DNA from: an uncultured archaeon
GTDB lineage: Archaea; Thermoproteota; Bathyarchaeia; TCS64
Length of the DNA stretch: 64,000 bases
Assembly: GCA_938048735.1 (NCBI GenBank)
Contig: CALIUM010000015.1
Location: 52,599-116,598 of the forward strand
Direction: 5' to 3'
Below the pieces are notes generated by a model that saw only the letters and a program-made list of their open reading frames with translations, searched no databases and had not been told where the DNA came from. Positions within the stretch are counted from its first letter, which is position 1. The number at the start of each line of letters is the position of its first letter. Positions 1-64,000 of the stretch are shown piece by piece. A program made the translations under genes and the position numbers.

Positions 1-1
1 C

Positions 2-178
2 TCATCTAAGGTGGTCCTGGACAAGTTAGCCTCCCTCCTTGGGATAAGCGTGGACACCTCATACCTTATGAAGAGGGCTGAGAGGTTTGAAAACCTGATC
101 CGTAGGCGTCTAAGCATGAAGCAGGAGTACGAGGAGTACCTGAAGGTGGATGAGAAGAATTTAAGGTATATTAGCTAG
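2..178 (+). CDS. C-terminal fragment of a PAC2-like (proteasome assembly chaperone family) protein, cut by window edge
   Basis: An open frame enters from the left edge and ends at a TAG. The 58 visible residues form an amphipathic helix-rich tail containing LLGISVDTSYL and ending in ..DEKNLRYIS. This resembles the C-terminus of archaeal PAC2-family proteins, where a 'LGI.id...L...A...E..I' helix is followed by a charged tail ending in YI[SR]. PAC2 proteins are thought to help assemble the 20S proteasome. The frame is read from sequence; the family is inferred from a short tail only and no catalytic residues are visible. The next gene is on the same strand 42 nt downstream. Confidence 0.55.
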   Translation, partial: SSKVVLDKLASLLGISVDTSYLMKRAERFENLIRRRLSMKQEYEEYLKVDEKNLRYIS

Positions 179-220
179 GTTAGGCGACAGGTTTATGGAA
201 GGGCTGGAGAGAACAGCTGG

Positions 221-484
221 ATGAACCAAGCTGAGAGAATCTGGTGGGGGAAGGTCTCCATCTCACTGCCAGGGGCTCTGATCACTTACATCATGCAGAC
301 ATATATGGGCCTAAGCGAGCTGTCTTCCTTCCTCATGGGCGTGATTATATACCTACTGGCCTCAAACATCATCTCCCGTACGATGGGGGTTGATAGGATT
401 AAGGGGCTTAAGATAGGTATTGGGGCCTACTTCTCCACCTGGATAACCCTCTGGATAATCCTGTACACCTATTTCAGGTTCTAA
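221..484 (+). CDS. Small integral membrane protein of unknown function
   Basis: 87 residues from an ATG. Three hydrophobic segments are visible at about residues 12-28, 32-50 and 63-84, separated by short basic loops (SRTMGVDRIKGLK), so it is probably a three-helix membrane protein. No motif allows a functional call. It lies downstream of the PAC2-like fragment on the same strand, and its stop codon overlaps the 3' end of the convergent gene on the other strand by 4 nt. Confidence 0.6.
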   Translation: MNQAERIWWGKVSISLPGALITYIMQTYMGLSELSSFLMGVIIYLLASNIISRTMGVDRIKGLKIGIGAYFSTWITLWIILYTYFRF

Positions 485-903
485 ATTCCAGCTTGATCCT
501 GCTCAGAGACGGGAGCCTTGACCCTCTTTCCACTGCTAATATAGTATCTTATGAAGTCCCACCAGGCTGAGAAGTAACCCTGGTCGTAGGGGGCTCTGCT
601 ATACTCCCTGGCCTTCGCCCTGAAAGCCCTATCATATCTGCCCAGGGATTCTGCATCCCTCAAAATTTTATTGACGAAGTCCCTCGGATCGCCGGATCTG
701 AGGGACAGGTAGATCCCGTTAAGGGCATTGAGGTATCCCTCACCGAACTCGTCTCCCCTGATCCTCTTCTCCCCAATCGCCCTAAGGGATCTCTCCGCCT
801 CAGAGAACCTCCTCTCATGTACGCAGCTGAAGAAGTTTAGGATCTCCTCCCTAGCATTTATTGTACGCCGGGCATCCTCCCTCCCCTTAGGCTTCCTCCC
901 CAC
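481..903 (-). CDS. Conserved helical protein encoded immediately downstream of radA, function unknown
   Basis: 140 residues, basic at the N-terminus (MGRKPKGRED), then helical, with aromatic-rich C-terminal helices (YFSAWWDFIRYYI). I see no zinc, nucleotide-binding or catalytic motif. Its start overlaps the last 17 nt of radA on the same strand, so it is probably translationally coupled to radA and co-transcribed. The alternating short helices (ERRFSEAERSL, GEGYLNALNGIYLSL) could be TPR-like, but this is a guess. The context suggests a role near recombination; nothing in the protein proves it. Confidence 0.65.
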   Translation of the reverse strand: MGRKPKGREDARRTINAREEILNFFSCVHERRFSEAERSLRAIGEKRIRGDEFGEGYLNALNGIYLSLRSGDPRDFVNKILRDAESLGRYDRAFRAKAREYSRAPYDQGYFSAWWDFIRYYISSGKRVKAPVSEQDQAGI

Positions 904-1864
904 TCTCTATACCCCTCTCCGTTATCCTGATGGGGGCCTCCCCCTCGGGCAGGAATGGGCTAACTATGAGCCTGGCGATCCTGATGTTCTCCTTACCCTT
1001 CCTCAGATAGACCCTGGTATGGCTGGTATGGCCTATTATATGCCCTCCGACAGGCTGGACGCCCTTAAGGAAGAATACATCTGGCTGGGCCATAACCTGG
1101 TTGGTTATGACCGCCGCCGCGTTGAAGGCCCTAGCCAGCCTTATCAGCTTGTGAAGATGCTTATTGAGCTGCTGCTGCCTTGAGGCGAGCATCTCCCTCC
1201 CTATATACTCGCTCCTGAAGTGGCTGGTCAGGCTGTCTATTATTATGAGCCTGATATTGTTCTCCTTTATCACCTCATCGGCGTTCTCGAGGAGCATCAT
1301 CTGGTGGCTTGAGGTGTAGGCCTCGGCGAAGATTATCCTCTTCAGGGCCTCTTTGGGATCTAGGTTGAAGTGGGGGGCTATCTGCATAATCCTCTCAGGC
1401 CGGAAGGTGTTCTCCGTGTCAATATAGAGGGCACCTCCTTCTAGGCCACCCCTCTCGTATGGTAGCTGTACTGTCACGCAGAGCTGCTGGCATATCTGTG
1501 ACTTTCCAGTCCCGAACTCCCCGTAGAACTCGGTTATCGACTGGGTCTCTATGCCTCCCCCTAGGAGGTTATCGAGGCTTGAACAGCCCGTTGTGAGGTG
1601 GCGGACGCTGCTCCTTAATTTGACCAACTCGTCCCCCCTTACGAAGGTTATGGCTATGGACCTTCTAGCAGCCTCTATTATCCTCTCAGCCGACGCCTCG
1701 CTTATCCCCGCCTCCACGAGTTCCCCGACGGCCGCTGTGGCAAGGGATTCAACGGTCTTGAAGCCTATCTCCCTGAGCTTGGAAGCGGTCGCAGGTCCCA
1801 CCCCAGGGAGATCCTCGAGCCTCTGATACCTCTGCTTGTAGTACTCCACCTGCTCCTCGCCCAA
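887..1864 (-). CDS. radA: DNA repair and recombination protein RadA
   Basis: Archaeal RecA/Rad51 recombinase that forms ATP-dependent filaments on ssDNA and drives strand exchange. 325 residues, the usual family length. An N-terminal helix-hairpin-helix domain (LPGVGPATASKLREIG, about 19-34) is followed by the RecA core with Walker A GEFGTGKS (about 115-122), Walker B LIIIDSL, and the C-terminal FLPEGEAPIRITERGI region typical of RadA. The linker polymerisation motif reads FVRGDEL, so the usual FxxA is FxxG here. A zinc-ribbon gene and aIF1 lie upstream on the same strand, and an uncharacterised gene overlaps its 3' end. Confidence 0.97.
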   Translation of the reverse strand: MGEEQVEYYKQRYQRLEDLPGVGPATASKLREIGFKTVESLATAAVGELVEAGISEASAERIIEAARRSIAITFVRGDELVKLRSSVRHLTTGCSSLDNLLGGGIETQSITEFYGEFGTGKSQICQQLCVTVQLPYERGGLEGGALYIDTENTFRPERIMQIAPHFNLDPKEALKRIIFAEAYTSSHQMMLLENADEVIKENNIRLIIIDSLTSHFRSEYIGREMLASRQQQLNKHLHKLIRLARAFNAAAVITNQVMAQPDVFFLKGVQPVGGHIIGHTSHTRVYLRKGKENIRIARLIVSPFLPEGEAPIRITERGIESGEEA

Positions 1865-1913
1865 CTATTTAGCCTCCTTTGATCTCTCCTCGAGTCTCCT
1901 TAAAAATGATTCA

Positions 1914-2198
1914 TCAATCCCGTGAGGGGGGCTCTTTTCGCAGTTCTTTCCCTTCTCCCGAGCCGCCCCTCTGGGGGAGGGGATCTCCAGCCAGCCCACG
2001 TCCCCCCTCCGCCTCATCATGAATCTCTAGGGTTAATGAGCCCATATACCCACAGGACTCACATACATATGAGGGGGGTGTGATCCCTAGAAAAGCCTGT
2101 TTTATCCTAGAGCTTCCACACATCGGACAGAGCTTGGGGGATGGACTTCTATACCTAAGCTCTCCCAGGATCCTAACCAGTTCTCTAAGGGGTGTCAC
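1914..2198 (-). CDS. Small zinc-ribbon protein
   Basis: 94 residues from a GTG placed directly after the aIF1 stop codon. Residues about 24-49 hold a clear zinc ribbon: CPMCGSSRIK..., then a second CESCGYMG pair. The tail after residue 58 is Gly/Arg/Pro-rich and probably disordered. Such single-ribbon proteins are often linked to translation or transcription, but no specific role can be assigned. It sits between aIF1 and radA on the same strand and is probably co-transcribed with both. Confidence 0.65.
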   Translation of the reverse strand: MTPLRELVRILGELRYRSPSPKLCPMCGSSRIKQAFLGITPPSYVCESCGYMGSLTLEIHDEAEGGRGLAGDPLPQRGGSGEGKELRKEPPSRD

Positions 2199-2199
2199 T

Positions 2200-2508
2200 T
2201 CAGTGGATCTCTATGTTCTCCTTTGGGAACCCCATCTGGATGAGGGCCTCTCTCACAGCCTCCCTGTGATCCCCCTGTAGCAGTATCTGATCGTTCTTCG
2301 CGGTTCCTCCGCATGCGAACTTCGCCTTCAGGGTCGCCGCCATCCTGCTCAGGTTAACATCCTTCGGATCCAGGCCGTCTATAACAGTCATTATCTTTCC
2401 CCACTTCCTCGACTCCAGCCTTATCCTGATCCTCTGCTCCTCCTTGCTCATCTCCTCGCAGACGCAGAGATCCTTAGGCAAGCCGCATACAGGACAGATC
2501 TCGGCCAT
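2200..2508 (-). CDS. Translation initiation factor aIF1 (SUI1 family)
   Basis: Binds the small ribosomal subunit and helps select the start codon. The ORF track begins 18 codons earlier, but the ATG at 2508 gives the family-like N-terminus MAEICPVCGLPKDLCVCEE with two Cys pairs, followed by the SUI1 core: ...WGKIMTVIDGLD, then LKAKFACGGTAKND, ending in the ILLQGDH..AVREALIQMGF segment. About 102 residues, normal for the archaeal protein. The downstream zinc-ribbon gene starts immediately after its stop. Confidence 0.93.
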   Translation of the reverse strand: MAEICPVCGLPKDLCVCEEMSKEEQRIRIRLESRKWGKIMTVIDGLDPKDVNLSRMAATLKAKFACGGTAKNDQILLQGDHREAVREALIQMGFPKENIEIH

Positions 2509-2571
2509 TCCTGAATCATAAAACAAGTAACATCCTCTAAAAGCTTTGCTATCTTGGAGCATGAAGCTGGA

Positions 2572-3177
2572 CTAGATATAGTTCTGTAGTAGGGAGAAAG
2601 CCTTTAAGGCATCCTTGGGCTCTAGGACGATGACGGTATTTGTGGAGCAGCTTATGAACTCCACTATGTTGATGTTCCTACCCGCCAAGAGCTGGGTAAT
2701 GAAGGCGACGAACCCCGGCGTCGTCTCCACCCTGGGGGGGCTTATGAGGATTAGGGCGACGAGGTTACTGGTCACCCGGGCATCCCTGGGAAGGCTTCCC
2801 CTAAGCCTGGTCTGATCAACGACATAGACATAGCTGTCGGTGAGGTAGGCAGTAACTAGGTAAGGGACGTCGAGCATCTCGGGAGAGATGATGACCGCTA
2901 TCTTGTCCTGGAGCCTCACCTTTGACTCCCTAAGAATGGATAGGATCCTCTCCTCCTGGAGGCCCCTCTCAGAGGCCAATTCCTCCCCTATCCTTATCAC
3001 CGCCGCCTTTATAGCCTCCACGCTCCCCTGGCCTATCTCCTCCCTAAGCCTCCTGGCTAGGGCTGAGTAGTTAACAACCCTCATCTTCAGGGCGTCTAGG
3101 ATGGAGGGCCTCATCTGTATAGTCTCCCTGACAAGCTCTGCGATGGATTTTGTCTCATTTACGTCATTATTGCTCAT
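2572..3177 (-). CDS. ACT-domain protein with N-terminal helix-turn-helix-like region, candidate amino-acid-responsive regulator
   Basis: 201 residues. The N-terminal 70 residues are helical (ILDALKMRVVNYSALARRL...) and could form a winged-helix DNA-binding unit. The C-terminal 70 residues look like an ACT domain (TTPGFVAFITQLLAGRNINIVEFISCSTNTVIVLE), a fold that often binds free amino acids. It is divergent from argG-argF, with 75 nt between start codons and an AT-rich TATA-like element that can be read on both strands. This makes an arginine-pathway regulator a reasonable inference, not a demonstrated one. Confidence 0.65.
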   Translation of the reverse strand: MSNNDVNETKSIAELVRETIQMRPSILDALKMRVVNYSALARRLREEIGQGSVEAIKAAVIRIGEELASERGLQEERILSILRESKVRLQDKIAVIISPEMLDVPYLVTAYLTDSYVYVVDQTRLRGSLPRDARVTSNLVALILISPPRVETTPGFVAFITQLLAGRNINIVEFISCSTNTVIVLEPKDALKAFSLLQNYI

Positions 3178-3197
3178 CTTTGTAACATTTAAGCCAT

Positions 3198-3210
3198 AAA
3201 ATATATAAAC
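3198..3210. promoter_or_regulatory. Shared TATA-like element between the ACT-domain gene and argG
   Basis: The stretch AAAATATATAAAC is the most AT-rich site between the two divergent genes. On the minus strand its centre lies about 26 nt before the ATG at 3177, the spacing expected for a nearly leaderless archaeal transcript. On the plus strand it would start transcription near 3230, giving argG a leader of about 20 nt. Confidence 0.5.
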
Positions 3211-3252
3211 CTATCCCATTTTATTAAATCACCAACGTGGAGTTGAGAAGGT

Positions 3253-4473
3253 TTGGCTAAGAAGAAGGTTGTCCTAGCCTACTCAGGAGGCCTAGACACC
3301 TCGGTCTCAGTCAAGTGGATACAAGAGAAGTATGACAGCGACGTGATAACTGTCACCGTGGATGTGGGCCAAGGGAAGGACATGAAGGCGATAGAGGAGA
3401 AGGCCTGGAGCCTGGGAGTCCTCAACCACTACTCCATAGACGCTAGGGAGGAGTTCGTAGAGGAGTATGTGGTCCCCGCAATAAAGGCGAACGCCCTCTA
3501 CATGGATGCCTACCCGGTCAGCAGCTCCCTATCCAGACCGCTGATAGCCTCGAAGCTGGTAGAGGTGGCGGAGAAGGAGGGGGCACAGGCCGTCGCCCAC
3601 GGATGCACCGGCAAGGGGAACGACCAGGTGAGGTTCGACGTCACCATAAAGGCGTTGAACCCCAGCCTGGAGATAATAGCCCCGGTGAGGGAGTGGAGCA
3701 TGACTAGGGATAAGGAAATAGAGTGGGCTATGGAGAGGGGCATACCCATACCCGTCACGGTGAAGTCCCCGTACAGCATAGACCAGAACATATGGGGGAG
3801 ATCCATAGAGTGCGGGGTTCTAGAATACCCAGAGGTGGAGCCACCGAGCGAGATCTTCGAATGGACGAAGCCGATAGAGGAGACCCCCGACAAACCGGAC
3901 TACATAAAGATAGGCTTTGAGAAGGGGAAGCCGACCTCCCTGAACGGGGAGAAGATGAACACCCTAAGCCTGATAGAGAAGCTCCAGTCCATAGCCGGGG
4001 AGCACGGGGTAGGTCGGATAGACCATATGGAGGATAGGATAGTCGGAATAAAGTCTAGGGAGGTATATGAAGCCCCGGCGGCCACAGTGATAATAAAGGC
4101 CCACACAGACCTCGAGAAGATGGTTTTAACGAGGCATGAGAAGCTATTTAAGCGGCTCGTAGATCACGAATGGGCAGTTTTAGCATACGTAGGCCTGTGG
4201 GTAGACCCCCTCAGGGAGGCGCTAGACGCCTTCATAGAGAAGACGCAGGATAGGGTGACAGGGGAGGTGACCATGAAGCTCTTCAAGGGGAACGCCCAGG
4301 TCACGGGGAGGAGCTCGCCATACTCGCTATACGACCTGAGCCTCGCCACATACGACATATCCACGACCTTCGACCAGACGGCGGCCCTTGGGTTCATCAA
4401 GCTCTGGGGTCTCCCAACCGTGACGGCCTGGGCCCTTAAGAAGAAGCTTGGAATTTCCTCCTCTGAGAGTTGA
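3253..4473 (+). CDS. argG: Argininosuccinate synthase
   Basis: Joins citrulline and aspartate with ATP in the penultimate step of arginine synthesis. 406 residues, normal for the family. The PP-loop AYSGGLDTSV is at residues 9-18. Other family segments present are GCTGKGNDQVRF, the NIWGRSIECG region and the GRSSPYSLYD segment near the C-terminus. Translation starts at a TTG preceded by GAGTTGAGAAGG-like purines; the TTG is fixed by the conserved N-terminal strand KKVVLAYSGG. argF follows 34 nt downstream. Confidence 0.97.
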   Translation: MAKKKVVLAYSGGLDTSVSVKWIQEKYDSDVITVTVDVGQGKDMKAIEEKAWSLGVLNHYSIDAREEFVEEYVVPAIKANALYMDAYPVSSSLSRPLIASKLVEVAEKEGAQAVAHGCTGKGNDQVRFDVTIKALNPSLEIIAPVREWSMTRDKEIEWAMERGIPIPVTVKSPYSIDQNIWGRSIECGVLEYPEVEPPSEIFEWTKPIEETPDKPDYIKIGFEKGKPTSLNGEKMNTLSLIEKLQSIAGEHGVGRIDHMEDRIVGIKSREVYEAPAATVIIKAHTDLEKMVLTRHEKLFKRLVDHEWAVLAYVGLWVDPLREALDAFIEKTQDRVTGEVTMKLFKGNAQVTGRSSPYSLYDLSLATYDISTTFDQTAALGFIKLWGLPTVTAWALKKKLGISSSES

Positions 4474-4507
4474 AAGGCCAGCCTCCAGGCATTTCGAGGG
4501 TATCTTG

Positions 4508-5425
4508 ATGGTCAAGCACCTGCTCAGTGACTTCGACCTCTCGAGAGAAGAGGTCTTGGAGATCCTAGACCTATCGGAGAGGATCAAACTTAACCCCTCG
4601 AAGTACATGAGATCCCTCGAGGGGAAGATTCTAATAATGCTCTTCGAGCTCCCCTCCCTGAGGACCCACATCTCTTTCGATGCGGGGATGGCCCAGCTGG
4701 GTGGTCACGCCATATTCTACGATATTAAGGGAGGGGGATTCACCAGGGGGGAGGGGCTGGAGGATGGGATTAAGGTCCTGAGCAGATACGGCGACTGCAT
4801 AATGGCGAGGGTTCTTAGGCAGAGGGATATGGAGAGGATAGGGGCCGCGGCGACCGTGCCGGTCATAAATGGGATGACGGAGAGGTATCACCCATGCCAG
4901 AACCTAGCGGACCTCCTAACCATAAGGGAGGCCAAGAAGGGGCTGGAGGGGGTTAGGATAGCCTATGTCGGCGACGGGGGGTGCAACACGGCCAACTCGA
5001 CGATGATCGGATGCTCCTCAGTGGGGATGGAGGTGGCGGTGGTTTGCCCTGATAACCCCCGATACAGCCCGGATCCGGAGATAATAAGGCTCGTGGAGAA
5101 ACGCTCTGGTAGGAGGATCGAGGTCTTCCACGACCCCTATGAAGGGGTAAAGGGGGCTGATGTCATCTATACGGATGTATGGGTGAGCGCCGGGATGGAG
5201 GAGGAGAAGGAGGAGAGGATGAAGGCCTTCCCGCCCTACCAGGTGAACGAGAGGCTCCTATCCCATGCGGAGCCCGATTGCATCGTCATGCACTGTCTGC
5301 CAGCCCATCGGGGCTTGGAGATAACCAGCGAGGTGATGGACTCCCCAAGCTCAGTCGTCTTCGACCAGGCGGAGAACAGGATGCACGCCCAGAAGGGCCT
5401 CCTCCACTGGCTGCTCAAGAAATAA
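4508..5425 (+). CDS. argF: Ornithine carbamoyltransferase
   Basis: Converts ornithine and carbamoyl phosphate to citrulline. The ATG at 4508 has GAGGG 7 nt upstream and is preferred to the TTG used by the ORF track, which overlaps argG. 305 residues, as usual. HPCQNLADL, DVWVSAG and HCLPAHRG are all recognisable. The carbamoyl-phosphate loop, normally STRTR, reads SLRTH (about residue 52-56), keeping the first Arg but changing the Thr and the last Arg. It directly follows argG and is probably co-transcribed. Specificity for ornithine is inferred from family and context. Confidence 0.92.
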   Translation: MVKHLLSDFDLSREEVLEILDLSERIKLNPSKYMRSLEGKILIMLFELPSLRTHISFDAGMAQLGGHAIFYDIKGGGFTRGEGLEDGIKVLSRYGDCIMARVLRQRDMERIGAAATVPVINGMTERYHPCQNLADLLTIREAKKGLEGVRIAYVGDGGCNTANSTMIGCSSVGMEVAVVCPDNPRYSPDPEIIRLVEKRSGRRIEVFHDPYEGVKGADVIYTDVWVSAGMEEEKEERMKAFPPYQVNERLLSHAEPDCIVMHCLPAHRGLEITSEVMDSPSSVVFDQAENRMHAQKGLLHWLLKK

Positions 5426-5603
5426 CATACACACCTGAAGTTCGGTCTCCTCTATAAAATTTTTCTCCTCTAACTTCCTATGTTTTAAACTCTTAGTTTA
5501 GGCTCCCTTAATATGTCCTAAATGAATCTATTCGAACCCTCTTTACAGAAGACCATTTTTATGTCCTCTCTCCCTAATTGATCTGCCTTAAGCTGGGATC
5601 CTC

Positions 5604-5927
5604 TTGTCGAGGGAGAGGGAGCTCATAGAGATATTGGAGAAGGCTTTGCCATTCCCCCCGAAGGTCATCCAGGGCTATGCGAGCCTCGACTCCTCCTTTA
5701 CCAGCGGGGATCTCGCCAGGGCGTGCGGAATATCTACATCCTCAGCGAAGTTCTACCTCGGGAAGATGGTCGAGCTCAGGATGGTGACGAGGATACCGCA
5801 TAGGAAGAGATATCAAAAGTACTCCAACGCCAAGACCTTCTCGAGCTGGCTTAGAGACCTGATAAGGCTGGCTCTAGTGCCCCTGGAGGCTGGGACCCTG
5901 AAGATACCTGATGAGGATGGAGGATAG
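5604..5927 (+). CDS. Winged-helix DNA-binding protein
   Basis: 107 residues from a TTG. The central part FTSGDLARACGISTSSAKFYLGKMVELRMVTRI is a clear helix-turn-helix followed by a wing-like RKRYQKYSN. No ligand-binding domain follows, so it is a small transcription-factor-like protein or a DNA-binding partner. It ends 2 nt before the hjc start codon and is surely co-transcribed with it. The target is unknown. Confidence 0.7.
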   Translation: MSRERELIEILEKALPFPPKVIQGYASLDSSFTSGDLARACGISTSSAKFYLGKMVELRMVTRIPHRKRYQKYSNAKTFSSWLRDLIRLALVPLEAGTLKIPDEDGG

Positions 5928-5929
5928 CC

Positions 5930-6406
5930 ATGTCCCTAAGGGAGCTTGCCAAGAGGAGGAGTTCTGCCCGTCGAGGGGGGAGGCCCCTTTCAGGATGGGA
6001 GGTGAGGAGGATGAAGAAGAGGGGGTACGACGCCGAGAGGGAGCTCGTCCAGAAGCTGCGGGAGATGGGCTTCGAGGCGGTGAGGATCCCCGTGAGCGCC
6101 CCTAGTAGTGAGCCCCTACCAGATGTCTTCGCCATCAAGGGGGACATGATCCTCGCCTTCGAGGTTAAGAGCCAGGGGAGCTACACATACTTCAAAAAGG
6201 AGCAGGTGGCGAAGCTCCATGAGTTCCTCAACATCCACCGGCGATATCCCAAGCGGCTCGCGGTGCTAGCGGCGAAGTTCAGATACAGGGGGTGGGCGTT
6301 CATAATAACCGAGAAGCCGATGGACTACTCGATAAGGATGGGGGGAGGGATGAGCCTGAGGGAACTAGTGAGGAGGATATCTCAGGAGGAGACAGCGAGG
6401 GAGTAG
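5930..6406 (+). CDS. hjc: Holliday junction resolvase Hjc
   Basis: Structure-specific endonuclease that cuts four-way DNA junctions at the end of homologous recombination. 158 residues. The family core begins at KKRGYDAERELVQKLREMGF (catalytic Glu in ERELV), then PDVFAI with the metal-binding Asp, and AFEVKSQ with the E-x-K pair, matching the PD-(D/E)XK nuclease layout of archaeal Hjc. An N-terminal basic extension of about 25 residues and a C-terminal tail of about 30 are longer than in short homologues. Co-transcribed with the preceding winged-helix gene. Confidence 0.93.
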   Translation: MSLRELAKRRSSARRGGRPLSGWEVRRMKKRGYDAERELVQKLREMGFEAVRIPVSAPSSEPLPDVFAIKGDMILAFEVKSQGSYTYFKKEQVAKLHEFLNIHRRYPKRLAVLAAKFRYRGWAFIITEKPMDYSIRMGGGMSLRELVRRISQEETARE

Positions 6407-6430
6407 GTTGCATCAGGTTTTAACTCGGCC

Positions 6431-6446
6431 TTTATAATAATATATA
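6431..6446 (+). promoter_or_regulatory. TATA-like box for the Lon-family protease gene
   Basis: TTTATAATAATATATA precedes the protease gene directly. Normal TATA spacing (about 26 nt) would place the transcription start near 6460, that is after the ATG at 6446 and next to the in-frame TTG at 6461. This suggests the true start codon is the TTG. Confidence 0.45.
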
Positions 6447-8842
6447 TGGTGTGGCGCATCTTGGTTAGAGAGCTCTCCCATCATGAGGCTACGGTGAGGC
6501 TTCCTGAGGGGATAATAACCTGCACCTCCGCCGAGATGCCTCCCCTAGGAGAGATAATAGGCCAGGAGCAGGCGGTGAGAGCCCTAAGGTTTGGCCTTAA
6601 GACGAGGGGGAAAGGGTTCAATGTCTATGTGGCGGGCATGCCAGGAACAGGTAGGAAGACCGCTATCTCCAACTTCCTCGAGGAGATGGCTAGGGGCATG
6701 CCAGTCCCCGACGACTGGTGCTATGTGTACAACTTCAAGGAACCAATGAGGCCTAGGGCCCTTAAGCTGCCTCCAGGCATGGGGAGGGAGCTAAAAGGTG
6801 ATATGGAGAGGTTCATCTCCGAGGTGAGGAAGGCCCTAACAACCGCCTTCGAGAGCCAGGAGTATGCAAGGAGGAGGGAGGAGATAGTGGAGGCCGTTCA
6901 GAGGGAGAACAGCAAGCTGGCGGAGGAGTTGGACCAGCTGGCTAGGAGGGAGGGATTCATACTGCAGAGATCCCCCATAGGGTTTCTGATGATACCCGTC
7001 CTAGATGGCAGGCCGGTGACGGAGCAGGAGTTTGGGCTCCTCCCCCCAGCTCTAAGGAGGGAGATCCAGTCAAGGCGCGAGGCGCTTGAGGATAAGCTCA
7101 GGGTTTTCATGGGCCGGCTGAGGGAGGCCGAGAAGAGGGTGGATGAGGCCGTGAGGGAGCTTAACAGGAAGGTCGCCATCTTCGCCATGGAGCCTCTCAT
7201 CAACAACCTAATAGAGAAGTACGGCTCCATAGGAGAGGTCAAGGATTACCTGAGGGATGTTCACTCGGACATCCTAGAGAACCTGCCCCTCATCCTGGGA
7301 AGGGGTAGAGAGCAGCAGAGACTCCCCATCCAGATACCGGAGATTACAGAGGATCCCGCTGAGAGGTATAAGGTAAACCTTATAGTGGATAACTCCGGCC
7401 TTAAGGGTGCTCCGGTGGTCATGGAGCTCAACCCGACCTATCAGAACCTCCTCGGGAAGATCGAGAAGGAGGCGAGGTTCGGAATTCTCATCACGGACTA
7501 CACAATGATCAGGGGCGGCTCAGCCCACAGGGCTAACGGCGGGTTCCTGGTTCTGCCCGTCGAGGAGCTGCTGGCCAACCCCCTATCCTGGGATGGGTTA
7601 AAGAGGGCGATGATGAACTCAAGCCTCGAGATAGAGGAGATACCTGAGAGGCTTGGATTCTGGACTGCGAAGACCTTGAGGCCTGAGCCCATACCCTTCA
7701 ACGCCAAGGTCATCCTAATAGGAAGCCCCTGGCTATACCACCTCCTCTACGTGCTGGATAAGGACTTCAAGGAGCTCTTCAAGGTGAAGGCAGAGTTCGA
7801 CACAACCATGGATAGGAATGAGGAGAACATAAGGAAGTACGCCTCCTTCATATGCACCCTCTGCCGGAAGGAGGGGCTGAGGCACCTCGACCCGTCGGGA
7901 ATAGCAGAAGTGATAGACTACAGCTCCAGGCTCGCAGCGGACAAGAGGAAGCTCTCAACCCTATTCGCCAACGTCTCCGACATAATAAGGGAGGCCGACT
8001 TCTATGCATCCGAGGAGGGGGCCGAGTACATATCTAAGAGGCATGTGGAGAGGGCCCTTGAGGAGAAGGTCTACAGGTCAAGCCTAATCCAGAGGAAGAT
8101 CGAGGAGATGATAGCTAGGGGGATCCTACTAATAGATACGGATGGAGAGGCTGTGGGGCAGGTAAACGGCCTCTCCGTGGTGGAGCTCGGGGACTACAGC
8201 TTCGGAAGGCCAAGCAGGGTGACAGCCACGGTCGGGCTGGGAAGGGAGGGGGTTATAGACATAGAGAGGGAGGCGAGGATGGGTGGACCCATTCACACGA
8301 AGGGCGTGATGATCCTCTCCGGCTTCCTCAACGAGAGGTATGCTAGGGATAAACCCCTAAGCCTTAGCGCGAGGCTGGTCTTCGAGCAGAGCTACTCCGG
8401 GGTCGAGGGGGACAGCGCATCCAGCGCGGAGCTGTACGCCATCCTGTCGGCCCTCTCGGGGGTTCCGATAAGGCAGTACCTTGCAGTGACGGGATCCGTC
8501 AATCAGAAGGGGGAGATCCAGGCCATCGGCGGCGTGAACGAGAAGATAGAGGGGTTCTACCAGGTCTGCAAGGTGAAGGGGCTTAATGGGAAGCAGGGAG
8601 TCGTCATACCGGAGAGCAACGTACAGAACCTCGTCCTAAAGGAGGAGGTGGTGGAGGCAATAAGGCTGGGAAAGTTCCATATATACCCCGTCAAGACCAT
8701 AGACGAGGGGATCGAGATACTCACGGGATTAAAGGCAGGGGAGAGGAGGCCGGATGGAACCTTCGAGGAGGGTACAGTAAACTACCTCGTCCAGAAGAGG
8801 CTTGAGGAGATGGCGGAAGCCATAAAGGAGTACCCAGCCTGA
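6446..8842 (+). CDS. Soluble Lon-family ATP-dependent protease (AAA_32 / LonC-like type)
   Basis: ATP-dependent Ser-Lys protease for protein quality control. 798 residues. The ATPase part has a Walker A-like GMPGTGRKT (about 64-72) followed by a long coiled-coil insertion (about 125-270) rich in Glu/Arg. The C-terminal protease domain carries the catalytic Ser in EGDSASSAE and the catalytic Lys in GGVNEKIEGF. There are no transmembrane segments, unlike the membrane-bound archaeal LonB. Start uncertain: the TATA-like element overlaps the ATG, so the TTG at 6461 (five codons in) may be used. Confidence 0.92.
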   Translation: MVWRILVRELSHHEATVRLPEGIITCTSAEMPPLGEIIGQEQAVRALRFGLKTRGKGFNVYVAGMPGTGRKTAISNFLEEMARGMPVPDDWCYVYNFKEPMRPRALKLPPGMGRELKGDMERFISEVRKALTTAFESQEYARRREEIVEAVQRENSKLAEELDQLARREGFILQRSPIGFLMIPVLDGRPVTEQEFGLLPPALRREIQSRREALEDKLRVFMGRLREAEKRVDEAVRELNRKVAIFAMEPLINNLIEKYGSIGEVKDYLRDVHSDILENLPLILGRGREQQRLPIQIPEITEDPAERYKVNLIVDNSGLKGAPVVMELNPTYQNLLGKIEKEARFGILITDYTMIRGGSAHRANGGFLVLPVEELLANPLSWDGLKRAMMNSSLEIEEIPERLGFWTAKTLRPEPIPFNAKVILIGSPWLYHLLYVLDKDFKELFKVKAEFDTTMDRNEENIRKYASFICTLCRKEGLRHLDPSGIAEVIDYSSRLAADKRKLSTLFANVSDIIREADFYASEEGAEYISKRHVERALEEKVYRSSLIQRKIEEMIARGILLIDTDGEAVGQVNGLSVVELGDYSFGRPSRVTATVGLGREGVIDIEREARMGGPIHTKGVMILSGFLNERYARDKPLSLSARLVFEQSYSGVEGDSASSAELYAILSALSGVPIRQYLAVTGSVNQKGEIQAIGGVNEKIEGFYQVCKVKGLNGKQGVVIPESNVQNLVLKEEVVEAIRLGKFHIYPVKTIDEGIEILTGLKAGERRPDGTFEEGTVNYLVQKRLEEMAEAIKEYPA

Positions 8843-8962
8843 GATGAGAGAAGGCAACACTCATCTTGATCATCTTGGATCAACCAACGAATCACACTAG
8901 CACAAAGGATTTATGGGGCAACTCCCAGAATTTTTTTCTCAGGGGAAACCTTCTAGGTGGGA

Positions 8963-9880
8963 ATGGAGCAGCTCTATGATGTCATAGTTATAGGGGGAGG
9001 GCCTGCTGGCCTCGCCGCCGGGATGTACACGGCTAGGCACGGCCTGAAGACCCTCATCCTCGACGGGAAGAGGCATGGTGGGAAGGCAGCGGAGGCCGCG
9101 CTAATAGATAATTTCCCCGGGTTCCCAGAGGGAATATCCGGAAAGGAACTCATGGAGAGGTTCATAGCCCATGCCAAGAGGTTCAACGCCGAACTCAAGA
9201 TAGACAAGATAGTTGGCCTCAACCCCTACGGGCATCCTAAAGAGGTCTACACGAGGGAGGGGGTCTACATGGCTAAGGCCTTAGTGATCGCCACCGGGAT
9301 CCAGCGGAGGAAACTAAAGGTTCCTGGAGAGGAGGAGTTCAAGGGTAAAGGAGTCTCATATTGCGCGATATGTGACGGCCCCCTATTCGAGGGTAAGGTG
9401 GTAGCCGTAGTCGGCTCATCTAGCGAGGCTGCGGAGGAGGCCCTAGCTCTCTCAAAGTTCGCTAAGAGGACGTACTTCATACCCGGCGCAGAGAGGTTGA
9501 GCGAGGAGGTACTTAGAGAGCTGAGCGGTAACCCGAACATAGAGGTTCTCGAGGGGGCCAGCGTGGAGTCTATCGGGGGGGAGGGCATGGTCACCCACAT
9601 CTGGATAAAGGGGGGGCCTAGGAGGAGGCTGGATGTCGATGGGATCTTCATAATATTAGAGCACATCCCCATGATGGATATGCTCAGGGAGGCGGGGGTG
9701 GAGATGGATGAGGGGGGCTGCATAAAGGTGGATAGCCACAACCGGACTAATATACCCGGCATCTTCGCGGCCGGGGAGTGCACATGCGGGGGAGGAATAC
9801 AGGTCATAACCGCGGCCGGCGATGGGGCTAAGGCGGGGATATCCGTTATAAGATATCTCCAAACCACCAGAACGAAATAG
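8963..9880 (+). CDS. Thioredoxin reductase-like FAD/NAD(P) oxidoreductase
   Basis: Two-dinucleotide-domain flavoprotein that passes electrons from NAD(P)H via FAD to a redox disulfide. The FAD motif IGGGPAGLAAGMY is at the N-terminus, the redox pair CAIC is in SYCAICDG (about residue 133), and the second FAD motif is GIFAAGECTCGGG. The NAD(P) site, usually GGGxSA, reads VGSSSEAAEEAL, an altered version, so the reductant is uncertain. ATG 8963 is chosen; a GTG six bases earlier is in frame. A T7 run at 8931-8937 lies upstream and may terminate the preceding transcript. Convergent with pyrC. Confidence 0.88.
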   Translation: MEQLYDVIVIGGGPAGLAAGMYTARHGLKTLILDGKRHGGKAAEAALIDNFPGFPEGISGKELMERFIAHAKRFNAELKIDKIVGLNPYGHPKEVYTREGVYMAKALVIATGIQRRKLKVPGEEEFKGKGVSYCAICDGPLFEGKVVAVVGSSSEAAEEALALSKFAKRTYFIPGAERLSEEVLRELSGNPNIEVLEGASVESIGGEGMVTHIWIKGGPRRRLDVDGIFIILEHIPMMDMLREAGVEMDEGGCIKVDSHNRTNIPGIFAAGECTCGGGIQVITAAGDGAKAGISVIRYLQTTRTK

Positions 9881-9895
9881 TGAAAGGGCTCCGCA

Positions 9896-11245
9896 TCATA
9901 CTCTCCTCCGAATCGGAGATAGGAACTTTCCATATCCGGGCCTTCCCAAGATCTCACCATCCTCCCATATGACCTCCCCCCTGACGATGGTTAGGATGGG
10001 TTTTCCCCTTCCCTTAAAGCCCTCGAAGGGGGTTATCCTCTGCTTGGAGTGGAGGTTTTCCCCCCTTATCTCAAACTCGGCCTTTGTGTCGACGACCACG
10101 AGATCCGCGTCCGAGCCTATGGAGATGCAGCCCTTCCTCGGGTATAGCCCCAGGATCCTAGCCGGGTTTGTTGAGAAGGCCTCGACCATCCTCTCAAGGC
10201 TGAGAAGGCCTTTATTCACGGAGCCGAGCATCAATGGGAGGGTCGTCTCAACGCCCACGCTGCCGGATGGGGCGTCGAAGATGTCAATCCATCCCCTCTC
10301 CTTCTCCTCCCTCGTGTATGGGGCGTGGTCGCTCGCCACGACATCTAGGAGGCCCTTTCGGAGGGCCTGCCAGAGGGCCCTCTGATGCTCAGGGCCCCTC
10401 AGGGGAGGATCCACCTTCCCGTATGGGCCGAGCCTCTCAAGGTCATCTGTCGATAGGAAGAGGTAGCAGGGGGAGGTCTCAGCCGTTACCTTAACACCCC
10501 TCCCTTTGGCCCATGAAAGGAGGGCTAAAGCTTCAGAGGAGGTCATGTGGCATATGTGGAGGTGGACTGAGGCCTCCTCCGCGAGGAGGATGGCCCTGGC
10601 GGTGGCCTCGGCCTCAGCTAGAGGGAGCCTGAACTCAGAGTGGGCTAGGGGGTCCCTCCTACCTTGGCTCCTAGCCCTCTCTACGCCCCTAGAGACGAGA
10701 CCCTCGTTCTCGGCGTGGACTAGGCAGGGGAGACCCGTCTCGGCTATTAGGAGAAGGTTGTCGAGCATATCGGCGTCTGAGACGGCCAGCTCCTTGAACC
10801 TGGAGATCATGAACATCTTGTAGGCTATGGCCCCCTCCTCCGCCAGGGGTTTTATCTCATCCCTGCTCATTGATCCAGCCCCAGCCACCAGAGCGAAATC
10901 CACATAGGCCTTCCTCTCAACTATCCTCCTCTTCTCCCTCAACCTCTCAGCGGAGGTCACGGGGGGAAGGGTGTTAGGCATCTCGGCGACCGTTGTCACG
11001 CCACCCGCCGCCGCCGACATCGTGCCAGTCTCGAAGTCCTCCCTATCGGGGGATCCAGGATCCCTGAAGTGAACGTGCATATCTATCATCCCCGGCAGGA
11101 TGAGCTTACCATCCACATCCAAGACCCTCACCCCCTCAGGGGCCGCCCTGCCCATCCAGGCTATCTTTCCATCCTCAACACCTATCGAGGCACTTACAAG
11201 GCCGTATGGAGTATATATAGTCCCATTCCTGACTACTAGATCCAA
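9896..11245 (-). CDS. pyrC: Dihydroorotase (cyclic amidohydrolase family)
   Basis: Closes carbamoyl-aspartate to dihydroorotate in pyrimidine synthesis. 449 residues, the long class I type. The metal site HVHFRDPG is at about residue 58, followed by the substrate-loop MPNTLPPVTS, a Lys in AYKMFM that may carry the bridging carbamate, HICHMTS and the catalytic Asp in SDHAPYT. TTG start with GGAGATGGG just upstream. Class I dihydroorotases and allantoinases are hard to separate by motif; dihydroorotase is preferred because no purine-degradation genes are nearby. Confidence 0.88.
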   Translation of the reverse strand: MDLVVRNGTIYTPYGLVSASIGVEDGKIAWMGRAAPEGVRVLDVDGKLILPGMIDMHVHFRDPGSPDREDFETGTMSAAAGGVTTVAEMPNTLPPVTSAERLREKRRIVERKAYVDFALVAGAGSMSRDEIKPLAEEGAIAYKMFMISRFKELAVSDADMLDNLLLIAETGLPCLVHAENEGLVSRGVERARSQGRRDPLAHSEFRLPLAEAEATARAILLAEEASVHLHICHMTSSEALALLSWAKGRGVKVTAETSPCYLFLSTDDLERLGPYGKVDPPLRGPEHQRALWQALRKGLLDVVASDHAPYTREEKERGWIDIFDAPSGSVGVETTLPLMLGSVNKGLLSLERMVEAFSTNPARILGLYPRKGCISIGSDADLVVVDTKAEFEIRGENLHSKQRITPFEGFKGRGKPILTIVRGEVIWEDGEILGRPGYGKFLSPIRRRV

Positions 11246-11462
11246 CCCATCTCCAGCTATTCAATTAAACCTTAATCAACCTTTGGACTCGAACTCCCTC
11301 TAAACATTTTAAAGAAGATATCTATAACGTGAAAATTAATGAGGTTTTAGAAAAGGGGAAAATAAATTTATGAAGAGGAAGGAGGCCAGAATTTAGGGTC
11401 TAGCTGGTGGCCGAACATCCATCCGAGACTCCCTAAGAGAAATCGGGAAAGCTAAGCCCAAA

Positions 11463-12458
11463 ATGGCTCAGGTGATCCCCAAGAAAGAGATAAAAAATCC
11501 GACGCCTCCCTGCCTTGATGACAGAGTATTGTCAAGCGAGGATGAGATCCTAGACGTCCTAGAGCGTGTTGTTAGGAGCGTTGTTCATGTAAATACGGTG
11601 AGGGTTCTCAGGGACAGATTCTATAGGCCCATGCCCCTTAGGGGGATGGGAAGCGGCTTCATCGTAGAGCCGGATGGATGGATAGTCACAAACGCCCATG
11701 TGGTTAGAGGGGCGGAGAAGATAGGGGTAATCCTACACGACAGAACCCTCCTAGAGGGGAGCATAATCGGAGAGTGCCAGGGCACGGACACCGCGGTGAT
11801 AAGGGTTGACTCCAAGGGGTTGGAGGCCGCTGAACTCGGAGACTCGGATAGGTTAAGGGTTGGTCAGAGGGTATACGCCATAGGCAACCCATTCGGACTT
11901 GAGGGGGGCCCGACTGTCACATCCGGGGTTATAAGCGCCCTAAACAGGTCGATACATAGCGGTGAGATCTCACTTGCCAACTTGGTCCAGACTGATGCCC
12001 CGATAAACCCCGGAAACAGCGGGGGCCCCTTGGTCGATACCAGAGGTAGGGTGGTGGCAATGAACACGGCGATCATACCCTACGCCCAGGGCATAGGCTT
12101 CGCCATCCCGATAAACACCGTGAAGGAGTGCCTAGAGCAGATAAGGACCAAGGGGAGGTTCCTGTCCCCTTGGCTCGGGGTATACGGGCTCACCTTAAAC
12201 CCCCAACTGGCCTCCTACTATGGCGTTGCGGCCTACTCCGGATTCCTGGTGACTAACATAATCCCGGGAGGCCCAGCCCATAAGGCTGGCCTGGAGGCTG
12301 GTGATGTCATCCTGGCCATAGATGGAAGTAGGATAATGGATGTGGAGGATCTGAGGAGGGAGATTGCCCGCAAGAGGGTGGGGGATCATGTGAAAGTTGA
12401 GATCCTAAGGGATGGACATAGAGGAATCATCGATATGGTTATAGAGGGGAGAAGGTAA
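11463..12458 (+). CDS. HtrA/Deg-like trypsin-fold serine protease with one PDZ domain, apparently cytoplasmic
   Basis: 331 residues. The catalytic triad is complete: His in TNAHVV, Asp in GTDTAVI, Ser in NPGNSGGPLVD. A PDZ domain follows from about residue 235 (GFLVTNIIPGGPAHKAGLEAGDVIL). The N-terminus (MAQVIPKKEIKNPTPP) has no signal peptide or membrane segment, so unlike most Deg proteases it seems to work inside the cell. A TATA-like AAATAAATTTATG lies about 95 nt upstream, implying an unusually long leader for this window. Confidence 0.92.
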   Translation: MAQVIPKKEIKNPTPPCLDDRVLSSEDEILDVLERVVRSVVHVNTVRVLRDRFYRPMPLRGMGSGFIVEPDGWIVTNAHVVRGAEKIGVILHDRTLLEGSIIGECQGTDTAVIRVDSKGLEAAELGDSDRLRVGQRVYAIGNPFGLEGGPTVTSGVISALNRSIHSGEISLANLVQTDAPINPGNSGGPLVDTRGRVVAMNTAIIPYAQGIGFAIPINTVKECLEQIRTKGRFLSPWLGVYGLTLNPQLASYYGVAAYSGFLVTNIIPGGPAHKAGLEAGDVILAIDGSRIMDVEDLRREIARKRVGDHVKVEILRDGHRGIIDMVIEGRR

Positions 12459-12488
12459 GAGTAAGAAGGCCCGGAGCTGATAACCTGC

Positions 12489-13799
12489 TTGAAGTATTCC
12501 ATCTCGAGGATTAAGGGCAGGGAGATCTTGGATTCTAGGGGAGAGCCCACCGTAGAGGTTGAGGTCTATACTGAGGGAGGGGCCTCAGGAAGGGCGGCTG
12601 TGCCTAGCGGGGTCTCGAGGGGTAGGCATGAGGCCTTTGAACTCAGGGATGGGGGGGCCAGATACCATGGGAGGGGCGTCCTCAGGGCCGTTGCATCCGT
12701 CAACGAGCTTATCGCCCCCCACCTCATTGGGGAGGATGTCAGGGATCAGCTGAGGATAGACAATATGATGATAGAGCTGGATGGAACCCCTGATAAGTCC
12801 AGGCTAGGTGCAAACTCCATCCTTGGAGTGTCACTAGCCTGCGCGAAGGCAGCCGCCGAGTCGGATGGGAAACCCCTATACGTGTATATAGGAGGAGGGG
12901 AAGCATGCCTCCTACCCATCCCCCTCTTCAACGTGATCAACGGAGGCCTTCACGCCGGGAACAATCTAGAGTTCCAAGAGTTCCTCATCCTCCCAGAGAG
13001 GGCTGAGAGCTTCAGAGAGGCCTTGAGGATAGGCTCTGAGATCTACCACGAGCTGAGGAGGATCCTCTCCTCAAGGTATGGGAGGGCCGCTATAAACCTT
13101 GGAGATGAGGGGGGCTTCAGCCCACCCTTGAGCCAGCCTGAGGAGGCATTGGAGGCGATCTCAGAGGCCGTCTCAGAGGCGGGGTACGAGGATTTCGTCT
13201 CCCTAGCCCTGGATGCGGCCGCATCGAACTTCTACAGGCCGGGAGAGGGGTACAACCTCATGGGGAGGTGCCTCAACAGGGGGGAACTCCTTGACTACTA
13301 TGGAGAGCTGGTTGAGAAGTTCCATCTGGTCTCGCTGGAGGATCCCTTCCACGAGGAGGATTTCGAGGGATTCTCGGAGGCGAGGAGAACCCTCTCAATC
13401 CAGATAGTGGGAGATGACCTCTTCACCACAAACCCAAGCCGATTGAAGAGGGGGATAGAGGTGGGGGCGGCGGATGCCCTGCTGCTGAAGATGAACCAGA
13501 TTGGAACCCTCAGCGAGGCCCTCCAGGTGGCGAGGCTGGCGAGGGAGCATGGCTACAAAATCATAACATCCCACAGATCTGGGGATACAGAGGACACCTT
13601 CATAGCAGACCTAGCGGTGGGGATAGGATGCGGCCAGATAAAGGCAGGGGCACCATGCAGGGGGGAGCGCATAGCGAAGTATAATAGGCTTCTCAGGATT
13701 GAGGAGGAACTCGGATCCGCAGCCAGATATCCAAGAGGATTAACCAGCCTTATGGGGCTGAACCTCCAAGCCTCAGGCCTCTTAGCCCAAATATGCTGA
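12489..13799 (+). CDS. eno: Enolase
   Basis: Interconverts 2-phosphoglycerate and phosphoenolpyruvate. 436 residues from a TTG 30 nt after htrA. The N-terminal ILDSRGEPTVEVEV, catalytic GDEGGFSP, the LDAAAS / EDPFHEEDF / GDDLF metal ligands, the base Lys in LLKMNQIGTLSE and SHRSGDTED are present. Two normally strict segments are altered: the flexible loop is SGVSRGRHEA (usually SGASTG.HEA) and the His loop is HAGNNLEFQEF (usually HADNN.D.QEF). Catalytic residues are kept, so it should be active. Confidence 0.94.
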   Translation: MKYSISRIKGREILDSRGEPTVEVEVYTEGGASGRAAVPSGVSRGRHEAFELRDGGARYHGRGVLRAVASVNELIAPHLIGEDVRDQLRIDNMMIELDGTPDKSRLGANSILGVSLACAKAAAESDGKPLYVYIGGGEACLLPIPLFNVINGGLHAGNNLEFQEFLILPERAESFREALRIGSEIYHELRRILSSRYGRAAINLGDEGGFSPPLSQPEEALEAISEAVSEAGYEDFVSLALDAAASNFYRPGEGYNLMGRCLNRGELLDYYGELVEKFHLVSLEDPFHEEDFEGFSEARRTLSIQIVGDDLFTTNPSRLKRGIEVGAADALLLKMNQIGTLSEALQVARLAREHGYKIITSHRSGDTEDTFIADLAVGIGCGQIKAGAPCRGERIAKYNRLLRIEEELGSAARYPRGLTSLMGLNLQASGLLAQIC

Positions 13800-13972
13800 A
13801 AATCATTAAGGCCTTAAGGATTCTCGAAAAGCTTTACTCCCTTTGGGATAAACAAACCCCGATTTACTAATTTTATTGGAATGGATGCGGATCCGTCAGG
13901 AGCCTGAAGGTTTATGATAGTATTATATAGTTTTTGAATGCTTCTTGATGGATCTGTTTAGGGGGCTCAATC

Positions 13973-14725
13973 ATGAGGAATGAGCTGAAGAGGAGGATAA
14001 AGGCTGGGGGACAGGCCCTGGGCGTGTGGGTAACCATAGAGAGCCCGATAGTCACCGAACTCCTCTCCACCATGGGCTTCGACTACCTGGTCTTCGACAC
14101 CGAGCACAGCCCTCTGGACATATACCAAGCCCAGACCCTGATGCAGGCTATCAGAGGGACGGGGACCACCCCAATAGTAAGGGTCTGGTGGAACGATATA
14201 GTCGCGATCAAGAGGGCCCTCGACATAGGTGCCTATGGGGTTATCATACCTTGGGTGAACAATAGGGAGCAGGCTGAGATGGCCGTGAAGGCCTGCCTAT
14301 ATCCCCCGAGGGGCCTGAGGGGTTGCGGACCAAGGAGGGCGGCCCTACTCGACCCAGAGTACCTGAAGACAGCCGACGAGGAGATCCTTATAATAGCCCA
14401 GATAGAGACTAGAGAGGCCGTGGAGAATATAGAGGAGATAGTCTCGGTTGAGGGCATAGATGTGACCTATATAGGGCCCTCAGACCTCTCAGCCTCATAC
14501 GGCCACCTGGGAGACATGGGACACCCGGAGGTCCAGGAGGCCATTGACAGGGTATTCGACGCCTCCAGGGAGGCCGGAGTGGCGACAGGCATCCACATGG
14601 GCTCTGGAAAGCCCATCATCGAGAGGGTAAAGAAGGGGTACAACCTGATAACTGTAGGAAACGACCTGGGCTTCGTGAGAGCTGGAGCCATAGAGGTCTT
14701 GAGGGGACTTGGAAAGATGAGTTGA
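13973..14725 (+). CDS. HpcH/HpaI-family class II aldolase
   Basis: Metal-dependent aldolase acting on pyruvate- or oxaloacetate-type donors, for example 2-keto-3-deoxy-glucarate or 4-hydroxy-2-oxo-heptanedioate type substrates. 250 residues, as usual. Visible motifs are FDTEHSPLD, GVIIPWVNN, AQIETREAVENIEEI with the metal-binding Glu, and IGPSDLSASYG. ATG with a TATA-like ATTATATAG about 45 nt upstream. It stands alone, at the left edge of an AT-rich block, and has ordinary codon use. The exact substrate cannot be read from sequence. Confidence 0.9.
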   Translation: MRNELKRRIKAGGQALGVWVTIESPIVTELLSTMGFDYLVFDTEHSPLDIYQAQTLMQAIRGTGTTPIVRVWWNDIVAIKRALDIGAYGVIIPWVNNREQAEMAVKACLYPPRGLRGCGPRRAALLDPEYLKTADEEILIIAQIETREAVENIEEIVSVEGIDVTYIGPSDLSASYGHLGDMGHPEVQEAIDRVFDASREAGVATGIHMGSGKPIIERVKKGYNLITVGNDLGFVRAGAIEVLRGLGKMS

Positions 14726-14802
14726 GAATTTTATTTTAATCTTTAAAGTAGTTACCCGAAACTCTTTTAAGGAATAAAATAAACGAAGTGAGAGGTATCG
14801 AT

Positions 14803-15564
14803 TTGGTTTATATTGATGCTCATACACATTTTGGAAGGGGGATGCCTCAGGGGATACCGCCAGAAGGTGTGGAAAAATGTATTCAAATGATGGATAAAAT
14901 CGGCATGGATGCTATTATTATAACTCCATGCTATGCTTCAATATCTCCTGATAGAACCTACGATGAGGCAAATAGACTTTTGGCTAATGCTATGAAGGAA
15001 TGTCCAGATAGGCTTATCGGTTTAGCTAGAGTCAACCCGCATTTTATGAAGAGATCCGTTGAAATGGCTGAAAGGTATCTAAAAGAGGACTTCTGGGGGA
15101 TCAAATTTCACCCCCGGAATGAGGCTTTTCCAATAAATCATAAGGAACTTGTTTTTCCAATAATGAGAAAGGTGGAGGAGCTTGGCGGGCTTGTGCTATT
15201 TCATACCGGCTGCCCTGTCTATTCGCATCCTACCCTCGTTGGGGATGTGGCTGATAATTTTCCAGAGGTCCCTATTATTATCGGCCATATGGGTGGCCGG
15301 TTTGTAGACGACGCAATTCTTGTTGCTAAATGGTTTGATAATGTTTATGTAGATACTAGTTTCTGCAGAGGCGTTGGTTCTATTGAAAAGGCTGTTGAAG
15401 TCGCAGGAGCTGAAAAAGTTTTATATGCATCAGACTACCCGCAGGGGTGCATAGAAATCGAAACCTTGAAGGTTAAGTTGGCCGATATATCAAGTAGAGA
15501 TAAGGAGTTAATACTGGGGAAAAATATAAGGAAGATTTTATCATCTATAAATAAAGAGAGGTGA
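14803..15564 (+). CDS. Amidohydrolase family protein (amidohydrolase_2 / PF04909-like)
   Basis: TIM-barrel metal-dependent hydrolase or decarboxylase. Starting at TTG 14803 (GAGAGGT six nt upstream) the protein begins MVYIDAHTHFG with the H-x-H metal site; later motifs are LVLFHTGC, IIGHMGG and YASDYPQG with the metal-binding Asp. About 253 residues, normal for the family. Codons are AT-rich (AAT, TTT, ATT), unlike genes on both sides, suggesting transfer. The next gene, a related but broken copy, starts 6 nt after its stop. The substrate is unknown. Confidence 0.85.
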   Translation: MVYIDAHTHFGRGMPQGIPPEGVEKCIQMMDKIGMDAIIITPCYASISPDRTYDEANRLLANAMKECPDRLIGLARVNPHFMKRSVEMAERYLKEDFWGIKFHPRNEAFPINHKELVFPIMRKVEELGGLVLFHTGCPVYSHPTLVGDVADNFPEVPIIIGHMGGRFVDDAILVAKWFDNVYVDTSFCRGVGSIEKAVEVAGAEKVLYASDYPQGCIEIETLKVKLADISSRDKELILGKNIRKILSSINKER

Positions 15565-15570
15565 TATGGT

Positions 15571-16326
15571 TTGAAAGTTATTGATGCTCTTTCATATGTT
15601 GGAAAAAGTTTATATTTCAAGAGAGAATTCAAGGTTGAGGATCTAATTGAGCGAATGAATTCAAATGGCATAGAGATGGCAGTTATAACTGCTCCACCCC
15701 CTGGACCAGATTATAGAGAGGCTAACAAAATTGTGTATGAAGCTGTGAAGAAATATCCCGAAAGGTTAATGGGTTTTTATAAAATTAATCCCTGGTTTGG
15801 AAAGGAAGAACTAGAGAGAGCAAAATATGCCGTAAAGGAATGGAATTTCAAAGGTTTAAAACTAGATCCGAAAGATGATGGATAAAATGTCAATGATCCC
15901 ATAGTGACTCCAGTAATGAAATTGGCAGAGGAACTTGAGATATCCATATTCTTCCAATCAGGTGATTCTGATTTTTGTCCACCTGAGAAGATAGTGCTTA
16001 TGGCGACCTCCTTTCCAAACGTTACCATTATGATGCAGCATGGAGGATCCGATATGGCACATATTCTTGCCGCTCATCCCCTACTTTGCGATGAAACGAG
16101 AAATCTTGTAATAGGAACTTATCCCCTAAGGGGCTCAGGACCAGATGGGGCGGACAGATTCTTGAAGACTCTACCTAAGGCTTTGGAGAAGAGCGTTGTT
16201 TTCACATCAGAAATGCCCTTCGGATATCCTGAACTGGAACTAAAAATAATTGAACTAACAAATCTGAATCAAGAGATTAAGGAACTCATATTAAGAAAAA
16301 ACATCAAAAGGATCTTAAAAATATAG
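15571..16326 (+). pseudogene. Second amidohydrolase-like gene, interrupted by an in-frame TAA and lacking the H-x-H motif
   Basis: The ORF track shows two pieces (15571-15885 and 15904-16326), but they are in the same frame and separated only by a TAA at 15883-15885 in the context KDDG*NVNDPIVTP. One base change (TAT/TAC to TAA) would explain it. The joined protein of about 251 residues is a paralogue of the preceding gene. Its N-terminus reads VIDALSYVG where that gene has DAHTHFG, so the metal His pair is missing. It therefore looks like a non-catalytic partner that later acquired a stop, or has a sequencing error at that base. Confidence 0.75.
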
Positions 16327-16430
16327 CTTGATAAATATCTCTTAAATTCTATTATAAATCAAAATCATCATCATAAATCGTATTAACATTAAAGTTTAAA
16401 TATATTTTGAAGTTGTTAATAAATTGGAAA

Positions 16431-16964
16431 ATGGTTGCAATAAGATATACTTTAGTTGGAGCAATGCTAGTTTTGCTGGTTGCCTTATATGCTCTCTGTT
16501 TATATCTGATAAAAAGGGGAAGGCTCCCGACCTTTCGACCGCTCCCTGGACTGCTTGCCATAGATGAATGTATTGGAAGGGCTACTGAGATGGGTAGACC
16601 TGTCTTATTCACGGCTGGTCGAGGAGAGTTATACGAGTCTGGAGTGGGAACAATACTTGCAGGTTTCGCTATATTAGGTAAAGTTGCAGAGGAATGTGTA
16701 AAGAAGAATACTGAGCTTATTGTAGGTATTGGGACTGCGGCACATATCCCTATTATCACAAGCATTATAGAACAAGCCTATTTGGCTGGAGGATCACCTG
16801 AAAACTTCAAGCCTGAAAATCTCATCTTCCAAGGAGGAACGCAGTACTCCCAGATAGCGGGAATATATGGTATTCTAGAGAGCAGAAGGCCAGCGGCCTT
16901 CATAGCAACAGGCGGTTTTGTAACGGATGTCTGCACATTAGGAGTGGTGGCAAGAAGCGTGTGA
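16431..16964 (+). CDS. DUF6754-like membrane protein, probably truncated
   Basis: ATG at 16431 is chosen because a TATA-like TTTAAATATATTTT lies about 27 nt upstream; the ORF track begins at a TTG eight codons earlier. 177 residues: one N-terminal membrane helix (ALVLLVALYALCLYLI-like, about 10-27), then a soluble part with FTAGRGELYESGVGTILAGFAILG and VGIGTAAHIPIITSIIEQAY. I associate these segments with DUF6754 proteins, which as I recall usually continue into further C-terminal membrane helices. Here the frame stops at ARSV, 20 nt before the guaA stop, at the right edge of the AT-rich block. Confidence 0.55.
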   Translation: MVAIRYTLVGAMLVLLVALYALCLYLIKRGRLPTFRPLPGLLAIDECIGRATEMGRPVLFTAGRGELYESGVGTILAGFAILGKVAEECVKKNTELIVGIGTAAHIPIITSIIEQAYLAGGSPENFKPENLIFQGGTQYSQIAGIYGILESRRPAAFIATGGFVTDVCTLGVVARSV

Positions 16965-16983
16965 GCTTTATCAATATCTGGTC

Positions 16984-18192
16984 TTACTCAAACTCTATTG
17001 TTCCCGGGGGCTTCGGGGTGGCATCGTAGTAGACCTTAGAGACCATTTCACACTCATTTAGAATCTTTCTTGACAGCTCCTCTAGTTTTGTCCATGGGAT
17101 CTCTACGGGTGTGGCTCTTAGGAAGTCCTTGGTGGTGACCGCTCGTAGGGCGATGGAGTAACCCCTCTCCTCCTTTCTGCCTATTAGGTATAATATCCTG
17201 GTTATCTCGGGATGGTGTTCTTGGAGCCTAATCCTCACCCTTTCGAGCACTTTGGGATCGTAGGATCTAGCCCTAGTTGTGGGCTCCGGGATCTCTACCT
17301 CTGCTATCAGTCCATAGGATCGCTTTCCATCTATGATGCCTGTGGCCCTTTCCTTTGGGAGCTTGACCTCCACCTGGGATTGGTCTAGGCCAAGGGCCTC
17401 TGAAGCCTCTGATGATAATGTCTTTGAGAACTCTGATTCCATTCCTAGGATTGCTGGAAAGTACTGGTCCGGTTTGTAGGGTTCAAGCTCCTCTTCGACG
17501 ATGGTGGTGACTGCCTTCAGGGTTATAAGCTTCTCCTGTGTGACCTCTCCCAAGACCCTTATGGAGAGGCCGGGGCCTGGGAAGGGCTGCCTCTCTGAGA
17601 TGGCCTTCGGAACCCCTAGGTATCTCGCGACCTCCCTGACCTGCTCCTTATACAGATCTGAGATGGGCTCCAGAACCCTCAGGCCGTATCTCTCAGCTGG
17701 GTTGATGCCTACCTGCTCTAGGACGTTGTGCTGGGTCTTAATCCCCCTCTCCGTCTCTATGATATCGGCCTTTATCGTCCCCTGAACCAGGAAGCTGCAG
17801 TTCTCCCTCTGCGATACCTCCCCTAGGGTCCTGTAGAAGGCCTCCCTGAAGGTCTTCCTCTTCTCCTCCGCATCCCTCAAACCCTTTAAGGCCTCCATGA
17901 ACCTGTTCCTCTCATCCACAATCTTAACTGGGAGGTTCAGAGGTGAGGAGGAGAGGAGTTCCCTGACCCTTTCAGGTTCCCCCTGACGCATGAAGTTGTC
18001 GTCGATGAATATGCAGATGAGCCTATCACCTAGGGCCCTCCTCGCCATGGCGGCGGAGACCGTGCTGTCCACCCCTCCTGAGACAGCCACCAGGGCCCTC
18101 TCATCCCCGACAGCCCTTCTGATGGCCTCAACCCTCTCGGATATGAGCCTCGGGATATCCAGGCTTCGCATGCCTAAAGATCGGAGGGGCAT
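16984..18192 (-). CDS. guaA: GMP synthase, ATP-pyrophosphatase (glutamine-hydrolysing partner separate) subunit with an insertion
   Basis: Adenylates XMP and aminates it to GMP. The PP-loop VAVSGGVDSTV is at about 34-44, followed by PFPGPGLSIRVLGEVT and the C-terminal SKVYYDATPKPPGTIEFE dimerisation tail. There is no N-terminal glutamine amidotransferase domain, as in archaea where that subunit is separate. At 402 residues it is about 90 longer than typical archaeal GuaA-B; the extra part lies between KRSYGLIAEV and GYSIALRAV, in the dimerisation domain. Divergent from proC. ATG 18171 is an alternative start. Confidence 0.92.
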   Translation of the reverse strand: MPLRSLGMRSLDIPRLISERVEAIRRAVGDERALVAVSGGVDSTVSAAMARRALGDRLICIFIDDNFMRQGEPERVRELLSSSPLNLPVKIVDERNRFMEALKGLRDAEEKRKTFREAFYRTLGEVSQRENCSFLVQGTIKADIIETERGIKTQHNVLEQVGINPAERYGLRVLEPISDLYKEQVREVARYLGVPKAISERQPFPGPGLSIRVLGEVTQEKLITLKAVTTIVEEELEPYKPDQYFPAILGMESEFSKTLSSEASEALGLDQSQVEVKLPKERATGIIDGKRSYGLIAEVEIPEPTTRARSYDPKVLERVRIRLQEHHPEITRILYLIGRKEERGYSIALRAVTTKDFLRATPVEIPWTKLEELSRKILNECEMVSKVYYDATPKPPGTIEFE

Positions 18193-18274
18193 CTAATAAC
18201 TCTTCGTTTGGATTATCAGAAAGGCTTAAGAGAGATTGGTTTGCCCTCTTGACTTACAGCTGGTGAGGGATTCT

Positions 18275-19087
18275 ATGGGTGAGGACATCTCGATAATAGG
18301 GGCGGGAGTTATAGGAGGGGCTATTGCCAGATGTCTCGTTAGGAGCGGGTCCTTCCGACGGATAATAGCCACGAGGAGGAGGATAGATAAGCTTAAGCCC
18401 CTATCCGATCTGGGCGTGGAGGTTACTACAGATAACCTCAGAGCCGCAAGGGAAGGAGAGATCATCATCATCTGTGTCAAGCCTAAGGATGTATCGGGCG
18501 TCTTAAGGGAGTTGAAGGAGGCGGTGGAGGGTAAGCTGGTTATCTCCACAGCCGCAACCATTCCAATATCCATATACAGGTCTATAGCCCCCGGTGCGAG
18601 GTATGTCAGGGCCATGCCTAACATCGCGGCATTGGTGGGGGAATCCTTCACCGCCTACTGCTGCGATGAGATGATAACCGAGAGGGATAGGGATGTGGTG
18701 AAGAGGATATTTAAGACCATGGGCCCATGCGAGGAAGTTGAGGAGGGATACATGGACGCGGTGACCGGCCTAAGTGGGAGCGGACCCGCCTATATAGCCA
18801 CCATAATAGAGGCGATGATGTACGCAGGCCTGAAGGTGGGCCTACCAAGGGAGCTATCCCTCTCCAGCTCAGCCCAGGCCGTTCTAGGGACTGCGAAGCT
18901 GATCCTCGAGGGTGGGCTCACCCCTTCGGAGATCAAGGAGATGGTTACCACTCCGGGAGGCACAACGATAGAGGGGCTATACCAGCTGGAGGATGGGAAG
19001 GTAAGAACAGCCCTCATGAGGGCGGTTGAGGCTGCGACGGAGAAGTGCATGACAATAAGGAGAAACTGGGTGAATGAGAAGACCTAG
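18275..19087 (+). CDS. proC: Pyrroline-5-carboxylate reductase
   Basis: Last step of proline synthesis, NAD(P)H-dependent. Start placed at ATG 18275 with GGTGAGGGA just upstream, rather than the ORF-track TTG. 270 residues, normal. Rossmann motif IIGAGVIGGAIARCL at the N-terminus, ICVKPKD after strand 4, AMPNIAALVGESFTAY, the C-terminal GLSGSGPAYIATIIEAM and TTPGGTTIEGL segments that form the active site. Alone and divergent from guaA. Confidence 0.95.
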   Translation: MGEDISIIGAGVIGGAIARCLVRSGSFRRIIATRRRIDKLKPLSDLGVEVTTDNLRAAREGEIIIICVKPKDVSGVLRELKEAVEGKLVISTAATIPISIYRSIAPGARYVRAMPNIAALVGESFTAYCCDEMITERDRDVVKRIFKTMGPCEEVEEGYMDAVTGLSGSGPAYIATIIEAMMYAGLKVGLPRELSLSSSAQAVLGTAKLILEGGLTPSEIKEMVTTPGGTTIEGLYQLEDGKVRTALMRAVEAATEKCMTIRRNWVNEKT

Positions 19088-19213
19088 CCTAGAGAAGTTT
19101 GAGGCCCGCTGCACACTTATATGTTTCTATCACCTAAACTCTGAATAGTTGTTTGTAGGGATTTAAGAGTCCCAAGAGAATTATAATGGATTGCATTTTA
19201 GGGGCGCATCGAT

Positions 19214-19924
19214 TCATTTAACCCCGAACTCTGGCCTGTGGAACTCCTCCGTCGCCTTCAGGATCCATATCCCCTCCTCCACTCCCTTCTCGATGAGGCT
19301 TGGCAGTGGGAGGCTTACATAAATTACCTTTATTAGATTCCTCCTAAGCATCTCCGGGTGATTCAGCCTAAGCCTCTCAACCTTCCTTAGTAGCTCCTCG
19401 GCTATCTCTGCTCCTCCCCTCACCGTCGCCTCTCCAACCACGCAGAGGTCATCCGTCGCGCCATAGATGTTGAGTTCCATATCCGGGAGAACCAGCGTGA
19501 TCAAATCTAATTCGACCCCAAGCTCGTTTCTAATTCTCCACTTCAGAATGGACTTGGCCTCATCCTCAACATCAACAGTAAGCTTCTCCAGGGTTCGTTC
19601 AACCCTGTTCAGCCTCACATCAGTCCTATTAATAATAGCCAGCATCTTATTGAAGTCCTCCCTCAGCTTAACCTGTTCCTCCTTAAGACCCTGAATCTCC
19701 TTCCAGATCTTACCCTGCTCCTCCCTAAGACCCTGAATCTCCTTCCAGATCTTATTCTGGCCTTTCCTGAGTCTAACTTGTTCCCTCCTGAGCTTAACCT
19801 GCTCCTCGGTGATGGAGTCGAGTCTCTTTAGGATCTCAGATAGACCTAGATATCCTGCAACTGCATATCTGAACTCGATATCGCTGTCGAGAAGCTGTAG
19901 GAAATCCCTCTTCATCGCTTCCAA
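19214..19924 (-). CDS. Coiled-coil protein with C-terminal PD-(D/E)XK-nuclease-like domain (DUF3782-like)
   Basis: 236 residues. The first third is a continuous coiled coil (about 38-112) including a 14-residue repeat QGKIWKEIQGLREE. The C-terminal 120 residues (ILKWRIRNELGVELDLITLV, DDLCVVGEATVRGG, EELLRKVERL) match the layout of the coiled-coil/nuclease-like proteins common in thermophilic crenarchaea. The second active-site position reads GEAT instead of E-x-K, so nuclease activity is doubtful. It stands alone with intergenic spaces on both sides. Confidence 0.65.
   Translation of the reverse strand: MEAMKRDFLQLLDSDIEFRYAVAGYLGLSEILKRLDSITEEQVKLRREQVRLRKGQNKIWKEIQGLREEQGKIWKEIQGLKEEQVKLREDFNKMLAIINRTDVRLNRVERTLEKLTVDVEDEAKSILKWRIRNELGVELDLITLVLPDMELNIYGATDDLCVVGEATVRGGAEIAEELLRKVERLRLNHPEMLRRNLIKVIYVSLPLPSLIEKGVEEGIWILKATEEFHRPEFGVK
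19686..19754. repeat. 42-bp internal direct repeat in the coiled-coil gene
   Basis: The 27-bp string starting AGACCCTGAATCTCCTTCC occurs at 19686-19712 and again at 19728-19754, a period of 42 bp or 14 residues (two heptads). It reflects recent duplication inside the coiled coil and could vary in copy number between strains. Confidence 0.75.
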
Positions 19925-20127
19925 TTTAGTCCGATTAATTTATGGCACGGAAGCTTATAAAACGATTGAGCACTACGGCTCTCGTTAATTATTTCACCCC
20001 TTGAATGTGGTTTATGGCTTAAGCCCAGAAGGGGCTTGAGGGTTAAGCTATAGTTCTTCTTCTCTAGAGTTGTTGTGGAATGGAGGCCTATGGGTCAGTC
20101 TAATTGGCCTCTGGTGGTAAGGCTAGT

Positions 20128-21477
20128 TTACCTTGGCTCCTTCATCCTCCTCGCCGCGTTATCTGAGGCTAGGGTTAAGGCCTCCCATGTCTCATTGAGG
20201 GGCGGGGCGTAGCATGTGTCCGACTTGGCTAGCTCCCAGACGGTCATCCCCATCTGGATCGCGATGGACGCCGCGTTTATCCTCTGGGTTACCTCCTCCC
20301 CCCCTATGATCTGGCATCCTATAACCCTCCCTGAGTCCGGCTCTGCCACCACCTTCACCCTTATGTCCTTTCCTCCGGGATAGTACCTGGCTCTGGTCTT
20401 TGAGGTCACGACGCCTGAGACAGTTTTGAATCCGAGCCTTTGGGCCTGCACCTCCGTGAGACCCGTCGAACCGATCTCTATATCAAAGGCCTTGGTGACG
20501 GCTGATGATAGGACCCCTGAGAATGTTGAGTATCCTCCGGCCGCGTTTATCCCTGCGACCCTGCCCATCCTGACGGCGGTTGTCCCGAGCTGGCTGAGGG
20601 TTGGCTGGCCTGTCAGCAGGCTGTAGGACTCCGCGCAGTCCCCTGCGGCGTAGATGTCCTGTATCGAGGTCATCATCCTTGGGTTCACCCTTATCCCCCT
20701 TGTTGGCCCGATCTCGACTCCAGCCTGCCTGGCAAGCTCCGTGTTTGGCCTAGCCCCTGTTGAGACTATTACTATGTCCGCCTCTATCCTACCTCCTCCG
20801 GCTACGACCCCCTCGACCTTTCCTTCTCCTAGGATCTCCTCCACGCTGGTTCCTGTCAGCACCCGGACTCCCCTCTCCTCGAGAACCCTCTGGGCGGCTT
20901 GGGCCATATCCCTGTCGAGGGCTGCGGGTAGGATGTTTGGTAGGAGTTCCACCATCGTCGCCTCTATCCCATGCTCCCTGAAGGCGTGGGCCATCTCTAT
21001 TCCTATGAAGCCCGCACCTATTATGACCGCTCTCTTGGCGTTCTCCATAGCCTCCTTTATCCTAATCCCGTCTTCTATGGTTCTTAGGGTGAAGACCCCC
21101 CTCTTCTCCAAGCCCTTTATGGGTGGTGTGAAGGGGCTGGCTCCTGTTGAGATTATGAGGGAGTCGTACTCTTCTTTTTCAATCTCCCCTCCAGACTTGA
21201 GTTCCACCTTCTTCTCCTTGGGGTTTATGGAGACCGCGTGGGTCTCGGTCCTAACCTCGAGCCTCATCATCTTATAATAGGAGGGGGGGAAGACTATCAG
21301 GTCTTGGAAGCTCGGTATCTCCCCTGCGAGCACGTAGGGAAGCCCGCATCTGGAGTAGGCAAGGTGGGGCTCGCCAGTCACCAGGGTTATCTCGGCATCC
21401 CTGTCGGTTTTTCTAGCCGCAGAGGCTGCCTCCAATCCCGCGGCGTTAGCCCCGATTATAATGATTCTCCTTGACAT
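20128..21477 (-). CDS. CoA-disulfide reductase / NADH oxidase family flavoprotein
   Basis: FAD-dependent pyridine nucleotide-disulfide oxidoreductase that reduces CoA disulfide, persulfide or O2. Start at ATG 21477 with AGGGAT upstream; the ORF-track TTG is five codons earlier. About 449 residues. FAD motif IIIIGANAAGLEAASAAR, single redox Cys in YSRCGLPYVLAG (the hallmark of this family), NAD(P) motif IIGAGFIGIEMAHAF, second FAD motif IYAAGDCAE, and a C-terminal dimerisation domain. The natural electron acceptor cannot be told from sequence. Confidence 0.88.
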   Translation of the reverse strand: MSRRIIIIGANAAGLEAASAARKTDRDAEITLVTGEPHLAYSRCGLPYVLAGEIPSFQDLIVFPPSYYKMMRLEVRTETHAVSINPKEKKVELKSGGEIEKEEYDSLIISTGASPFTPPIKGLEKRGVFTLRTIEDGIRIKEAMENAKRAVIIGAGFIGIEMAHAFREHGIEATMVELLPNILPAALDRDMAQAAQRVLEERGVRVLTGTSVEEILGEGKVEGVVAGGGRIEADIVIVSTGARPNTELARQAGVEIGPTRGIRVNPRMMTSIQDIYAAGDCAESYSLLTGQPTLSQLGTTAVRMGRVAGINAAGGYSTFSGVLSSAVTKAFDIEIGSTGLTEVQAQRLGFKTVSGVVTSKTRARYYPGGKDIRVKVVAEPDSGRVIGCQIIGGEEVTQRINAASIAIQMGMTVWELAKSDTCYAPPLNETWEALTLASDNAARRMKEPR

Positions 21478-21628
21478 AGCATCCCTAGACAATGGAATCC
21501 AGTTCGATTTAAAATATGGGTGTATAGAAGCCTATAGAGACCCAAATATAAGGGCTTGACATCTTCATCCTTAAGGGGGTTTTGAGGTAGATTATTTTCA
21601 GGCTATGAGGGGTTATTCAATTCCCCAT

Positions 21629-22624
21629 TTAATTATCGGAGGGGGTGGAGCGGAGCCATCTGCTCGCCTTAACGGCGGGGATGAAGCCCCTCCTCCTGGA
21701 GGCCATTGAGGAGAAGAATAGGATGCATCCAGGTATTAGGAGGGATATAATGAGGTTGTACACGGGATGGAATGGGTAGGCCTCCCCGAATTGGAGCCAT
21801 CCCATGGTGAGGAGGCCCCCCCTATTATACCACCAGAGGTTTGGGGTTATCCCGGTCAACCTCATGGATATGTCGCATGCCGTTGGCAAAACGATGAGTA
21901 TCATGTGGTAGAGCCAGAGCATTGTGCAGAGGTCGTCGTCCCTGAAGGATAGGGGAGCTATGAGGCACCAGAGGTACCAGAGGGCTATGGATAAAGCCTC
22001 GAGGCCTAGGCTGAGGGGGCCGGTGATGTAGGGGGATACGAGGATCAGAGGGGAGGCAAAGAATGGGATGAGGATGATCCATGGGAATCTCCCATCCACC
22101 TTTATGCCCTCCTTCGGGGGGGAGATCCTGTCAATTAGGATGGCCACAGTTATTATTGAGGCTATGAGGAGGATCCCCCTTATGGTCCTGATGAATAGGG
22201 GGAGGTAGCCCATTATGGGGATCCTCCAAACCACTCTCCCTATCACCTTCTCCTCCGGGACTGGCTGGCTGTCCCTAAAGGGGTTGTTGTCTCCCTTCGT
22301 TATGAACCACCACCGGCCTCCCTGGAGGTACTTCTCGACCGCCCTGTGGACTATGTACTCCTCCGAGGCCCCGCTCCTAGAGAAGACTATTATCTCCCCA
22401 GTGGGCCTTGGCGCAGCCGTCACACCGCCGTAGTCGTCTATTCTGGCTACGAATATGAAGTCTCCTACGCCTAGGGTTGGAACCATGCTCTGGGATACCA
22501 CAACCATCACAGGATGCTCGGTTCCCAGGGTAACCCTAAGTAGCTGGACTCCCCCGAAGATTATGATGGCGAAGATTATGATGGAGGCTAGCTGTCCCGC
22601 CAGATCTCTCCTACGGGGCCTCAA
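21629..22624 (-). CDS. Archaeal signal peptidase I (Sec11 type) with a C-terminal multi-spanning membrane domain
   Basis: Removes signal peptides at the cell membrane. One N-terminal membrane helix (about 9-30), catalytic Ser in VSQSMVPTL, His replacing bacterial Lys in EYIVHRAV, Asp in TKGDNNPF. After the catalytic domain there are about five more hydrophobic segments (about 148-165, 178-200, 205-222, 235-250, 290-310), roughly doubling the usual length. TTG start 7 nt after the TFE-beta stop, so it is the last gene of the tbp operon. Confidence 0.88.
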   Translation of the reverse strand: MRPRRRDLAGQLASIIIFAIIIFGGVQLLRVTLGTEHPVMVVVSQSMVPTLGVGDFIFVARIDDYGGVTAAPRPTGEIIVFSRSGASEEYIVHRAVEKYLQGGRWWFITKGDNNPFRDSQPVPEEKVIGRVVWRIPIMGYLPLFIRTIRGILLIASIITVAILIDRISPPKEGIKVDGRFPWIILIPFFASPLILVSPYITGPLSLGLEALSIALWYLWCLIAPLSFRDDDLCTMLWLYHMILIVLPTACDISMRLTGITPNLWWYNRGGLLTMGWLQFGEAYPFHPVYNLIISLLIPGCILFFSSMASRRRGFIPAVKASRWLRSTPSDN

Positions 22625-22631
22625 CCACCCC

Positions 22632-22997
22632 TCAGCCTCTTCTCCCCTCTCCAGAGTTCTCCATTATCCACCTTGTCAGATACTCGCAGCTTATGGGGGA
22701 CCTCTCCCCTCCCTCGAAGCATCTATCTATATCGTCGCACCTCAGGCATGGGCTATCCTTTATGGAAGTTAGGCTTACATGCCTCCTCTTCGAGTTGAGC
22801 TTGTAGGTCCACCTCCCCTCATAGAGTACTCGGTCTCTCTCGATCTCCCCCTTCTCCTCGAGCCTCTGGGCGAGTCTAGAGCCCTCCCTGCTGCTTAGGC
22901 CGAGCCTCTTCCACATCTCACATTGCAGGATGCCATTCTCAGACTCCATTATCAGCCTAAGAGCCTTCTCCTCGAGACCATTGTTTCTCTGGGGCAA
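22632..22997 (-). CDS. RPC34/RPC39-like transcription factor TFE-beta subunit with Fe-S cysteine motif
   Basis: 121 residues. An N-terminal winged helix (LRLIMESENGILQCEMWKRLGLSSREGSRLAQRL) is followed by the wing and a C-terminal cysteine motif PCLRC..C..EGG..SP.SC with spacing C-x2-C-x5-C-x10-C, then EYLTRWIM. Human RPC39 ends with a closely similar motif, and archaeal TFE-beta carries a 4Fe-4S cluster there. TFE-beta binds the RNA polymerase clamp with TFE-alpha and helps open promoters. Located between tbp and signal peptidase, with gaps of 21 and 7 nt. Confidence 0.85.
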   Translation of the reverse strand: MPQRNNGLEEKALRLIMESENGILQCEMWKRLGLSSREGSRLAQRLEEKGEIERDRVLYEGRWTYKLNSKRRHVSLTSIKDSPCLRCDDIDRCFEGGERSPISCEYLTRWIMENSGEGRRG

Positions 22998-23018
22998 TTC
23001 CAGCTCCTCCTATGCCTG

Positions 23019-23585
23019 TCAATCGTAGTATATCAGGCCTTCTTTCTGGAGGAGGTCGTAGAGCTTCTCGACCGCTTCTCGGACCATCGCCTCCTTTTTA
23101 GCGCCTGTGCAGACCAGCTTCCCGCTGGCGAATAGGAGCATCACGACCTTTGGGTCGGTCATCCTGTAGATTAGGCCTGGGAACTGCTCTGGCTCGTACA
23201 TTATATTCTCCATAACGTTCGCCGCCATCTCGAGGTCTATCCTTCCTCCTAGGTTGGCTGAGGCGACAATGTTCTGGATGACTATCTCGGGTCTCCCCAA
23301 TATCACGATCCCGCTGTTCTTCAGCTCCTTCACAACCCTCCTTACGGCTCCTTTGGCCTGCTTCTCGGACTTCGCCCCTGTGCAGACCATCTTCCCGGAT
23401 GCGAATATGAGGGTCGCGGTTTTGGGTCTCTTCAGCCTGAAGACCAGCCCTGGGAACTGTTTGGGCCTATACTCGACGTTCCTGAAGGCCTTCATGATGG
23501 AGAGGAGGTCTATCTTCTGATCCAAGGTCGCGGAGGCCACCACATTCTCGATGCTTATCTGGAGCTTTCTAGTGGACATTCCCAT
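23019..23585 (-). CDS. tbp: TATA-box-binding protein
   Basis: General transcription factor that binds TATA boxes and recruits TFB and RNA polymerase. 188 residues with the two direct repeats typical of TBP: IENVVASATLDQKIDL...YRPKQFPGLVFRLKRPKTATLIFASGKMVCTGAKS and IQNIVASANLGGRIDLE...YEPEQFPGLIYRMTDPKVVMLLFASGKLVCTGAKK. ATG preceded by AGGAGGG. It is second in a four-gene string, 9 nt after a small unknown gene. Confidence 0.97.
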   Translation of the reverse strand: MGMSTRKLQISIENVVASATLDQKIDLLSIMKAFRNVEYRPKQFPGLVFRLKRPKTATLIFASGKMVCTGAKSEKQAKGAVRRVVKELKNSGIVILGRPEIVIQNIVASANLGGRIDLEMAANVMENIMYEPEQFPGLIYRMTDPKVVMLLFASGKLVCTGAKKEAMVREAVEKLYDLLQKEGLIYYD

Positions 23586-23594
23586 GAATCCCTC

Positions 23595-23921
23595 CTAGTC
23601 GGATAAGACCTTAGAGAGCTGTTCAGGAGGGATGATGTCCTGGTTGCTCACCTCCACTATGGGGATGGAGCTTATGTTTGGATCGGTTCTCAGCCTCTCG
23701 CTGTAGGAGATATCTCCGGAGAAGTTGTTGTAGATGATGAAGCTTCCGGGCAGTGGCTTCTCCTCTCTGACAAAGAATAGGAAGACCTCGCTCATCGTCC
23801 CCCCGATGATGAAGTAGATGTGTGCCCCTTCTGATTGAAAGTGCTGGATAACATTCATCGAAGGCGAAGAGGCTACCAGCATGACGAGGTCCCTTATAGA
23901 CCTCAATCGAATATACTTCAT
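23595..23921 (-). CDS. Small protein of unknown function, first gene of the tbp operon
   Basis: Start set at ATG 23921 because GAGGGAG lies directly before it and because the ORF-track start falls upstream of the TATA-like boxes. 108 residues: mixed alpha/beta, with hydrophobic strands (LVMLVASS, HIYFIIGGTMSEVFLFFV) and a C-terminal VEVSNQDIIPPEQLSKVL. I do not recognise the family; the alternating strands and a beta-GG turn suggest a compact alpha/beta fold. Its fixed position ahead of tbp and TFE-beta suggests a transcription-linked or co-regulated role. Confidence 0.6.
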   Translation of the reverse strand: MKYIRLRSIRDLVMLVASSPSMNVIQHFQSEGAHIYFIIGGTMSEVFLFFVREEKPLPGSFIIYNNFSGDISYSERLRTDPNISSIPIVEVSNQDIIPPEQLSKVLSD

Positions 23922-23951
23922 CTCCCTCGATAAGGAATATAGGCGAATCAT

Positions 23952-23969
23952 GTTTAAATAGTTTAAATA
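23952..23969 (-). promoter_or_regulatory. Tandem TATA-like boxes of the tbp operon
   Basis: The 9-bp unit GTTTAAATA is repeated exactly head to tail (23952-23960 and 23961-23969). On the minus strand this reads TATTTAAACTATTTAAAC. The nearer copy lies about 25 nt before the expected transcription start, leaving a short leader with GAGGGAG before ATG 23921. Two equal TATA boxes at the gene set for TBP could allow autoregulation. Confidence 0.5.
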
Positions 23970-24092
23970 GTCCGGCCCCCTCAAGGGGATATCGCCTCCG
24001 TGGAGGGGGTTTAAAGGGTTGTTGAGGGGCGGCGCACAGATCCTTTTTATCCATCCTCTAAGGGATAGAGATAGAATGGGGGAGATGTCCGA

Positions 24093-24605
24093 GTGTTCGC
24101 AGGTAGTGTTTCTCTTGCCCCATATGTGGCGACCCCAGTGAATGTTGTGAGGGAGATGCTCAGGATAGCGGATGTGAAGCCGGGGGAGGCCGTCTACGAC
24201 CTAGGGTGCGGGGATGGAAGGATAGCCATCACGGCGGCCCTTGAGTTCGGCGCCAGGGGGGTTGGCGTGGACATCAATCAGAACCTTGTCAGGGAGGCCC
24301 GTAAGAGAGTGGAGGAACTCCACCTAGGCGATAGGGTGAAGATCATCCACGGCAACCTCTTGGAGATAGACCTCAGCCAGGCTGATGTTGTGACCATGTA
24401 TCTGACCACCTCCGCGAATGAGAAGGTGAGGCCAAAGCTGGAGCAGGAGCTTAAACCTGGGGCCAGGGTCGTCACCCACGACTTCATGATCCCGAAATGG
24501 GAGGTTACCAACAGCATGAAGGTTCAGGGAGAGTATAGAACCCATTTAATATACCTCTACATCTGGCAGCCGAAGGAGGGAGTTAGACACCCTGCCAAGC
24601 GGTGA
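24093..24605 (+). CDS. aKMT-like protein-lysine methyltransferase
   Basis: 170 residues, class I SAM methyltransferase without extra domains. Motif I VYDLGCGDGRIAITAA, acidic loop GVGVDINQNLV, motif IV TMYLTTSANEKVRPKLEQELKPG and the start APYVATPVNVVREML closely follow the Sulfolobus aKMT protein, a broad-specificity enzyme that methylates lysines of many archaeal proteins including chromatin proteins. GTG start with GGGGGAG 9 nt upstream. Divergent from the tbp operon; a TATA-like CTTTTTATCC lies near 24042-24052. Confidence 0.85.
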   Translation: MFAGSVSLAPYVATPVNVVREMLRIADVKPGEAVYDLGCGDGRIAITAALEFGARGVGVDINQNLVREARKRVEELHLGDRVKIIHGNLLEIDLSQADVVTMYLTTSANEKVRPKLEQELKPGARVVTHDFMIPKWEVTNSMKVQGEYRTHLIYLYIWQPKEGVRHPAKR

Positions 24606-24793
24606 ATATTACGGCTACTCTACCGATTTCCCATCTCAGCTTTAAGAAGTTTCATGATCACTTCTTGTATAGGTGCTTATTTAGGCGACATATTTTTGAT
24701 TAATTTTCAGTACACATTTTTCTATGTATATTTAATCTTATTCTTTTTAGGAAAAATCTTACTAGGATCTTGAAATATTTGATTTGAGTTGAG

Positions 24794-25729
24794 TTGAGTG
24801 AAAGGGTAAAAAGGGCTTTGGAAAGGATCGGTATTCCAGGTAGAGATTTGTATGATCTTCCAACATCTAAGAAAACATTCCCAGATGGATGCAACTATAG
24901 GATAGAGATCTCGGGGGTTGAGAGGCCAGAGGTATTGGAAGCCTTAGTTGATGAGAGGGACAGGAGGGATGTGCCCGTCCATAGGCTCATTAGCATGTGT
25001 ATGGGGGCCACCCTCCTCGACGATAGGGAGATTGTAAGGTTCGCCGAACTCGCAAGGGATGCGAGGATGGAGGTGATAGTCGTGCCAGGCCCCAGGCCCT
25101 CCTGGGATATAGGAAGGCAGGTCTGGACAGAGGAGGGGAAGAGGAGTGGATTCAGGCACAGGAGTTGTGACCAGCTCAACTACTTCATCTCCGATATGAT
25201 GAGATGCTATGAGCTCGGGATCAGGGGCGTCATGGTCACCAATGAGGGGCTTCTATGGGCCATCACCGAGCTCAAGAAGATCGGGGAGCTTCCAAGAGAC
25301 ATCAAGGTGAAGCTCTCTGTCTGGGCTGGCTGTGCGAATCCAGCAGGGGCAAAGCTGATAGAAAGCCTGGGGACCGATACCTTCAACCCCGTTGGCGACC
25401 TGACGCTCCCCATGTTAGCATCGATAAGAAGTGTGGTGAATATACCCATGGATGTCTACATCTACTTCTTCGAGTCATTCGGGGGGAGCAATAGGTTCTG
25501 GGAGACCCCTGAGATAGCTAGGATAGCCTCCCCATGCTACTTCAAACTTGAGCCTGAGACCTCCTCGGGGGAGGCATACAAGCCCTGGACCGACCCCAAG
25601 AAGCTGGCCTTCCTGGCGAGGGAGAAGGTGAAATACGCCGAGATAATCATGAGCTTGATCGATGAGCATTACCCAGAGGCTAAAATCTCGGAGCAGGGCG
25701 CAGGCGACCTGGCCATACCAAAGCCTTAA
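24794..25729 (+). CDS. TIM-barrel protein, possibly peptidase U32-like
   Basis: 311 residues from a TTG. The sequence has the repeated strand/helix rhythm of a (beta/alpha)8 barrel: PVHRLISMCMGATLL, MEVIVVPGPRPSWDIG, GIRGVMVTNEGLLWAI, IKVKLSVWAGCANPAGAKLIESLGTDTFNPVG. The family appears in databases under loose names such as peptidase-like; I recall U32-like relatives, but no catalytic residues can be pointed out. It stands alone after a 188-nt AT-rich gap. Conserved acidic and aromatic residues at strand ends (FESFGG) suggest an enzyme. Confidence 0.6.
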   Translation: MSERVKRALERIGIPGRDLYDLPTSKKTFPDGCNYRIEISGVERPEVLEALVDERDRRDVPVHRLISMCMGATLLDDREIVRFAELARDARMEVIVVPGPRPSWDIGRQVWTEEGKRSGFRHRSCDQLNYFISDMMRCYELGIRGVMVTNEGLLWAITELKKIGELPRDIKVKLSVWAGCANPAGAKLIESLGTDTFNPVGDLTLPMLASIRSVVNIPMDVYIYFFESFGGSNRFWETPEIARIASPCYFKLEPETSSGEAYKPWTDPKKLAFLAREKVKYAEIIMSLIDEHYPEAKISEQGAGDLAIPKP

Positions 25730-25884
25730 AACGGTATATCTCATCACCCCTTTTTATTCCCCTAACTCATTGAGCCTCTTTGAGCTTTTAAGATTCAGAA
25801 CCATATTTGAATTAGAAATAACAATTTTATAGTGGAAAATTATATAATATTTGATTAATAGTATCTATGTTCACTGGAGACTGT

Positions 25885-26583
25885 TTAAGGGTCAGCTCTT
25901 GAGAGCTCTTCTATTACCTCTGGAAGCTGGCATATACTTCTAATCGTGGGTCCGGACCAATCTTGGGTTCTTCCCTCCTTATCTACTAGGACCGCCTTTA
26001 TCCCAGTTCTCTGGGCTCCCTGGAGGTCTGTCTCAGGCTCGTCTCCGACATGGACTGCCTCTTTGGCCTCCACCCCAAGCCTCCCTAATACATGCTGGAA
26101 TATCTTGGGGTTGGGCTTCCTAATCCCAAGGTCCCTCGAGCAGACCACGAGGTCGAAGTACCTGTTCAGCCCTGTCTGGTTTAGGAAGACCCTGGGATTA
26201 TCGCTCATGGTGTTTGAGATCACCGCAAGCCTGTATCTCCTGAATAGGGACTCTAGGGTTCTCTCCACGCATGGGTAGAGCTCAGTCTTAAAGTGCCTCC
26301 TGAAGAGCCCGTGGATCCCCTCCAGTATCTCTGGGCTTTCCGGGATACCAAGCCTGGATAGGGCATGGGCGTAGACCTCCTCAAGGGTCAGCTCCTCCTC
26401 CCTGCTCCTAACCCTCTCAAGAAACCTTAGGGCCGCTGATATGGCTCCTTTAAGCTCGTTTAGGTCAACCTTGAAGCCTAGGCCCCTTAGATACTCGTGG
26501 ATGGATGAGTGATACTCGTCCCAGTTGATCGAGCCTTCGGCGAGGGTCCCCCCGAAGTCTAGGATTATCAGTCTGATCACCAT
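25885..26583 (-). CDS. HAD-superfamily hydrolase with altered first motif
   Basis: 232 residues. Motif I is LDFGGTLAEG, motif II VISNTMSD, motif III the Lys in IRKPNPKIF, motif IV HVGDEPETDLQGA, and a four-helix cap lies between motifs I and II. In phosphatases motif I is D-x-D; here the second Asp is Gly, so the general acid/base may be missing. It could be a dehalogenase-type or weak phosphatase. Alone, with intergenic space on both sides. Confidence 0.8.
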   Translation of the reverse strand: MVIRLIILDFGGTLAEGSINWDEYHSSIHEYLRGLGFKVDLNELKGAISAALRFLERVRSREEELTLEEVYAHALSRLGIPESPEILEGIHGLFRRHFKTELYPCVERTLESLFRRYRLAVISNTMSDNPRVFLNQTGLNRYFDLVVCSRDLGIRKPNPKIFQHVLGRLGVEAKEAVHVGDEPETDLQGAQRTGIKAVLVDKEGRTQDWSGPTIRSICQLPEVIEELSRADP

Positions 26584-26804
26584 CCAATCCTCCTCTATAC
26601 AGAAGGGTTTCTGGATGCCTCTTAATACCTGCTCCCCTTAAACATTCATAATTTAATGGAAAATTTTCATGCATTGTTTGGTTTGTGGGTGTTCACCCCT
26701 TTACAGTTCATGAAAATGGTTATCGGCCGTGGTAATTCAGGCCGTCTCCAGCTAGACCTTGAGAGTTTGATTTAAGCATGAGTGGCCCTTTTATATCGAT
26801 CTAG

Positions 26805-27224
26805 TTGGCTTCTGGGGGCTCCTACTGCTTATGCCTAAGGGTAGACAGGGATCTTTGCCTCAGGGTTGGGTCTCTAGGTGTTTTACTACTCCCTGCTGGG
26901 AGGTATATCTATGTGGGCTCGGCCTTGAGGGGTCTAGAGGGGAGGATGAGGAGGCATATGGACCTAAATCTGGGCCGCAGGTCGAAGATCTTCTGGCATA
27001 TAGATCATCTATTGGTGGAGCCGGGTGTGGAGATAGAGGCGATCTTCATTAAGCCTTCAGATAGGAGGATTGAATGCAAGGTGGCAAGCTCGATCTCGAG
27101 GGTAGGCCGCGCCGTAGAGGGGTTTGGATGCAGTGATTGCAGATGCCGAAGCCACCTGTTCCAGGTGGATGATTTCAGATTCCTGTCTGGGTTGGGGTTC
27201 GAGCCTTGGTTCGATGGAAGATAA
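26805..27224 (+). CDS. GIY-YIG-like protein (DUF123 family)
   Basis: 139 residues from a TTG. LLLPAGRYIYVGSALRGLEGRMRRHM and FWHIDHLLVEPGVEIEAIF are the marks of DUF123, a GIY-YIG-like domain found alone or fused to endonuclease III in archaea. A Cys-rich segment FGCSDCRCRSHLF follows. DUF123 may bind or nick DNA, but activity has not been shown to my knowledge. It overlaps the start of the next gene on the same strand. Confidence 0.8.
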   Translation: MASGGSYCLCLRVDRDLCLRVGSLGVLLLPAGRYIYVGSALRGLEGRMRRHMDLNLGRRSKIFWHIDHLLVEPGVEIEAIFIKPSDRRIECKVASSISRVGRAVEGFGCSDCRCRSHLFQVDDFRFLSGLGFEPWFDGR

Positions 27225-27930
27225 ACATCTGGAGATGGGTGAAAGCATTATTTTATCTTGGGTGGGAATAGAGTTCGATTGGGAGATTAAGCCCTTGGTG
27301 AGCGACTTCGCTAGGGATGTGGACGATGCTGTGAAGAGGATGATGGTTGACCTTCAGCCCGATGAGGGGGAGAAGCTCCTACGCTTAAGGGACCAGCTGC
27401 TCAGGCTTCACAGCCTGAACATGGTTAAGATAAACCACTCCATAATGGAGCTCGTGTGCGCCAAGCATCTCATCCAGAGGGGGTTCGATGTGGAGATCGA
27501 GCACCTCCTCAACGGCGTCTCCTGCGATATATATGCGGCTAAGGGGTATGGAACTCATATTGTTGAGGTCGAGACTGGGTTTGTCCCCCCTGAGAACGCC
27601 CTGGATCCTACCACCTACCTGAGGGCCAGGATAGCCAGCAAGATAACACGTTACAGCAGATACTCGGATAAGTTCAGCCTAGGGGCTCCCAAATACTATG
27701 TTATGCAGATCCCCCACATCTTCTCTAGGCCGCCTAGGATGAGGGGTGAGGAGGAGATAGCCGAGGTGAAGAGGCTCTGCGACCTCTACTACAGGAACCC
27801 CCCTGTGACCCTTGAAGAGGTGAGGAACGCCAGGATTCACTCCCTTTACATCATAGATGTGGACTCCCTTACGGTCAGTGAGAGGGGTCTTGAGGACTAT
27901 CTTGAGAGGGCTGCCCTTTGGAGCGTATGA
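27214..27930 (+). CDS. Predicted PD-(D/E)XK-type nuclease-like protein
   Basis: Start placed at ATG 27214; ATG 27235 has a GGAG directly before it and is also possible. About 238 residues. A helical N-terminal half leads to MELVCAKHLIQRGFDVEIEHLLNG and CDIYAAKGYGTHIVEVETG, where an Asp followed by E-x-E on adjacent strands resembles the restriction-endonuclease-fold active site. The E-x-K Lys is not present. It overlaps the DUF123 gene by about 11 nt, so the two may act together on DNA. Convergent with the R15P isomerase gene. Confidence 0.6.
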   Translation: MEDKHLEMGESIILSWVGIEFDWEIKPLVSDFARDVDDAVKRMMVDLQPDEGEKLLRLRDQLLRLHSLNMVKINHSIMELVCAKHLIQRGFDVEIEHLLNGVSCDIYAAKGYGTHIVEVETGFVPPENALDPTTYLRARIASKITRYSRYSDKFSLGAPKYYVMQIPHIFSRPPRMRGEEEIAEVKRLCDLYYRNPPVTLEEVRNARIHSLYIIDVDSLTVSERGLEDYLERAALWSV

Positions 27931-27953
27931 GGGGGCTGGGTTGGTGAATAGCC

Positions 27954-28889
27954 TCAAACTTGAACCCCTTTGAGGATCCATGGGTAGCGCCTAAGAACAG
28001 CCTCCAGGATTACGTGGGGAGAGATCACCCCCTCCTCGCAGATAAGGCCGTGTATGTAGTCTCTTCTCGTCACGTCGAAGGCCGGATTCCTTATCATGAG
28101 CCCCTCAGGCGGGTCGGCCCAAACCTCTTGGGGGGATCTCTCCTCTACGGCCTCATAATCGCCGTGTATGGTCTGGGGATCGAATTTCAGGAGTTCGGAG
28201 GCCACATAGAATGGGACCCGAGCCTCTTGGGCTGCTAGGGCTATGAGGCTGGTTCCCACCTTGTTTATGACGTTCCCCTCGGAGGTTATCGCGTCAGCCC
28301 CAACCAGCACTTTGCTGATCCCCCTCATGAAGGACCTCACCGCGGAGTCTACGATCATCGTGGCCCTTATCCCGGCCTCTGAGAGCTCCCTGGCGGTCCT
28401 CCTCCCCTGGTAGAGGGGGCGTGTCTCAGTTAAAACAACCTTGAAGTCTGTTCCCCTCTCCTTCGCATTTTTCAGGATCACCATCACGGTGGAGCTGTGG
28501 CAGTGGGTGAGGATGACATCCCCATTCAATATCCTCCTAGAACCGACCTCAGCTATCCTCCTCCTCGCCTCCCTAAAGGTCTCAAGCAGCTCCTGGGAGG
28601 CTTTTCTGACGAGGGCTTTCAGCTCCTCAACATCTTCCCATTCAGCCTCCTCAGCCTTCAACTTCAAGAACCTTACTGCATTCCTCATGAAGGGCTCCGT
28701 CTCCCTCGCAGAGAAGAGTATCCTACTCGCCTCATCCAGCTCCTGAAGGGCTGAGGCCCTATCTCGGGCCATAGACATCTCGAGTTGCTCGACTATAGCC
28801 CTCAATGCCGTCAGGGCTACGCCTGTAGCCCCCTGAACCTCCAGCCTCCTGATCCTCTCAACCGCCTCGATCACCTTCTCCAATCTCAC
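27954..28889 (-). CDS. Ribose-1,5-bisphosphate isomerase (eIF2B alpha-like family)
   Basis: Converts ribose-1,5-bisphosphate to ribulose-1,5-bisphosphate, the step feeding form III RuBisCO in archaeal AMP recycling. 311 residues. N-terminal LEVQGATGVALTALRAI, catalytic Cys in THCHSSTVM, substrate loop ETRPLYQGRRTARELSEAG, catalytic Asp in VGADAITSEGNVINKVG. These distinguish it from the closely related translation factor and methylthioribose-1-P isomerase. GTG start with a TATA-like ATTTTATAAAC about 30 nt upstream. RuBisCO and AMP phosphorylase are not in this window. Confidence 0.9.
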   Translation of the reverse strand: MRLEKVIEAVERIRRLEVQGATGVALTALRAIVEQLEMSMARDRASALQELDEASRILFSARETEPFMRNAVRFLKLKAEEAEWEDVEELKALVRKASQELLETFREARRRIAEVGSRRILNGDVILTHCHSSTVMVILKNAKERGTDFKVVLTETRPLYQGRRTARELSEAGIRATMIVDSAVRSFMRGISKVLVGADAITSEGNVINKVGTSLIALAAQEARVPFYVASELLKFDPQTIHGDYEAVEERSPQEVWADPPEGLMIRNPAFDVTRRDYIHGLICEEGVISPHVILEAVLRRYPWILKGVQV

Positions 28890-29333
28890 ATCATAAAGGT
28901 CATCGTACTAACCGTTTATAAAATGCCCCGGAGATGCGCCTGGGAAATTATTCCCTCCTAATTCTGAACCTGCATCACGAACATCTCCAACCTCGAGCCC
29001 CATAATCATGAAACATTTCAAATTTAATAGAATCATCTATTACTATAATTGGTGAGAGATATTTAGAGTGTGAGATACTCGAATTATGGGATTAACACGG
29101 CAAAGGGGAGGCTTCTCCCATCATATTTCATGGTTATTAGAAGATGAGCTCCTATAGTGCCTTCCATTCTGGGAAATGGTCCAGCATAATTACAGGTCGG
29201 AAATTTAGATCTATTTATGTGAATTGATGAAAAGTAAATTTAGATCTGTTTAAGAGATCTAGAAAGTTAGGATCCTTAAATGAAGGAAGAGGCAAAGGCA
29301 CCCGTTAGGGTTGAAAGATCTCTGGGTGGAGGG
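28890..29333. other. AT-rich intergenic region without a recognised gene
   Basis: About 440 nt between the R15P isomerase start and the purH stop. The left end holds the isomerase promoter (ATTTTATAAAC on the minus strand near 28914-28924). The right end holds a pair of near-identical direct repeats described separately. No ORF above 40 codons and no tRNA-like structure was seen. Confidence 0.6.
29200..29252. repeat. Pair of 18-bp near-identical direct repeats
   Basis: GAAATTTAGATCTATTTA at 29200-29217 and TAAATTTAGATCTGTTTA at 29235-29252 share 16 of 18 positions and are spaced 35 nt apart. Each includes the palindrome AGATCT. They could be operator sites or remnants of a mobile sequence. 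No neighbouring gene starts here. Confidence 0.55.
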
Positions 29334-30407
29334 TTAGAAGTGCCTGAAGCACCTCTCATCGGTGAAGGCCATGGCTATCCCATGCTCTTCACAGGCTTTA
29401 ATGACGTCCTCGTCCCTTATGGAGCCTCCTGGCTGGATGCAGGCGGTGATGCCATGTTTGGCCATGAGCTCAACAGAGTCTGGGAATGGGAAGAATCCAT
29501 CGGATGCTAGTACGGCCCCCTTCAGCTCTTCTCCGTGGCCTCTCTGGGTGGCTTTCTCTAGGGCTAGCCTCACAGCTGTCACTCTGTCCTGCTGCCCCAC
29601 GCCGATGCCTAGAGTGGTTCTCTCCCTGGATACGACAACCCCGTTTGACCTCACATTCATGCATATATACCAGGAGAAGATGAGGTCGTCGAGTTCCCTC
29701 TCGGTGGGGGTTCTGGTGGTCACTATCCTGAGGTCTTCCGGTCCCCTAATCCTTGTCAGGAGTGGGATTGAGAGTATGATCGAGCCGTCCAATAGGATGG
29801 AGATGGTATATGGCCTGGGTGGATCCCCTATGAACTTGCTCAGAGAGCCCAAATTCCCAATTTGCATGATCCTCAAGTCCCTCTTCCTTGAGAGGGTTCT
29901 TATGGCCCCCTCCTCGAAGGAGGGGGCCGCCACCACCTCCACGAAGGTCGAGGCGATCTCCTCGCCTGTCTCCTCATCCAAGGTCGAGTTGAAGACGACG
30001 ACGCCCCCGTAGGCCGCCAGGCTGTCGCAGTCCCTGGCCCTTATGTAAATATCCTTAAGTTTTTCACCTCCACCCCTGGAGGCTGCTACGCCTGAGGGGT
30101 TCAGGTGCTTCATGACAGCGCAGGCTGGCTCATCAAAGTACTTGAGGATGTTGATTGCGCTGTTCACGTCCTCTATGTTGGTCTGGCTGAGGCCGCCTTT
30201 ACTCCCCTTTATCAGCTTTAGGTTTCCAATAACCATCTCCCCCCTCAACGGCCTGTAGAGGGCTGCTGGTTGATGGGGGTTCTCCCCATACCTGAGGCTC
30301 ATCGCCTTCTCGTAGACTATCTCCTCCTCTCCTAAGAGGATGCTAAGCCTATTGGGGAAGCTCTCCTCGGTTGGGGTCCTATACCTCCTCCTCATCTCCT
30401 CCCCCAA
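29334..30407 (-). CDS. purH: AICAR formyltransferase part of PurH, encoded as a separate ORF
   Basis: 357 residues matching the C-terminal formyltransferase domain of bifunctional PurH: SLRYGENPHQPAALYR, KGGLSQTNIEDVN, CAVMKHLNPSGVAA with the catalytic Lys-His pair, AYGGVVVFN, LKGAVLASDGFFPFPDSVE and the C-terminal MAFTDERCFRHF. It uses a TTG start 4 nt after the stop of the IMP-cyclohydrolase ORF. Removing one G from the G5 run just before that stop would fuse both ORFs into one 556-residue PurH. It transfers formyl from 10-formyl-THF to AICAR in the penultimate IMP step. Confidence 0.9.
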   Translation of the reverse strand: MGEEMRRRYRTPTEESFPNRLSILLGEEEIVYEKAMSLRYGENPHQPAALYRPLRGEMVIGNLKLIKGSKGGLSQTNIEDVNSAINILKYFDEPACAVMKHLNPSGVAASRGGGEKLKDIYIRARDCDSLAAYGGVVVFNSTLDEETGEEIASTFVEVVAAPSFEEGAIRTLSRKRDLRIMQIGNLGSLSKFIGDPPRPYTISILLDGSIILSIPLLTRIRGPEDLRIVTTRTPTERELDDLIFSWYICMNVRSNGVVVSRERTTLGIGVGQQDRVTAVRLALEKATQRGHGEELKGAVLASDGFFPFPDSVELMAKHGITACIQPGGSIRDEDVIKACEEHGIAMAFTDERCFRHF

Positions 30408-30411
30408 GCCT

Positions 30412-31005
30412 TCACCCCCTCCCGGTAAGGTATCTATATATGGCCGCGTCGTAGTCTGAGGTCCTCTTGAAGGCCTCTGCTGCGAGCCTTCTCCTAAACT
30501 CTTGGGGGAGATCCCCGTTATGCCTCTTCAGCCCCTCTGCGACCTCCTCATACTGGGAAGGATCGACCACGATTATGACCCTTCCATGGAGGAGGGCGGC
30601 CTTCGCGGCGGCCCTTATTAGGGCTGGACCTCCCACATCTATGCCCATCGCCGCCTCCCTCATCCCCCCACTCGCGACATACTCCTCGAAGGGGTATAGG
30701 TTGACGACGACCAGGTCTATTGGCTCGATCCCATGCACCTCCATATAGGCCCTGTGGGCCTTGTTATCAATGTTAAGGAGTATGCCCCCATGTATCTTTG
30801 GGTGAAGGGTCTTCAGCAATCCATCCGGGGCCTCCGGAAAGTTGGTGTACTCTGAGACCTCCAACACCCTTGGATATCCCAAGCTCGTTAACCAGGCGGC
30901 GGTTCCGGAGGAGGCGATCACCTCAACCTCTAGTGATGACAATACCTCGACCAGTCTTTCGAGCCCCTTTTTATCGAAGACGCTTATCAGGGCTCTCCTG
31001 ATCAA
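30412..31005 (-). CDS. purH: IMP cyclohydrolase (MGS-like) part of PurH, encoded as a separate ORF
   Basis: 197 residues matching the N-terminal IMP cyclohydrolase domain: RALISVFDKKGLERL, SSGTAAWL, LKTLHPKIHGGIL, VVNLYPFEE, IDVGGPALIRAAAK. It closes FAICAR to IMP. It ends YRYLTGRG* at a frame break against the following formyltransferase ORF. Separate IMP cyclohydrolase and formyltransferase genes are known in some archaea, but the break here sits in a poly-G run like others in this window, so a single bifunctional gene is equally likely. Confidence 0.9.
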   Translation of the reverse strand: MIRRALISVFDKKGLERLVEVLSSLEVEVIASSGTAAWLTSLGYPRVLEVSEYTNFPEAPDGLLKTLHPKIHGGILLNIDNKAHRAYMEVHGIEPIDLVVVNLYPFEEYVASGGMREAAMGIDVGGPALIRAAAKAALLHGRVIIVVDPSQYEEVAEGLKRHNGDLPQEFRRRLAAEAFKRTSDYDAAIYRYLTGRG

Positions 31006-31157
31006 CCCTCACCAACCCGATGATGATCTGGGAACCCGGATTTATATGAATGAGGACCTTGAGGATAAGGGTCTGGGGATAAACATTCATTCAACTTTTA
31101 ACTGACATCTCTGCACAACTTAGAGGCCAGCCATCTATCAGCTCTAGTCGAATTTAA

Positions 31158-31283
31158 ATGGGTGTCTTATTCTCCAGTTTGGCGGCTTCAAAACCTGGGG
31201 AGGCCATCCTATGGGCCTTGGCCGCATTATGGGCCTTCATTTGGGATTTGATGTTGTGGGATCTGTGCTGGGGCTGGGGTTAG
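31158..31283 (+). CDS. Possible 41-residue Trp-rich membrane peptide, convergent with guaB
   Basis: An ATG-initiated ORF too short for the ORF track. The product contains six tryptophans in one hydrophobic stretch (ILWALAALWAFIWDLMLW). Its stop overlaps the guaB stop by 4 nt. No Shine-Dalgarno precedes the ATG, and only the hydrophobic pattern supports it. It may be chance. Confidence 0.2.
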   Translation: MGVLFSSLAASKPGEAILWALAALWAFIWDLMLWDLCWGWG

Positions 31284-32731
31284 GGTGATCTTCCCGATCC
31301 CGGTAGGAGGATGTCATGGGGCTTCAGCTCGTCCGCACCCCTCTCTGTGACGAGGGCCAACCTTGCCTTCTCCCACATCTGGGTTATGTTCTCAGCCCCC
31401 ACGTAGCCCATAGCTGCCTGGAGGCCTCCCACGAACTCTGAGACTATGTCGGCGACTGTCCCCCTGTATGGTACCCACCCCTCCACCCCCTCATCTATGG
31501 TCTTAGAGGGCTGGGAGTACCTGTCTAGGGCGTATCGCTTCCTCTTTGCAGCGGCGCTCCCCATCCCATAGTACTCCTTGTAGTATCTCCCCTCCAGGGC
31601 GACTAGGCGCCCTGGGCTCTCCCTGCACCCGGCGAAGACGTTGCCCATCATGGTGGATGATGCCCCCATCGCCAGGGCGACTGCCACATCCCCTGGGTTC
31701 CTTATCCCTCCATCGGCTATTATAGGGATGTCCGCTCCATAATCCCTCACGGCGTCTGCCGCTTGGGATACGGCGAATAGGGTTGGGGATCCAGCCCTTG
31801 TCACCACGCTCGTCGTGCAGATGGAGCCGCTCCCTATCCCAACCCTTAGGCCACCTATCCCGTCCAGCTTGGTTATGCAGTCCTCGGCAGCCTCGTATGT
31901 GCCTATGTTCCCCACAACCACCTCTGCGGAGACCTCCTTCAACAGCCTCTTCGCCGCCTCGAAGCAGTTTCTATTGTGGAAGTGGGCGACATCGGTGACG
32001 AGGACGTCCACGTATTTGTCTAGGGCCTTGGCCCTCGGGAGGTCGAAGGGGGATATGGCGGCCGCGCAGATGAGCCTACCCTCCTCGTCCCTGATCGCGT
32101 TGGGGTAGGTGCCCTTCAGGGTTATGTCCCTCATGGTTATGAGGCCTCTTACCCTCCCCTCCCCGTCGACTATTGGGAGCTTCTCTATCCTCTCCCTGTG
32201 GAGGATCCTCTTGGCCTCCTCTAGGGTTATGTCCTCTCCCGCTGTTATCACGTTCCTGGTCATCACGTCTCTCACCCTTAGGGATGGATCGGCCAGGCGG
32301 ACATCTCTTGCCGTGACGATGCCTATGAGCCTCTCATCATCCTCGACCACGGGGAATCCGTGGATGTTGTGGGCCTCCATCAGCCTTAGAAGCTCCTCTA
32401 CGGTTATATCTGGGCCCACGGTAACCACATCCCTTATGATGAGGGCTTCGGCCCTCTTAACCCTCCTAGCCATCTCCACCTCCGCCTCTATTGAGCAGTT
32501 CCTGTGGAGGACTCCGAGGCCCCCCTGCCTGGCCAGGGCTATGGCCATGTCGCTCTCGGTGACCGTGTCCATGGGGGAGGAGATGAATGGGACGTTGAGC
32601 CTCACCTTCCTGGTCGCCCTGCTCCTGACATCAACCTCTGAGGGCTCCACGGAGGTGAACCCTGGAAGCAGAAGGACATCGTTGAAGGTCAGAGCCTGAA
32701 CGGCTTTAAATAGCTTATCCCGAAAACCCAT
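31280..32731 (-). CDS. guaB: Inosine-5'-monophosphate dehydrogenase
   Basis: Oxidises IMP to XMP with NAD+, the committed step to GMP. 483 residues. N-terminal FNDVLLLPG, two CBS domains (about 95-205), then the catalytic barrel with the loop Cys in GIGSGSICTTSVV, DGGIRNPGDVAVALAMGA, MMGNVFAG and YYGMGSAAAKRKR flap. ATG with GGTGG just upstream. Purine genes purH and guaB lie in the same direction but about 270 nt apart. Confidence 0.96.
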   Translation of the reverse strand: MGFRDKLFKAVQALTFNDVLLLPGFTSVEPSEVDVRSRATRKVRLNVPFISSPMDTVTESDMAIALARQGGLGVLHRNCSIEAEVEMARRVKRAEALIIRDVVTVGPDITVEELLRLMEAHNIHGFPVVEDDERLIGIVTARDVRLADPSLRVRDVMTRNVITAGEDITLEEAKRILHRERIEKLPIVDGEGRVRGLITMRDITLKGTYPNAIRDEEGRLICAAAISPFDLPRAKALDKYVDVLVTDVAHFHNRNCFEAAKRLLKEVSAEVVVGNIGTYEAAEDCITKLDGIGGLRVGIGSGSICTTSVVTRAGSPTLFAVSQAADAVRDYGADIPIIADGGIRNPGDVAVALAMGASSTMMGNVFAGCRESPGRLVALEGRYYKEYYGMGSAAAKRKRYALDRYSQPSKTIDEGVEGWVPYRGTVADIVSEFVGGLQAAMGYVGAENITQMWEKARLALVTERGADELKPHDILLPGSGRSP

Positions 32732-32890
32732 CCGACCACCGGTGTTTTAACTCACGATGATAACTTGAGCTTATTAACGTTTTACTTTTAGCTTGATCCA
32801 TGTGGAGGCCAGGTCCCAGAGGGGTGAAAGCCGGAGGTTATCAGGGAGCAGAGCGTTCGAGGGGTGGCGGCCTCTGAAGGGATAGGGGAT

Positions 32891-32913
32891 ATATATAACC
32901 TTGGTTTTATATC
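32891..32913 (+). promoter_or_regulatory. TATA-like elements upstream of the Lrp/AsnC-type gene
   Basis: ATATATAACC at 32891-32900 and TTTTATATC at about 32905-32913 precede the gene. The second gives a transcription start near 32935-32940, just before the TTG at 32943. Confidence 0.35.
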
Positions 32914-32942
32914 TGGTCAAGTATGATCGGTGGGTGGGGGTC

Positions 32943-33185
32943 TTGAAGGCTTATGTCCTCATGAACACCGAGCTGGGTCAGGAGGCCTCGGTGGTTGAGG
33001 CCTTGGGTCGTATGGAGGGGGTTAAAAGGGCCTACGCCCTTTACGGCATCTATGATGTTATCGCCGAGATAGAGGCCGAGTCCATGGATAGTGTAAGAAA
33101 CATAGTCTTCACGAAGATCAGGCAGCTGCCGAATGTCAGGAGCACCGTGACGCTCATCACATACGGAGAATCCTTCGTCAGGTAG
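32943..33185 (+). CDS. Stand-alone Lrp/AsnC ligand-binding (RAM) domain protein
   Basis: The TTG at 32943 gives the expected start MKAYVLMNTELGQEASVVEAL; the ORF-track start is 14 codons earlier in non-conserved sequence. 80 residues form one RAM domain (beta-alpha-beta-beta-alpha-beta): GVKRAYALYGIYDVIAEIEAESMDSVRNIV and VRSTVTLITYGE. There is no DNA-binding domain. Such proteins bind amino acids and can regulate by assembling with full-length Lrp factors. Divergent from guaB. Confidence 0.85.
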   Translation: MKAYVLMNTELGQEASVVEALGRMEGVKRAYALYGIYDVIAEIEAESMDSVRNIVFTKIRQLPNVRSTVTLITYGESFVR

Positions 33186-33354
33186 AACCGGCGGTCTTCA
33201 AACAGACCATCATATTGGTCGTTAATATCTCATTCTAAGCTATGGATCATGGGATAAAAATTTCAGTCTTTTAAACCTATCTTCATAATCTTTTGAACTA
33301 TTCTTCTCTTATTGATCAAATCTGATTTGGATTTCCTATCTTTTTAGTGTTTCT

Positions 33355-34272
33355 CTATTTCAAGATCTTCCCTGTCATCATATACCATATGTAGAGATCT
33401 AGTTCTGCTGGGGTTATTCCCATCTTTCCAGCTATGGCCCTCATTAGAGCCTCGAGCCTCATGTATTGGGATTTGTTTAGGCTTTTGGGGATCTCCGTTA
33501 TCAGCCTCTTCCCTAATAGAAACCTCAATATATGCCTGTCTAGGATGGCCAGATTTTTTGATCCCGTGTTCCTGAGGAAGTGGCTCGCCTCCTTATATCC
33601 TAGTCCCTTCACCTCTCTCACCAGCCACTCCCTCGCCTCAATCTCATCCATGCTTCTTAGGGTCTCCTTGAGCCTCCCGTGGAGCCTCCTGGCCTGGACT
33701 ATGTATTCAGCCCTAGCCTCGGGGTATCTGTGCCCCAGCCTTCTTAGCTCCTCTGAGAGCCTCTCCCTCTCCAATGTTAGGAAGCCCTCTCCAAGGGCCT
33801 CTTGGATCTTCATTCCTCCCTCCGCTGTGTAATTGGCTGTGAGGATGCAGAAGCAAAGCTCCTTGAAGAGGCTCTCTTCGTCCCTCCCAGTCTCCTCAAA
33901 GGATCTGATTCTATCCTCGACGATGGGCCTAACCTCCTCCACCGCTTTCATAAGCTCCCCTAGGAAGTCCAGCCTGGCTATCCAGACGTGAAAACTGGAT
34001 CCTCCCCCCTCCTCGTAGCGCCATAGGGTGTGGGGGATCCCTGAGACCTCTTCTAGGACGCATAGGAGATCCATGAAGTAGTCGGAGACCCCGCAGGTCT
34101 CGCACATGCTCCCCGAGAACCTGAGCATTATAACTCTCCCCGTTATCGATAGAAGCTCTACGATGGCCTCCACCCCGAAGATCCTTGAGAACTCCTCTAT
34201 AGCTCTCTCTACCTCTCCCCTATCTATGATGCTCACGGCGACATCCCCCTTCTTCCTGACATAACCTTTCAA
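33355..34272 (-). CDS. Archaeal 8-oxoguanine DNA glycosylase/lyase (Ogg2-like) with an N-terminal extra domain
   Basis: Removes 8-oxoguanine from DNA and cuts the abasic site. The C-terminal 210 residues carry the Ogg2 signature: LFKELCFCILTANYTAEGGMKIQEAL, a helix-hairpin-helix-GPD region GLGYKEASHFLRNTGSKNLAILDRHILRFL with catalytic Lys and Asp, and a helical end. The N-terminal 95 residues are not part of standard Ogg2 (usually about 210 residues); they contain a CETC pair and beta strands (VIMLRFSGSMCETCG...FHVWIARL). TTG start 28 nt after pcc1 on the same strand. Confidence 0.85.
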   Translation of the reverse strand: MKGYVRKKGDVAVSIIDRGEVERAIEEFSRIFGVEAIVELLSITGRVIMLRFSGSMCETCGVSDYFMDLLCVLEEVSGIPHTLWRYEEGGGSSFHVWIARLDFLGELMKAVEEVRPIVEDRIRSFEETGRDEESLFKELCFCILTANYTAEGGMKIQEALGEGFLTLERERLSEELRRLGHRYPEARAEYIVQARRLHGRLKETLRSMDEIEAREWLVREVKGLGYKEASHFLRNTGSKNLAILDRHILRFLLGKRLITEIPKSLNKSQYMRLEALMRAIAGKMGITPAELDLYIWYMMTGKILK

Positions 34273-34299
34273 GTAAAATTGATCCTTGTTCCACTGGGG

Positions 34300-34608
34300 T
34301 TAGGGGTCTGAAAGGGGCTCTTCATAGGGATGTTTATTCCCCTTTGCTTTTTGGATCTCCTCTAATGCCCTCTCAGCTGCTTGGATGCATGAGAGGAGGT
34401 CGTCTATCGTGGCTGTTAGGCTTTTGATCCCCCTGTGGCATGTGATGGAGATCCTCAGTTCATCCCCTGAGGCCTCTGATCTCAGGTTTATGCCTTCTGG
34501 TGCTTGGATGTTGTCGGGTGAGACGGCGTCTAGGACCGCCCTCGCCTCCCTCTCAGACCTATATCTTAGGGTTATCTGTGCCTCTTGCCTTTCTCTGCTC
34601 CCCGACAA
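34300..34608 (-). CDS. KEOPS complex subunit Pcc1
   Basis: Dimerisation subunit of KEOPS, the complex that makes the t6A modification on tRNA. 102 residues. RYRSEREARAVLDAVSPDN.QAPEG and the C-terminal SLTATIDDLLSCIQAAERALEEI match Pcc1. TTG start, overlapping the end of the RecJ-like gene by 50 nt. No other start codon is available inside the ORF, so the overlap seems real. The catalytic Kae1-Bud32 gene lies 2.5 kb upstream on the same strand. Confidence 0.88.
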   Translation of the reverse strand: MSGSRERQEAQITLRYRSEREARAVLDAVSPDNIQAPEGINLRSEASGDELRISITCHRGIKSLTATIDDLLSCIQAAERALEEIQKAKGNKHPYEEPLSDP

Positions 34609-36007
34609 GCTTGTTCACCAGCCTGATGAACTCCTCCTCATATATCTCCTGTATGAAGGCTCCTGCGGCTATGTCGTGTCCACCCCCCCTCCCGTTAAAC
34701 CTCTCGGCTGCCTCCATCATGACCTTCCCGAGGTTTATTCCCTCCATGGCCAGCTCGTCTGTGAGCCTCCCCGAGACCTTCAGGAGACCCCCCTCGGCCT
34801 TGGCCAGTGCCACTATGGGCATCTTCTTCTTCAATATGCCTGTTGAGATGAGGATGGAGGCCACAACCCCTATTATCCTGTCGTCTATCTCGCCCTGGGC
34901 GCTGAGGGCGTAAATGTTCTCCATCTCGACTATGGAGGCCCTCCCCCTCACCAGGTCTAGGTACTCAGCTATCCTCCTCCTATACTCGTTCAGGGTGGCT
35001 TCGGCCTCCTCGACCGCTGATCCCCTGTCTCCTAGGCATATGGCTATGCCGATGCTGGGCCTCTCCATCCTCGCGCAGGCGTTCAGGAGGGAGGCGTACT
35101 CCCTTCCATCCCTCATGGGTGTCCAGGCCTCCTCCCCCTTGAATATATACACCTTCCCTATGAGCTCGTGGATGGCCTCTACGCTGCACTGCTCCTGGAT
35201 CATGTGCTGGGAGAGGGCTGAGAAGAGGATCCTCTTCTCCTCCTCTTTGAGGTCCCTCAGGGCTCTCCATCTCCCTTCCCTCTTCAGCTCTATCCCGAGC
35301 TCCTTGAGGAAGGCCAGGCATCTGTCCTCCCTCCCGCTCAGGCCTGGTATGTATGGGTTTGTTGTGTATGCGAGAGCCCTGTATAGGGGCCTCGTCTCAT
35401 ACCCGTATAGGGTTATGTCTGTTCTCGTCTCTAGGAGGCCTGCCTCTCTCGCTTCCTCCTCTATCCTCCTGTTCAGGCCTATGAGGGACTTCCCCTCCCC
35501 CTTGTCCTGCTGGTCTGCTAGGGCTCCGACCAATCCTAGGGGGCTTAGAGCTATGTTCTCCTCGTCGATCCGCCTAGAGAAGAGGTATGCCACCCCCGCG
35601 CCGCTTATGCCCCTTGAGCCGTCTAGGCCGTGTGATACGGGGTTTATGTGGACTATTCGGCCCTCCTCCGCCTCTATGGGTGGGTGATGGTCCAGGATTA
35701 TGATGTCGGAGCCCGATAGGTGTTTCGCTATGATGTCCAGGTAGCTGCTACCTATGTCTGAGAATATTATTAGGGGAGCCTTCTCTTCTGAGATCCCCTT
35801 AAGGATCTCCTCGTCGAGCCTGACCTCGCAGGTTGTCTTGAAGGGTACCCCGGACCTCAGTGAGGTTTGGCTGAGGATCCCGCCCGCTGCTATCCCGTCG
35901 GCGTCGCTGTGGGAGACTATCCTAATGGGGTCTCCCCTCTCCACATGCTGCTCATACAGCTCCGCCGCCGCCTCTATGGAGTCGAGAAACTGCCTCTCCA
36001 GGTCCAT
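34559..36007 (-). CDS. Archaeal RecJ-like DHH/DHHA1 nuclease (GAN type)
   Basis: Single-strand exonuclease related to bacterial RecJ and part of the archaeal replication machinery with GINS. 482 residues. DHH motifs: SHSDADGIAAGG, IIFSDIGSSY, ILDHHPP, VGALADQQD; the DHHA1 motif GRGGGHDIAAGAF is near the C-terminus. GTG or ATG start right after rps15 (12 nt). The order rps15, recJ, pcc1 is a common archaeal arrangement. Confidence 0.92.
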   Translation of the reverse strand: MDLERQFLDSIEAAAELYEQHVERGDPIRIVSHSDADGIAAGGILSQTSLRSGVPFKTTCEVRLDEEILKGISEEKAPLIIFSDIGSSYLDIIAKHLSGSDIIILDHHPPIEAEEGRIVHINPVSHGLDGSRGISGAGVAYLFSRRIDEENIALSPLGLVGALADQQDKGEGKSLIGLNRRIEEEAREAGLLETRTDITLYGYETRPLYRALAYTTNPYIPGLSGREDRCLAFLKELGIELKREGRWRALRDLKEEEKRILFSALSQHMIQEQCSVEAIHELIGKVYIFKGEEAWTPMRDGREYASLLNACARMERPSIGIAICLGDRGSAVEEAEATLNEYRRRIAEYLDLVRGRASIVEMENIYALSAQGEIDDRIIGVVASILISTGILKKKMPIVALAKAEGGLLKVSGRLTDELAMEGINLGKVMMEAAERFNGRGGGHDIAAGAFIQEIYEEEFIRLVNKLVGEQRKARGTDNPKI

Positions 36008-36018
36008 ATCCGCCCTGG

Positions 36019-36465
36019 TTAGAATGTGATCATGCCGGGCCTATATTCCCAGCCCGGCGGGAGGAGGCCCTTCCTCTTGTAGTACCTGGCCAGCTTGTAT
36101 ATCTTCGCCTCAGCGAGCTGCAGGCCCCTCTTGTTGCTGTAGTCCTTTGGATTGCGCTCGAGGTGCCTCCTGATGTTGGCCGCCCTTGAGATGAGGTTCT
36201 GGAGGTCCTCTGGGAGCTTCGGGGCCATCTGGGCCTCCTGAAGGATCTCCAGGATCCCCTTTCCCACGATCGGCTTCACTAGGGGTATACCGTGCTCATC
36301 CCTCAGGATGTTGCCTATCTCGCTTGGGGTCTTCCCCTCCCTGGCGAGGCTTATCACCAGGGCCTTAACCTCCTCGGGCTGGTACACCACCCATCCTGGG
36401 GGCCTCTTTGAGACAGGCCTTGTCGATCGGGATCCCCCCAGCATGAGCGCCCTTCTTCCAACCAT
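36019..36465 (-). CDS. rps15: 30S ribosomal protein uS15
   Basis: Archaeal-type S15 with the N-terminal extension (SRSTRPVSKRPPGWVVY) and the 3-helix core: VKALVISLAREGKTPSEIGNILRDEHGIP, then LPEDLQNLISRAANIRRHLERNPKDYSNKRGLQLAEAKIYKLARYYKRKG. 148 residues, normal. It heads a same-strand string with recJ, pcc1 and ogg. Confidence 0.96.
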   Translation of the reverse strand: MVGRRALMLGGSRSTRPVSKRPPGWVVYQPEEVKALVISLAREGKTPSEIGNILRDEHGIPLVKPIVGKGILEILQEAQMAPKLPEDLQNLISRAANIRRHLERNPKDYSNKRGLQLAEAKIYKLARYYKRKGLLPPGWEYRPGMITF

Positions 36466-36513
36466 CCACCATCAACCGTTTATACTGGCCGGCTTCTCCA
36501 TTCGTGGGCGGCT

Positions 36514-36527
36514 GTCTTTATAAAGAT
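36514..36527 (-). promoter_or_regulatory. TATA-like box of the rps15 operon
   Basis: On the minus strand the sequence AATCTTTATAAAGAC lies about 55 nt before the rps15 ATG. A second weaker GTATAAAC lies nearer the start codon. Either could drive the rps15-recJ-pcc1-ogg string. Confidence 0.4.
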
Positions 36528-36595
36528 TTACGTCCTAATCGAGGCTTTAGGCCCATCCGGGATTTGGGTTTCTCCCATGGTTCCATCTGCTCGGT

Positions 36596-37171
36596 TTATC
36601 TAGCTGGGTTTGATTTGAGCCAGGCTCCGAGCGTCCTGAATGCCCTAGCCCTGTGGGATATGGTGTTCTTCTCCTCTATGGTCATCTCACCGAAGGTTCT
36701 TCCATCCCCCTCGTCCGGTATGAAGATGGGGTCATATCCGAAGCCCCCTTCCCCCCGGGGTTCCTGTGAGATCCTCCCCCGAACCGAGCCTTGGAAGAGG
36801 CGTAGTTCGCATCCCTGCTTGAGGGCTATCACAGACTTGTAGTGTGCTCTTCTATCCTCGACGCCCTCCATGAGTTTCAATATCCCCGTAAGGCCTATCT
36901 TCCTCAGGGTGTAGGAGGAGTATGGGCCCGGAAACCCTCCGTATCGCTCAATAAAGAGGCCTGACTCCTCGGAGATTATTGGGCGTGGGTCGTTGATGGA
37001 TATCCTCTCAAGGCTGTGTTTGGCTATCTCCTCCAGGTCATCGGCCTGTATCTCGAGCTTCTCCCCCCTTAATAGGCGGAGGTCGCATCCATACTCGGAG
37101 AGGGTGAGCCTCCCCTCCTTAAACTTGTTTGGGTTACCCGTCAGCATCCATATCGTTCTCCCTCTTGACAT
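36596..37171 (-). CDS. XTP/dITP diphosphatase (RdgB/HAM1 family)
   Basis: Hydrolyses non-canonical purine triphosphates such as dITP and XTP to keep them out of DNA and RNA. 191 residues. N-terminal LTGNPNKFKE, SEESGLFIERYGGFPGPYSS, a catalytic-region GEGGFGYDPIFIPDE, and a C-terminal KNTISHRARAFRTLGAWL. ATG 37171 preceded by GGAGGGG; it overlaps the end of kae1-bud32 by 38 nt. Confidence 0.93.
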   Translation of the reverse strand: MSRGRTIWMLTGNPNKFKEGRLTLSEYGCDLRLLRGEKLEIQADDLEEIAKHSLERISINDPRPIISEESGLFIERYGGFPGPYSSYTLRKIGLTGILKLMEGVEDRRAHYKSVIALKQGCELRLFQGSVRGRISQEPRGEGGFGYDPIFIPDEGDGRTFGEMTIEEKNTISHRARAFRTLGAWLKSNPAR

Positions 37172-38834
37172 ATCTACCCCTCCTCTCTATCTCCCTCATC
37201 CTCCTTATCGCCTCCTCTGCCTCTGCCCCCATGATATTCCTGTAGCCCTCCTCGAAGGCCGTGGAGAGCTCCTTGACGTGGGGGAAGTGGGTGCTCATGA
37301 GCATCCTCCTCATGAGGTGGAGGTCCACCCCCCTCTTCTCAGCCTCCCTTGAGAGCTCTGCGAGGCCGAAGTCGATGAAGATTGGGGACCGCCCGTTCCA
37401 GATTATGTTGGATGTCGTGAGGTCCCCGTGGATTATACCAGCCCCATGCAGCCTGCCCGCCTTAACCCCTATGAGCCTGAAGAGGTTGATCCTCTCCTCC
37501 TGGCTGAGGCCCTCCAGGGCCTCCCTGACCCTCACCCCCTCGACGTACTGCATCACTATCTCCATTCCCTCCGGGTCGACCTGGTAGATGATAGGCGTGG
37601 AGACCCCCGCCCTCTTCGCCCTGTGGATGACCTCGGCCTCGTGCGCCGTCCTGTACCTCCTCAGCCTCTCATCCAGCTTCGGGTGTCTATAGCTCTTTTT
37701 AACCCTCCTTTTTATGATCACCCTCCTCCCATTCCAGTCTTCGTCGAGCCATAGGTCTGCCTCAGCCCCCTTGGATATCAGGACCATCTTCGAGCCCCTT
37801 GGCTCGGCGCCCTCATCCCGCCTGATCTCCAGCTCTGGCCTCGAGCCCTCCCTCCTCCATGGGGCTTCAACCTCGTCTATCCTCCAGTCGCTGTCTATGT
37901 GGCTCCTCTCCAGGGGTGTTGTCACCCCGTGGGTGTATGCTAGGATCCCAGTCCAGGCTATCATGGCCCCGTTGTCCGTGGCATAGGCCGTGGGTACGTA
38001 GTGGGGGGTGGCCCCGTGCTCCTCTGCTATGGACTGGATTATGGAGCGGAGCCTTCTGTTCGCGGCTACGCCCCCGGTGAGGAGGAGCTCGGGCTTCCTC
38101 GTGTGGGCTAGGGCCCTCTCCGTGACCTCCCCCAGCATAGCGTAGGCCACCTCCTGGAGGCTGTAGCAGAGGTCCTCGAGCCTCCAGCAGCCCCTCCTCA
38201 GCTCCTGGATGGCGGCTGTGAGGAGGCCTGTGAAGCTCAGGTCCATCCCCTTGACCACGTATGGGAGGGGGATGAGCCTCTCCCCCTTGAGGGCCATCCT
38301 CTCAACGGCTGGGCCGCCGGGATATGGCAGCCCCGCCTCCCTTGCGAAGACGTCTAGGCAGTTCCCGACGGCTATGTCTAGGGTCTCCCCGTATACCCTG
38401 TACCTCCCGGCCTCGAATCCCGCGACGATGGTGTTCCCACCGGAGACGTATAGGGTGAGGGGGTCCTCGGCTCCTGAGGATAATCGCCCGATCTCTATGT
38501 GGGCTACGCAGTGGTTGACCCCGACTAAAGGGACGCCGAGGTACGAGGCTAGAGCCCTGGCGGCTGTGGCCCCGGTTCTCAGGCAAGGGCCCAGGCCTGG
38601 CCCCCTGGAGAAGGCAACGATATCGATGTCTCCGGCCTCCAGCCCCGCCCTTTCTAGGGCCCTAGCTATGACCTCCCCGATCTCCATGGCGTGGTGGCGC
38701 GCCGCCTCCCTTGGGTGTATCCCCCCCTTCTCAGGGGTGTAGGTGCTCACCTCGTTGGCCAGGATGACACCGTCGGAGGAGGCTATTCCCACCCCCAGGT
38801 TGTCTGCTGTGGACTCTATGCCGAGGCAGATGAT
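37134..38834 (-). CDS. Fused Kae1-Bud32: tRNA t6A threonylcarbamoyltransferase and KEOPS kinase/ATPase; start codon non-canonical
   Basis: Kae1 (first about 340 residues) transfers threonylcarbamoyl to A37 of tRNA; metal His pair in NHCVAHIE, Asp in YATDNGAMIAW, SGGNT nucleotide loop. Bud32 (last 210) has VIIKRR, IIHGDLTTSNI and IDFGLAEL. The only usual start codon in the region, GTG 38792, would remove the conserved first strand. Reading upstream in frame gives I-ICLGIESTADNLGVGIASSDG, exactly the family N-terminus, starting at ATC 38834 (ATA 38843 is the only other AUN codon before a TGA). No ATG, GTG or TTG exists there. Fused form as in many archaea. Confidence 0.9.
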   Translation of the reverse strand: MICLGIESTADNLGVGIASSDGVILANEVSTYTPEKGGIHPREAARHHAMEIGEVIARALERAGLEAGDIDIVAFSRGPGLGPCLRTGATAARALASYLGVPLVGVNHCVAHIEIGRLSSGAEDPLTLYVSGGNTIVAGFEAGRYRVYGETLDIAVGNCLDVFAREAGLPYPGGPAVERMALKGERLIPLPYVVKGMDLSFTGLLTAAIQELRRGCWRLEDLCYSLQEVAYAMLGEVTERALAHTRKPELLLTGGVAANRRLRSIIQSIAEEHGATPHYVPTAYATDNGAMIAWTGILAYTHGVTTPLERSHIDSDWRIDEVEAPWRREGSRPELEIRRDEGAEPRGSKMVLISKGAEADLWLDEDWNGRRVIIKRRVKKSYRHPKLDERLRRYRTAHEAEVIHRAKRAGVSTPIIYQVDPEGMEIVMQYVEGVRVREALEGLSQEERINLFRLIGVKAGRLHGAGIIHGDLTTSNIIWNGRSPIFIDFGLAELSREAEKRGVDLHLMRRMLMSTHFPHVKELSTAFEEGYRNIMGAEAEEAIRRMREIERRGRYVKRENDMDADG

Positions 38835-38993
38835 CCGACCTATGTTTCAGCACCTAGGATCAGTCTTGGTGGCCGATAAAAAGGTTTATCGGTGTGGCTG
38901 GGCCGGGGATGGCCTCCCGCCTGAGCGGCCTCCGTGGACCAGAAGTATTTTAACCTTGTTGATTTATCTCTAATGTTCGCCTCGGGGAATTGG

Positions 38994-39941
38994 ATGGATA
39001 TGGGTAGAAGGGTTGTCATAGCGCTCGGAGGGAATGCGATAAAGCAGCCGGATGAGTGGGGGACGGCCGAGGAGCAGATGAGGAATGTTAGAACTGCCTG
39101 CCGCCAGATAGCTAGGATAATCCGGAGGGGGTATGAGGTGGTTCTCACCCATGGGAACGGCCCCCAAGTGGGGAACCTCGCGATCCAGCAGGAGCAGGCT
39201 AAGGACCTTGTGCCCCCACAGCCACTGGTGGTTCTGGGCGCCATGACTCAGGGCCAGATCGGATACCTGTTCCAGCAGGCCTTGAGAAATGAGCTGGCTG
39301 ACTTGAAGAGGCCGGTGGTCACCGTCGTGACCCAGGTCTTGGTTGACAGTGAAGACCCGGACTTCAGGGATCCCCATAAGCCCGTGGGCCCCTTCTATGA
39401 GGAGGGGGAGGCCAGGGTGCTGATGGAAGAGAGGGGTTGGGTGATGAGGAGGGTCAGGCCTGACGCCAAGGGGTGGAGGAGGGTTGTCCCATCCCCGAGG
39501 CCCCTCGCCATCATAGAGGGGGAGGCTGTGAAGAGGATGGTGGACGACGGGATGATAGTCATAGCCTCGGGGGGAGGGGGGATACCAGTGATCATGAGGG
39601 ATGGGAGGCTTGAGGGCATAGACGCGGTCATAGATAAGGATCTGGCCGGGGAGGTCCTTGCGGAGGAGGTGGGGGCTGATATATTCCTCATCCTAACAGA
39701 TGTGGATTGTGTGAGGCTGGACTATGGGAAGCCCTCCGAGAGGCCTATAAGGAGGATGACCCTAGAGGAGGCCAAGAGATACCATTCTGAGGGGCACTTC
39801 CCGCCGGGCAGCATGGGGCCAAAGGTCGAGGCCTGCATCAGGTTCCTGGAGCATGGAGGGGAGAGGGCGGTAATAGCATCCCTCGAGGAAGGGTTTGAGG
39901 CCCTAGAGGGGGAGGCCGGCACGCAGATAACAAGGGGATAG
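38994..39941 (+). CDS. arcC: Carbamate kinase
   Basis: Interconverts carbamate plus ATP with carbamoyl phosphate plus ADP. Start at ATG 38994 with GGGG six nt upstream (ATG 39000 is also possible). About 315 residues. VIALGGNAIKQ, LTHGNGPQVGNLAIQQE, VVTQVLVDSEDPDF, IASGGGGIPVI, VIDKDLAGEVLAEEV and FPPGSMGPKVEACIRFLE are family blocks. It may feed argF or pyrimidine synthesis, or run in the catabolic direction after argF-type phosphorolysis. Divergent from kae1-bud32. Confidence 0.95.
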   Translation: MDMGRRVVIALGGNAIKQPDEWGTAEEQMRNVRTACRQIARIIRRGYEVVLTHGNGPQVGNLAIQQEQAKDLVPPQPLVVLGAMTQGQIGYLFQQALRNELADLKRPVVTVVTQVLVDSEDPDFRDPHKPVGPFYEEGEARVLMEERGWVMRRVRPDAKGWRRVVPSPRPLAIIEGEAVKRMVDDGMIVIASGGGGIPVIMRDGRLEGIDAVIDKDLAGEVLAEEVGADIFLILTDVDCVRLDYGKPSERPIRRMTLEEAKRYHSEGHFPPGSMGPKVEACIRFLEHGGERAVIASLEEGFEALEGEAGTQITRG

Positions 39942-40032
39942 GGAGGCCCCCACCCCCTAAGAGGAGGACGGCTGGAAATGTTGCATACTAAGCTCCATCT
40001 CCTGTCATGGGGAATTCTGGGCTCTGTCCATC

Positions 40033-40581
40033 TCATGCTTGAGGTTTCAATAGTACGCAGAACAGCCTCTCGAAGAAGAGGGGGAGCTCCTCCAGGAGCT
40101 CCGCCCTATAACCCCTAAATACATCCCCGTCGAGGCCTGTCAAGCTTGAGTAGACGAGGAGGACTGCCCCATCTGGTTTGAGGTGTTCATGGGCCCTTTT
40201 GAGGAGTTTCTCTATGGTCTCTCCTCCCCTCTCTCCCCCTGACCAGGAGAGCTCGCTGATCCCCTCCTCCCTTGGGAGGTATGGGGGGTTGAAGACGATC
40301 CAGTCAACTCTACCCCTGAGCCAGTCGGTGAGGCTCCCTATGATTAGGTTTATCCTCATGGCGAGGCCGGCCTCTTTGGCCCTCTCAAGGGCCTTCTCCA
40401 CGGCCTTCGGGTTCAGGTCGACGGCTATAACGAACTCAACCTCTGGCTTGGAGGCCGCGGCCATGGCCTGGATCCCGCATCCTGTCCCCACATCTAGAAC
40501 CCTACCGCTGACGAGCCTCTCCACATGCCTCAACAGCAGATACGAGTCCTCATCGGGCTCATATACATCCTCCAAGCCCAA
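40033..40581 (-). CDS. HemK2/Mtq2-like release-factor glutamine methyltransferase
   Basis: 182 residues. SAM motif VLDVGTGCGIQAMAA, acidic VDLNPKAV, catalytic VFNPPYLP and an early YEPDEDSYLLLRHV are the marks of the HemK/Mtq2 group, which methylates the GGQ glutamine of release factors. Archaeal Mtq2 works with Trm112, which is not seen here. TTG start. Alone, convergent with arcC. Confidence 0.87.
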   Translation of the reverse strand: MGLEDVYEPDEDSYLLLRHVERLVSGRVLDVGTGCGIQAMAAASKPEVEFVIAVDLNPKAVEKALERAKEAGLAMRINLIIGSLTDWLRGRVDWIVFNPPYLPREEGISELSWSGGERGGETIEKLLKRAHEHLKPDGAVLLVYSSLTGLDGDVFRGYRAELLEELPLFFERLFCVLLKPQA

Positions 40582-40615
40582 GACCCCCGAGGCCGGCTCT
40601 CATGTTTGAGCAGGC

Positions 40616-41085
40616 TTAAAGCCCTGCCTTTAAGTTGAAATCCAGCAGCTCTCTGCCCTCCTCATCGAAGTGGAATTCTCCTTGGAAGCTTTCCCCCCCT
40701 TAACATCAATGGGAGCCAGTGCTTATCGTCCTGCCACATCTCCTCGTATGGTACCTCCTCTACAGGGAACCATTTTAGAACCCCCCTCTTCACCTGGTCT
40801 CAAGTCGCCCTCAAAGGTCTCGGTGGAGAAGACGAAGACGACCCAGTCAACCTCATCCCTGCCTCCGAAGTAGAAGTATAGGGTTCCGTGGAACTTGAGG
40901 CTTGAGACCCTTAAGCCCGTCTCCTCGTAGACCTCCCTCTTCACACATTCTTCTGGGGTCTCGTCAACCTCCAACTTGCCTCCAACCCCGTTCCACTTCC
41001 CCGCATCGAAAAGGCCCTTAGACTTCCTCTGCAATAGTAGCTTACCATCTTTAATGATGTGGCATAACGTGGCAAATATGGACAT
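40616..41085 (-). pseudogene. Nudix hydrolase with two single-base frameshifts in poly-G runs
   Basis: The Nudix box GKLEVDETPEECVKREVYEETGL is intact in the ORF-track frame. After GDLRPGEEG the frame is lost; removing one G from the G6 run (C6 at 40781-40786 on plus) restores VLKWFPVEEVPYEEMWQDDK, and removing one from the G7 run (C7 at 40693-40699) then restores a plausible QGEFHFDEEGRELLDFNLK end and stop at 40616. The repaired protein has 155 residues, normal for 8-oxo-dGTPase-like Nudix enzymes. ATG 41085 with AAGGA upstream is the start. Either a pseudogene or two assembly errors. Confidence 0.8.
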
Positions 41086-41200
41086 TAGAGATCCTTCTAG
41101 ATTCAACATTTTCATGTATTCTCTAAATCAGATTTATTTTTCGGGTGGGCAGGTCTGCCCGTCCATCCCCCTTTTATCATTGTTGATATGACATTTAAAT

Positions 41201-42103
41201 GTGAAGATCTTCATCCTCGGCTCTGGATCGAATGGCGGGATCCCACAGTGGGACTGCTGCTGCCTCAACTGTGAATTGGCCCGCTCGGATAAGGGGCTCT
41301 CCAGAACCCGATCCTCCATAGCCTTAACCCTGGAGGGGGATCGGTACCTCCTCATCGACGCCTCGCCGGACCTCAGGCGACAGCTGGAGGATGTGGGCAT
41401 CTATCCGAGGGGGGTTGAGGGGGGCGGGGGTGTTAGAAGGAACCTTATAGGTTCTATACTTTTAACTCACGGTCATGGGGACCACTGCGTCGGGCTGTTC
41501 GAGTTCTCCACAGGGAAGTGCTTCAATATACCCGTATACGGGCCGCCAGACCTTTTAGGATACCTCTTCGGGGATGGAGAGGAGGCCGGGTTCTTCGGAA
41601 GCCTCGGCAGGCTCGGAGAGGACTATCTAGATCCCATCCCCCTTGGGGAGGATGAACCCCTAGAACTCCTGGGAGGCCTCACCGTGAGGGGTTTCGATGT
41701 TCCCCACACCGAGAGGCGAGGCGGCGTTTATACCCCGAGCAGGACCTACGCCTACGAGGTGGAGTATAGAGGGAGGAGGTTGATATATGCCCCAGACCTG
41801 GGAGGGCTCACGGGGGAACTCCAATCCCGTTTGGATGGGTTGGATCTTCTGATATTAGATGGGACCTTCTGGTGGGATGACGAGCTTAGCAGGGTGAGCG
41901 GGATCCCCAAAACCTCATATGAACTCGGCCATATACCCATAGCCGACAGTATGGAGGTGCTGGATGGGATCGGCGTGGGAAGGGTTATCTATACCCATAT
42001 AAACCACACTAACCCCATCCTCAGTCCCGGAGGATCCTGTACCTCGATCCTCAGGGGGAGAGGTCTCGAGGTCGCCTATGATGGTATGGTCATAGAACTT
42101 TAG
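41201..42103 (+). CDS. PqqB-like metallo-beta-lactamase-fold hydrolase
   Basis: 300 residues from a GTG. LGSGSNGGIPQWDCCCLNCELA matches the Cys-rich start of PqqB-type proteins, LLTHGHGDHCVGLFEF is the metal motif, VPHTE and YAPDLGG carry further ligands, and THINHTNP closes the site. PqqB helps PQQ cofactor synthesis in bacteria, but no other pqq gene is seen here, so a phosphodiesterase or other role is as likely. The ORF begins at ATTTAAATGTG, close to a TATA-like motif. Confidence 0.87.
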   Translation: MKIFILGSGSNGGIPQWDCCCLNCELARSDKGLSRTRSSIALTLEGDRYLLIDASPDLRRQLEDVGIYPRGVEGGGGVRRNLIGSILLTHGHGDHCVGLFEFSTGKCFNIPVYGPPDLLGYLFGDGEEAGFFGSLGRLGEDYLDPIPLGEDEPLELLGGLTVRGFDVPHTERRGGVYTPSRTYAYEVEYRGRRLIYAPDLGGLTGELQSRLDGLDLLILDGTFWWDDELSRVSGIPKTSYELGHIPIADSMEVLDGIGVGRVIYTHINHTNPILSPGGSCTSILRGRGLEVAYDGMVIEL

Positions 42104-42106
42104 GTT

Positions 42107-43531
42107 TTAGAAGGTTCTGGCTACGATGGCCACATGCTTGGCCTCCCCCCCGCATATGATGCATGGGCCCTTGGCCTCCTCCCCACCATCCCAGGCGGTT
42201 CCCCTCACCTCTCCGGCCACCTCGTCCTTTATGCGGAAGGCGCAGTGGGGATCCCCGCACCAGTTCACCTTGACTATCCTCCTCTCCTCTATGTGGGCCT
42301 TTAGCTCATCGAGGTTCTCAGCCCAGACCACCTCCCTCTCCAGGCGTCTCCAGCTCCTTTCCCTGAGGCTTTGATAGACCCTCTCGAGGAGATCTTCAAC
42401 CCTTTCCTTTAATTCCTCCAGCGTTGCCTTGCTCCTCTGGAAGGTGTCCCTCCTGACCAGGGTGACTGTGCGTTCATTGACCTCTGTGGGGCCTACCTCG
42501 GCTCTGAGGGGGACCCCGTACATCTCCCACTTGTAGTACTTCTCGCCAGGCCTGAGGCGGTCGTCGTCGTCGACCGCCACCCTTATGCCCCCCTCCTTGA
42601 GGGCGGCCTCCACCTCCCTGGCGTATCTCTTGACGCTCTCCTCATATCCCTTGAAGGGGATGGGTATTATTATCACCTGGATTGGGGCCACTGCTGGTGG
42701 TAGGATCAGTCCATGGTCGTCCCCGTGGTGGGCTATGATCGCCGCGATGACCCTCCCTATCCCCATCCCGTAGCAGGTTGTTGAGGCGAGGCGGTGTTCC
42801 CCCTTCTCGTCCTCGTACTCGAGTTCGAAGGCCTTCGCGAAGTTCTCCCCGAGCTGGTGGACTGTTCCGATCTGGTTCACCTTCCCGTCTGGGTTCCATG
42901 TGTCGAAGGCCACGCTGTAGTCGGCCCCCGCGAACTTATCGAAGTCGGGTCTGCGGAGGATTAGGTAGCTTAGGCCTAGGCGGTCGTAGACGTACCTGTA
43001 TATCTCGACCCCCTTCCTGACCTGCCTCTCAGCGTCCTCGTAATCCCTGTGGGCTGTGTGGGCCTCGTTCCACAGGAACTCCCTCCCCCTGTACAGCGGC
43101 TTGGTCGCCTTGGTCTCGTATCGGTACACGTTGCAGGTCTGGTGAACCCTCAGGGGGAGGTCGGCGTGGCTCCTTATCCAGAGCTTGAAGAGGGGGTATA
43201 TGGCGGTCTCCGATGTCGGCCTGAGGAGGAGCCTCCTATCCAGCTCGGTATCCCCTGCATGGGTTATCCAGAAGACGCTGGCAGCGAAGCCCTCTATGTG
43301 CTCCGCCTCCCTCATGAAGGCGTCCTCGGGTATCACCACTGGAAACTGGACCGGCTGGTGGCCCTCCTCCTCAAGCCTCTCCTCAAGCATCCGGGCTATG
43401 GCCCTGGCTATCCTGTAGCCCCAGCCCATGTAGACCGTGAAGCCCTTCACCGGGTACCGGTCGTCCACTATCTGGGCCTCCAGGATGACCCTCTCAAACC
43501 AGCCTGTGAAGTCCTCATCCTTCTGCATCAT
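42107..43531 (-). CDS. proS: Prolyl-tRNA synthetase, archaeal/eukaryotic type
   Basis: Charges tRNA-Pro. Start at ATG 43531 with AGAGG upstream; the ORF-track GTG is eight codons earlier. About 474 residues. Class II motif 1 near FTVYMGWGYRIARAI, motif 2 HQTCNVYRYETKATKPLYRGREFLWNEAHTAH, motif 3 GMGIGRVIAAIIAHHGDDHGLILPPAVAP, anticodon domain QVIIIPIPFKG, and the C-terminal zinc-ribbon-like CIICGG end. No bacterial insertion domain. Convergent with the PqqB-like gene by 3 nt. Confidence 0.97.
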   Translation of the reverse strand: MMQKDEDFTGWFERVILEAQIVDDRYPVKGFTVYMGWGYRIARAIARMLEERLEEEGHQPVQFPVVIPEDAFMREAEHIEGFAASVFWITHAGDTELDRRLLLRPTSETAIYPLFKLWIRSHADLPLRVHQTCNVYRYETKATKPLYRGREFLWNEAHTAHRDYEDAERQVRKGVEIYRYVYDRLGLSYLILRRPDFDKFAGADYSVAFDTWNPDGKVNQIGTVHQLGENFAKAFELEYEDEKGEHRLASTTCYGMGIGRVIAAIIAHHGDDHGLILPPAVAPIQVIIIPIPFKGYEESVKRYAREVEAALKEGGIRVAVDDDDRLRPGEKYYKWEMYGVPLRAEVGPTEVNERTVTLVRRDTFQRSKATLEELKERVEDLLERVYQSLRERSWRRLEREVVWAENLDELKAHIEERRIVKVNWCGDPHCAFRIKDEVAGEVRGTAWDGGEEAKGPCIICGGEAKHVAIVARTF

Positions 43532-43814
43532 CAAGCCTCTGAGACCAAACTTCACGATCCAGCCACAACTTTATAAAGCCATCCGGCCTCTTTCTTAGGA
43601 AATCCGCTGGCTACATAACATCTAAACTATTTGTATCTCTGAGATGATGATCTTGTTTCGCCCTTTGCTGTCACCTGCTTTGTAAGGGTAGATCCAGATA
43701 TTCTTAAAGGGTTTACCGGCGGGCCTCACATCAAAGGGATTTCATCGTGACGGCTAATCTAGCAGTGGAAAGACTGAGGACAGCGACTCGACGATTCAAA
43801 TCTAAGTTTAATGT

Positions 43815-44306
43815 TTATATTGTTAATTCTTTCCATCTTTTAATATTAATTTTTCCAAGCACAGGATCCTTTGCAAATTCATCTTTCTCCCTAACACTGA
43901 GGATATCTTTATCCTCCGTAACCAGAGTGCCTATCTTTATGGCTTGGGCTATTATGATCATATCGATGGTGTTGAGTTCTAGGTTTTTTGCGGAGATCAT
44001 GTTGAAGTATTTATCATCCTGAGCTGTGTATGGATGGAAGATGAATTTTTCATCCTCCCTGAGCACTGCTAGGTTCTCTCCAAAGGCCTCTAAGGCCTGA
44101 ACGTAGACGGAGTCCCTCCTGGAGAGCCTGTATATCTTGGCCTTCGCCTCGAACACCGAGAGCTCACTGAAGTGAACCCGTGAAATCATCATATAGAGAT
44201 CCTTGAATTTATGGAGGGTGAAGCCCTCCACACCTATATCTATCTGAAGGAAGGGGAGGAGGAATGTGGTATCTAGGAAGATGGATAAGCCTCTATCTGG
44301 CTTCAA
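43815..44306 (-). CDS. PIN-domain toxin (VapC-like)
   Basis: Start placed at TTG 44306 with GGCAGAGG directly upstream, overlapping the antitoxin end by 14 nt; the ORF-track start lies deeper in the antitoxin gene. 163 residues. First acidic residue in IFLDTTFLLPF, Glu in FEAKAKIY, C-terminal acids in NTIDMIIIAQA and VTEDKDIL. VapC toxins are Mg-dependent RNases. It is paired with the AbrB-type gene directly upstream. 53 nt of AT-rich sequence follow its stop. Confidence 0.82.
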   Translation of the reverse strand: MKPDRGLSIFLDTTFLLPFLQIDIGVEGFTLHKFKDLYMMISRVHFSELSVFEAKAKIYRLSRRDSVYVQALEAFGENLAVLREDEKFIFHPYTAQDDKYFNMISAKNLELNTIDMIIIAQAIKIGTLVTEDKDILSVREKDEFAKDPVLGKINIKRWKELTI

Positions 44307-44541
44307 CCTCTGCCGCGATCTCCCGCCTGAGGTTAAGCTCCTCACCGCCCAGTGGCTCAGGGTTCACCCTGGGCTTATCCAGAAGGCTCAGCCCCGTCGG
44401 CTTCGGCTGGACGATCAGCCTCCCCTCCTCCACCATGGCTATCGCCCTCCCACCTGGCGTGAGGCCTGTCTTCACCCTTATCCTCCTTGTGGTGTAGATC
44501 TCGCCCCTCCTCCCGATCCTAAGCTCCTCAATCTCTGACAT
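44293..44541 (-). CDS. AbrB/SpoVT-type antitoxin (VapB-like)
   Basis: 82 residues. The N-terminal IGRRGEIYTTRRIRVKTGLTPGGRAIAMVEEGRLIVQP is a swapped-hairpin AbrB DNA-binding domain. The C-terminal 30 residues should bind the PIN toxin. ATG with an AT-rich promoter region upstream (ATTTTATTTATCTG-like). Overlaps vapC. Confidence 0.85.
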   Translation of the reverse strand: MSEIEELRIGRRGEIYTTRRIRVKTGLTPGGRAIAMVEEGRLIVQPKPTGLSLLDKPRVNPEPLGGEELNLRREIAAEVEAR

Positions 44542-44962
44542 ATTTCATTATCAGAAATTTAGAATATCAGATAAATAAAATTTTCGGATATTTTGAAACA
44601 TTTATCGAATCTTAGGGGCCTTATGTCGATATCTCGGCTCCAGGTGGGAGCTATATACGACTCTTAGGGTGGAGGCTATGCTAGCACTCTCGGGGCCTCT
44701 CTTAGATTGGAGGAGGAGGGCCGAGAATCTAATAAAAAGCATCACACCTTCGAGCTGATAATAGGAGCAAATCTTTCAAAAAAGGTTAATTTCATTTCGA
44801 TCTTCTTGATTTTTGTCATTCGGCCGGTTCTATGAACCTACTCCCTTCCAGGCCGATAAGGTTAAACAGGGTTCTTCCCAAGGGTTTTCTGTGGAGCTTC
44901 ATCATCCACAGGGACCACTTTCTCAAGGGCTCATAATGGCCATCTAGGGGAGTGAATGAGGG
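44542..44962. other. Intergenic region between vapB and mre11
   Basis: About 420 nt. The left part is AT-rich and holds the vapB promoter on the minus strand. The middle is GC-rich without an ORF. The right 140 nt can be read on the minus strand as an open tail without a good start codon, mostly a shadow of mre11. I see no gene to support. Confidence 0.5.
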
Positions 44963-46228
44963 ATGGTTAGGGTAGGGGTCTTCAGCGACACCCACATAGG
45001 CCGGGCGGTGCCTAACACCGTGGCTGAGCATAGGAGGAGGGCCTTCAGGTATGCCTTCTCCAGGGCCGTGGACCTCTTCATCAGGGAGGATGTGGACTAC
45101 GTGATCCACGCTGGAGACCTCTTCGAGAGGAGGAGCATGACCCCAGGAGACTCAATACTGGTCAAGGATGAGCTCCAGAGGCTCGTGGACGGCCTGGATG
45201 GGGAGGTGAAGATACTCATGATCAGGGGGAACCACGACGGAACCCCTGAGAACAGCGCCCTAGACTACGTGAAACACCCCCTCGCCAAGTACCTGGAAGT
45301 CCTGGGTGATGGAACCCTAAGAGGGGAGAGAGAGCTATATGAGGATGACCTGGTCGCAGCCGTAGGGTTTGGATACACCCCCTACCCATTTCCAAGGCTC
45401 AGGGAGGTCGAGGGGATAATAAGGAACTCATTGCAGGCCTCAAGGGCTCAGTTCAAGGTTTTCATATCCCACATGTTCATTGAGGGCCACCAGGACATAC
45501 CCCCGGGGGTCCCAGGCCACCAGATCGTCAGCTTAGAAAACATCAGGAGGCTCGGGGCAGACCTCGTCATATCGGGCCACCACCACCAGTACAGCCCAAC
45601 CACAGACCTGGAAGGGGTTAAGGTTCTGACACCCGGGGCCACGGAGTCCATAGACCTCTCAGACACAGAGCCCCACGGGATCCTCATCCTAAACCTGGAG
45701 AGAACCCTGGATATCCAGTTCAGGCCCATAACACCCCTATACAGGGTCAGGAGCACCACCGTGGAAGGTGGCGAGACCCCTAGGCCGAGGGAATGGTTCA
45801 AGGAGAGGACCCTGAACCAGATCAGGGAGTACATAAAGGAGCTGGAGGGAGATGGGGCGAAGGGGATCCTCAGGGTGGCCTTGAAGGGCCTCGTAGAGGA
45901 GGGGAGATACGACCTGGAGGTGGAGCTAGAGAACCTGATCAGGGAATTGAAGGAGGAGAAACCCCTCCTCACCCATGTGGAGCTGGAGAACAGCCTTAAC
46001 GAGAAGGGGTTAACCCCGATCCTCGGGGGAGCCCTCAACAAGGAGGAGCTCCTATCGGAGCTCTTCAAGCCCCTGGGAGAGGAGGCAAGGGTCAGGGCCA
46101 TGGAGCTCGTGGAGGAGGTCGAACTAACCCTGGAGGAGGAGGCGAGCACAAAGACAGGCCTCCTCACAGAGTCCAGACGCAGGGAGTATGTGAAGAGGTG
46201 GAAATGGATATTGGGGGAGATGGAATAG
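44963..46228 (+). CDS. mre11: Mre11 double-strand-break nuclease
   Basis: Mn-dependent exo/endonuclease of the Mre11-Rad50 complex. 421 residues. Phosphoesterase motifs in order: FSDTHIG, HAGDLFE, IRGNHDG, ISHMFIEG, ISGHHHQ. A Rad50-binding helical C-terminus (EVELTLEEEASTK...) follows. The ORF runs directly into rad50 (the next ATG begins right after its stop). The usual archaeal partners herA and nurA are not next to it. Confidence 0.95.
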   Translation: MVRVGVFSDTHIGRAVPNTVAEHRRRAFRYAFSRAVDLFIREDVDYVIHAGDLFERRSMTPGDSILVKDELQRLVDGLDGEVKILMIRGNHDGTPENSALDYVKHPLAKYLEVLGDGTLRGERELYEDDLVAAVGFGYTPYPFPRLREVEGIIRNSLQASRAQFKVFISHMFIEGHQDIPPGVPGHQIVSLENIRRLGADLVISGHHHQYSPTTDLEGVKVLTPGATESIDLSDTEPHGILILNLERTLDIQFRPITPLYRVRSTTVEGGETPRPREWFKERTLNQIREYIKELEGDGAKGILRVALKGLVEEGRYDLEVELENLIRELKEEKPLLTHVELENSLNEKGLTPILGGALNKEELLSELFKPLGEEARVRAMELVEEVELTLEEEASTKTGLLTESRRREYVKRWKWILGEME

Positions 46229-48562
46229 ATGCTCAGAAGACTTGAGATCAGGGGCTTCGAGGGGTATAGGGAGGCGGAGATAGACTTCTCCCCAGGCCTC
46301 AACCTGATAACCGGGAGGAACTCCTCGGGGAAGACCACAATCCTGGAGGCCATACTTACAGCCCTATACGGAGAGGTCCCAGGGGTCCAGAAGAGGCTCC
46401 TGGTCTCGAGGCTCCAGGACTCGGGAAGGAGGATGTCGGTGAGGCTCTCCATAAGAACCCCGGACAACAGGCAGATAATGGTGGAGAGGGAGGGAAGAGC
46501 CTGGAGGAGGGGGGAGGAGGAGGGCTTCAGGACTGAGAGGCTGAGACTGGCCATCAACGATGAGGAGGTCCACCTAGAGGGGGAGGAGGACCTGAGGAGA
46601 TGGATAACCCAGCTGACGGGCCTAAGCATGAAGAAGTTCCTAAACCTCGTCTATGTTAGGCAGGGGGAACTCACAGAAATCCTCGAGCCCAGGAGGGAGG
46701 AGATGGACTCCATCCTAGGGATAAGCCTGATGAAGGAGCTGGAGGCCCAACTCACAGACCTGGAGAGGGAGCTGGAGAGATACCAGGGGAGGGATGCAAA
46801 AACCCTACTCGAAGCCTACAGGGATGGGGAACTCCCAAGGTTGATGGGATATCTCAAAACCCTAGAGGACCAGATCAACCCCCTGAAGGGCGAGATTGAA
46901 AAGCTCGAAAACCTCCTATCCAAAGCCGAGTCAACGGAGCTTAGAATGCTCCTGGAAAAGGTGAGGGCAAGGGAAGGATACATGGAGGGGCTGAGGGGGG
47001 CAGAGCTCCAAATAGACAGGATCCTCGATGAATGGAGGGCCAGAAGCCCAAAGGAGCTGGAGAGGATGCTGGATGAGGCCTCAAGGAGGCTGGCCAGAAC
47101 CGAGGTGGAGGTGAGGAGGCTTGCAGGTGAGGTGGAGAGGCTGAGGGGGTCGAGGGAGAGCCTGGAGAGGCGACTCCAAGGGATCCAGTACATCCTCCAG
47201 GCGGCAGGGGCCTCCACACCCGAGGAGCTCGATGAACTCATAGGGATGGAGAAGGCCTGGCATGAGGAGCTGATGAGCTCCATAAAGGAGCTGGAGAATA
47301 GGCTAGCAAAGATCGAGGAGAGGAGGAATGAGCTATCTGGGAGGAAGTCGGCGCTGGAGGAGGAGATGAGGAACCACGAGGAACTCCTTCTTAAGGGGGT
47401 TCCAGAATGCCCAACATGCGGGCAGAGGATAACACCAGAACTCCTAATCCAGCTAGTGGAGAAAAAGGGGGAGAGGCAGAGGGAGCTGGAGATGGAGCTC
47501 AAGGAGGTCGTGAGAGAGGACCACGACCTGAGGGGCAGGATCGATGAGGTGAGGAGGGACATGAACGAGACGGCTGCTAGGGTCAAGCAGCTCCAGGGAT
47601 TCCAGTCGGAACTCAAGATCCACCTAGAAGGGACCTCAGAAAAGGAGCTAAGGGAGATGCTCACGAAGATAAACGAGAACCTGGGAAGGGTGGAATCCTC
47701 ACACCTGGAGAAGTCGAAGGAGCTGGCAGTGCTCCAGGAAAACCTGAAAAACCTCAAGAACATGGTTTCAAGAGTCCAACAATTAGAAGATAAGAAGAGG
47801 GAACTACAATTAAATATAGATGATTTAACAGAGAAAATATCAGTATACCTGAAAATGCTTAAGCTCCTGATAGACCCTAAAGATCCAGAAATAAGGGAGA
47901 AGATAGTAGCTAAACTTCCAATAAGCATAGAAGAAATTGAACAAAAAAGGATTGAACTAAAAGAAAAGAAAAAAAGATTGGAAAAACTGGTTGAAGATTA
48001 TGAAAAACATCAAAAAGACAGGAAGGATATTGAAGACAAGATCGAGGCGATAGAGGGGAGGCTGGAGAGGGCCAGGACAACATCGGAGATGGTTGAGAGG
48101 CTGAGGGAAGGGATAGAGGAGGGAAGGAGGAGAGCCCTTAGGGAGGTGGCGGGGGAAGCACTGAGGATATACAACTCCCTAACAGACCAGAGAATCTACA
48201 AATCCTTCAAGATAGACCCCGAGACCTACGAGACCCAGGTCCAGCCAACGGGCATGGAGGAATACATACCAGCCAAGAGGGTGGGGGGAGGACACCAGAC
48301 CCTCATAGCCCTCTCCCTAAGGATAGCCCTCCTCAACGTCCTAGGGCACAGGAACCTCCTGATACTAGATGAGCCTACCTACGGGGTGGACTCTGAGAAC
48401 CTCCCCCAGCTCATGAGCCAGATATCAGAGGCCTCCAAAAGGATACCCCAAGTCCTCCTAGTAACCCACCACGGGGCCGGCGAGGAGGAGGCAGCCAACA
48501 TAATAAGGGTGAGCAGAAACCCAGATGGATCATCAAAGGCCGAGAGGCTGAACCTACCCTGA
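46229..48562 (+). CDS. rad50: Rad50 ATPase with zinc hook
   Basis: SMC-like ATPase partner of Mre11. 777 residues, somewhat short for the family. Walker A GRNSSGKTT, Q-loop YVRQGELTEI, long coiled coils (about 165-640) with the hook CPTCG near residue 395, Walker B LLILDEPTYGVD. The ABC signature, usually LSGGE, reads VGGGH at KRVGGGHQTLIAL, so the Ser that contacts ATP across the dimer is Gly. Codons between about 47765 and 48040 become distinctly AT-rich inside the second coiled coil. Confidence 0.95.
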   Translation: MLRRLEIRGFEGYREAEIDFSPGLNLITGRNSSGKTTILEAILTALYGEVPGVQKRLLVSRLQDSGRRMSVRLSIRTPDNRQIMVEREGRAWRRGEEEGFRTERLRLAINDEEVHLEGEEDLRRWITQLTGLSMKKFLNLVYVRQGELTEILEPRREEMDSILGISLMKELEAQLTDLERELERYQGRDAKTLLEAYRDGELPRLMGYLKTLEDQINPLKGEIEKLENLLSKAESTELRMLLEKVRAREGYMEGLRGAELQIDRILDEWRARSPKELERMLDEASRRLARTEVEVRRLAGEVERLRGSRESLERRLQGIQYILQAAGASTPEELDELIGMEKAWHEELMSSIKELENRLAKIEERRNELSGRKSALEEEMRNHEELLLKGVPECPTCGQRITPELLIQLVEKKGERQRELEMELKEVVREDHDLRGRIDEVRRDMNETAARVKQLQGFQSELKIHLEGTSEKELREMLTKINENLGRVESSHLEKSKELAVLQENLKNLKNMVSRVQQLEDKKRELQLNIDDLTEKISVYLKMLKLLIDPKDPEIREKIVAKLPISIEEIEQKRIELKEKKKRLEKLVEDYEKHQKDRKDIEDKIEAIEGRLERARTTSEMVERLREGIEEGRRRALREVAGEALRIYNSLTDQRIYKSFKIDPETYETQVQPTGMEEYIPAKRVGGGHQTLIALSLRIALLNVLGHRNLLILDEPTYGVDSENLPQLMSQISEASKRIPQVLLVTHHGAGEEEAANIIRVSRNPDGSSKAERLNLP

Positions 48563-48680
48563 AAAGAACCAAGATCCATTCTCCCAGCTAAACCACTTCA
48601 TACTCTAATTAATATATTAAAGCCCATTATTTCAGAAATTAAAGCCTATTATTTAAGATCTTGTTGAAAACTACAGCTTC

Positions 48681-49163
48681 TTATTTTAAATTTTTATCTT
48701 CACTTATGTCAATCTCATTTTGGGAGGAGGCTGCTAGTATTTTTTCTCCGATGTAATTTTTTGGGTGACTGTACTTTAACCCCTGTATTTTTGAGTATTC
48801 ACTGTCGTAGCTCACCATCTCGAGGCCTTCGACTATGGCTACAGCTGCGTGGAGGCTGTCGAAATATGTGAGGTTTTTGTTCTCTCTCCTCAACCTGAAG
48901 GCTTCACGGTGATACCCAGGCTTGATGGGATTCATGCCAAGTTCTCTATATTTGAGAAGTTCACCTAAGGCGTCGTAGAAGGCTGAGATATCTCTAACGA
49001 TGATCTTCCCAGACTTCAAGAGAAGGTCGAGCTCCATTAGGGAATATGGCGAGACCCATACTCCTCCATATAGGCCATCTATGAGCCTCACCGTATCGTT
49101 ATGGTGTCTGTCCTCATGGGATATTAAAGCCAATAGAATATCCGTTTCGATGAGTGTGGCCAG
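48681..49163 (-). CDS. PIN-domain toxin (VapC-like) with probable CTG start
   Basis: The ORF track starts at TTG 49133, which would remove the first catalytic Asp. Reading upstream in frame gives LATLIETDILLALISHEDRHH, the standard PIN start, beginning at CTG 49163. No ATG, GTG or TTG occurs in frame before a stop, and GGGAGGT lies seven nt before the CTG. The product has 160 residues with Glu in LMELDLLLKSG and Asp in YFDSLHAAVA. The CTG is 2 nt after the antitoxin stop. An RNase toxin by family. Confidence 0.82.
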   Translation of the reverse strand: MATLIETDILLALISHEDRHHNDTVRLIDGLYGGVWVSPYSLMELDLLLKSGKIIVRDISAFYDALGELLKYRELGMNPIKPGYHREAFRLRRENKNLTYFDSLHAAVAIVEGLEMVSYDSEYSKIQGLKYSHPKNYIGEKILAASSQNEIDISEDKNLK

Positions 49164-49165
49164 CT

Positions 49166-49411
49166 CTAAACCTCCCTCTCGAGCTCCTTCTCCGCAGCCT
49201 TCCTCAGATATCGGATCTCCTTCTCCACATCTGTCGTACCCTTAACAACGAGCTCCTTAAACCTGATCAGGGGATCCTCCACGGGCCTAAGGGTTATCTC
49301 CCCCTCCCCAACGACGATTTTAACCAGATTCCTGATGTTAAGCTTTCTTCTAATCTTCGATGGGATGAGAATCCTCCCCTTCTCATCAACCCTCAACACC
49401 ACCTCACCCAC
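49166..49411 (-). CDS. AbrB-type antitoxin (VapB-like)
   Basis: 81 residues. VVLRVDEKGRILIPSKIRRKLNIRNLVKIVVGEGEITLRP is a textbook AbrB swapped hairpin. The C-terminal 30 residues (VEKEIRYLRKAAEKELEREV) are a helix that should bind the toxin. The last codons contain the Shine-Dalgarno of the following vapC. Confidence 0.9.
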   Translation of the reverse strand: MGEVVLRVDEKGRILIPSKIRRKLNIRNLVKIVVGEGEITLRPVEDPLIRFKELVVKGTTDVEKEIRYLRKAAEKELEREV

Positions 49412-49550
49412 CTATACCACCTCCCACACATTTATTCCCACCTCCCACAAATAAACCTTTCCCAACAAAAGAGGAGATTAAGAGCCATGAAAGCGGGTTT
49501 TGTTTTCACAATTAACAGGATCGACGATAAACTCCCCCATCTGATAATCT

Positions 49551-49561
49551 TTTTTATATAC
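49551..49561 (+). promoter_or_regulatory. TATA-like box of the ECF transporter gene
   Basis: TTTTTATATAC is centred 26 nt before the GTG at 49582. This is the spacing expected when transcription begins at the start codon, so the mRNA is probably leaderless. Confidence 0.55.
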
Positions 49562-49581
49562 TCTTACCCTAATATAAGGCT

Positions 49582-50103
49582 GTGATCCAGTTGAGGAGCG
49601 TCGAGATAGCCCTCGGAGGGGTCTTCACCGCCCTCGCCCTCGCCATCCCCCTCCTCTTCAGGGGAACCCTACAGTTCGTCATACCGGAGATAGGGTACTC
49701 AGCCACCCTAGCCTCCCACGTCCCCGTGATGCTCTCCATAGTCGCTGGGCCATCCGTGGCAGCCCTGGTGGGGTTCGCCTCAACCTTCGGATTCCTATTG
49801 ACGCTGGGCCCAATTGTGGCGGCGAGGGCCGCGACCCACATCCTCTTCGGGGTCACAGCAGCCCTGGCGGTTAAGAAGGGATTCCCCTATCCCAAGGCTC
49901 TATTCCTGATCGCCCTCCCCCTCCACTCCATACCCGAGGGGCTGGTGGTCATCCCCTTCGGGATACCCCCCTGGGGAGCCCTAATAAATATGGCGGGAGG
50001 AACCATCCACCACATAATAGACTCCATAATCTCGATCATAATCCTGAGATCGGCCCTCCCCCTGATAAGAAACCTGAGGCTCCCAGGGACATCAAAGGCC
50101 TAG
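49582..50103 (+). CDS. ECF transporter substrate-binding (S) component-like membrane protein
   Basis: 173 residues from a GTG with five to six hydrophobic segments (about 9-24, 30-45, 48-62, 65-100, 108-126, 135-160). The pattern, with small conserved residues in the first helix (ALGGVFTALALAIPLLF) and an N-terminal Arg-Ser, resembles S components of energy-coupling-factor vitamin uptake systems. The energising module (EcfA/EcfT) is not in this window. The vitamin is unknown. Confidence 0.65.
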   Translation: MIQLRSVEIALGGVFTALALAIPLLFRGTLQFVIPEIGYSATLASHVPVMLSIVAGPSVAALVGFASTFGFLLTLGPIVAARAATHILFGVTAALAVKKGFPYPKALFLIALPLHSIPEGLVVIPFGIPPWGALINMAGGTIHHIIDSIISIIILRSALPLIRNLRLPGTSKA

Positions 50104-50317
50104 AAACCCCATCTTTAGGCCTGCTCAGATATGTTATAGAGGATTTGGGCAAGGCCATTAAGTTATTCGATTTCCAGATACTTATATGGAAAAGACTGAA
50201 GGAGGCCCGGACCCCAGGAAACAGGGTTGGCAAAAAAGGGAGCTATAAAATCCGTGAAGTACAGCTCTAAAACCGAAAACCTTTAAAAATTTGAAGTTAA
50301 CTAATTAGATAGAGAAT

Positions 50318-50611
50318 ATGAAAGGTAAAAAATTGGTGAGATAAAGGGAAAATTAGAGAAGTTGAAACCATCTTTGAGAGAAAAATTTGAAGTTAAATCA
50401 ATCGGTATTTTCGGATAATATATAAGAGGAGAGAAAGGGAAGTGATCTAGATATATTGGTCGAGTTTGAAGATTCAGGCAGTTTAAGCCTGTTAGATTTT
50501 ATAAGACTGGAGAACTATTTGAGCAAAGAGATAGGAATTAAAGTTGATCTGGTAGAAAAAATACTTTTAAAAAAGGATAGGACACAAGATCTTAGAAGAA
50601 GTGGTTATATT
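50318..50611 (+). pseudogene. Decayed MntA-type nucleotidyltransferase antitoxin gene
   Basis: Translation shows KLEKLKPSLREKFEVKSIGIFG*YIRGEK, the start of an MNT nucleotidyltransferase whose GS motif is broken by a TAA, then a frameshift, then SDLDILVEFE in another frame and DFIRLENYLSKEIGIKVDLVEKILLKK. The DLD catalytic pair is still readable. There is no uninterrupted frame. The region is much more AT-rich than its surroundings. Confidence 0.75.
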
Positions 50612-50977
50612 ATGAAAAGAGAATTTTTGAATTATATAGAGGATATCATAGAGGCGATGGAAGATGCCTTAAATTTTTTGGAGAGAAATGAGTTATGATG
50701 ATTTTAAAAATGATAAAAGGTCGATTTATGCAGTCATTAAAGCATTGGAAATAATTGGTGAGGCAGTAAAGAAGATTCCCAAATCTCTAAAAAATTTTAT
50801 CCTCAAATACCATGGAAAGATGTCGCTGAAATGAGAGACAAACCAATTTATGAATATTTAGGAGTTGATTTAAAGAGAGTCTAGAAAATAGTTAAAGAAG
50901 ATCTACCAAATTTGAAACAATTATTCGAAGGAATTTTAAAGGATTATAAAAAGAATGTAAGAGAAACTAACATATAA
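50612..50977 (+). pseudogene. Decayed HepT-type HEPN toxin gene
   Basis: Reading ATG 50612 in three successive frames gives MKREFLNYIEDIIEAMEDALNFLE, then MSYDDFKNDKRSIYAVIKALEIIGEAVKKIPKSLKNF, then YPQIPWKDVAEMRDKPIYEYLGVDLKRV*KIVKEDL, a HepT RNase. The R-x4-H-x-Y motif reads MRDKPIYEY, so the catalytic His is Tyr. Two frameshifts and one stop show it is not functional. It follows the MntA remnant in the usual order. Confidence 0.75.
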
Positions 50978-51078
50978 GGAGCAATATTTAAACTGCTCCT
51001 TCTCTTCAAAGGGACAAGACCTCGAGGACAGCCCAAAGTTTACGACCATATGCTGATTAAAAACTCAGGAGCTAGGGG

Positions 51079-51450
51079 CTAGGCTAATAGTCTGTTCAGC
51101 TCCTCAGCCGTCAGGTTCCTGCACTCATCTATGGCCTCAACAGCCCTTCTGAGGTGGGGGATGGTGATGGACCCGCCGACAACAAGGGCCACGTTGAGGG
51201 CCTCAAGGATCTCCTCATCGGTCAATCCCAACTGTACGCAGCGGATTATATGGTAGGTGACGCAGTCGTCGCACCTAAGGACGAGGGAGGTGGCCAACCC
51301 AAGCAGCTCCTTAACCCTCTCATCTAGGGCCCCAGCCCTGTATACGCTGCTGTCAAGGGCCCAGAACCTCCTAGTATCGAGGTTCCCGAAGCCCATGATC
51401 CGCTCGTTCATCCTCCTCCTAAACTCGGCAAACTGCTCCAGCCTGCCCAT
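51079..51450 (-). CDS. Carboxymuconolactone decarboxylase/AhpD-like protein
   Basis: 123 residues from ATG 51450 with AGGTGG upstream; the ORF-track start is ten codons earlier. LDERVKELLGLATSLVLRCDDCVTYHIIRCVQLGLTDEEILEAL has the CxxC..H peroxidatic motif of AhpD-like proteins. These reduce peroxides or act as alkylhydroperoxidase partners. Alone between the decayed toxin pair and trmI. Confidence 0.85.
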   Translation of the reverse strand: MGRLEQFAEFRRRMNERIMGFGNLDTRRFWALDSSVYRAGALDERVKELLGLATSLVLRCDDCVTYHIIRCVQLGLTDEEILEALNVALVVGGSITIPHLRRAVEAIDECRNLTAEELNRLLA

Positions 51451-51480
51451 CCAACCACCTACGCTGAGTAAGACCTTCAA

Positions 51481-51817
51481 AGGAAAAAGCTTTTCATAAT
51501 AAATCCCAGAAAAATAGAAAACAATTCATTATAGATCAGATCTAATGGTTAAATAAATTAAGATCATTAAAGGCATAAGCAGAAATTAAGAATAAAACTG
51601 TATATATTTAGAATCTCGTTGTTCCATAATCTTCCAATTTTCACTTATCCCCTTTCATCGATAATATCCAATACACCTTTTTATCATCACAAGCTATGTT
51701 CATGTGAAAGTGTTCTATTTTGAACTGAACTCTTCCTCTATTCTCCATCTTCCCGGCAACCTTTGGTTATCCTAACTCTGAAAAGATTTTATGTTGAATG
51801 GCGTTAGATCCCATTGG
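51481..51817. other. AT-rich intergenic region
   Basis: About 335 nt between the AhpD-like start and trmI. It is A/T-rich with several TTTTA runs. The right end holds a TATA-like GATTTTATG just before the trmI start. No ORF or structured RNA was recognised. Confidence 0.5.
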
Positions 51818-52588
51818 ATGGAGATAATCGACTCTGGAGAGGAGGTTCTCCTATATCTAGACTTGAGGAGGACCTATCTGGTGAGGGTTGAGCAGGGAAG
51901 GCAACTCCACACACATAAGGGGTATCTGAACCTGGGAGAACTCATAGGAAAGCCCTACGGCTCCTCGATATTAAGCAGCCTGGGGGTCAAGTTCTACGCT
52001 TTAAAGCCCCTCGTAAGGGACCGCATCCATAAGGCAGCTAGAAGAACTCAGGTCTTATATCCGAAGGATATCGGCTACCTGCTCGTGAAGCTCGGGATAG
52101 GCCCAGGGTGCAGGGTTGTGGAGGCTGGGACGGGGAGCGGAGCCCTGACATGCGCCCTAGCTAACGCTGTTAAACCCGATGGGAGGGTCTACAGCTACGA
52201 TGTGAGGCCTGAGCTCCAGAGGGTGGCGGCCGGAAACATCGAGAGGGCTGGCCTTAGGCCATACGTCGAGCTGAAGATAGGGGATATCACCGAGAGGATT
52301 GATGAGGAGGAGTTGGATGCGGTCGTGCTGGACATGGCGACGCCATGGCTCGTGGTCCAAATAGCCCACAGGGCCCTAAAGGGGGGAGGGGTCTTCGCAT
52401 CCTTCAGCCCCACGATAGAGCAGGTCATGAAGACGGTACACTCCCTGAGGGAGCAGCCCTTCGTCGAGGTGGAGACTGTGGAGCTTATAATGAGGAGGAT
52501 AAACGTCGAGGAGAATCGAACCCGCCCGGAGACCCTGATGATAGGCCACTCGGGATACATAACAACAGCCAGGAAGGTCCTAGACTAG
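51818..52588 (+). CDS. trmI: tRNA (adenine-N1)-methyltransferase TrmI
   Basis: Makes m1A at positions 57/58 of tRNA; archaeal type. ATG 51818 is chosen because a TATA-like box overlaps the earlier ATG. About 256 residues. N-terminal small beta domain, then SAM motif VVEAGTGSGALTCALA, acidic YSYDVRPEL, LDMATPWLV, and a C-terminal NRTRPETLMIGHSGYITTA stretch. Confidence 0.92.
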   Translation: MEIIDSGEEVLLYLDLRRTYLVRVEQGRQLHTHKGYLNLGELIGKPYGSSILSSLGVKFYALKPLVRDRIHKAARRTQVLYPKDIGYLLVKLGIGPGCRVVEAGTGSGALTCALANAVKPDGRVYSYDVRPELQRVAAGNIERAGLRPYVELKIGDITERIDEEELDAVVLDMATPWLVVQIAHRALKGGGVFASFSPTIEQVMKTVHSLREQPFVEVETVELIMRRINVEENRTRPETLMIGHSGYITTARKVLD

Positions 52589-52636
52589 TCATAAAAATGA
52601 GATAAATCTAAATGCCACTGCCCCCAACCATACTGG

Positions 52637-53731
52637 ATGGCCATGCTGGATGAGAAGTCCCTCGACATTATGAGGAGGCTGATGGAGGCCTTCGGACCCT
52701 CCGGGTTTGAGAGGGAGGTCACAGCTATTGTGAAGAGTTACATGGAGCCCTACTCGGACGAGGTGGTCTCGGACAAGCTCGGCTCTGTCACCTTCGTCTC
52801 TAAGGGGAGCTCGGAGAGGCCCAGGGTCCTCCTGGCCGGGCATGTGGATGAGGTGGGCTTCATAGTTTCATCGATAACTGATGAGGGGTTCCTGACCTTC
52901 AACCCCCTCGGGGGCTGGTGGAGCCAGGTCCTCCTCGGGCAGAGGGTGGTGATCAGAACAAACAAGGGGGATATCCACGGAACGATAGCCGCAAAGCCCC
53001 CCCACCTCCTCCCAGAGGAGGAGAGGAAGAAGGTGGTGGAGATGAAGGACATGTTCATAGACATCGGAGCCACATCGAGGGAGGAGGCTGAGGCCACCGG
53101 GGTGAAGATAGGAGACCCCATTGTTCCCTGGAGCCCATTCCAGCTGCTACACGACGGAAAGGTGGCGATGGGGAAGGCCTTCGACGACAGGATAGGGGCC
53201 TTCATAGTCATGGAGGCGATGAGGAGGATAAAGGAGCAGGGGATAAGCCACCCGAACACGGTATACGGCGCGGCCACGGTCCAGGAGGAGGTGGGCCTGA
53301 GGGGAGCCCAAACAATAAGCCACGTAGTAGACCCAGATGTGGCTATGGTCCTAGAGGTAGACATCGCCGGAGATGTGCCAGGTATAAAGGCCCATGAGGC
53401 ACCCACGAGGATGGGGAAGGGCCCAGGCCTAGTCACCTTCGACAGGAGCATGATCCCGAACCAGGCCTTCAAGGAGTTCATAATCGAGGTCGCCAAGCAG
53501 GCCCAGATACCCCTACAGCTCAGCCAGATGTATGGGGGAGGAACCGACGCGGGAAGGATCCACATCCACAAGGCGGGATGCCCAACGGCCGTGATAACCG
53601 TCCCAACTCGCCACATCCACAGCCATGTGGGCCTACTGAGCCTCAGGGATACGGAGAACGCCATAAGGCTGGTCATCGAGCTGATAAAACGCCTAGACGC
53701 TGAGAGGGTAGAGAGCTTCACGAGGATATAA
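52637..53731 (+). CDS. M42-family aminopeptidase
   Basis: Cobalt- or zinc-dependent aminopeptidase that forms tetrahedral TET complexes and trims peptides released by the proteasome. 364 residues. Ligands and catalytic residues in AGHVDEVGFI, AFDDRIGAFI, TVQEEVGLRGA, LEVDIAGDVPG and the C-terminal VPTRHIHSHVG. ATG with no clear Shine-Dalgarno. Confidence 0.94.
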   Translation: MAMLDEKSLDIMRRLMEAFGPSGFEREVTAIVKSYMEPYSDEVVSDKLGSVTFVSKGSSERPRVLLAGHVDEVGFIVSSITDEGFLTFNPLGGWWSQVLLGQRVVIRTNKGDIHGTIAAKPPHLLPEEERKKVVEMKDMFIDIGATSREEAEATGVKIGDPIVPWSPFQLLHDGKVAMGKAFDDRIGAFIVMEAMRRIKEQGISHPNTVYGAATVQEEVGLRGAQTISHVVDPDVAMVLEVDIAGDVPGIKAHEAPTRMGKGPGLVTFDRSMIPNQAFKEFIIEVAKQAQIPLQLSQMYGGGTDAGRIHIHKAGCPTAVITVPTRHIHSHVGLLSLRDTENAIRLVIELIKRLDAERVESFTRI

Positions 53732-53848
53732 ATCCAAAATCGAAACTCCTTTAGTGAAAAAATTGATGATCCACCAATAAACCTCATCTCTATTAATGAT
53801 ATGTGCCCATCTAAATATAATGATATATGGTTTATTTGTTTCTAATTT

Positions 53849-54466
53849 TTATCGCTCTATGTTTTTATTTGCTTTATCGAGCAATCTGGTCCAGTCTATC
53901 TTTAACAGGATGATCATTACGAGTATGAACAGTATCACCGTCCCAACACTGGCCAGGATACCCCTGGTCTCTTGGAGGAAATGGATTAACCTGATTCCAT
54001 AATGGCCGGAGTAGGCTAGGATGAGGCCCATAACTAGTTTGCCTATTAGGGTCGCTAAGAGGAAGTTCGTGAAGCTGTACCTTAGAACCCCTAGGGGGAT
54101 CATTATTAGGTCGTCTGGGAGGGGGAGGAGGGCGAAGAGGAAGACCATGATGGCCCCATACCTCCTCACCAGCGCCTTCGCAGACTCGAGCCTGGTTCCA
54201 TACCTCTCATCTATGAACCTCCTCCCAGCCCAACCCACGAGGTATGCGAAGAGCTTCCCGAGGGTGGAACCCAACCCGCAGGCAATCCCCACGAGGAACG
54301 GGTTATGGGTGGCCCCGAGGGCTATTATGAAGAAGGCGAAGGGGACGGGGATGAAGATGGTGAGGTTGCCTATGAACGAGATGAGGAAGGCCCCGAGGTA
54401 TCCATAACCCGCAAAGGCCCTCTCGAGCCCAACCATCAGGTCCATAAACTCCTTAAGCCAATCCAC
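53849..54466 (-). CDS. VTT (DedA-like) membrane protein
   Basis: 205 residues with about five hydrophobic stretches. The N-terminal reentrant-like segment GYGYLGAFLISFIGNLTIFIPVPFAFFIIALG, the central GSTLGKLFAYLVGWAGRRFI and the LLPLPDDLIMIPLGVLRYS segment are typical of VTT/DedA proteins, thought to move lipids or support membrane potential. Divergent from the GNAT gene. Confidence 0.82.
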   Translation of the reverse strand: MDWLKEFMDLMVGLERAFAGYGYLGAFLISFIGNLTIFIPVPFAFFIIALGATHNPFLVGIACGLGSTLGKLFAYLVGWAGRRFIDERYGTRLESAKALVRRYGAIMVFLFALLPLPDDLIMIPLGVLRYSFTNFLLATLIGKLVMGLILAYSGHYGIRLIHFLQETRGILASVGTVILFILVMIILLKIDWTRLLDKANKNIER

Positions 54467-54655
54467 TTGGAGCCCCCTCTCAGACCACCCACCTCAACTC
54501 ATCCCCGTCAATCGACCCGTTCCAACTTCCAGCCAATTCCAGCTCATCCAGACCTGAAATTAAACCCAAGACTGGCTGATAATTATGATACAACATCTAT
54601 TTATAGGATGTGGATGTAAACCATGGCTTGAAGTAAAGAGGGCGAAAATAGGGGA

Positions 54656-55612
54656 ATGTACATAGAGGTCAGGGATCTCGATGAGGAGAACTTAGAAGAC
54701 GTGTTCAGGGTCTGCAGCCACAGGAGGCTGGAAGACCCCATCCAGCGGAAGGGGATGGAACTCAAGAGGAGATGGCTGCTAGAGATGCTTGATAGATATG
54801 GACCCACAACCAAGCTGGCATACCTGGATGGAAAACCCGTGGCCCAGATCCTATTCTATCCCGAGGACTCCATCCCATATATAGATAACCCGAGGGAGGG
54901 GGTGGTGGCTCTCAACTGCGTATACAACCCCTTCCCAGAGGCCCGGGGAAAGGGGTGCGGAAAGCTATTGGTGAAGAGCCTAATCCATGAATCTTCAAGA
55001 GGCCTCAGATGCCTGGGAGGGAGGCCCTCCAGGTTCATAGTGGCCAACCCCTTCAACACGGGGGAGGGGATACCCCTAGAACAGTTCTACGGCCACATGG
55101 GGTTTAAGAAGGCGCAAGAGGAGATGTACATGGAGATAACCGCATCATACCAGCCGAGGGGCCGGAGGCGATACAGCCCCCAGCCCGAGGATAGGGACAG
55201 GGCCATAGCCCTCTACAACCCCATCTGCGAGTACTCCTACCCCTTCGCCCTGAGGGTGAGGGAGGCCCTAAACCAGATAGATCCGAGCCTCACCGTCGAA
55301 CTCATAGACTCGTGGAGGAACCCACAGGAGGCCAAGAAGAGGGGAAACCACTGGCTCATAGTGAACTCAACCCCTATAAACAGCTTCCTCCTAGACCGGG
55401 AAGCATTCACCCAAGAGGTGCTGGAGGCCATCAGAAGAAGTAGATTTCAAAAAAAAATTCTTAAACCATTGAGACCTAATAGACCTCTAGATGAAGAGGG
55501 TCCTATTCGTCTGTGTAGAGAACGCTGGGAGGAGCCAGATGGCCGAGGCCTTCGCCAACCACTATGGCAGAGGAGTTGTCGAGGCCAACAGCGGAGGCAC
55601 GAGACCGGCTGA
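54656..55612 (+). CDS. GNAT-family N-acetyltransferase with C-terminal YoaP-like thioredoxin-fold segment; 3' end doubtful
   Basis: N-terminal 170 residues: GNAT with acetyl-CoA loop ARGKGCGKLLVKSLI and YGHMGFKKA. Residues about 185-265 (PFALRVREALNQIDPSLTVELIDSWRNPQEA) look like a thioredoxin-like extension as in YoaP. The last about 50 residues overlap the next gene by 122 nt and are Arg-rich, unlike a folded tail. An A9 run at 55449-55457 lies just before this: one A more or fewer ends the protein within about ten codons and removes the overlap. Confidence 0.78.
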   Translation: MYIEVRDLDEENLEDVFRVCSHRRLEDPIQRKGMELKRRWLLEMLDRYGPTTKLAYLDGKPVAQILFYPEDSIPYIDNPREGVVALNCVYNPFPEARGKGCGKLLVKSLIHESSRGLRCLGGRPSRFIVANPFNTGEGIPLEQFYGHMGFKKAQEEMYMEITASYQPRGRRRYSPQPEDRDRAIALYNPICEYSYPFALRVREALNQIDPSLTVELIDSWRNPQEAKKRGNHWLIVNSTPINSFLLDREAFTQEVLEAIRRSRFQKKILKPLRPNRPLDEEGPIRLCRERWEEPDGRGLRQPLWQRSCRGQQRRHETG

Positions 55613-55901
55613 GAAGGTGAACCCCGCTGTAGTACAGGCCATGCTGGAGAAGGGAATAGACATCTCCCAAAACAGGCCCAAACCACTAGACATAAAAACC
55701 GTGGAGGAAGCCGACGTAATAGTGACCATGGGATGCGGGGCCGAAGGCTTCTGCCCAGCAACCTTCTTAGATAAGGTGATCGACTGGGGCATAGAAGACC
55801 CAAAAGGAAAACCCCTAGAAGAGGTTCGAAAGATAAGAGACGAGATAGAGAGAAGGGTAAAGGAGCTCATAGAAAAGTTGACTTCCTCCACAACGGCTTA
55901 A
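55491..55901 (+). CDS. Low-molecular-weight phosphatase/arsenate-reductase-like protein
   Basis: 136 residues. The P-loop VLFVCVENAGRSQMAEAF (C-x5-R with Asn in third place) is typical of the ArsC/LMW-phosphatase group. Further motifs: EADVIVTMGCGAEGFCP and the acidic DWGIEDPKGKP. Reduction of arsenate or dephosphorylation of proteins is possible. It overlaps the frame of the GNAT gene and is likely co-transcribed. Confidence 0.86.
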   Translation: MKRVLFVCVENAGRSQMAEAFANHYGRGVVEANSGGTRPAEKVNPAVVQAMLEKGIDISQNRPKPLDIKTVEEADVIVTMGCGAEGFCPATFLDKVIDWGIEDPKGKPLEEVRKIRDEIERRVKELIEKLTSSTTA

Positions 55902-56287
55902 CAACCTGGAAAGGCTCCCCTCAACAGAGCGGGAAGCGAGTTCGATTTCCCTCGAATCGTTCTTATTCTAAGCATCCAAAACTGAGAGGTGGATAGTTCA
56001 ACGGCTCTCTCTGCTTAGACGAAAGGCCTCGATGAGCCCATCTTTGGGGAACTCCTTTAGATCCTCTGCCTTCTCAGGGATCCCGCTCACTCCCCCCAAA
56101 GTTCAAATTCCAGTTCCAAGGCTTTCCTAATCAATCCGTCATATTCATTCATAGATTCATATTAATCATCATATTTATTATCTTATTTTCCTATAAAACA
56201 TAATATCGAGAATTTATCAATGATTCTTAAGATCTTATTGATCGAATGCTTTAAATTTTACGGTGGAATAGTTAAAGATGAGCTGGA
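55902..56287. other. Intergenic region before the slipin gene, with a possible broken small gene on the minus strand
   Basis: About 385 nt. The right 130 nt are AT-rich and likely hold the slipin promoter. On the minus strand ATG 56152 opens MNEYDGLIRKALELEFELWGE*; shifting one base at the G6 run continues VSGIPEKAEDLKEFPKDGLIEAFRLSRESR, a coherent charged tail to a stop at 55998. This may be a small gene with a homopolymer frameshift or chance. Confidence 0.35.
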
Positions 56288-57076
56288 TTGATTCTACCCC
56301 TCAACATGTTGATAAGCATAATCGCGGTGGCTATAGTGCTCCTGGGCCTCCTCTCAGCCTCGATAAGGGTGGTTAGGGAGTATGAGAGGGCTGTCATCTT
56401 CAGGCTTGGCAGGCTTGTGGGAGCCAAGGGGCCTGGGATATTCTTCAGGATACCCGTGGCCGACATATTCAGGAAGGTCGACCTCAGGATTGTGACCTTC
56501 GACGTCCCGAACCAGCAGATAATAACTAAGGATAACATCACCGTCGATGTTGACGCCGTGGTCTACTATAGGGTCTTCGACCCGATAAAGGCTGTCATGA
56601 ATGTGGAGAACTACATCTACGCAACGAACCTCCTGGCACAGACAGCCCTTAGGGACACCATAGGCCAGGTGGAGCTTGATGACCTCCTCACAAAGAGGGA
56701 GGAGTTGGGGAAGACCCTGACACAGATTCTTGACATGGCTACGGACCCTTGGGGGATAAAGGTTGTGAATGTGTCGATAAAGGATGTCTCCCTCCCTGAG
56801 GCGATGCAGAGGGCGATAGCGAAGCAGGCTGAGGCTGAGAGGGAGAGGAGATCGAGGATCATAATAGCGGATGGGGAGTACCAGGCAGCAACGAAGATGG
56901 CTGAGGCAGCTAAACAGTATCTGGAGAGCCCGATAGCGGTGAGGCTGAGGGAGCTCCAGACCCTCACCGAGATAGCTAGGGAGAAGAACCTCGTCGTCGT
57001 CACGCCCACCGCGATGGGCTCAGACCTGGCAACCATGCTGGGCCTGATGAGAGGCCAGAGCAAGGAAGATAGATGA
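56288..57076 (+). CDS. Slipin (SPFH/stomatin-family membrane protein)
   Basis: 262 residues. One N-terminal membrane segment (about 5-24), then the SPFH domain VVREYERAVIFRLGRLVGAKGPGIFFRIP through DVDAVVYYRVFDP, and a coiled C-terminus AIAKQAEAERERRSRIIIADGEYQAA. TTG 56288 start; ATG 56306 is possible. The stop overlaps the nfeD start as ATGA, a conserved slipin-NfeD pair. Confidence 0.94.
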   Translation: MILPLNMLISIIAVAIVLLGLLSASIRVVREYERAVIFRLGRLVGAKGPGIFFRIPVADIFRKVDLRIVTFDVPNQQIITKDNITVDVDAVVYYRVFDPIKAVMNVENYIYATNLLAQTALRDTIGQVELDDLLTKREELGKTLTQILDMATDPWGIKVVNVSIKDVSLPEAMQRAIAKQAEAERERRSRIIIADGEYQAATKMAEAAKQYLESPIAVRLRELQTLTEIAREKNLVVVTPTAMGSDLATMLGLMRGQSKEDR

Positions 57077-58401
57077 CGCCCCCGATCCGTGGAAGAGAAC
57101 TCCTATCAATCTTCCTCATCCTCCTCACCTCAGCAGGGGGCATATCTAGCACAGCAGCTCAGGCCGAGAACAGGGTTCTGACGGTCAAGCTTGAAGGGAC
57201 GATAAGCAGCATGTCGTATGAGCTCGTGGGGGAGGCCCTCACCTTCGCCGAGAGGGGGGGCCTCATGGCCGTGGTCCTGATGATGGATACGCCTGGAGGA
57301 CTGCTGGATGCCACCATGGGAATAATAGAGCTTATAGAGCGCTCAAGGATCCCAGTCATAGGCTATGTATATCCACCGGGGGGTAAGGCCTGGTCCGCCG
57401 GGACCTACATCCTTATGGCCACCCATATAGCCGCCATGGCCCCCAACACCCTCATAGGATCGGCTCAGCCCGTCTCCTTTGAGCCCCTGGGCGGGGGCTC
57501 AAGGCCGATAGAGGACCCGAAAACCCTTAACGCCCTGGAGAGGTACATGATGGAGAGGGCAAGGGCCCATGGGAGAAATGAGACGGCGGCCGGTAGGTTT
57601 GTGAGGGAGAACCTGAACCTAAACGACGAGGACGCCCTGAAGATGGGCGTCATAGAGGTCAGGGCCAGAAATCTAGAGGAACTCTTGGAGGAGGTGGATG
57701 GGAGGGTGGTGGAGGCCGGGGGCAGAGAGATAACCCTGAGAACCTCCAAAGCGGAGGTAATAGAATGGAGACCAAGTCTCAGGGTCAGGCTCCTGGGCTA
57801 CATCTCCGAGCCCATCCTGGCATACCTCCTCTTCATCGTCGGGTTCTGGACCCTAATCTTCGGCCTCTCCACGCCGGGCATGGGGGCCGAGATAGCAGGG
57901 GGCCTCCTCCTACTCCTGGGCCTCATAGGCCTCGGCCTAATGGGCGCAAACCTCGGGGCGATCATCCTCATGCTCGTCGGATTCGCCCTCCTCCTAGCTG
58001 AGCTCCTCACCCCAGGATTCAGCATCCTCGGCGGAGGAGGCCTCATCTGCGTTTTGTTGGGGAGCCTCCTCCTCTTCCCTGGGGAGTGGGCTGTGGGGGC
58101 GGAATGGCTTAACACCCTATACACAATCATGATCGTTGTCCCCCTATCCCTGGGGGCCTTCTTCATCTTCGTAGCCTACAAGGTCGTGACGGCGAGGAGG
58201 AGGAAACCATTCGAGATGGGGATTATAGGGGAGACCGCTGAGGCCCTCGGAGACATAAAGGGGGAGGGGTTCGTGAGGTTGAGGGGGGAGATATGGAGAG
58301 CCAGAAGCAGAGAAGATATAGGTGATGGAGAGAAAGTTAAAGTCATTGGGAAGGAGGGGCCCATCCTCATAGTAGAACATATAAAAGAAGAAAAGAGATG
58401 A
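57073..58401 (+). CDS. NfeD membrane serine protease
   Basis: Membrane-bound ClpP-class serine protease that in archaea cleaves its slipin partner. 442 residues. N-terminal signal-type segment (LLSIFLILLTSAGG), protease domain with DTPGGLLDATMG and nucleophile Ser in GKAWSAGTYI, four to five membrane helices (about 255-370), and a C-terminal OB-fold NfeD domain (GIIGETAEALGDIKGEGFVRLRGEIW). Start overlaps the slipin stop. Confidence 0.95.
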   Translation: MTPPIRGRELLSIFLILLTSAGGISSTAAQAENRVLTVKLEGTISSMSYELVGEALTFAERGGLMAVVLMMDTPGGLLDATMGIIELIERSRIPVIGYVYPPGGKAWSAGTYILMATHIAAMAPNTLIGSAQPVSFEPLGGGSRPIEDPKTLNALERYMMERARAHGRNETAAGRFVRENLNLNDEDALKMGVIEVRARNLEELLEEVDGRVVEAGGREITLRTSKAEVIEWRPSLRVRLLGYISEPILAYLLFIVGFWTLIFGLSTPGMGAEIAGGLLLLLGLIGLGLMGANLGAIILMLVGFALLLAELLTPGFSILGGGGLICVLLGSLLLFPGEWAVGAEWLNTLYTIMIVVPLSLGAFFIFVAYKVVTARRRKPFEMGIIGETAEALGDIKGEGFVRLRGEIWRARSREDIGDGEKVKVIGKEGPILIVEHIKEEKR

Positions 58402-58540
58402 AGAGCACGTAAACTCAAATCAAGAATCCAATCTTCTAGAGAAGTATGTGCGACTTGGAAACTGAAAAGAACATCCAATTTCAATAAAGCGCTGGAATGG
58501 ATGTGGCTCCTAGCCTATCAGCCCTCACACCTCTTTAAGC

Positions 58541-58969
58541 TTAAAACCAGTGTTGGGGGGCCTCCGTCTCTCTCACCTTATCCTCATCTGAGAATCTCCA
58601 TCTACCTCTCAGGTCTAATATCACTATCCCAAGCTCGCCCCCAAGCCTATCACTAATGAGGACCTCATACTCTAGGCTCGATATCATCACATCGCATCTG
58701 ACCGGCCCAACAACCCTATCGCCAACCTCAACCAGTACTTCAGCGGCGTTCGGCACTAGGTAGTTCCTAACGGGCCCCCCGGCAGTGCCCACATCGACCA
58801 GCTGAGCCTCTAGCGGTGGAGGCCAAAATCCTAATGTGGCTGCGAGAGGCCTGGGAACCAGAAGTTGGGGTGTCTCAGCCTCGAATCCCGAGTTGACTAG
58901 GGCTGACGATGTCACCTCCCTCCCTGAGGAGGTGGACCTAACCCTGAGCCTAACCCTTACAGCCACCAT
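58541..58969 (-). CDS. Small beta-rich protein resembling retropepsin-like aspartic proteases, catalytic Asp not conserved
   Basis: 142 residues. SSALVNSGFEAETPQLLVP sits where pepsin-like half-domains have ALVDTGA, and LEYEVLISDRLGGELGIVILDLRGRWRF is the C-terminal part of the same family. The Asp is Asn here, so it is probably not a protease. ATG preceded by GAGGAGG, which lies inside a duplicated 30-bp unit. Confidence 0.55.
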   Translation of the reverse strand: MVAVRVRLRVRSTSSGREVTSSALVNSGFEAETPQLLVPRPLAATLGFWPPPLEAQLVDVGTAGGPVRNYLVPNAAEVLVEVGDRVVGPVRCDVMISSLEYEVLISDRLGGELGIVILDLRGRWRFSDEDKVRETEAPQHWF

Positions 58970-58972
58970 GCA

Positions 58973-59033
58973 TCCTCCTCAAGGGGTATATGTGCCCAAT
59001 CCTCCTCCTCAAGGGGTATATGTGCCCAATCCT
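58973..59033 (-). repeat. Tandem 30-bp duplication carrying a TATA-like box and Shine-Dalgarno
   Basis: Two exact 30-bp copies lie side by side (58973-59002 and 59003-59032). On the minus strand each reads GGATTGGGCACATATACCCCTTGAGGA with CATATAC as a possible TATA core and GAGGAGG as Shine-Dalgarno. The inner copy's GAGGAGG precedes ATG 58969. Confidence 0.85.
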
Positions 59034-59421
59034 ACCGACGATCCTACCTAACCTCAAACACACCCAAAGAACTAACCTCTGATGGCATCTTAAAAACTTA
59101 CCAACATCATAAGGTGCTATCCAAGGCTAAAGGCTTAAGCAGGCTTCCGCCTCGAACCCCATTGATCACTGAATCGGCACAGGAGTCTAATCTTACAGTT
59201 CATTGAAGAGGCAAAGTCTCAGGTATAAAATTCCTCAGGTATCCACTCCTTCCCTCCCCACTCGGAAGAAACCCAAGAACCCCTGAATGATCATACCAAG
59301 CTAAAGGGAGCAGGGGAACAAAAACACTATCAACAACATTCTTGTTTAAGAGTGTAATGCTTGAAAATTAATTAAGGGAGGTCTTAAATGCTTGGATAAT
59401 ATATCCGCATCAGGCCATACG
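59034..59421. other. Intergenic region without recognised gene
   Basis: About 390 nt of moderate GC. The right end has TTAATTAAGG and TTGGATAATATATCC, a possible promoter for the broken HEPN-like gene. No ORF above 40 codons, tRNA or hairpin-rich element was seen. Confidence 0.5.
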
Positions 59422-59855
59422 ATGATGACTAAGCGTGAGAGGGTGGCTTACTATCTATCAGAAGCTGAGAAGCTCACTGAGGCCGTAATGGTCGAGTTTG
59501 AGAGTAGGAAAAGGAGTAAACCGATGTTATAATCAGAGATGCGGCTGAGAAGGGCTGGAATGTGGTGCTTCAAGCCACGAACGCATTACTGCTGGGAAAG
59601 GGCTTCCCCGAAGAGAGGATCAAGGCTCATAGGGATAGGAGGCTTGCACTGGATTCTCTTGAAACCGAGGATCCCACAGTAAGAAGTTTGGGGTTATGTG
59701 ATAGGTTCGGCGCAAGGGAGCATCACCTTCATGAAAGGTGCTTCTATGACGGGGAATACATTCCTGAAAGGGTGAAGGAAGATCTATTGAAAGCAAAATC
59801 ATATATTGAGGATGTTATGAAGATTCTTGAGATATCTTCATATAATGAAAAATAG
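59422..59855 (+). pseudogene. HEPN/PaREP1-like helical gene with one frameshift
   Basis: ATG 59422 opens MMTKRERVAYYLSEAEKLTEAVMVEFESRKRSKP and stops at TAA. In another frame the continuation DVIIRDAAEKGWNVVLQATNALLLGKGFPEERIKAH...LGLCDRFGAREHHLHERCFYDGEYIPERVKEDLLKAKSYIEDVM runs to 59855. Together they make a 144-residue helical protein like HEPN or PaREP1-family proteins. The join near 59530 needs a single-base change, so it is a pseudogene or has an error. Confidence 0.6.
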
Positions 59856-59877
59856 CCTCAACAGTGGATGGGAGGGT

Positions 59878-61483
59878 TCAATCTCTTTCTCTTCTATAGA
59901 CCATTCGCCCTCCCACTATCGTCATCTCCACGGGTATATCTATAATCGAGTCTTCTGGGACCTCTAGGATGTCCTCCCCGAGAACTACCATATCTGCGAG
60001 CTTCCCGGGCTCTATGGACCCCAAGAGGTCCTCCTCGAAGGTGTGATAGGCCGCGTTGATGGTGTACAGCCTTATAGCCTCCATGACGGTTATCCTCTGC
60101 CTCAACCCGTAGGGCTTGCCGTTCTTCGTCATCCTGTTGACGAGGGAGTGTATCCCCATAAGGGGCGGGTAGGGGGAGGCGCTGTGGTCTGAGTGGGCTG
60201 CCACCTTTAGGCCCGCGTCCAGCATCGACCTGGCTGCGAACATCCAATCAGCCCTCTCCTCCCCGAAGGCCGGTAGGATCTTATCCCCATGGTAGTATGC
60301 ATAGGCCCCGAAGATGGTTGGGAGGATCCCGAGCTTTCTCATCCTCTGGATGAGTTCCTCATCCACCACCGAGCAGTGGATATCCCTGTGCCTGTGATCC
60401 TTCCTGGGATTTTTTTCCAGGGCCATCTCAACAGCGTCTAGGAAGTTGAGTATCGCCTGATCCCCGTTGGCGTGGACTGAGGCCCTTAAGCCAGCCCTAT
60501 GGATCCTCATGATCACCTCGAACACCTCCTCCTTGGTCATCGTGAGTTCTCCATAGTATCCTGGCTTGTGGAGGTAGGGCCTCCTGAGGGCTGCGGTCCT
60601 GCCCGATATGGCCCCGTCGGTGGAGACCTTGACCCCGCAAATCTTGAGCCACTCATCCCCGAGGCCTGGGGGAACCGATATCCCCATCTTCTCCAGCTCT
60701 GGGAGGGTATCTAGATGCATATCCCACCTCACCCTCAGGGGGAGCTCCCCCCCTGCCCCTCAGCTCCAGATAGGCTCTCACCTCCCTCCCGGTTATGTAG
60801 GAGTCGTAGAAGCAGGTTATCCCGGCTGAGACGTACTCCCTGCTCATCCTCCTGATCCCTTCCAAAACCTCCTCGTAGCTGGGTTCAGGCCTCACTAGGT
60901 CGACAGCCCTCTCGTATATTATTCCGGTCAGCTCCCCCGTTACGGGATCCCTTTCGAACCTCCCCCCTGGTAGGGGGTCGGGGGTCTCCCTGGTTATACC
61001 CTTCACCTCTAGGGCCCTGCTGTTGGCCACGTAGATGTGACCCCCGACCATGGAGAGGAGGACTGGGTGCTCGGGGGCTGCGGCGTCGAGGTCCCACCTG
61101 TTCGGGATCCTCCTCTCCGCCAGCTTAGACTCGTCAAACTTGTCTCCAACAATCCATCCACCCTTAGGAGTCCTCTTCGCCCTCTCCGTAATCCTCTCCT
61201 GGATGTCCCTTATCGACCTGACCCCGGCCTCCTCGCTGCAGTCTATGTGGCCTAGGCCGATGCCCGAGGAGAATAGGTGGCCGTGGGTGTCTATAAAACC
61301 TGGAAGGACGGTCATCCCCTCTAGGTCTACCACCACCGTGCCGCTCCCTATCAACGGCTTGATATCCCCATCGGATCCAACCTCCAGGATCCTCCCGAAC
61401 TTGACGGCCACAGCCTCCGCGATCCTCTCCTCAGGGTCCACCGTGACTATCTTACCATTCATCAGCACGAGGTCTGCGTACAT
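59878..61483 (-). pseudogene. YtcJ-like amidohydrolase (amidohydrolase_3) split by a one-base frameshift in a poly-G run
   Basis: The N-terminal ORF (60653-61483) has LPGFIDTHGHLFSSG, GWIVGDKFDESKL and VGGHIYVANSRAL. The C-terminal ORF (59878-60732) has KVSTDGAISGRTAALRRPY, SVHANGDQAILNFLDAVE, CSVVDEELIQRM, AAHSDHSASPYPPL and PGKLADMVVL. Removing one G from the G7 run at 60747-60753 joins them as ELRGRGELPLRVRWDMHLD, a 534-residue protein of normal length. It likely hydrolyses an amide or ester of an amino compound. Followed upstream by the aminotransferase gene on the same strand. Confidence 0.85.
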
Positions 61484-61501
61484 TTCCCCCTGAGCCTCCT
61501 C

Positions 61502-62797
61502 TCATCCGATTCTCGAGAGGGACTCCTCGAGGGCTTCTAGAACCCTGTCGAGCTGCTCCTTTGAGATTATCAATGGTGGCTGGAGCCTCAGGGTTGAGCC
61601 CTTCACTCCGCCGACGCCGATGAGAACCCCTAGGTTCCTCATCTCCTCCCTCACCCTTGAGGCCTCCTCCACAGCGGGCCTCTTGGTCTTCCCATCCTTG
61701 ACCAGTTCAACCCCGACCATGAGGCCCTCCCCCCTCACATCTCCTATGAGGCTTTTGGACTCCCTCATCTCCTCAAGCCTCTTCATCAGGTACCTCCCCT
61801 TCTCCTCAGCCCTCTCGGCCAGGTGCTCCTCCTCCAATATCCGGATGTTCTCTAGGGCGGCTGCGCAGCAGACCGGGTTCCCCCCAAAGGTTGAGAGGTG
61901 GTCCCCAGGCTCGAAGGCCATCCCTACATCATCCCTAGCTATGCAGGCTCCTAGGGGGAGGCCCGCCGCTATGGCCTTCCCCAGAGTCATCATATCAGGC
62001 TCCACACCGTAATGCTCGACGGCGAACATCCTCCCAGTCCTTGCGAATCCCGTCTGAACCTCGTCAACTATGAGCAGTATATCACGGGCCTCAAGGAGTT
62101 CCTTCACCACCTTGAAGTACTCGTCGGGTGGGACTATTATCCCCCCTTCCCCAAGTATAGGCTCAGCTATCAACGCTGCCACATTATTAGAGGTATGGTA
62201 TTCTATCACCTCCTCTATCCTCCTGGCGCAGAGGAGGTCGCATTCAGGGTAGCTCCTGCCCATGGGGCACCTGTAGCAGTAGGGGGCTGGGGCGAAGGAG
62301 ACGCCTGATAGGTATGGGCCCATGTCGTACCTCCTCCTCCTGGACTGGCCTGTTACGCTGAGGGTTCCTATGGTCCGGCCGTGGAAGGAGCACTCGAGGG
62401 CTATGATCTCATGCCTCTTGGTGAACTTCTTGGCCAGCTTCAAGGCGCACTCGTTCGCCTCAGCCCCGCTGTTCCCGAAGAAGCTCCTCTCCAGCCCCGG
62501 AGGCGTGATCTCCGCGAGCTTCACGGCCAGCTCCGTGGTGGGAAGGCTGTGGTAGACGTATGGCCCGGAGTGGATGAGCCTCTCAGCCTGCCTCTTAATG
62601 GCCTCCACAACCCTCGGGGGGCAGTGGCCTGAGTTGACCACGGATATGCCGGAGTAGCAGTCTATGTACTCCCTCCCCTCCATATCCCAGACGGATGCCC
62701 CCCTCCCCTCCACTATCACGATGGGCTCCAGCTTGGTAAAGCTGAGGATCCTATACCTCTCTGCCGCCACTATAACATCCCTCTGACTACTCTTCAT
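61502..62797 (-). CDS. Class III PLP-dependent aminotransferase (beta-alanine/GABA/acetylornithine type)
   Basis: 431 residues. FFGNSGAEANECALKLAKKF, the HGRTIGTLS region, VDEVQTGFARTG, catalytic Lys in MTLGKAIAAGLPLGA and TFGGNPVCCAAALENI. A Cys-rich insert YCYRCPMGRSYPECDLLC lies in the region where some AGXT2-like and beta-aminotransferases have a similar loop. ATG 4 nt after the mmsA-like stop, so it is co-transcribed with that dehydrogenase. This points to beta-amino acids such as beta-alanine or 3-aminoisobutyrate as substrates, by inference. Confidence 0.9.
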   Translation of the reverse strand: MKSSQRDVIVAAERYRILSFTKLEPIVIVEGRGASVWDMEGREYIDCYSGISVVNSGHCPPRVVEAIKRQAERLIHSGPYVYHSLPTTELAVKLAEITPPGLERSFFGNSGAEANECALKLAKKFTKRHEIIALECSFHGRTIGTLSVTGQSRRRRYDMGPYLSGVSFAPAPYCYRCPMGRSYPECDLLCARRIEEVIEYHTSNNVAALIAEPILGEGGIIVPPDEYFKVVKELLEARDILLIVDEVQTGFARTGRMFAVEHYGVEPDMMTLGKAIAAGLPLGACIARDDVGMAFEPGDHLSTFGGNPVCCAAALENIRILEEEHLAERAEEKGRYLMKRLEEMRESKSLIGDVRGEGLMVGVELVKDGKTKRPAVEEASRVREEMRNLGVLIGVGGVKGSTLRLQPPLIISKEQLDRVLEALEESLSRIG

Positions 62798-62801
62798 GGC
62801 T

Positions 62802-64000
62802 TCACCACCACCTCTGCATGATCACCTTCCTATCGGTGAAGAAGTCGACGGCGTCCATCTGCCCATGCAGGACCCCATAGAAGCTCCTCTTCCTCCCCGG
62901 GAATGGGAAATACTGCTGGGGCTGGGCCACAGCCATGTTCACAGCTATGTTGCCGGCCTCCATCCTCCTAGCGAACTCCCTCGCATATTTTCCGCTGGAG
63001 GTGTAGATGGTCCCGGTGTTGCCGTAGTTCCCTGAGTTGGCCATCTCAAGAGCCTCGTCGAAGCTCGAGGCCCTAACCACAGGCATCACAGGCCCGAAGA
63101 CCTCCTCCCTGGCTATATCCATATCCATCGAGACATCGGTCAGGATGGTGGGCCCGAGGTAGAAACCCCCAGGATAATCCTCCACCTTATAGCCCCTGCC
63201 GTCCAGAAGGGGCCTAGCCCCCTGCTCCACAGCCTTCTCCACCATCCCGGCCACCCTATCCCTCGCCCTGCTGGAGACCATGGCCCCCATCTCCGTGGAT
63301 TCTAGAAGCTGATAGCCAACCCTCATCCTCCCAGCCCTCTCGACTATTCCATCTATGAACCTCTCATAAGCCTCACCTACCGCAATGAGGAGGCCCGGAG
63401 CTAGGCAGCGCTGACCACACATGTCGAAGAATCCCCCCACTATGTTCTCTATTGAGGGCTCTGGGACGGCGTCAGGCATCAGCAGGACGGGGTTCTTGGC
63501 CCCACACTGGCAGAGGGCCCTCTTACCATGCTCGGAGGCGAGGGAGTATATCTTCTCACCAATCGCCGATGAGCCCACGAAGGTTACCCCAGAAACCTCT
63601 GGGTGGGTTATCAGGTCCCTGCTCACTGATGGGCCACCCTGAACCAGGTTCACAACCCCGGGAGGGTATCCGGCCTCCCTGAAGAGGTCCATGAATATGG
63701 TCGTGGGGACTGGGGTCTGCTCACTGGGCTTAACTATCACGGTGTTTCCGAGGGTCACGGCCATGGGGATGAACCACATGGGGATCATGACGGGGAAGTT
63801 GAAGGGGGTGATCACGGCGAACACGCCCACGGGCTCCCTCACAAACTCCATATCTATCTCCGGCTCCGTCCCGGCTAGGTTCATGACCTTCCTGACCGAC
63901 ATGAAGAGGTGGGGCATCCCCAGCGCGGCATCTACAGCCTCCACCCCCCTCAGGACCTCAGCCCGCCCCTCCCTGACCGTCTTCCCGACATTCTGGGCTA
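62802..64000 (-). CDS. Methylmalonate/malonate-semialdehyde dehydrogenase (CoA-acylating), N-terminus outside window
   Basis: The ORF is open to the window edge (QNVGKTVREGRAEVLRGVEAVDAALG), so the ORF-track start at 63944 is not real. FVREPVGVFAVITPFNFPVM, TFVGSSAIGEKIY, the catalytic Cys in GQRCLAP, PEVSGVTF and EEVFGPVMPVV are all there; the GQRC-LAP form, with CQCGAKNP before it, matches MmsA rather than ordinary aldehyde dehydrogenases. It turns methylmalonate or malonate semialdehyde into propionyl- or acetyl-CoA. First gene of the right-hand cluster in the direction of transcription. Confidence 0.92.
   Translation of the reverse strand, partial: AQNVGKTVREGRAEVLRGVEAVDAALGMPHLFMSVRKVMNLAGTEPEIDMEFVREPVGVFAVITPFNFPVMIPMWFIPMAVTLGNTVIVKPSEQTPVPTTIFMDLFREAGYPPGVVNLVQGGPSVSRDLITHPEVSGVTFVGSSAIGEKIYSLASEHGKRALCQCGAKNPVLLMPDAVPEPSIENIVGGFFDMCGQRCLAPGLLIAVGEAYERFIDGIVERAGRMRVGYQLLESTEMGAMVSSRARDRVAGMVEKAVEQGARPLLDGRGYKVEDYPGGFYLGPTILTDVSMDMDIAREEVFGPVMPVVRASSFDEALEMANSGNYGNTGTIYTSSGKYAREFARRMEAGNIAVNMAVAQPQQYFPFPGRKRSFYGVLHGQMDAVDFFTDRKVIMQRWW

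Follow-up and report, generated by a model that had tools for sequence, protein, structure and literature searches.

Duplicated TATA boxes in a probably autoregulatory core promoter before the TATA-binding protein operon of a Bathyarchaeia archaeon

TATA-binding protein (TBP) is a factor required by every promoter, and the open-access papers searched for this work do not address how archaea set its level. One precedent for self-control at an archaeal core promoter comes from autoregulated repressors acting there, which Bell and Jackson reportedly described in the J Biol Chem in 2000. A second comes from eukaryotes, where TBP auto-regulation has been modeled kinetically as simple positive feedback, with no preferential binding of the protein to its own promoter assumed, and where the promoter of the TBP gene is thought to be TATA-less (PMC2928763). 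The ordinary archaeal core promoter provides the third point of reference, and in the transcription start map of Thermococcus onnurineus its elements follow one another with the TATA element centred near -27, the BRE at -33, and the PPE at -10 (PMC5316973).

The locus described here lies in a 64,000-nucleotide stretch of a genome assigned to Ca. Bathyarchaeota from its named relatives, and this whole stretch is referred to as the window. In plus-strand numbering, the sequence GTTTAAATA occurs head to tail at 23952-23960 and 23961-23969, upstream of an operon that contains a small gene, tbp, a TFEbeta-like gene, and a signal peptidase gene. Because the operon is encoded on the minus strand, the two copies read functionally as TATTTAAAC-TATTTAAAC, and the pair as a whole reads TATTTAAACTATTTAAAC on that strand. 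An exact tandem TATA-like box with its copies offset by 9 bp, placed before this very operon, had been proposed from the sequence in the original prediction; both the repeat and the gene order were confirmed. The features of the locus are as follows.

23595..23921, minus strand: gene for a 108-aa protein, opening the operon, with its start revised to ATG 23921
23019..23585, minus strand: tbp, TATA-binding protein (PF00352, E=3.6e-65)
22632..22997, minus strand: TFEbeta-like gene with a C-terminal Cys cluster (Rpc34 at 22.7 bits, below the cut-off)
21629..22624, minus strand: archaeal signal peptidase I-like gene (TIGR02228, above the cut-off)
23952..23960, minus strand: inner TATA box TATTTAAAC, core TTTAAA at 23953-23958, -37 to -32 from ATG 23921
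23961..23969, minus strand: outer TATA box TATTTAAAC, core TTTAAA at 23962-23967, -46 to -41 from ATG 23921
24043..24052, plus strand: TATA box CTTTTTATCC, separate from the pair, belonging to the divergent gene for a methyltransferase (24093-24605)

The genes of the operon are separated by gaps of only 7–21 bp, and the tbp at 23019-23585 is the only TBP gene found in its genome (one match in G000). The TFEbeta-like gene also matched human RPC6 (E=1.2e-4) over its Cys-rich end. The 108-aa protein had no match in Pfam, NCBIfam, or the PDB, and a fold search and a PDB profile search returned nothing significant; its structure is predicted to be a compact mixed beta fold (pLDDT 88). The gene for this protein directly precedes tbp throughout the order (L001-L029), and its distant homologues in the rest of the class do not adjoin tbp.

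An in-frame ATG at 23951 adjoins the repeat, and the longest reading of the first gene would have the coding region reach or include the repeat. The start at 23951 was rejected, as the relatives begin at ATG 23921: their alignments begin at residues 2-10, and their common start, M[KR][FY][VI][QHR]L, falls at residue 11. The true start is therefore ATG 23921, the repeat is intergenic, and the inner box becomes a normally positioned TATA box. Assignment of the twin boxes to the divergent methyltransferase gene was likewise rejected, since that gene has its own CTTTTTAT box, which is present before many methyltransferase orthologues as well. The interval separating the twin boxes from the divergent promoter also contains an imperfect inverted repeat, CCCCCTCAAGGG / CCGTGGAGGGGG, at 23976-24009 of the window, with a 10-nt gap and GATATC near its centre; it is not preserved in the wider family.

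Within the window, the 9-mer GTTTAAATA occurs four times, against 0.09 expected, and its copies are adjacent only at 23952-23969. The 18-mer has a single match there, even with up to three mismatches allowed (0 expected), and the spaced motif TTTWWA-N3-TTTWWA has this pair as its sole occurrence (0 expected). At zero mismatches, TATTTAAANTATTTAAA occurs once in the 1.6-Mb genome.

Conservation was assessed in the upstream regions of 29 orthologous operons, the present one included, aligned on the start codon and scored for full TATA hexamers of the form TTT[AT][AT]A. Two such hexamers exactly 9 bp apart were found in 17 of these 29 promoters, which share ancestry, with counts that are not independent and Fisher p-values that overstate the evidence. 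Dinucleotide shuffles of the same regions yielded a mean of 0.12 and a maximum of 2 over 500 rounds, and among control promoters taken from stretches of the home genome and G005, the full pair was found in 1 of 531, the single hit lying before the tbp operon of G005. At the outer position, 9 bp upstream, the hexamer was a full TATA hexamer in 18/29 regions and fitted at no fewer than five of six positions in 24/29, leaving a degenerate outer box in five relatives. Other spacings showed no clear enrichment in these 29 regions, except those involving a third element, considered below. At the genus level, the full pair extends to six of the eight genera of the family (g1, g2, g4, g5, g6, and g8), and two sister families possess degenerate pairs. 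Absence from close relatives, named in the original prediction as grounds for refuting its reading, therefore does not apply, as the pair is also conserved within the genus.

A stronger point than any of these counts is that conservation of the outer hexamer almost equals that of the inner one, while the 3-bp spacer and the flank upstream of the outer copy vary; sequence constraint on the pair is thereby shown. Chance duplication in an A/T-rich promoter, for which the A/T richness of promoters and nothing beyond it can be adduced, is refuted at this level by the 17 observed pairs against 0.12 in shuffles and by hexamers kept around a variable spacer, and we regard it as having a negligible probability.

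The layout of the promoter can be compared with the archaeal order outlined above (PMC5316973). Two further elements enter here.

23931..23942, minus strand: A/T-rich proximal element, TTTATA or TATATA in many relatives
23922..23928, minus strand: predicted 7-nt leader GAGGGAG, with the transcription start predicted near 23928 from the TATA-to-start distance

The inner TTTAAA lies about 30 bp before the predicted transcription start. The AAA at -6 to -4 relative to this inner box makes up its A-rich BRE and belongs to the outer box, which is located exactly 9 bp upstream and overlies this position. There is no A-rich BRE-like element upstream of the outer box, and a full productive-promoter layout is consequently found at the inner box only. 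Columns +21 to +27 from the inner box are mostly A/T in the relatives (weakly so in the home genus), and conserved purines occur at about +29 to +32. Since the inner box, the +21 to +27 element, and the purines fit the published order, initiation is predicted at about 23928, which would give a leader of 7 nt, and the inner box, with its core at -37 in most of the 29 relatives, is the predicted productive one. Eleven of the 29 regions, against 0.6 expected from shuffles, contain a further full hexamer of the TATA type at 18-24 bp from one of the others; this third TATA-like element is treated here as the PPE and is weak in the home genus.

The outer copy could conceivably be nothing other than the BRE of the inner box, reading TTTAAA by coincidence. 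Its AAA does occupy the BRE position, where the promoters of these genomes favour A. The TTT of the outer box, however, is not accounted for in this way: at -9 to -7, T makes up 76-100% of residues in the 29 relatives but 22-28% in 92 aligned control promoters, and control promoters bearing a TATA box have no second box at -9. The BRE alone is therefore insufficient as an explanation of the outer box, and coincidence of this kind appears quite improbable.

Several comparisons bear on whether the pair belongs to tbp in particular. A pair at 9-10 bp was found before none of 30 TFB genes, a soft control because many of these genes seem to be inside operons, and before one of 29 methyltransferase orthologues. 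Divergent TBP paralogues also lacked it (0/12 readable promoters; 15 were fetched, and L261, L262, and L271 were left out because the anchor motif was absent), several of them having a single TATTTAAAC. Linkage of the pair to the small gene rather than to tbp was rejected, as homologues of the 108-aa gene that are unlinked to tbp, whose promoters were located with tblastn, do not have the pair. From the TFB genes, the TBP paralogues, and the unlinked homologues, it follows that the feature accompanies the core tbp operon. An extra TBP-type site that is both conserved and tbp-specific, as expected of a TBP autoregulatory promoter, was accordingly found (17/29 against 1/531). These promoter comparisons were made by counting hexamers; motif finding by expectation maximization (EM) on all upstream regions of the home genome converged on the Shine-Dalgarno motif.

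The paralogues present a picture of their own. Several genomes of the same family (G012, G007, G013, and G024-G026; L257-L270) encode four to nine TBP-like genes, against one here, and TFB domains are also numerous. Several of the paralogue promoters have GTGACGTATTTAAACC in common, with a single box.

Overlapping boxes might also serve strength or redundancy, generating a strong, robust promoter or two starts about 9 nt apart with no feedback involved. The same conservation data apply to such an explanation, and every promoter needs TBP. Nevertheless, the other promoters in the comparison, which necessarily include strong ones, do not have the pair (1/531), and the proximal element and purines match the inner box only, making this account somewhat unlikely in our estimation.

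Beyond the order, 39 tbp genes of other Bathyarchaeia were found to have their own promoter directly upstream, with a different sequence. In an exploratory comparison, the hexamer definitions having been chosen after part of the data had been seen, pairs at 9 or 10 bp were found in 7-8 of these 39 tbp promoters and, among 498 control promoters drawn from the same stretches, in 1-7, the ranges reflecting which hexamer definition was applied. Examples include CTTATAAAG, present twice in L244, and TTTATAAGGCTTTATA in L226, L230, and L251. With the hexamer definition of the home order, the excess in these other Bathyarchaeia was confined to 10 bp (3/39 against 1/498). In the wider Thermoproteota, under the same exploratory terms, 20 of 37 tbp promoters had two TATA-like hexamers 8-16 bp apart; shuffles averaged 2.1 (maximum 7), and 12 of 199 controls had such a pair. 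Spacing and position are variable in this wider set, and the large family f28 is mostly without the feature (1/7). Some tbp promoters have two or three such boxes, with spacings mostly of 12-16 bp, namely those of L315, L317, L318, L326, and L328, all of one wider-Thermoproteota family, and of L320-L322; the tbp promoter of L326, for example, reads TTTAAATAGGGGTTTATAAA.

The nature of these variants is relevant to another possibility, that the pair is the operator of a dedicated regulator recognising repeated TTTAAA over the core promoter. A fixed 9-bp spacing around a variable spacer would also be expected from a dimeric or tandem DNA-binding protein. The hexamers, however, shift among TATA-type variants (TTTAAA, TTTATA, and CTTATA), and other Bathyarchaeia have different TATA sequences at 9-10 bp, both as expected of TBP. 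A dedicated operator is thus an unlikely explanation.

TBP covers about 8 bp of DNA, and TFB contacts the BRE just upstream of it. Given the 9-bp offset, whatever is bound at the outer box covers the inner box on its BRE side, and the two complexes should not be able to bind at once. On this basis, the reading that we favour, at a probability of roughly 45%, is that the pair constitutes the TBP-binding TATA boxes of one composite, TBP-sensing core promoter, capturing TBP when it is low and being occluded when it is high. The inner box would direct productive initiation about 30 bp downstream, and the outer box would overlie the TFB-recognition position of the inner one, so that a full TBP-TFB complex could not form on the inner box while TBP, alone or with TFB, was bound to the outer one, and vice versa. 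At low TBP levels, the paired sites could help the operon to recruit the protein, and at high levels a filled outer box could limit initiation, resulting in homeostatic feedback. We infer binding of TBP at both boxes, the incompatibility of the two complexes, and the direction in which the feedback acts; dosage sensing is the simplest use of such a site before TBP's own gene. In Sulfolobus acidocaldarius, DNA bending by TBP requires both TFB and an intact BRE (PMC4041446). Naked TBP may for this reason fail to stay on the outer box, which lacks an A-rich BRE; a TBP-TFB complex there would serve equally well in the model.

Autoregulation and start-site choice had both been put forward in the original prediction. 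The first is the most natural reading of a pair that is specific for tbp. The second is less likely, because the proximal element, the purines, and the leader length fit the inner box only. It is conceivable, though doubtful, that in Thermoproteota as a rule TBP dosage is set by a second TATA box within the tbp core promoter, with the exact 9-10-bp tandem being the form adopted by Bathyarchaeia. If so, a general transcription factor would measure itself without a dedicated regulator across the phylum.

No report of tandem or twin TATA boxes, or of TBP feedback, at an archaeal tbp gene was found in a search confined to open-access literature, a scope that makes this weak evidence of novelty. 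A conserved, tbp-specific pair of TBP-type sites is a concrete cis element that is amenable to a minimal test with three components (TBP, TFB, and RNA polymerase), and natural spacing variants are available for comparison. Should the reading prove true, it would represent self-regulation of a general factor without a repressor.

Taken together, the feature is probably an autoregulatory core promoter with duplicated TATA boxes, and it resembles each of the known systems in part. It shares with the standard archaeal core promoter (PMC5316973) the inner box, the A's at the BRE position, and the predicted start, and an A/T-rich proximal element is clear in the relatives but weak in the home genus; it differs in having a second full TATA box at a fixed 9 bp upstream, which the other promoters here lack. 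Its likeness to eukaryotic TBP auto-regulation (PMC2928763) is that TBP is required for transcription of its own gene, whereas the eukaryotic model has no twin TATA boxes of the kind present here. Finally, as with the autoregulated archaeal repressors, the gene's own product is proposed to compete at the core promoter; there, however, the binder is a bacterial-type regulator, and here it would be the general factor itself.

Follow-up and report, generated by a model that had tools for sequence, protein, structure and literature searches.

The kae1-bud32 gene of a genus of uncultured Bathyarchaeia is, in our view probably, translated from an AUA codon by an ordinary initiator tRNA with the anticodon CAU, and AUH start codons would be tolerated in this genus. 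The proposed start codon is found on the minus strand at positions 38841-38843 of the window, that is, of the whole 64,000-nucleotide stretch of contig CALIUM010000015.1 (contig C15 of the genome, here G000) that was analysed. The start region (38792-38850, minus strand) had been pointed out in a preliminary description, which held that kae1-bud32 carries no ATG, GTG or TTG at its conserved start and that it must initiate at some other codon. Both statements are borne out: the codons are exactly as described, and the same situation is met in all three species of the genus.

The gene, described as an essential tRNA-modification gene, is intact. Its coding sequence (37134-38843, minus strand) would comprise 569 codons if read from the AUA. 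A TsaD/Kae1 match (1e-83) with the GIEST segment and a RIO-type kinase are contained in a single frame, and the structures of the Methanocaldococcus jannaschii Kae1-Bud32 (3en9 and 2vwb) match the protein over its full length. The genome is a draft of 1.6 Mb in 30 contigs, and a search of it for a second kae1 found none. For comparison, two further species of the genus were used (G001 and G002), which are independent assemblies with a DNA identity of about 88-92%; over the part of the protein compared, Kae1-Bud32 of these species shares 94% and 97% identity, respectively, with that of G000. Within the first 100 codons the changes between G000 and G001 are 21 synonymous and 4 nonsynonymous, and such strong purifying selection means that the gene is not a decayed copy. 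Both the order of the domains in one frame and the single copy under purifying selection identify the gene as the Kae1/TsaD-Bud32 fusion of KEOPS. In this genus kae1 and bud32 form one continuous frame, while most other genomes of the family give two separate matches.

In G000 the minus strand reads TGA (38849-38847) AAC ATA (38843-38841) GGT CGG ATC (38834-38832) ATC TGC CTC GGC ATA GAG TCC ACA. The in-frame TGA (38847-38849, minus strand) bars any start farther upstream, and no ATG, GTG or TTG occurs between it and the invariant Kae1 N-terminus. The corresponding regions are GAC ATA GCT CGG ATC ATC in G001 and AAC ATA TCC CGG ATC ATC in G002. Inspection of kae1 starts in close relatives had been suggested in the preliminary description, and in these two species, too, the frame holds no ATG, GTG or TTG ahead of the conserved core, while the ATA is kept. 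The ATA is thus found at the same codon in three of three species, with variable triplets on either side; the codon that follows it differs in each species (GGT, GCT or TCC), yet always encodes a small residue (Gly, Ala or Ser). Since the gene is intact and the three species agree, the missing ordinary start is a feature that the genus as a whole conserves.

The preliminary description left the choice of codon between ATC and ATA, with ATC preferred on the grounds that the initiator Met of other Kae1 proteins falls on it. A non-standard start stands, but the preference for ATC is probably wrong and ATA is the better supported of the two, for the alignment with ATC holds for the distant euryarchaeal Kae1 proteins and fails for the closest relatives, in which the start is upstream. 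In relatives of the same family or order kae1 mostly starts upstream of the position of the first ATC, and in two of them exactly three codons upstream: locus L020 reads ATG GAC GAA GTC ATC TGC and locus L008 reads GTG GAG CAG CTC ATC TGC, the ATG and the GTG each aligning exactly with the ATA. Furthermore, the ATA is preceded by 7 nt by AGGTG in G000 and G001 and by GGGTG in G002. In G000 this Shine-Dalgarno-like motif (38851-38855, minus strand) was recognized from the 3' end of the 16S rRNA of G001, GGATCACCTCCTTA, in which the anti-Shine-Dalgarno sequence was confirmed; an altered anti-Shine-Dalgarno as the cause of the unusual start is thereby rejected for G001. The 16S rRNA gene was not found in the draft of G000. 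Shine-Dalgarno spacings usual in the genome are about 4-8 nt, a range into which the 7 nt fall. Because of the starts at the ATA position in L020 and L008 and of the AGGTG or GGGTG at 7 nt, ATA is preferred over ATC.

Translation from the first ATC (38832-38834, minus strand), with a product beginning MICLGIEST as in euryarchaeal Kae1, is therefore considered unlikely, even if it is the strongest of the competing explanations. In M. jannaschii Kae1-Bud32 the native Met aligns to this codon, which is as well conserved among the three species as the ATA, and AUC initiation is indicated for an ATP-grasp gene of the same genus (see below). However, most relatives in the family have CTC, CTG, GTC, GAG or CTT at this position, none of which is a possible start, and begin upstream; locus L016 does have a TTG there, but also a GTG upstream. 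From the first ATC the AGGTG would stand 16 nt away, and the hexamers directly before it (GGTCGG, GCTCGG and TCCCGG) are no conserved ribosome site, so that a conserved Shine-Dalgarno sequence at a usable distance is absent.

A TATA-box-like promoter element, TTTTTATC (38875-38882, minus strand), is conserved in the three species. It starts 39 nt before the ATA, whereas in those members of the family whose kae1 starts in frame at a GTG or ATG such an element is mostly found about 31-33 nt before the start (counted by hand). This difference in distance makes the role of AGGTG as a putative Shine-Dalgarno sequence unsure, as the 5' end of the kae1 mRNA may lie near it or downstream of it. The AGGTG also holds a GTG (38853-38851) that is one base out of frame, and the promoter-like element starts 29 nt before it. 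Initiation at this GTG, perhaps on a leaderless mRNA, followed by a +1 shift into the kae1 frame would make use of a codon that is conserved in the three species at that distance from the element and that matches in position the AAGGTG at which several relatives start in frame; in locus L023 of another genus (G018) an AAGGTG is likewise one base out of frame and kae1 has no good start, possibly through a draft error. Nevertheless, the reading is improbable. The codons between the GTG and the conserved core vary by species (VLKHRS, VRRHSS and VLEHIP), the frame does not look coding, no recognized slippery site was found by eye after the GTG, and the arrestin-like and ATP-grasp genes described below need no frameshift device.

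It is very improbable that the ORF caller was nearly right and that the true product begins at an internal GTG or ATG, hence without IICLGIESTADNLG. The GTG chosen by the caller (38790-38792, minus strand) is present in G000, but it is GTT in G001 and is therefore not the conserved start, and the conserved GIEST segment of Kae1 lies in the codons ahead of it; a start there would delete the conserved ICLGIESTADNLG, and this option is rejected. Rejected as well, with next to no probability left, is a start codon destroyed by sequencing or assembly error: G000 is a draft of 30 contigs in which some genes have starts disrupted relative to G001, but neither the base-calling error nor the ATG in a close relative that the preliminary description had named as counter-evidence was encountered, and three independent assemblies of three species concur at the ATA codon.

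The anticodon loop of the initiator tRNA is CUCAUAA in G000, G001 and G002, which is the ordinary form. An altered initiator tRNA is thus rejected as an explanation, and decoding of AUA by a normal Met-tRNAi would involve a third-position mismatch. From the conserved ATA and its alignment we infer that ribosomes initiate at this codon. The CAU initiator tRNA would pair with AUA, the third base being mismatched; pairing of the AGGTG 7 nt upstream with the tail of the 16S rRNA would help initiation if the mRNA includes this motif, and the product would begin M-(G/A/S)-R-I-I-C-L-G-I-E-S-T. A low expression of kae1-bud32 from AUA is likely, and the genus as a whole would tolerate starts of the near-cognate AUH type in a minor fraction of its genes, probably at a cost in expression. 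The U36-A37-A38 of the initiator loop is, we assume, what is expected of a t6A substrate, and the tRNA probably carries t6A37. The initiator tRNA genes of G000 (G000:C15:37786-37867) and G001 (contig C10, near 8193) have an insertion in the region of the T-loop that resembles an intron; that of G005 is of the uninterrupted form.

Other non-standard starts in the genus were sought by comparing approximately 0.88 Mb of G000 with 1.09 Mb of G001 (557 ORF pairs with at least 70% identity) and looking for conserved coding sequence ahead of the first ATG, GTG or TTG. Strong support for such starts comes from two more genes. An arrestin-like gene (G000:C5:90942-91541, minus strand; L312, with L313 in G001 and L314 in G002) carries ATA in G000 and G001 at the codon that is ATG in G002. 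The three start regions are TGA ATA TCC TTC CTA AAG AAG CTC in G000, ATA TCC TTT CTT AGG AAG CTC in G001 and ATG TCC TTT CTG AGG AAG CTC in G002. In G000 the TGA directly adjoins the ATA and the following NTG comes only at codon 56, which leaves the gene without an ordinary start there. The second gene encodes a fusion of an ATP-grasp (D-Ala-D-Ala ligase-like) and a GNAT domain (G000:C15:41185-42867, minus strand, L265; L266 in G002 and L267 in G001). Here G000 and G002 have ATC as the apparent start, and G001 and G008 (L269) have ATG; in each species of the genus this codon follows GGAGGTG by 7 nt. In G000 no further NTG occurs before codon 89, and there is an overlap with the end of the gene upstream. 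For kae1 the AUH codon falls on ordinary starts of relatives (ATG in L020, GTG in L008), and for the arrestin-like and ATP-grasp genes this correspondence is stronger. AUH starts would thus amount to roughly 3 among some 550 ORF pairs, a figure to be taken as an estimate only, since the cases were selected visually and the underlying list also contained noncoding or overlapping stretches. Two candidates were set aside: in a CaiB-like gene (G000:C8:9926-11197) a short gap puts the ATG out of frame relative to G001, and in a radical SAM gene (G000:C8:13763-14800) a TAG stands just before the conserved part, G001 having GTG. Taken together, the lack of an ordinary start in kae1 and the exchange of ATG for ATA or ATC in at least two other genes suggest that this lineage initiates some proteins at codons that are not normally regarded as archaeal starts.

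CTG was also met in the same comparison. A membrane-protein gene (G000:C3:4753-5796 and G001:C19:5913-6953) shows conserved coding before its first ATG (codon 23), and a CTG downstream of a GGAGGA stretch is the likely start in both species. CTG is likewise the likely start of a ParA/CooC-like ATPase gene of G001 (G001:C5:73708-74511), where G000 has TTG; it is placed 7 nt after GGTG.

Kae1 makes t6A37, probably also on the initiator tRNA, and in yeast the loss of t6A nearly doubles the detected non-AUG initiation (PMC4717488). As the modification restrains non-AUG starts in yeast, the weak start of kae1 could be a feedback device, in which a fall of t6A would raise initiation at AUA and so restore Kae1. 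We hold such a sensor to be an unlikely though attractive possibility; if true, the feedback loop would be like that of infC but act via tRNA modification, and weak kae1 starts would be a general tendency. A pattern match with hand counting in 135 Methanobacteriota genomes gave ATG in 30, GTG in 17 and TTG in 88, that is, TTG or GTG in 105 of the 135. Where starts could be aligned, at 19 loci, the genes neighbouring kae1 begin with ATG in 31 cases, with GTG in four and with TTG in none. TTG is dominant at the kae1 loci of Methanosarcinales, and ATG is used in the aligned loci of Methanomicrobiales. The support that these weak starts in other archaea may lend to feedback is suggestive only, because the counts include related and hence non-independent species, the control is limited to a few neighbouring genes, and Methanomicrobiales use ATG. 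The AUA start of kae1 itself would make the hypothesis directly testable, since Kae1 makes the very modification that affects the stringency of start-codon choice in yeast.

In a recent review of archaeal translation initiation, AUG, GUG and UUG are named as start codons (PMC7531240). That several intact genes have ATA or ATC in place of ATG, and that an essential gene is devoid of an ordinary start, would widen this set for archaea. It also has practical consequences, as gene callers truncate or misplace genes with AUA or AUC starts. A search of open-access literature turned up no description of a conserved AUA start in an archaeon. AUU and AUA starts are already established in bacteria, and what appears to be new here is a conserved archaeal AUA start.

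Bacterial IF3 checks initiation, and archaea have no IF3. Among the systems compared here, autoregulation is known only for the E. coli case of infC and pcnB. The closest parallels are found in Staphylococcus aureus, in which AUA is the start codon of infC and ccpN and the tested AUA and AUU starts yield about 10-30% of AUG (PMC13009471). The likeness extends to the conservation of the AUA across species for ccpN, to a Shine-Dalgarno sequence at proper spacing and to the function of the infC product, IF3, which acts on start-codon choice (PMC13009471). The S. aureus cases differ in being bacterial and backed by ribosome profiling and, for ccpN, also by reporter proof (PMC13009471), whereas the present case is archaeal, deduced from comparison and accompanied by a short putative Shine-Dalgarno sequence. 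The infC and pcnB genes of E. coli, cited in PMC13009471 as having AUU starts, also combine a near-cognate AUH start with a function in RNA or translation metabolism, but the codon is AUU there and AUA here. M. jannaschii Kae1-Bud32 (3en9, 2vwb) is the same fused enzyme, alignable over its full length, with an ordinary Met start that falls three residues after the AUA proposed here. Finally, a rare ATT start was inferred for a tubulin gene of an Asgard archaeon (Kariarchaeaceae), also in a draft genome and from a missing N-terminal strand, an alignment and a suitable ribosome site (PMC13394414). That case concerns one gene in one genome, while here three genes are compared across three species, and two of the three have ATG in a sister species.
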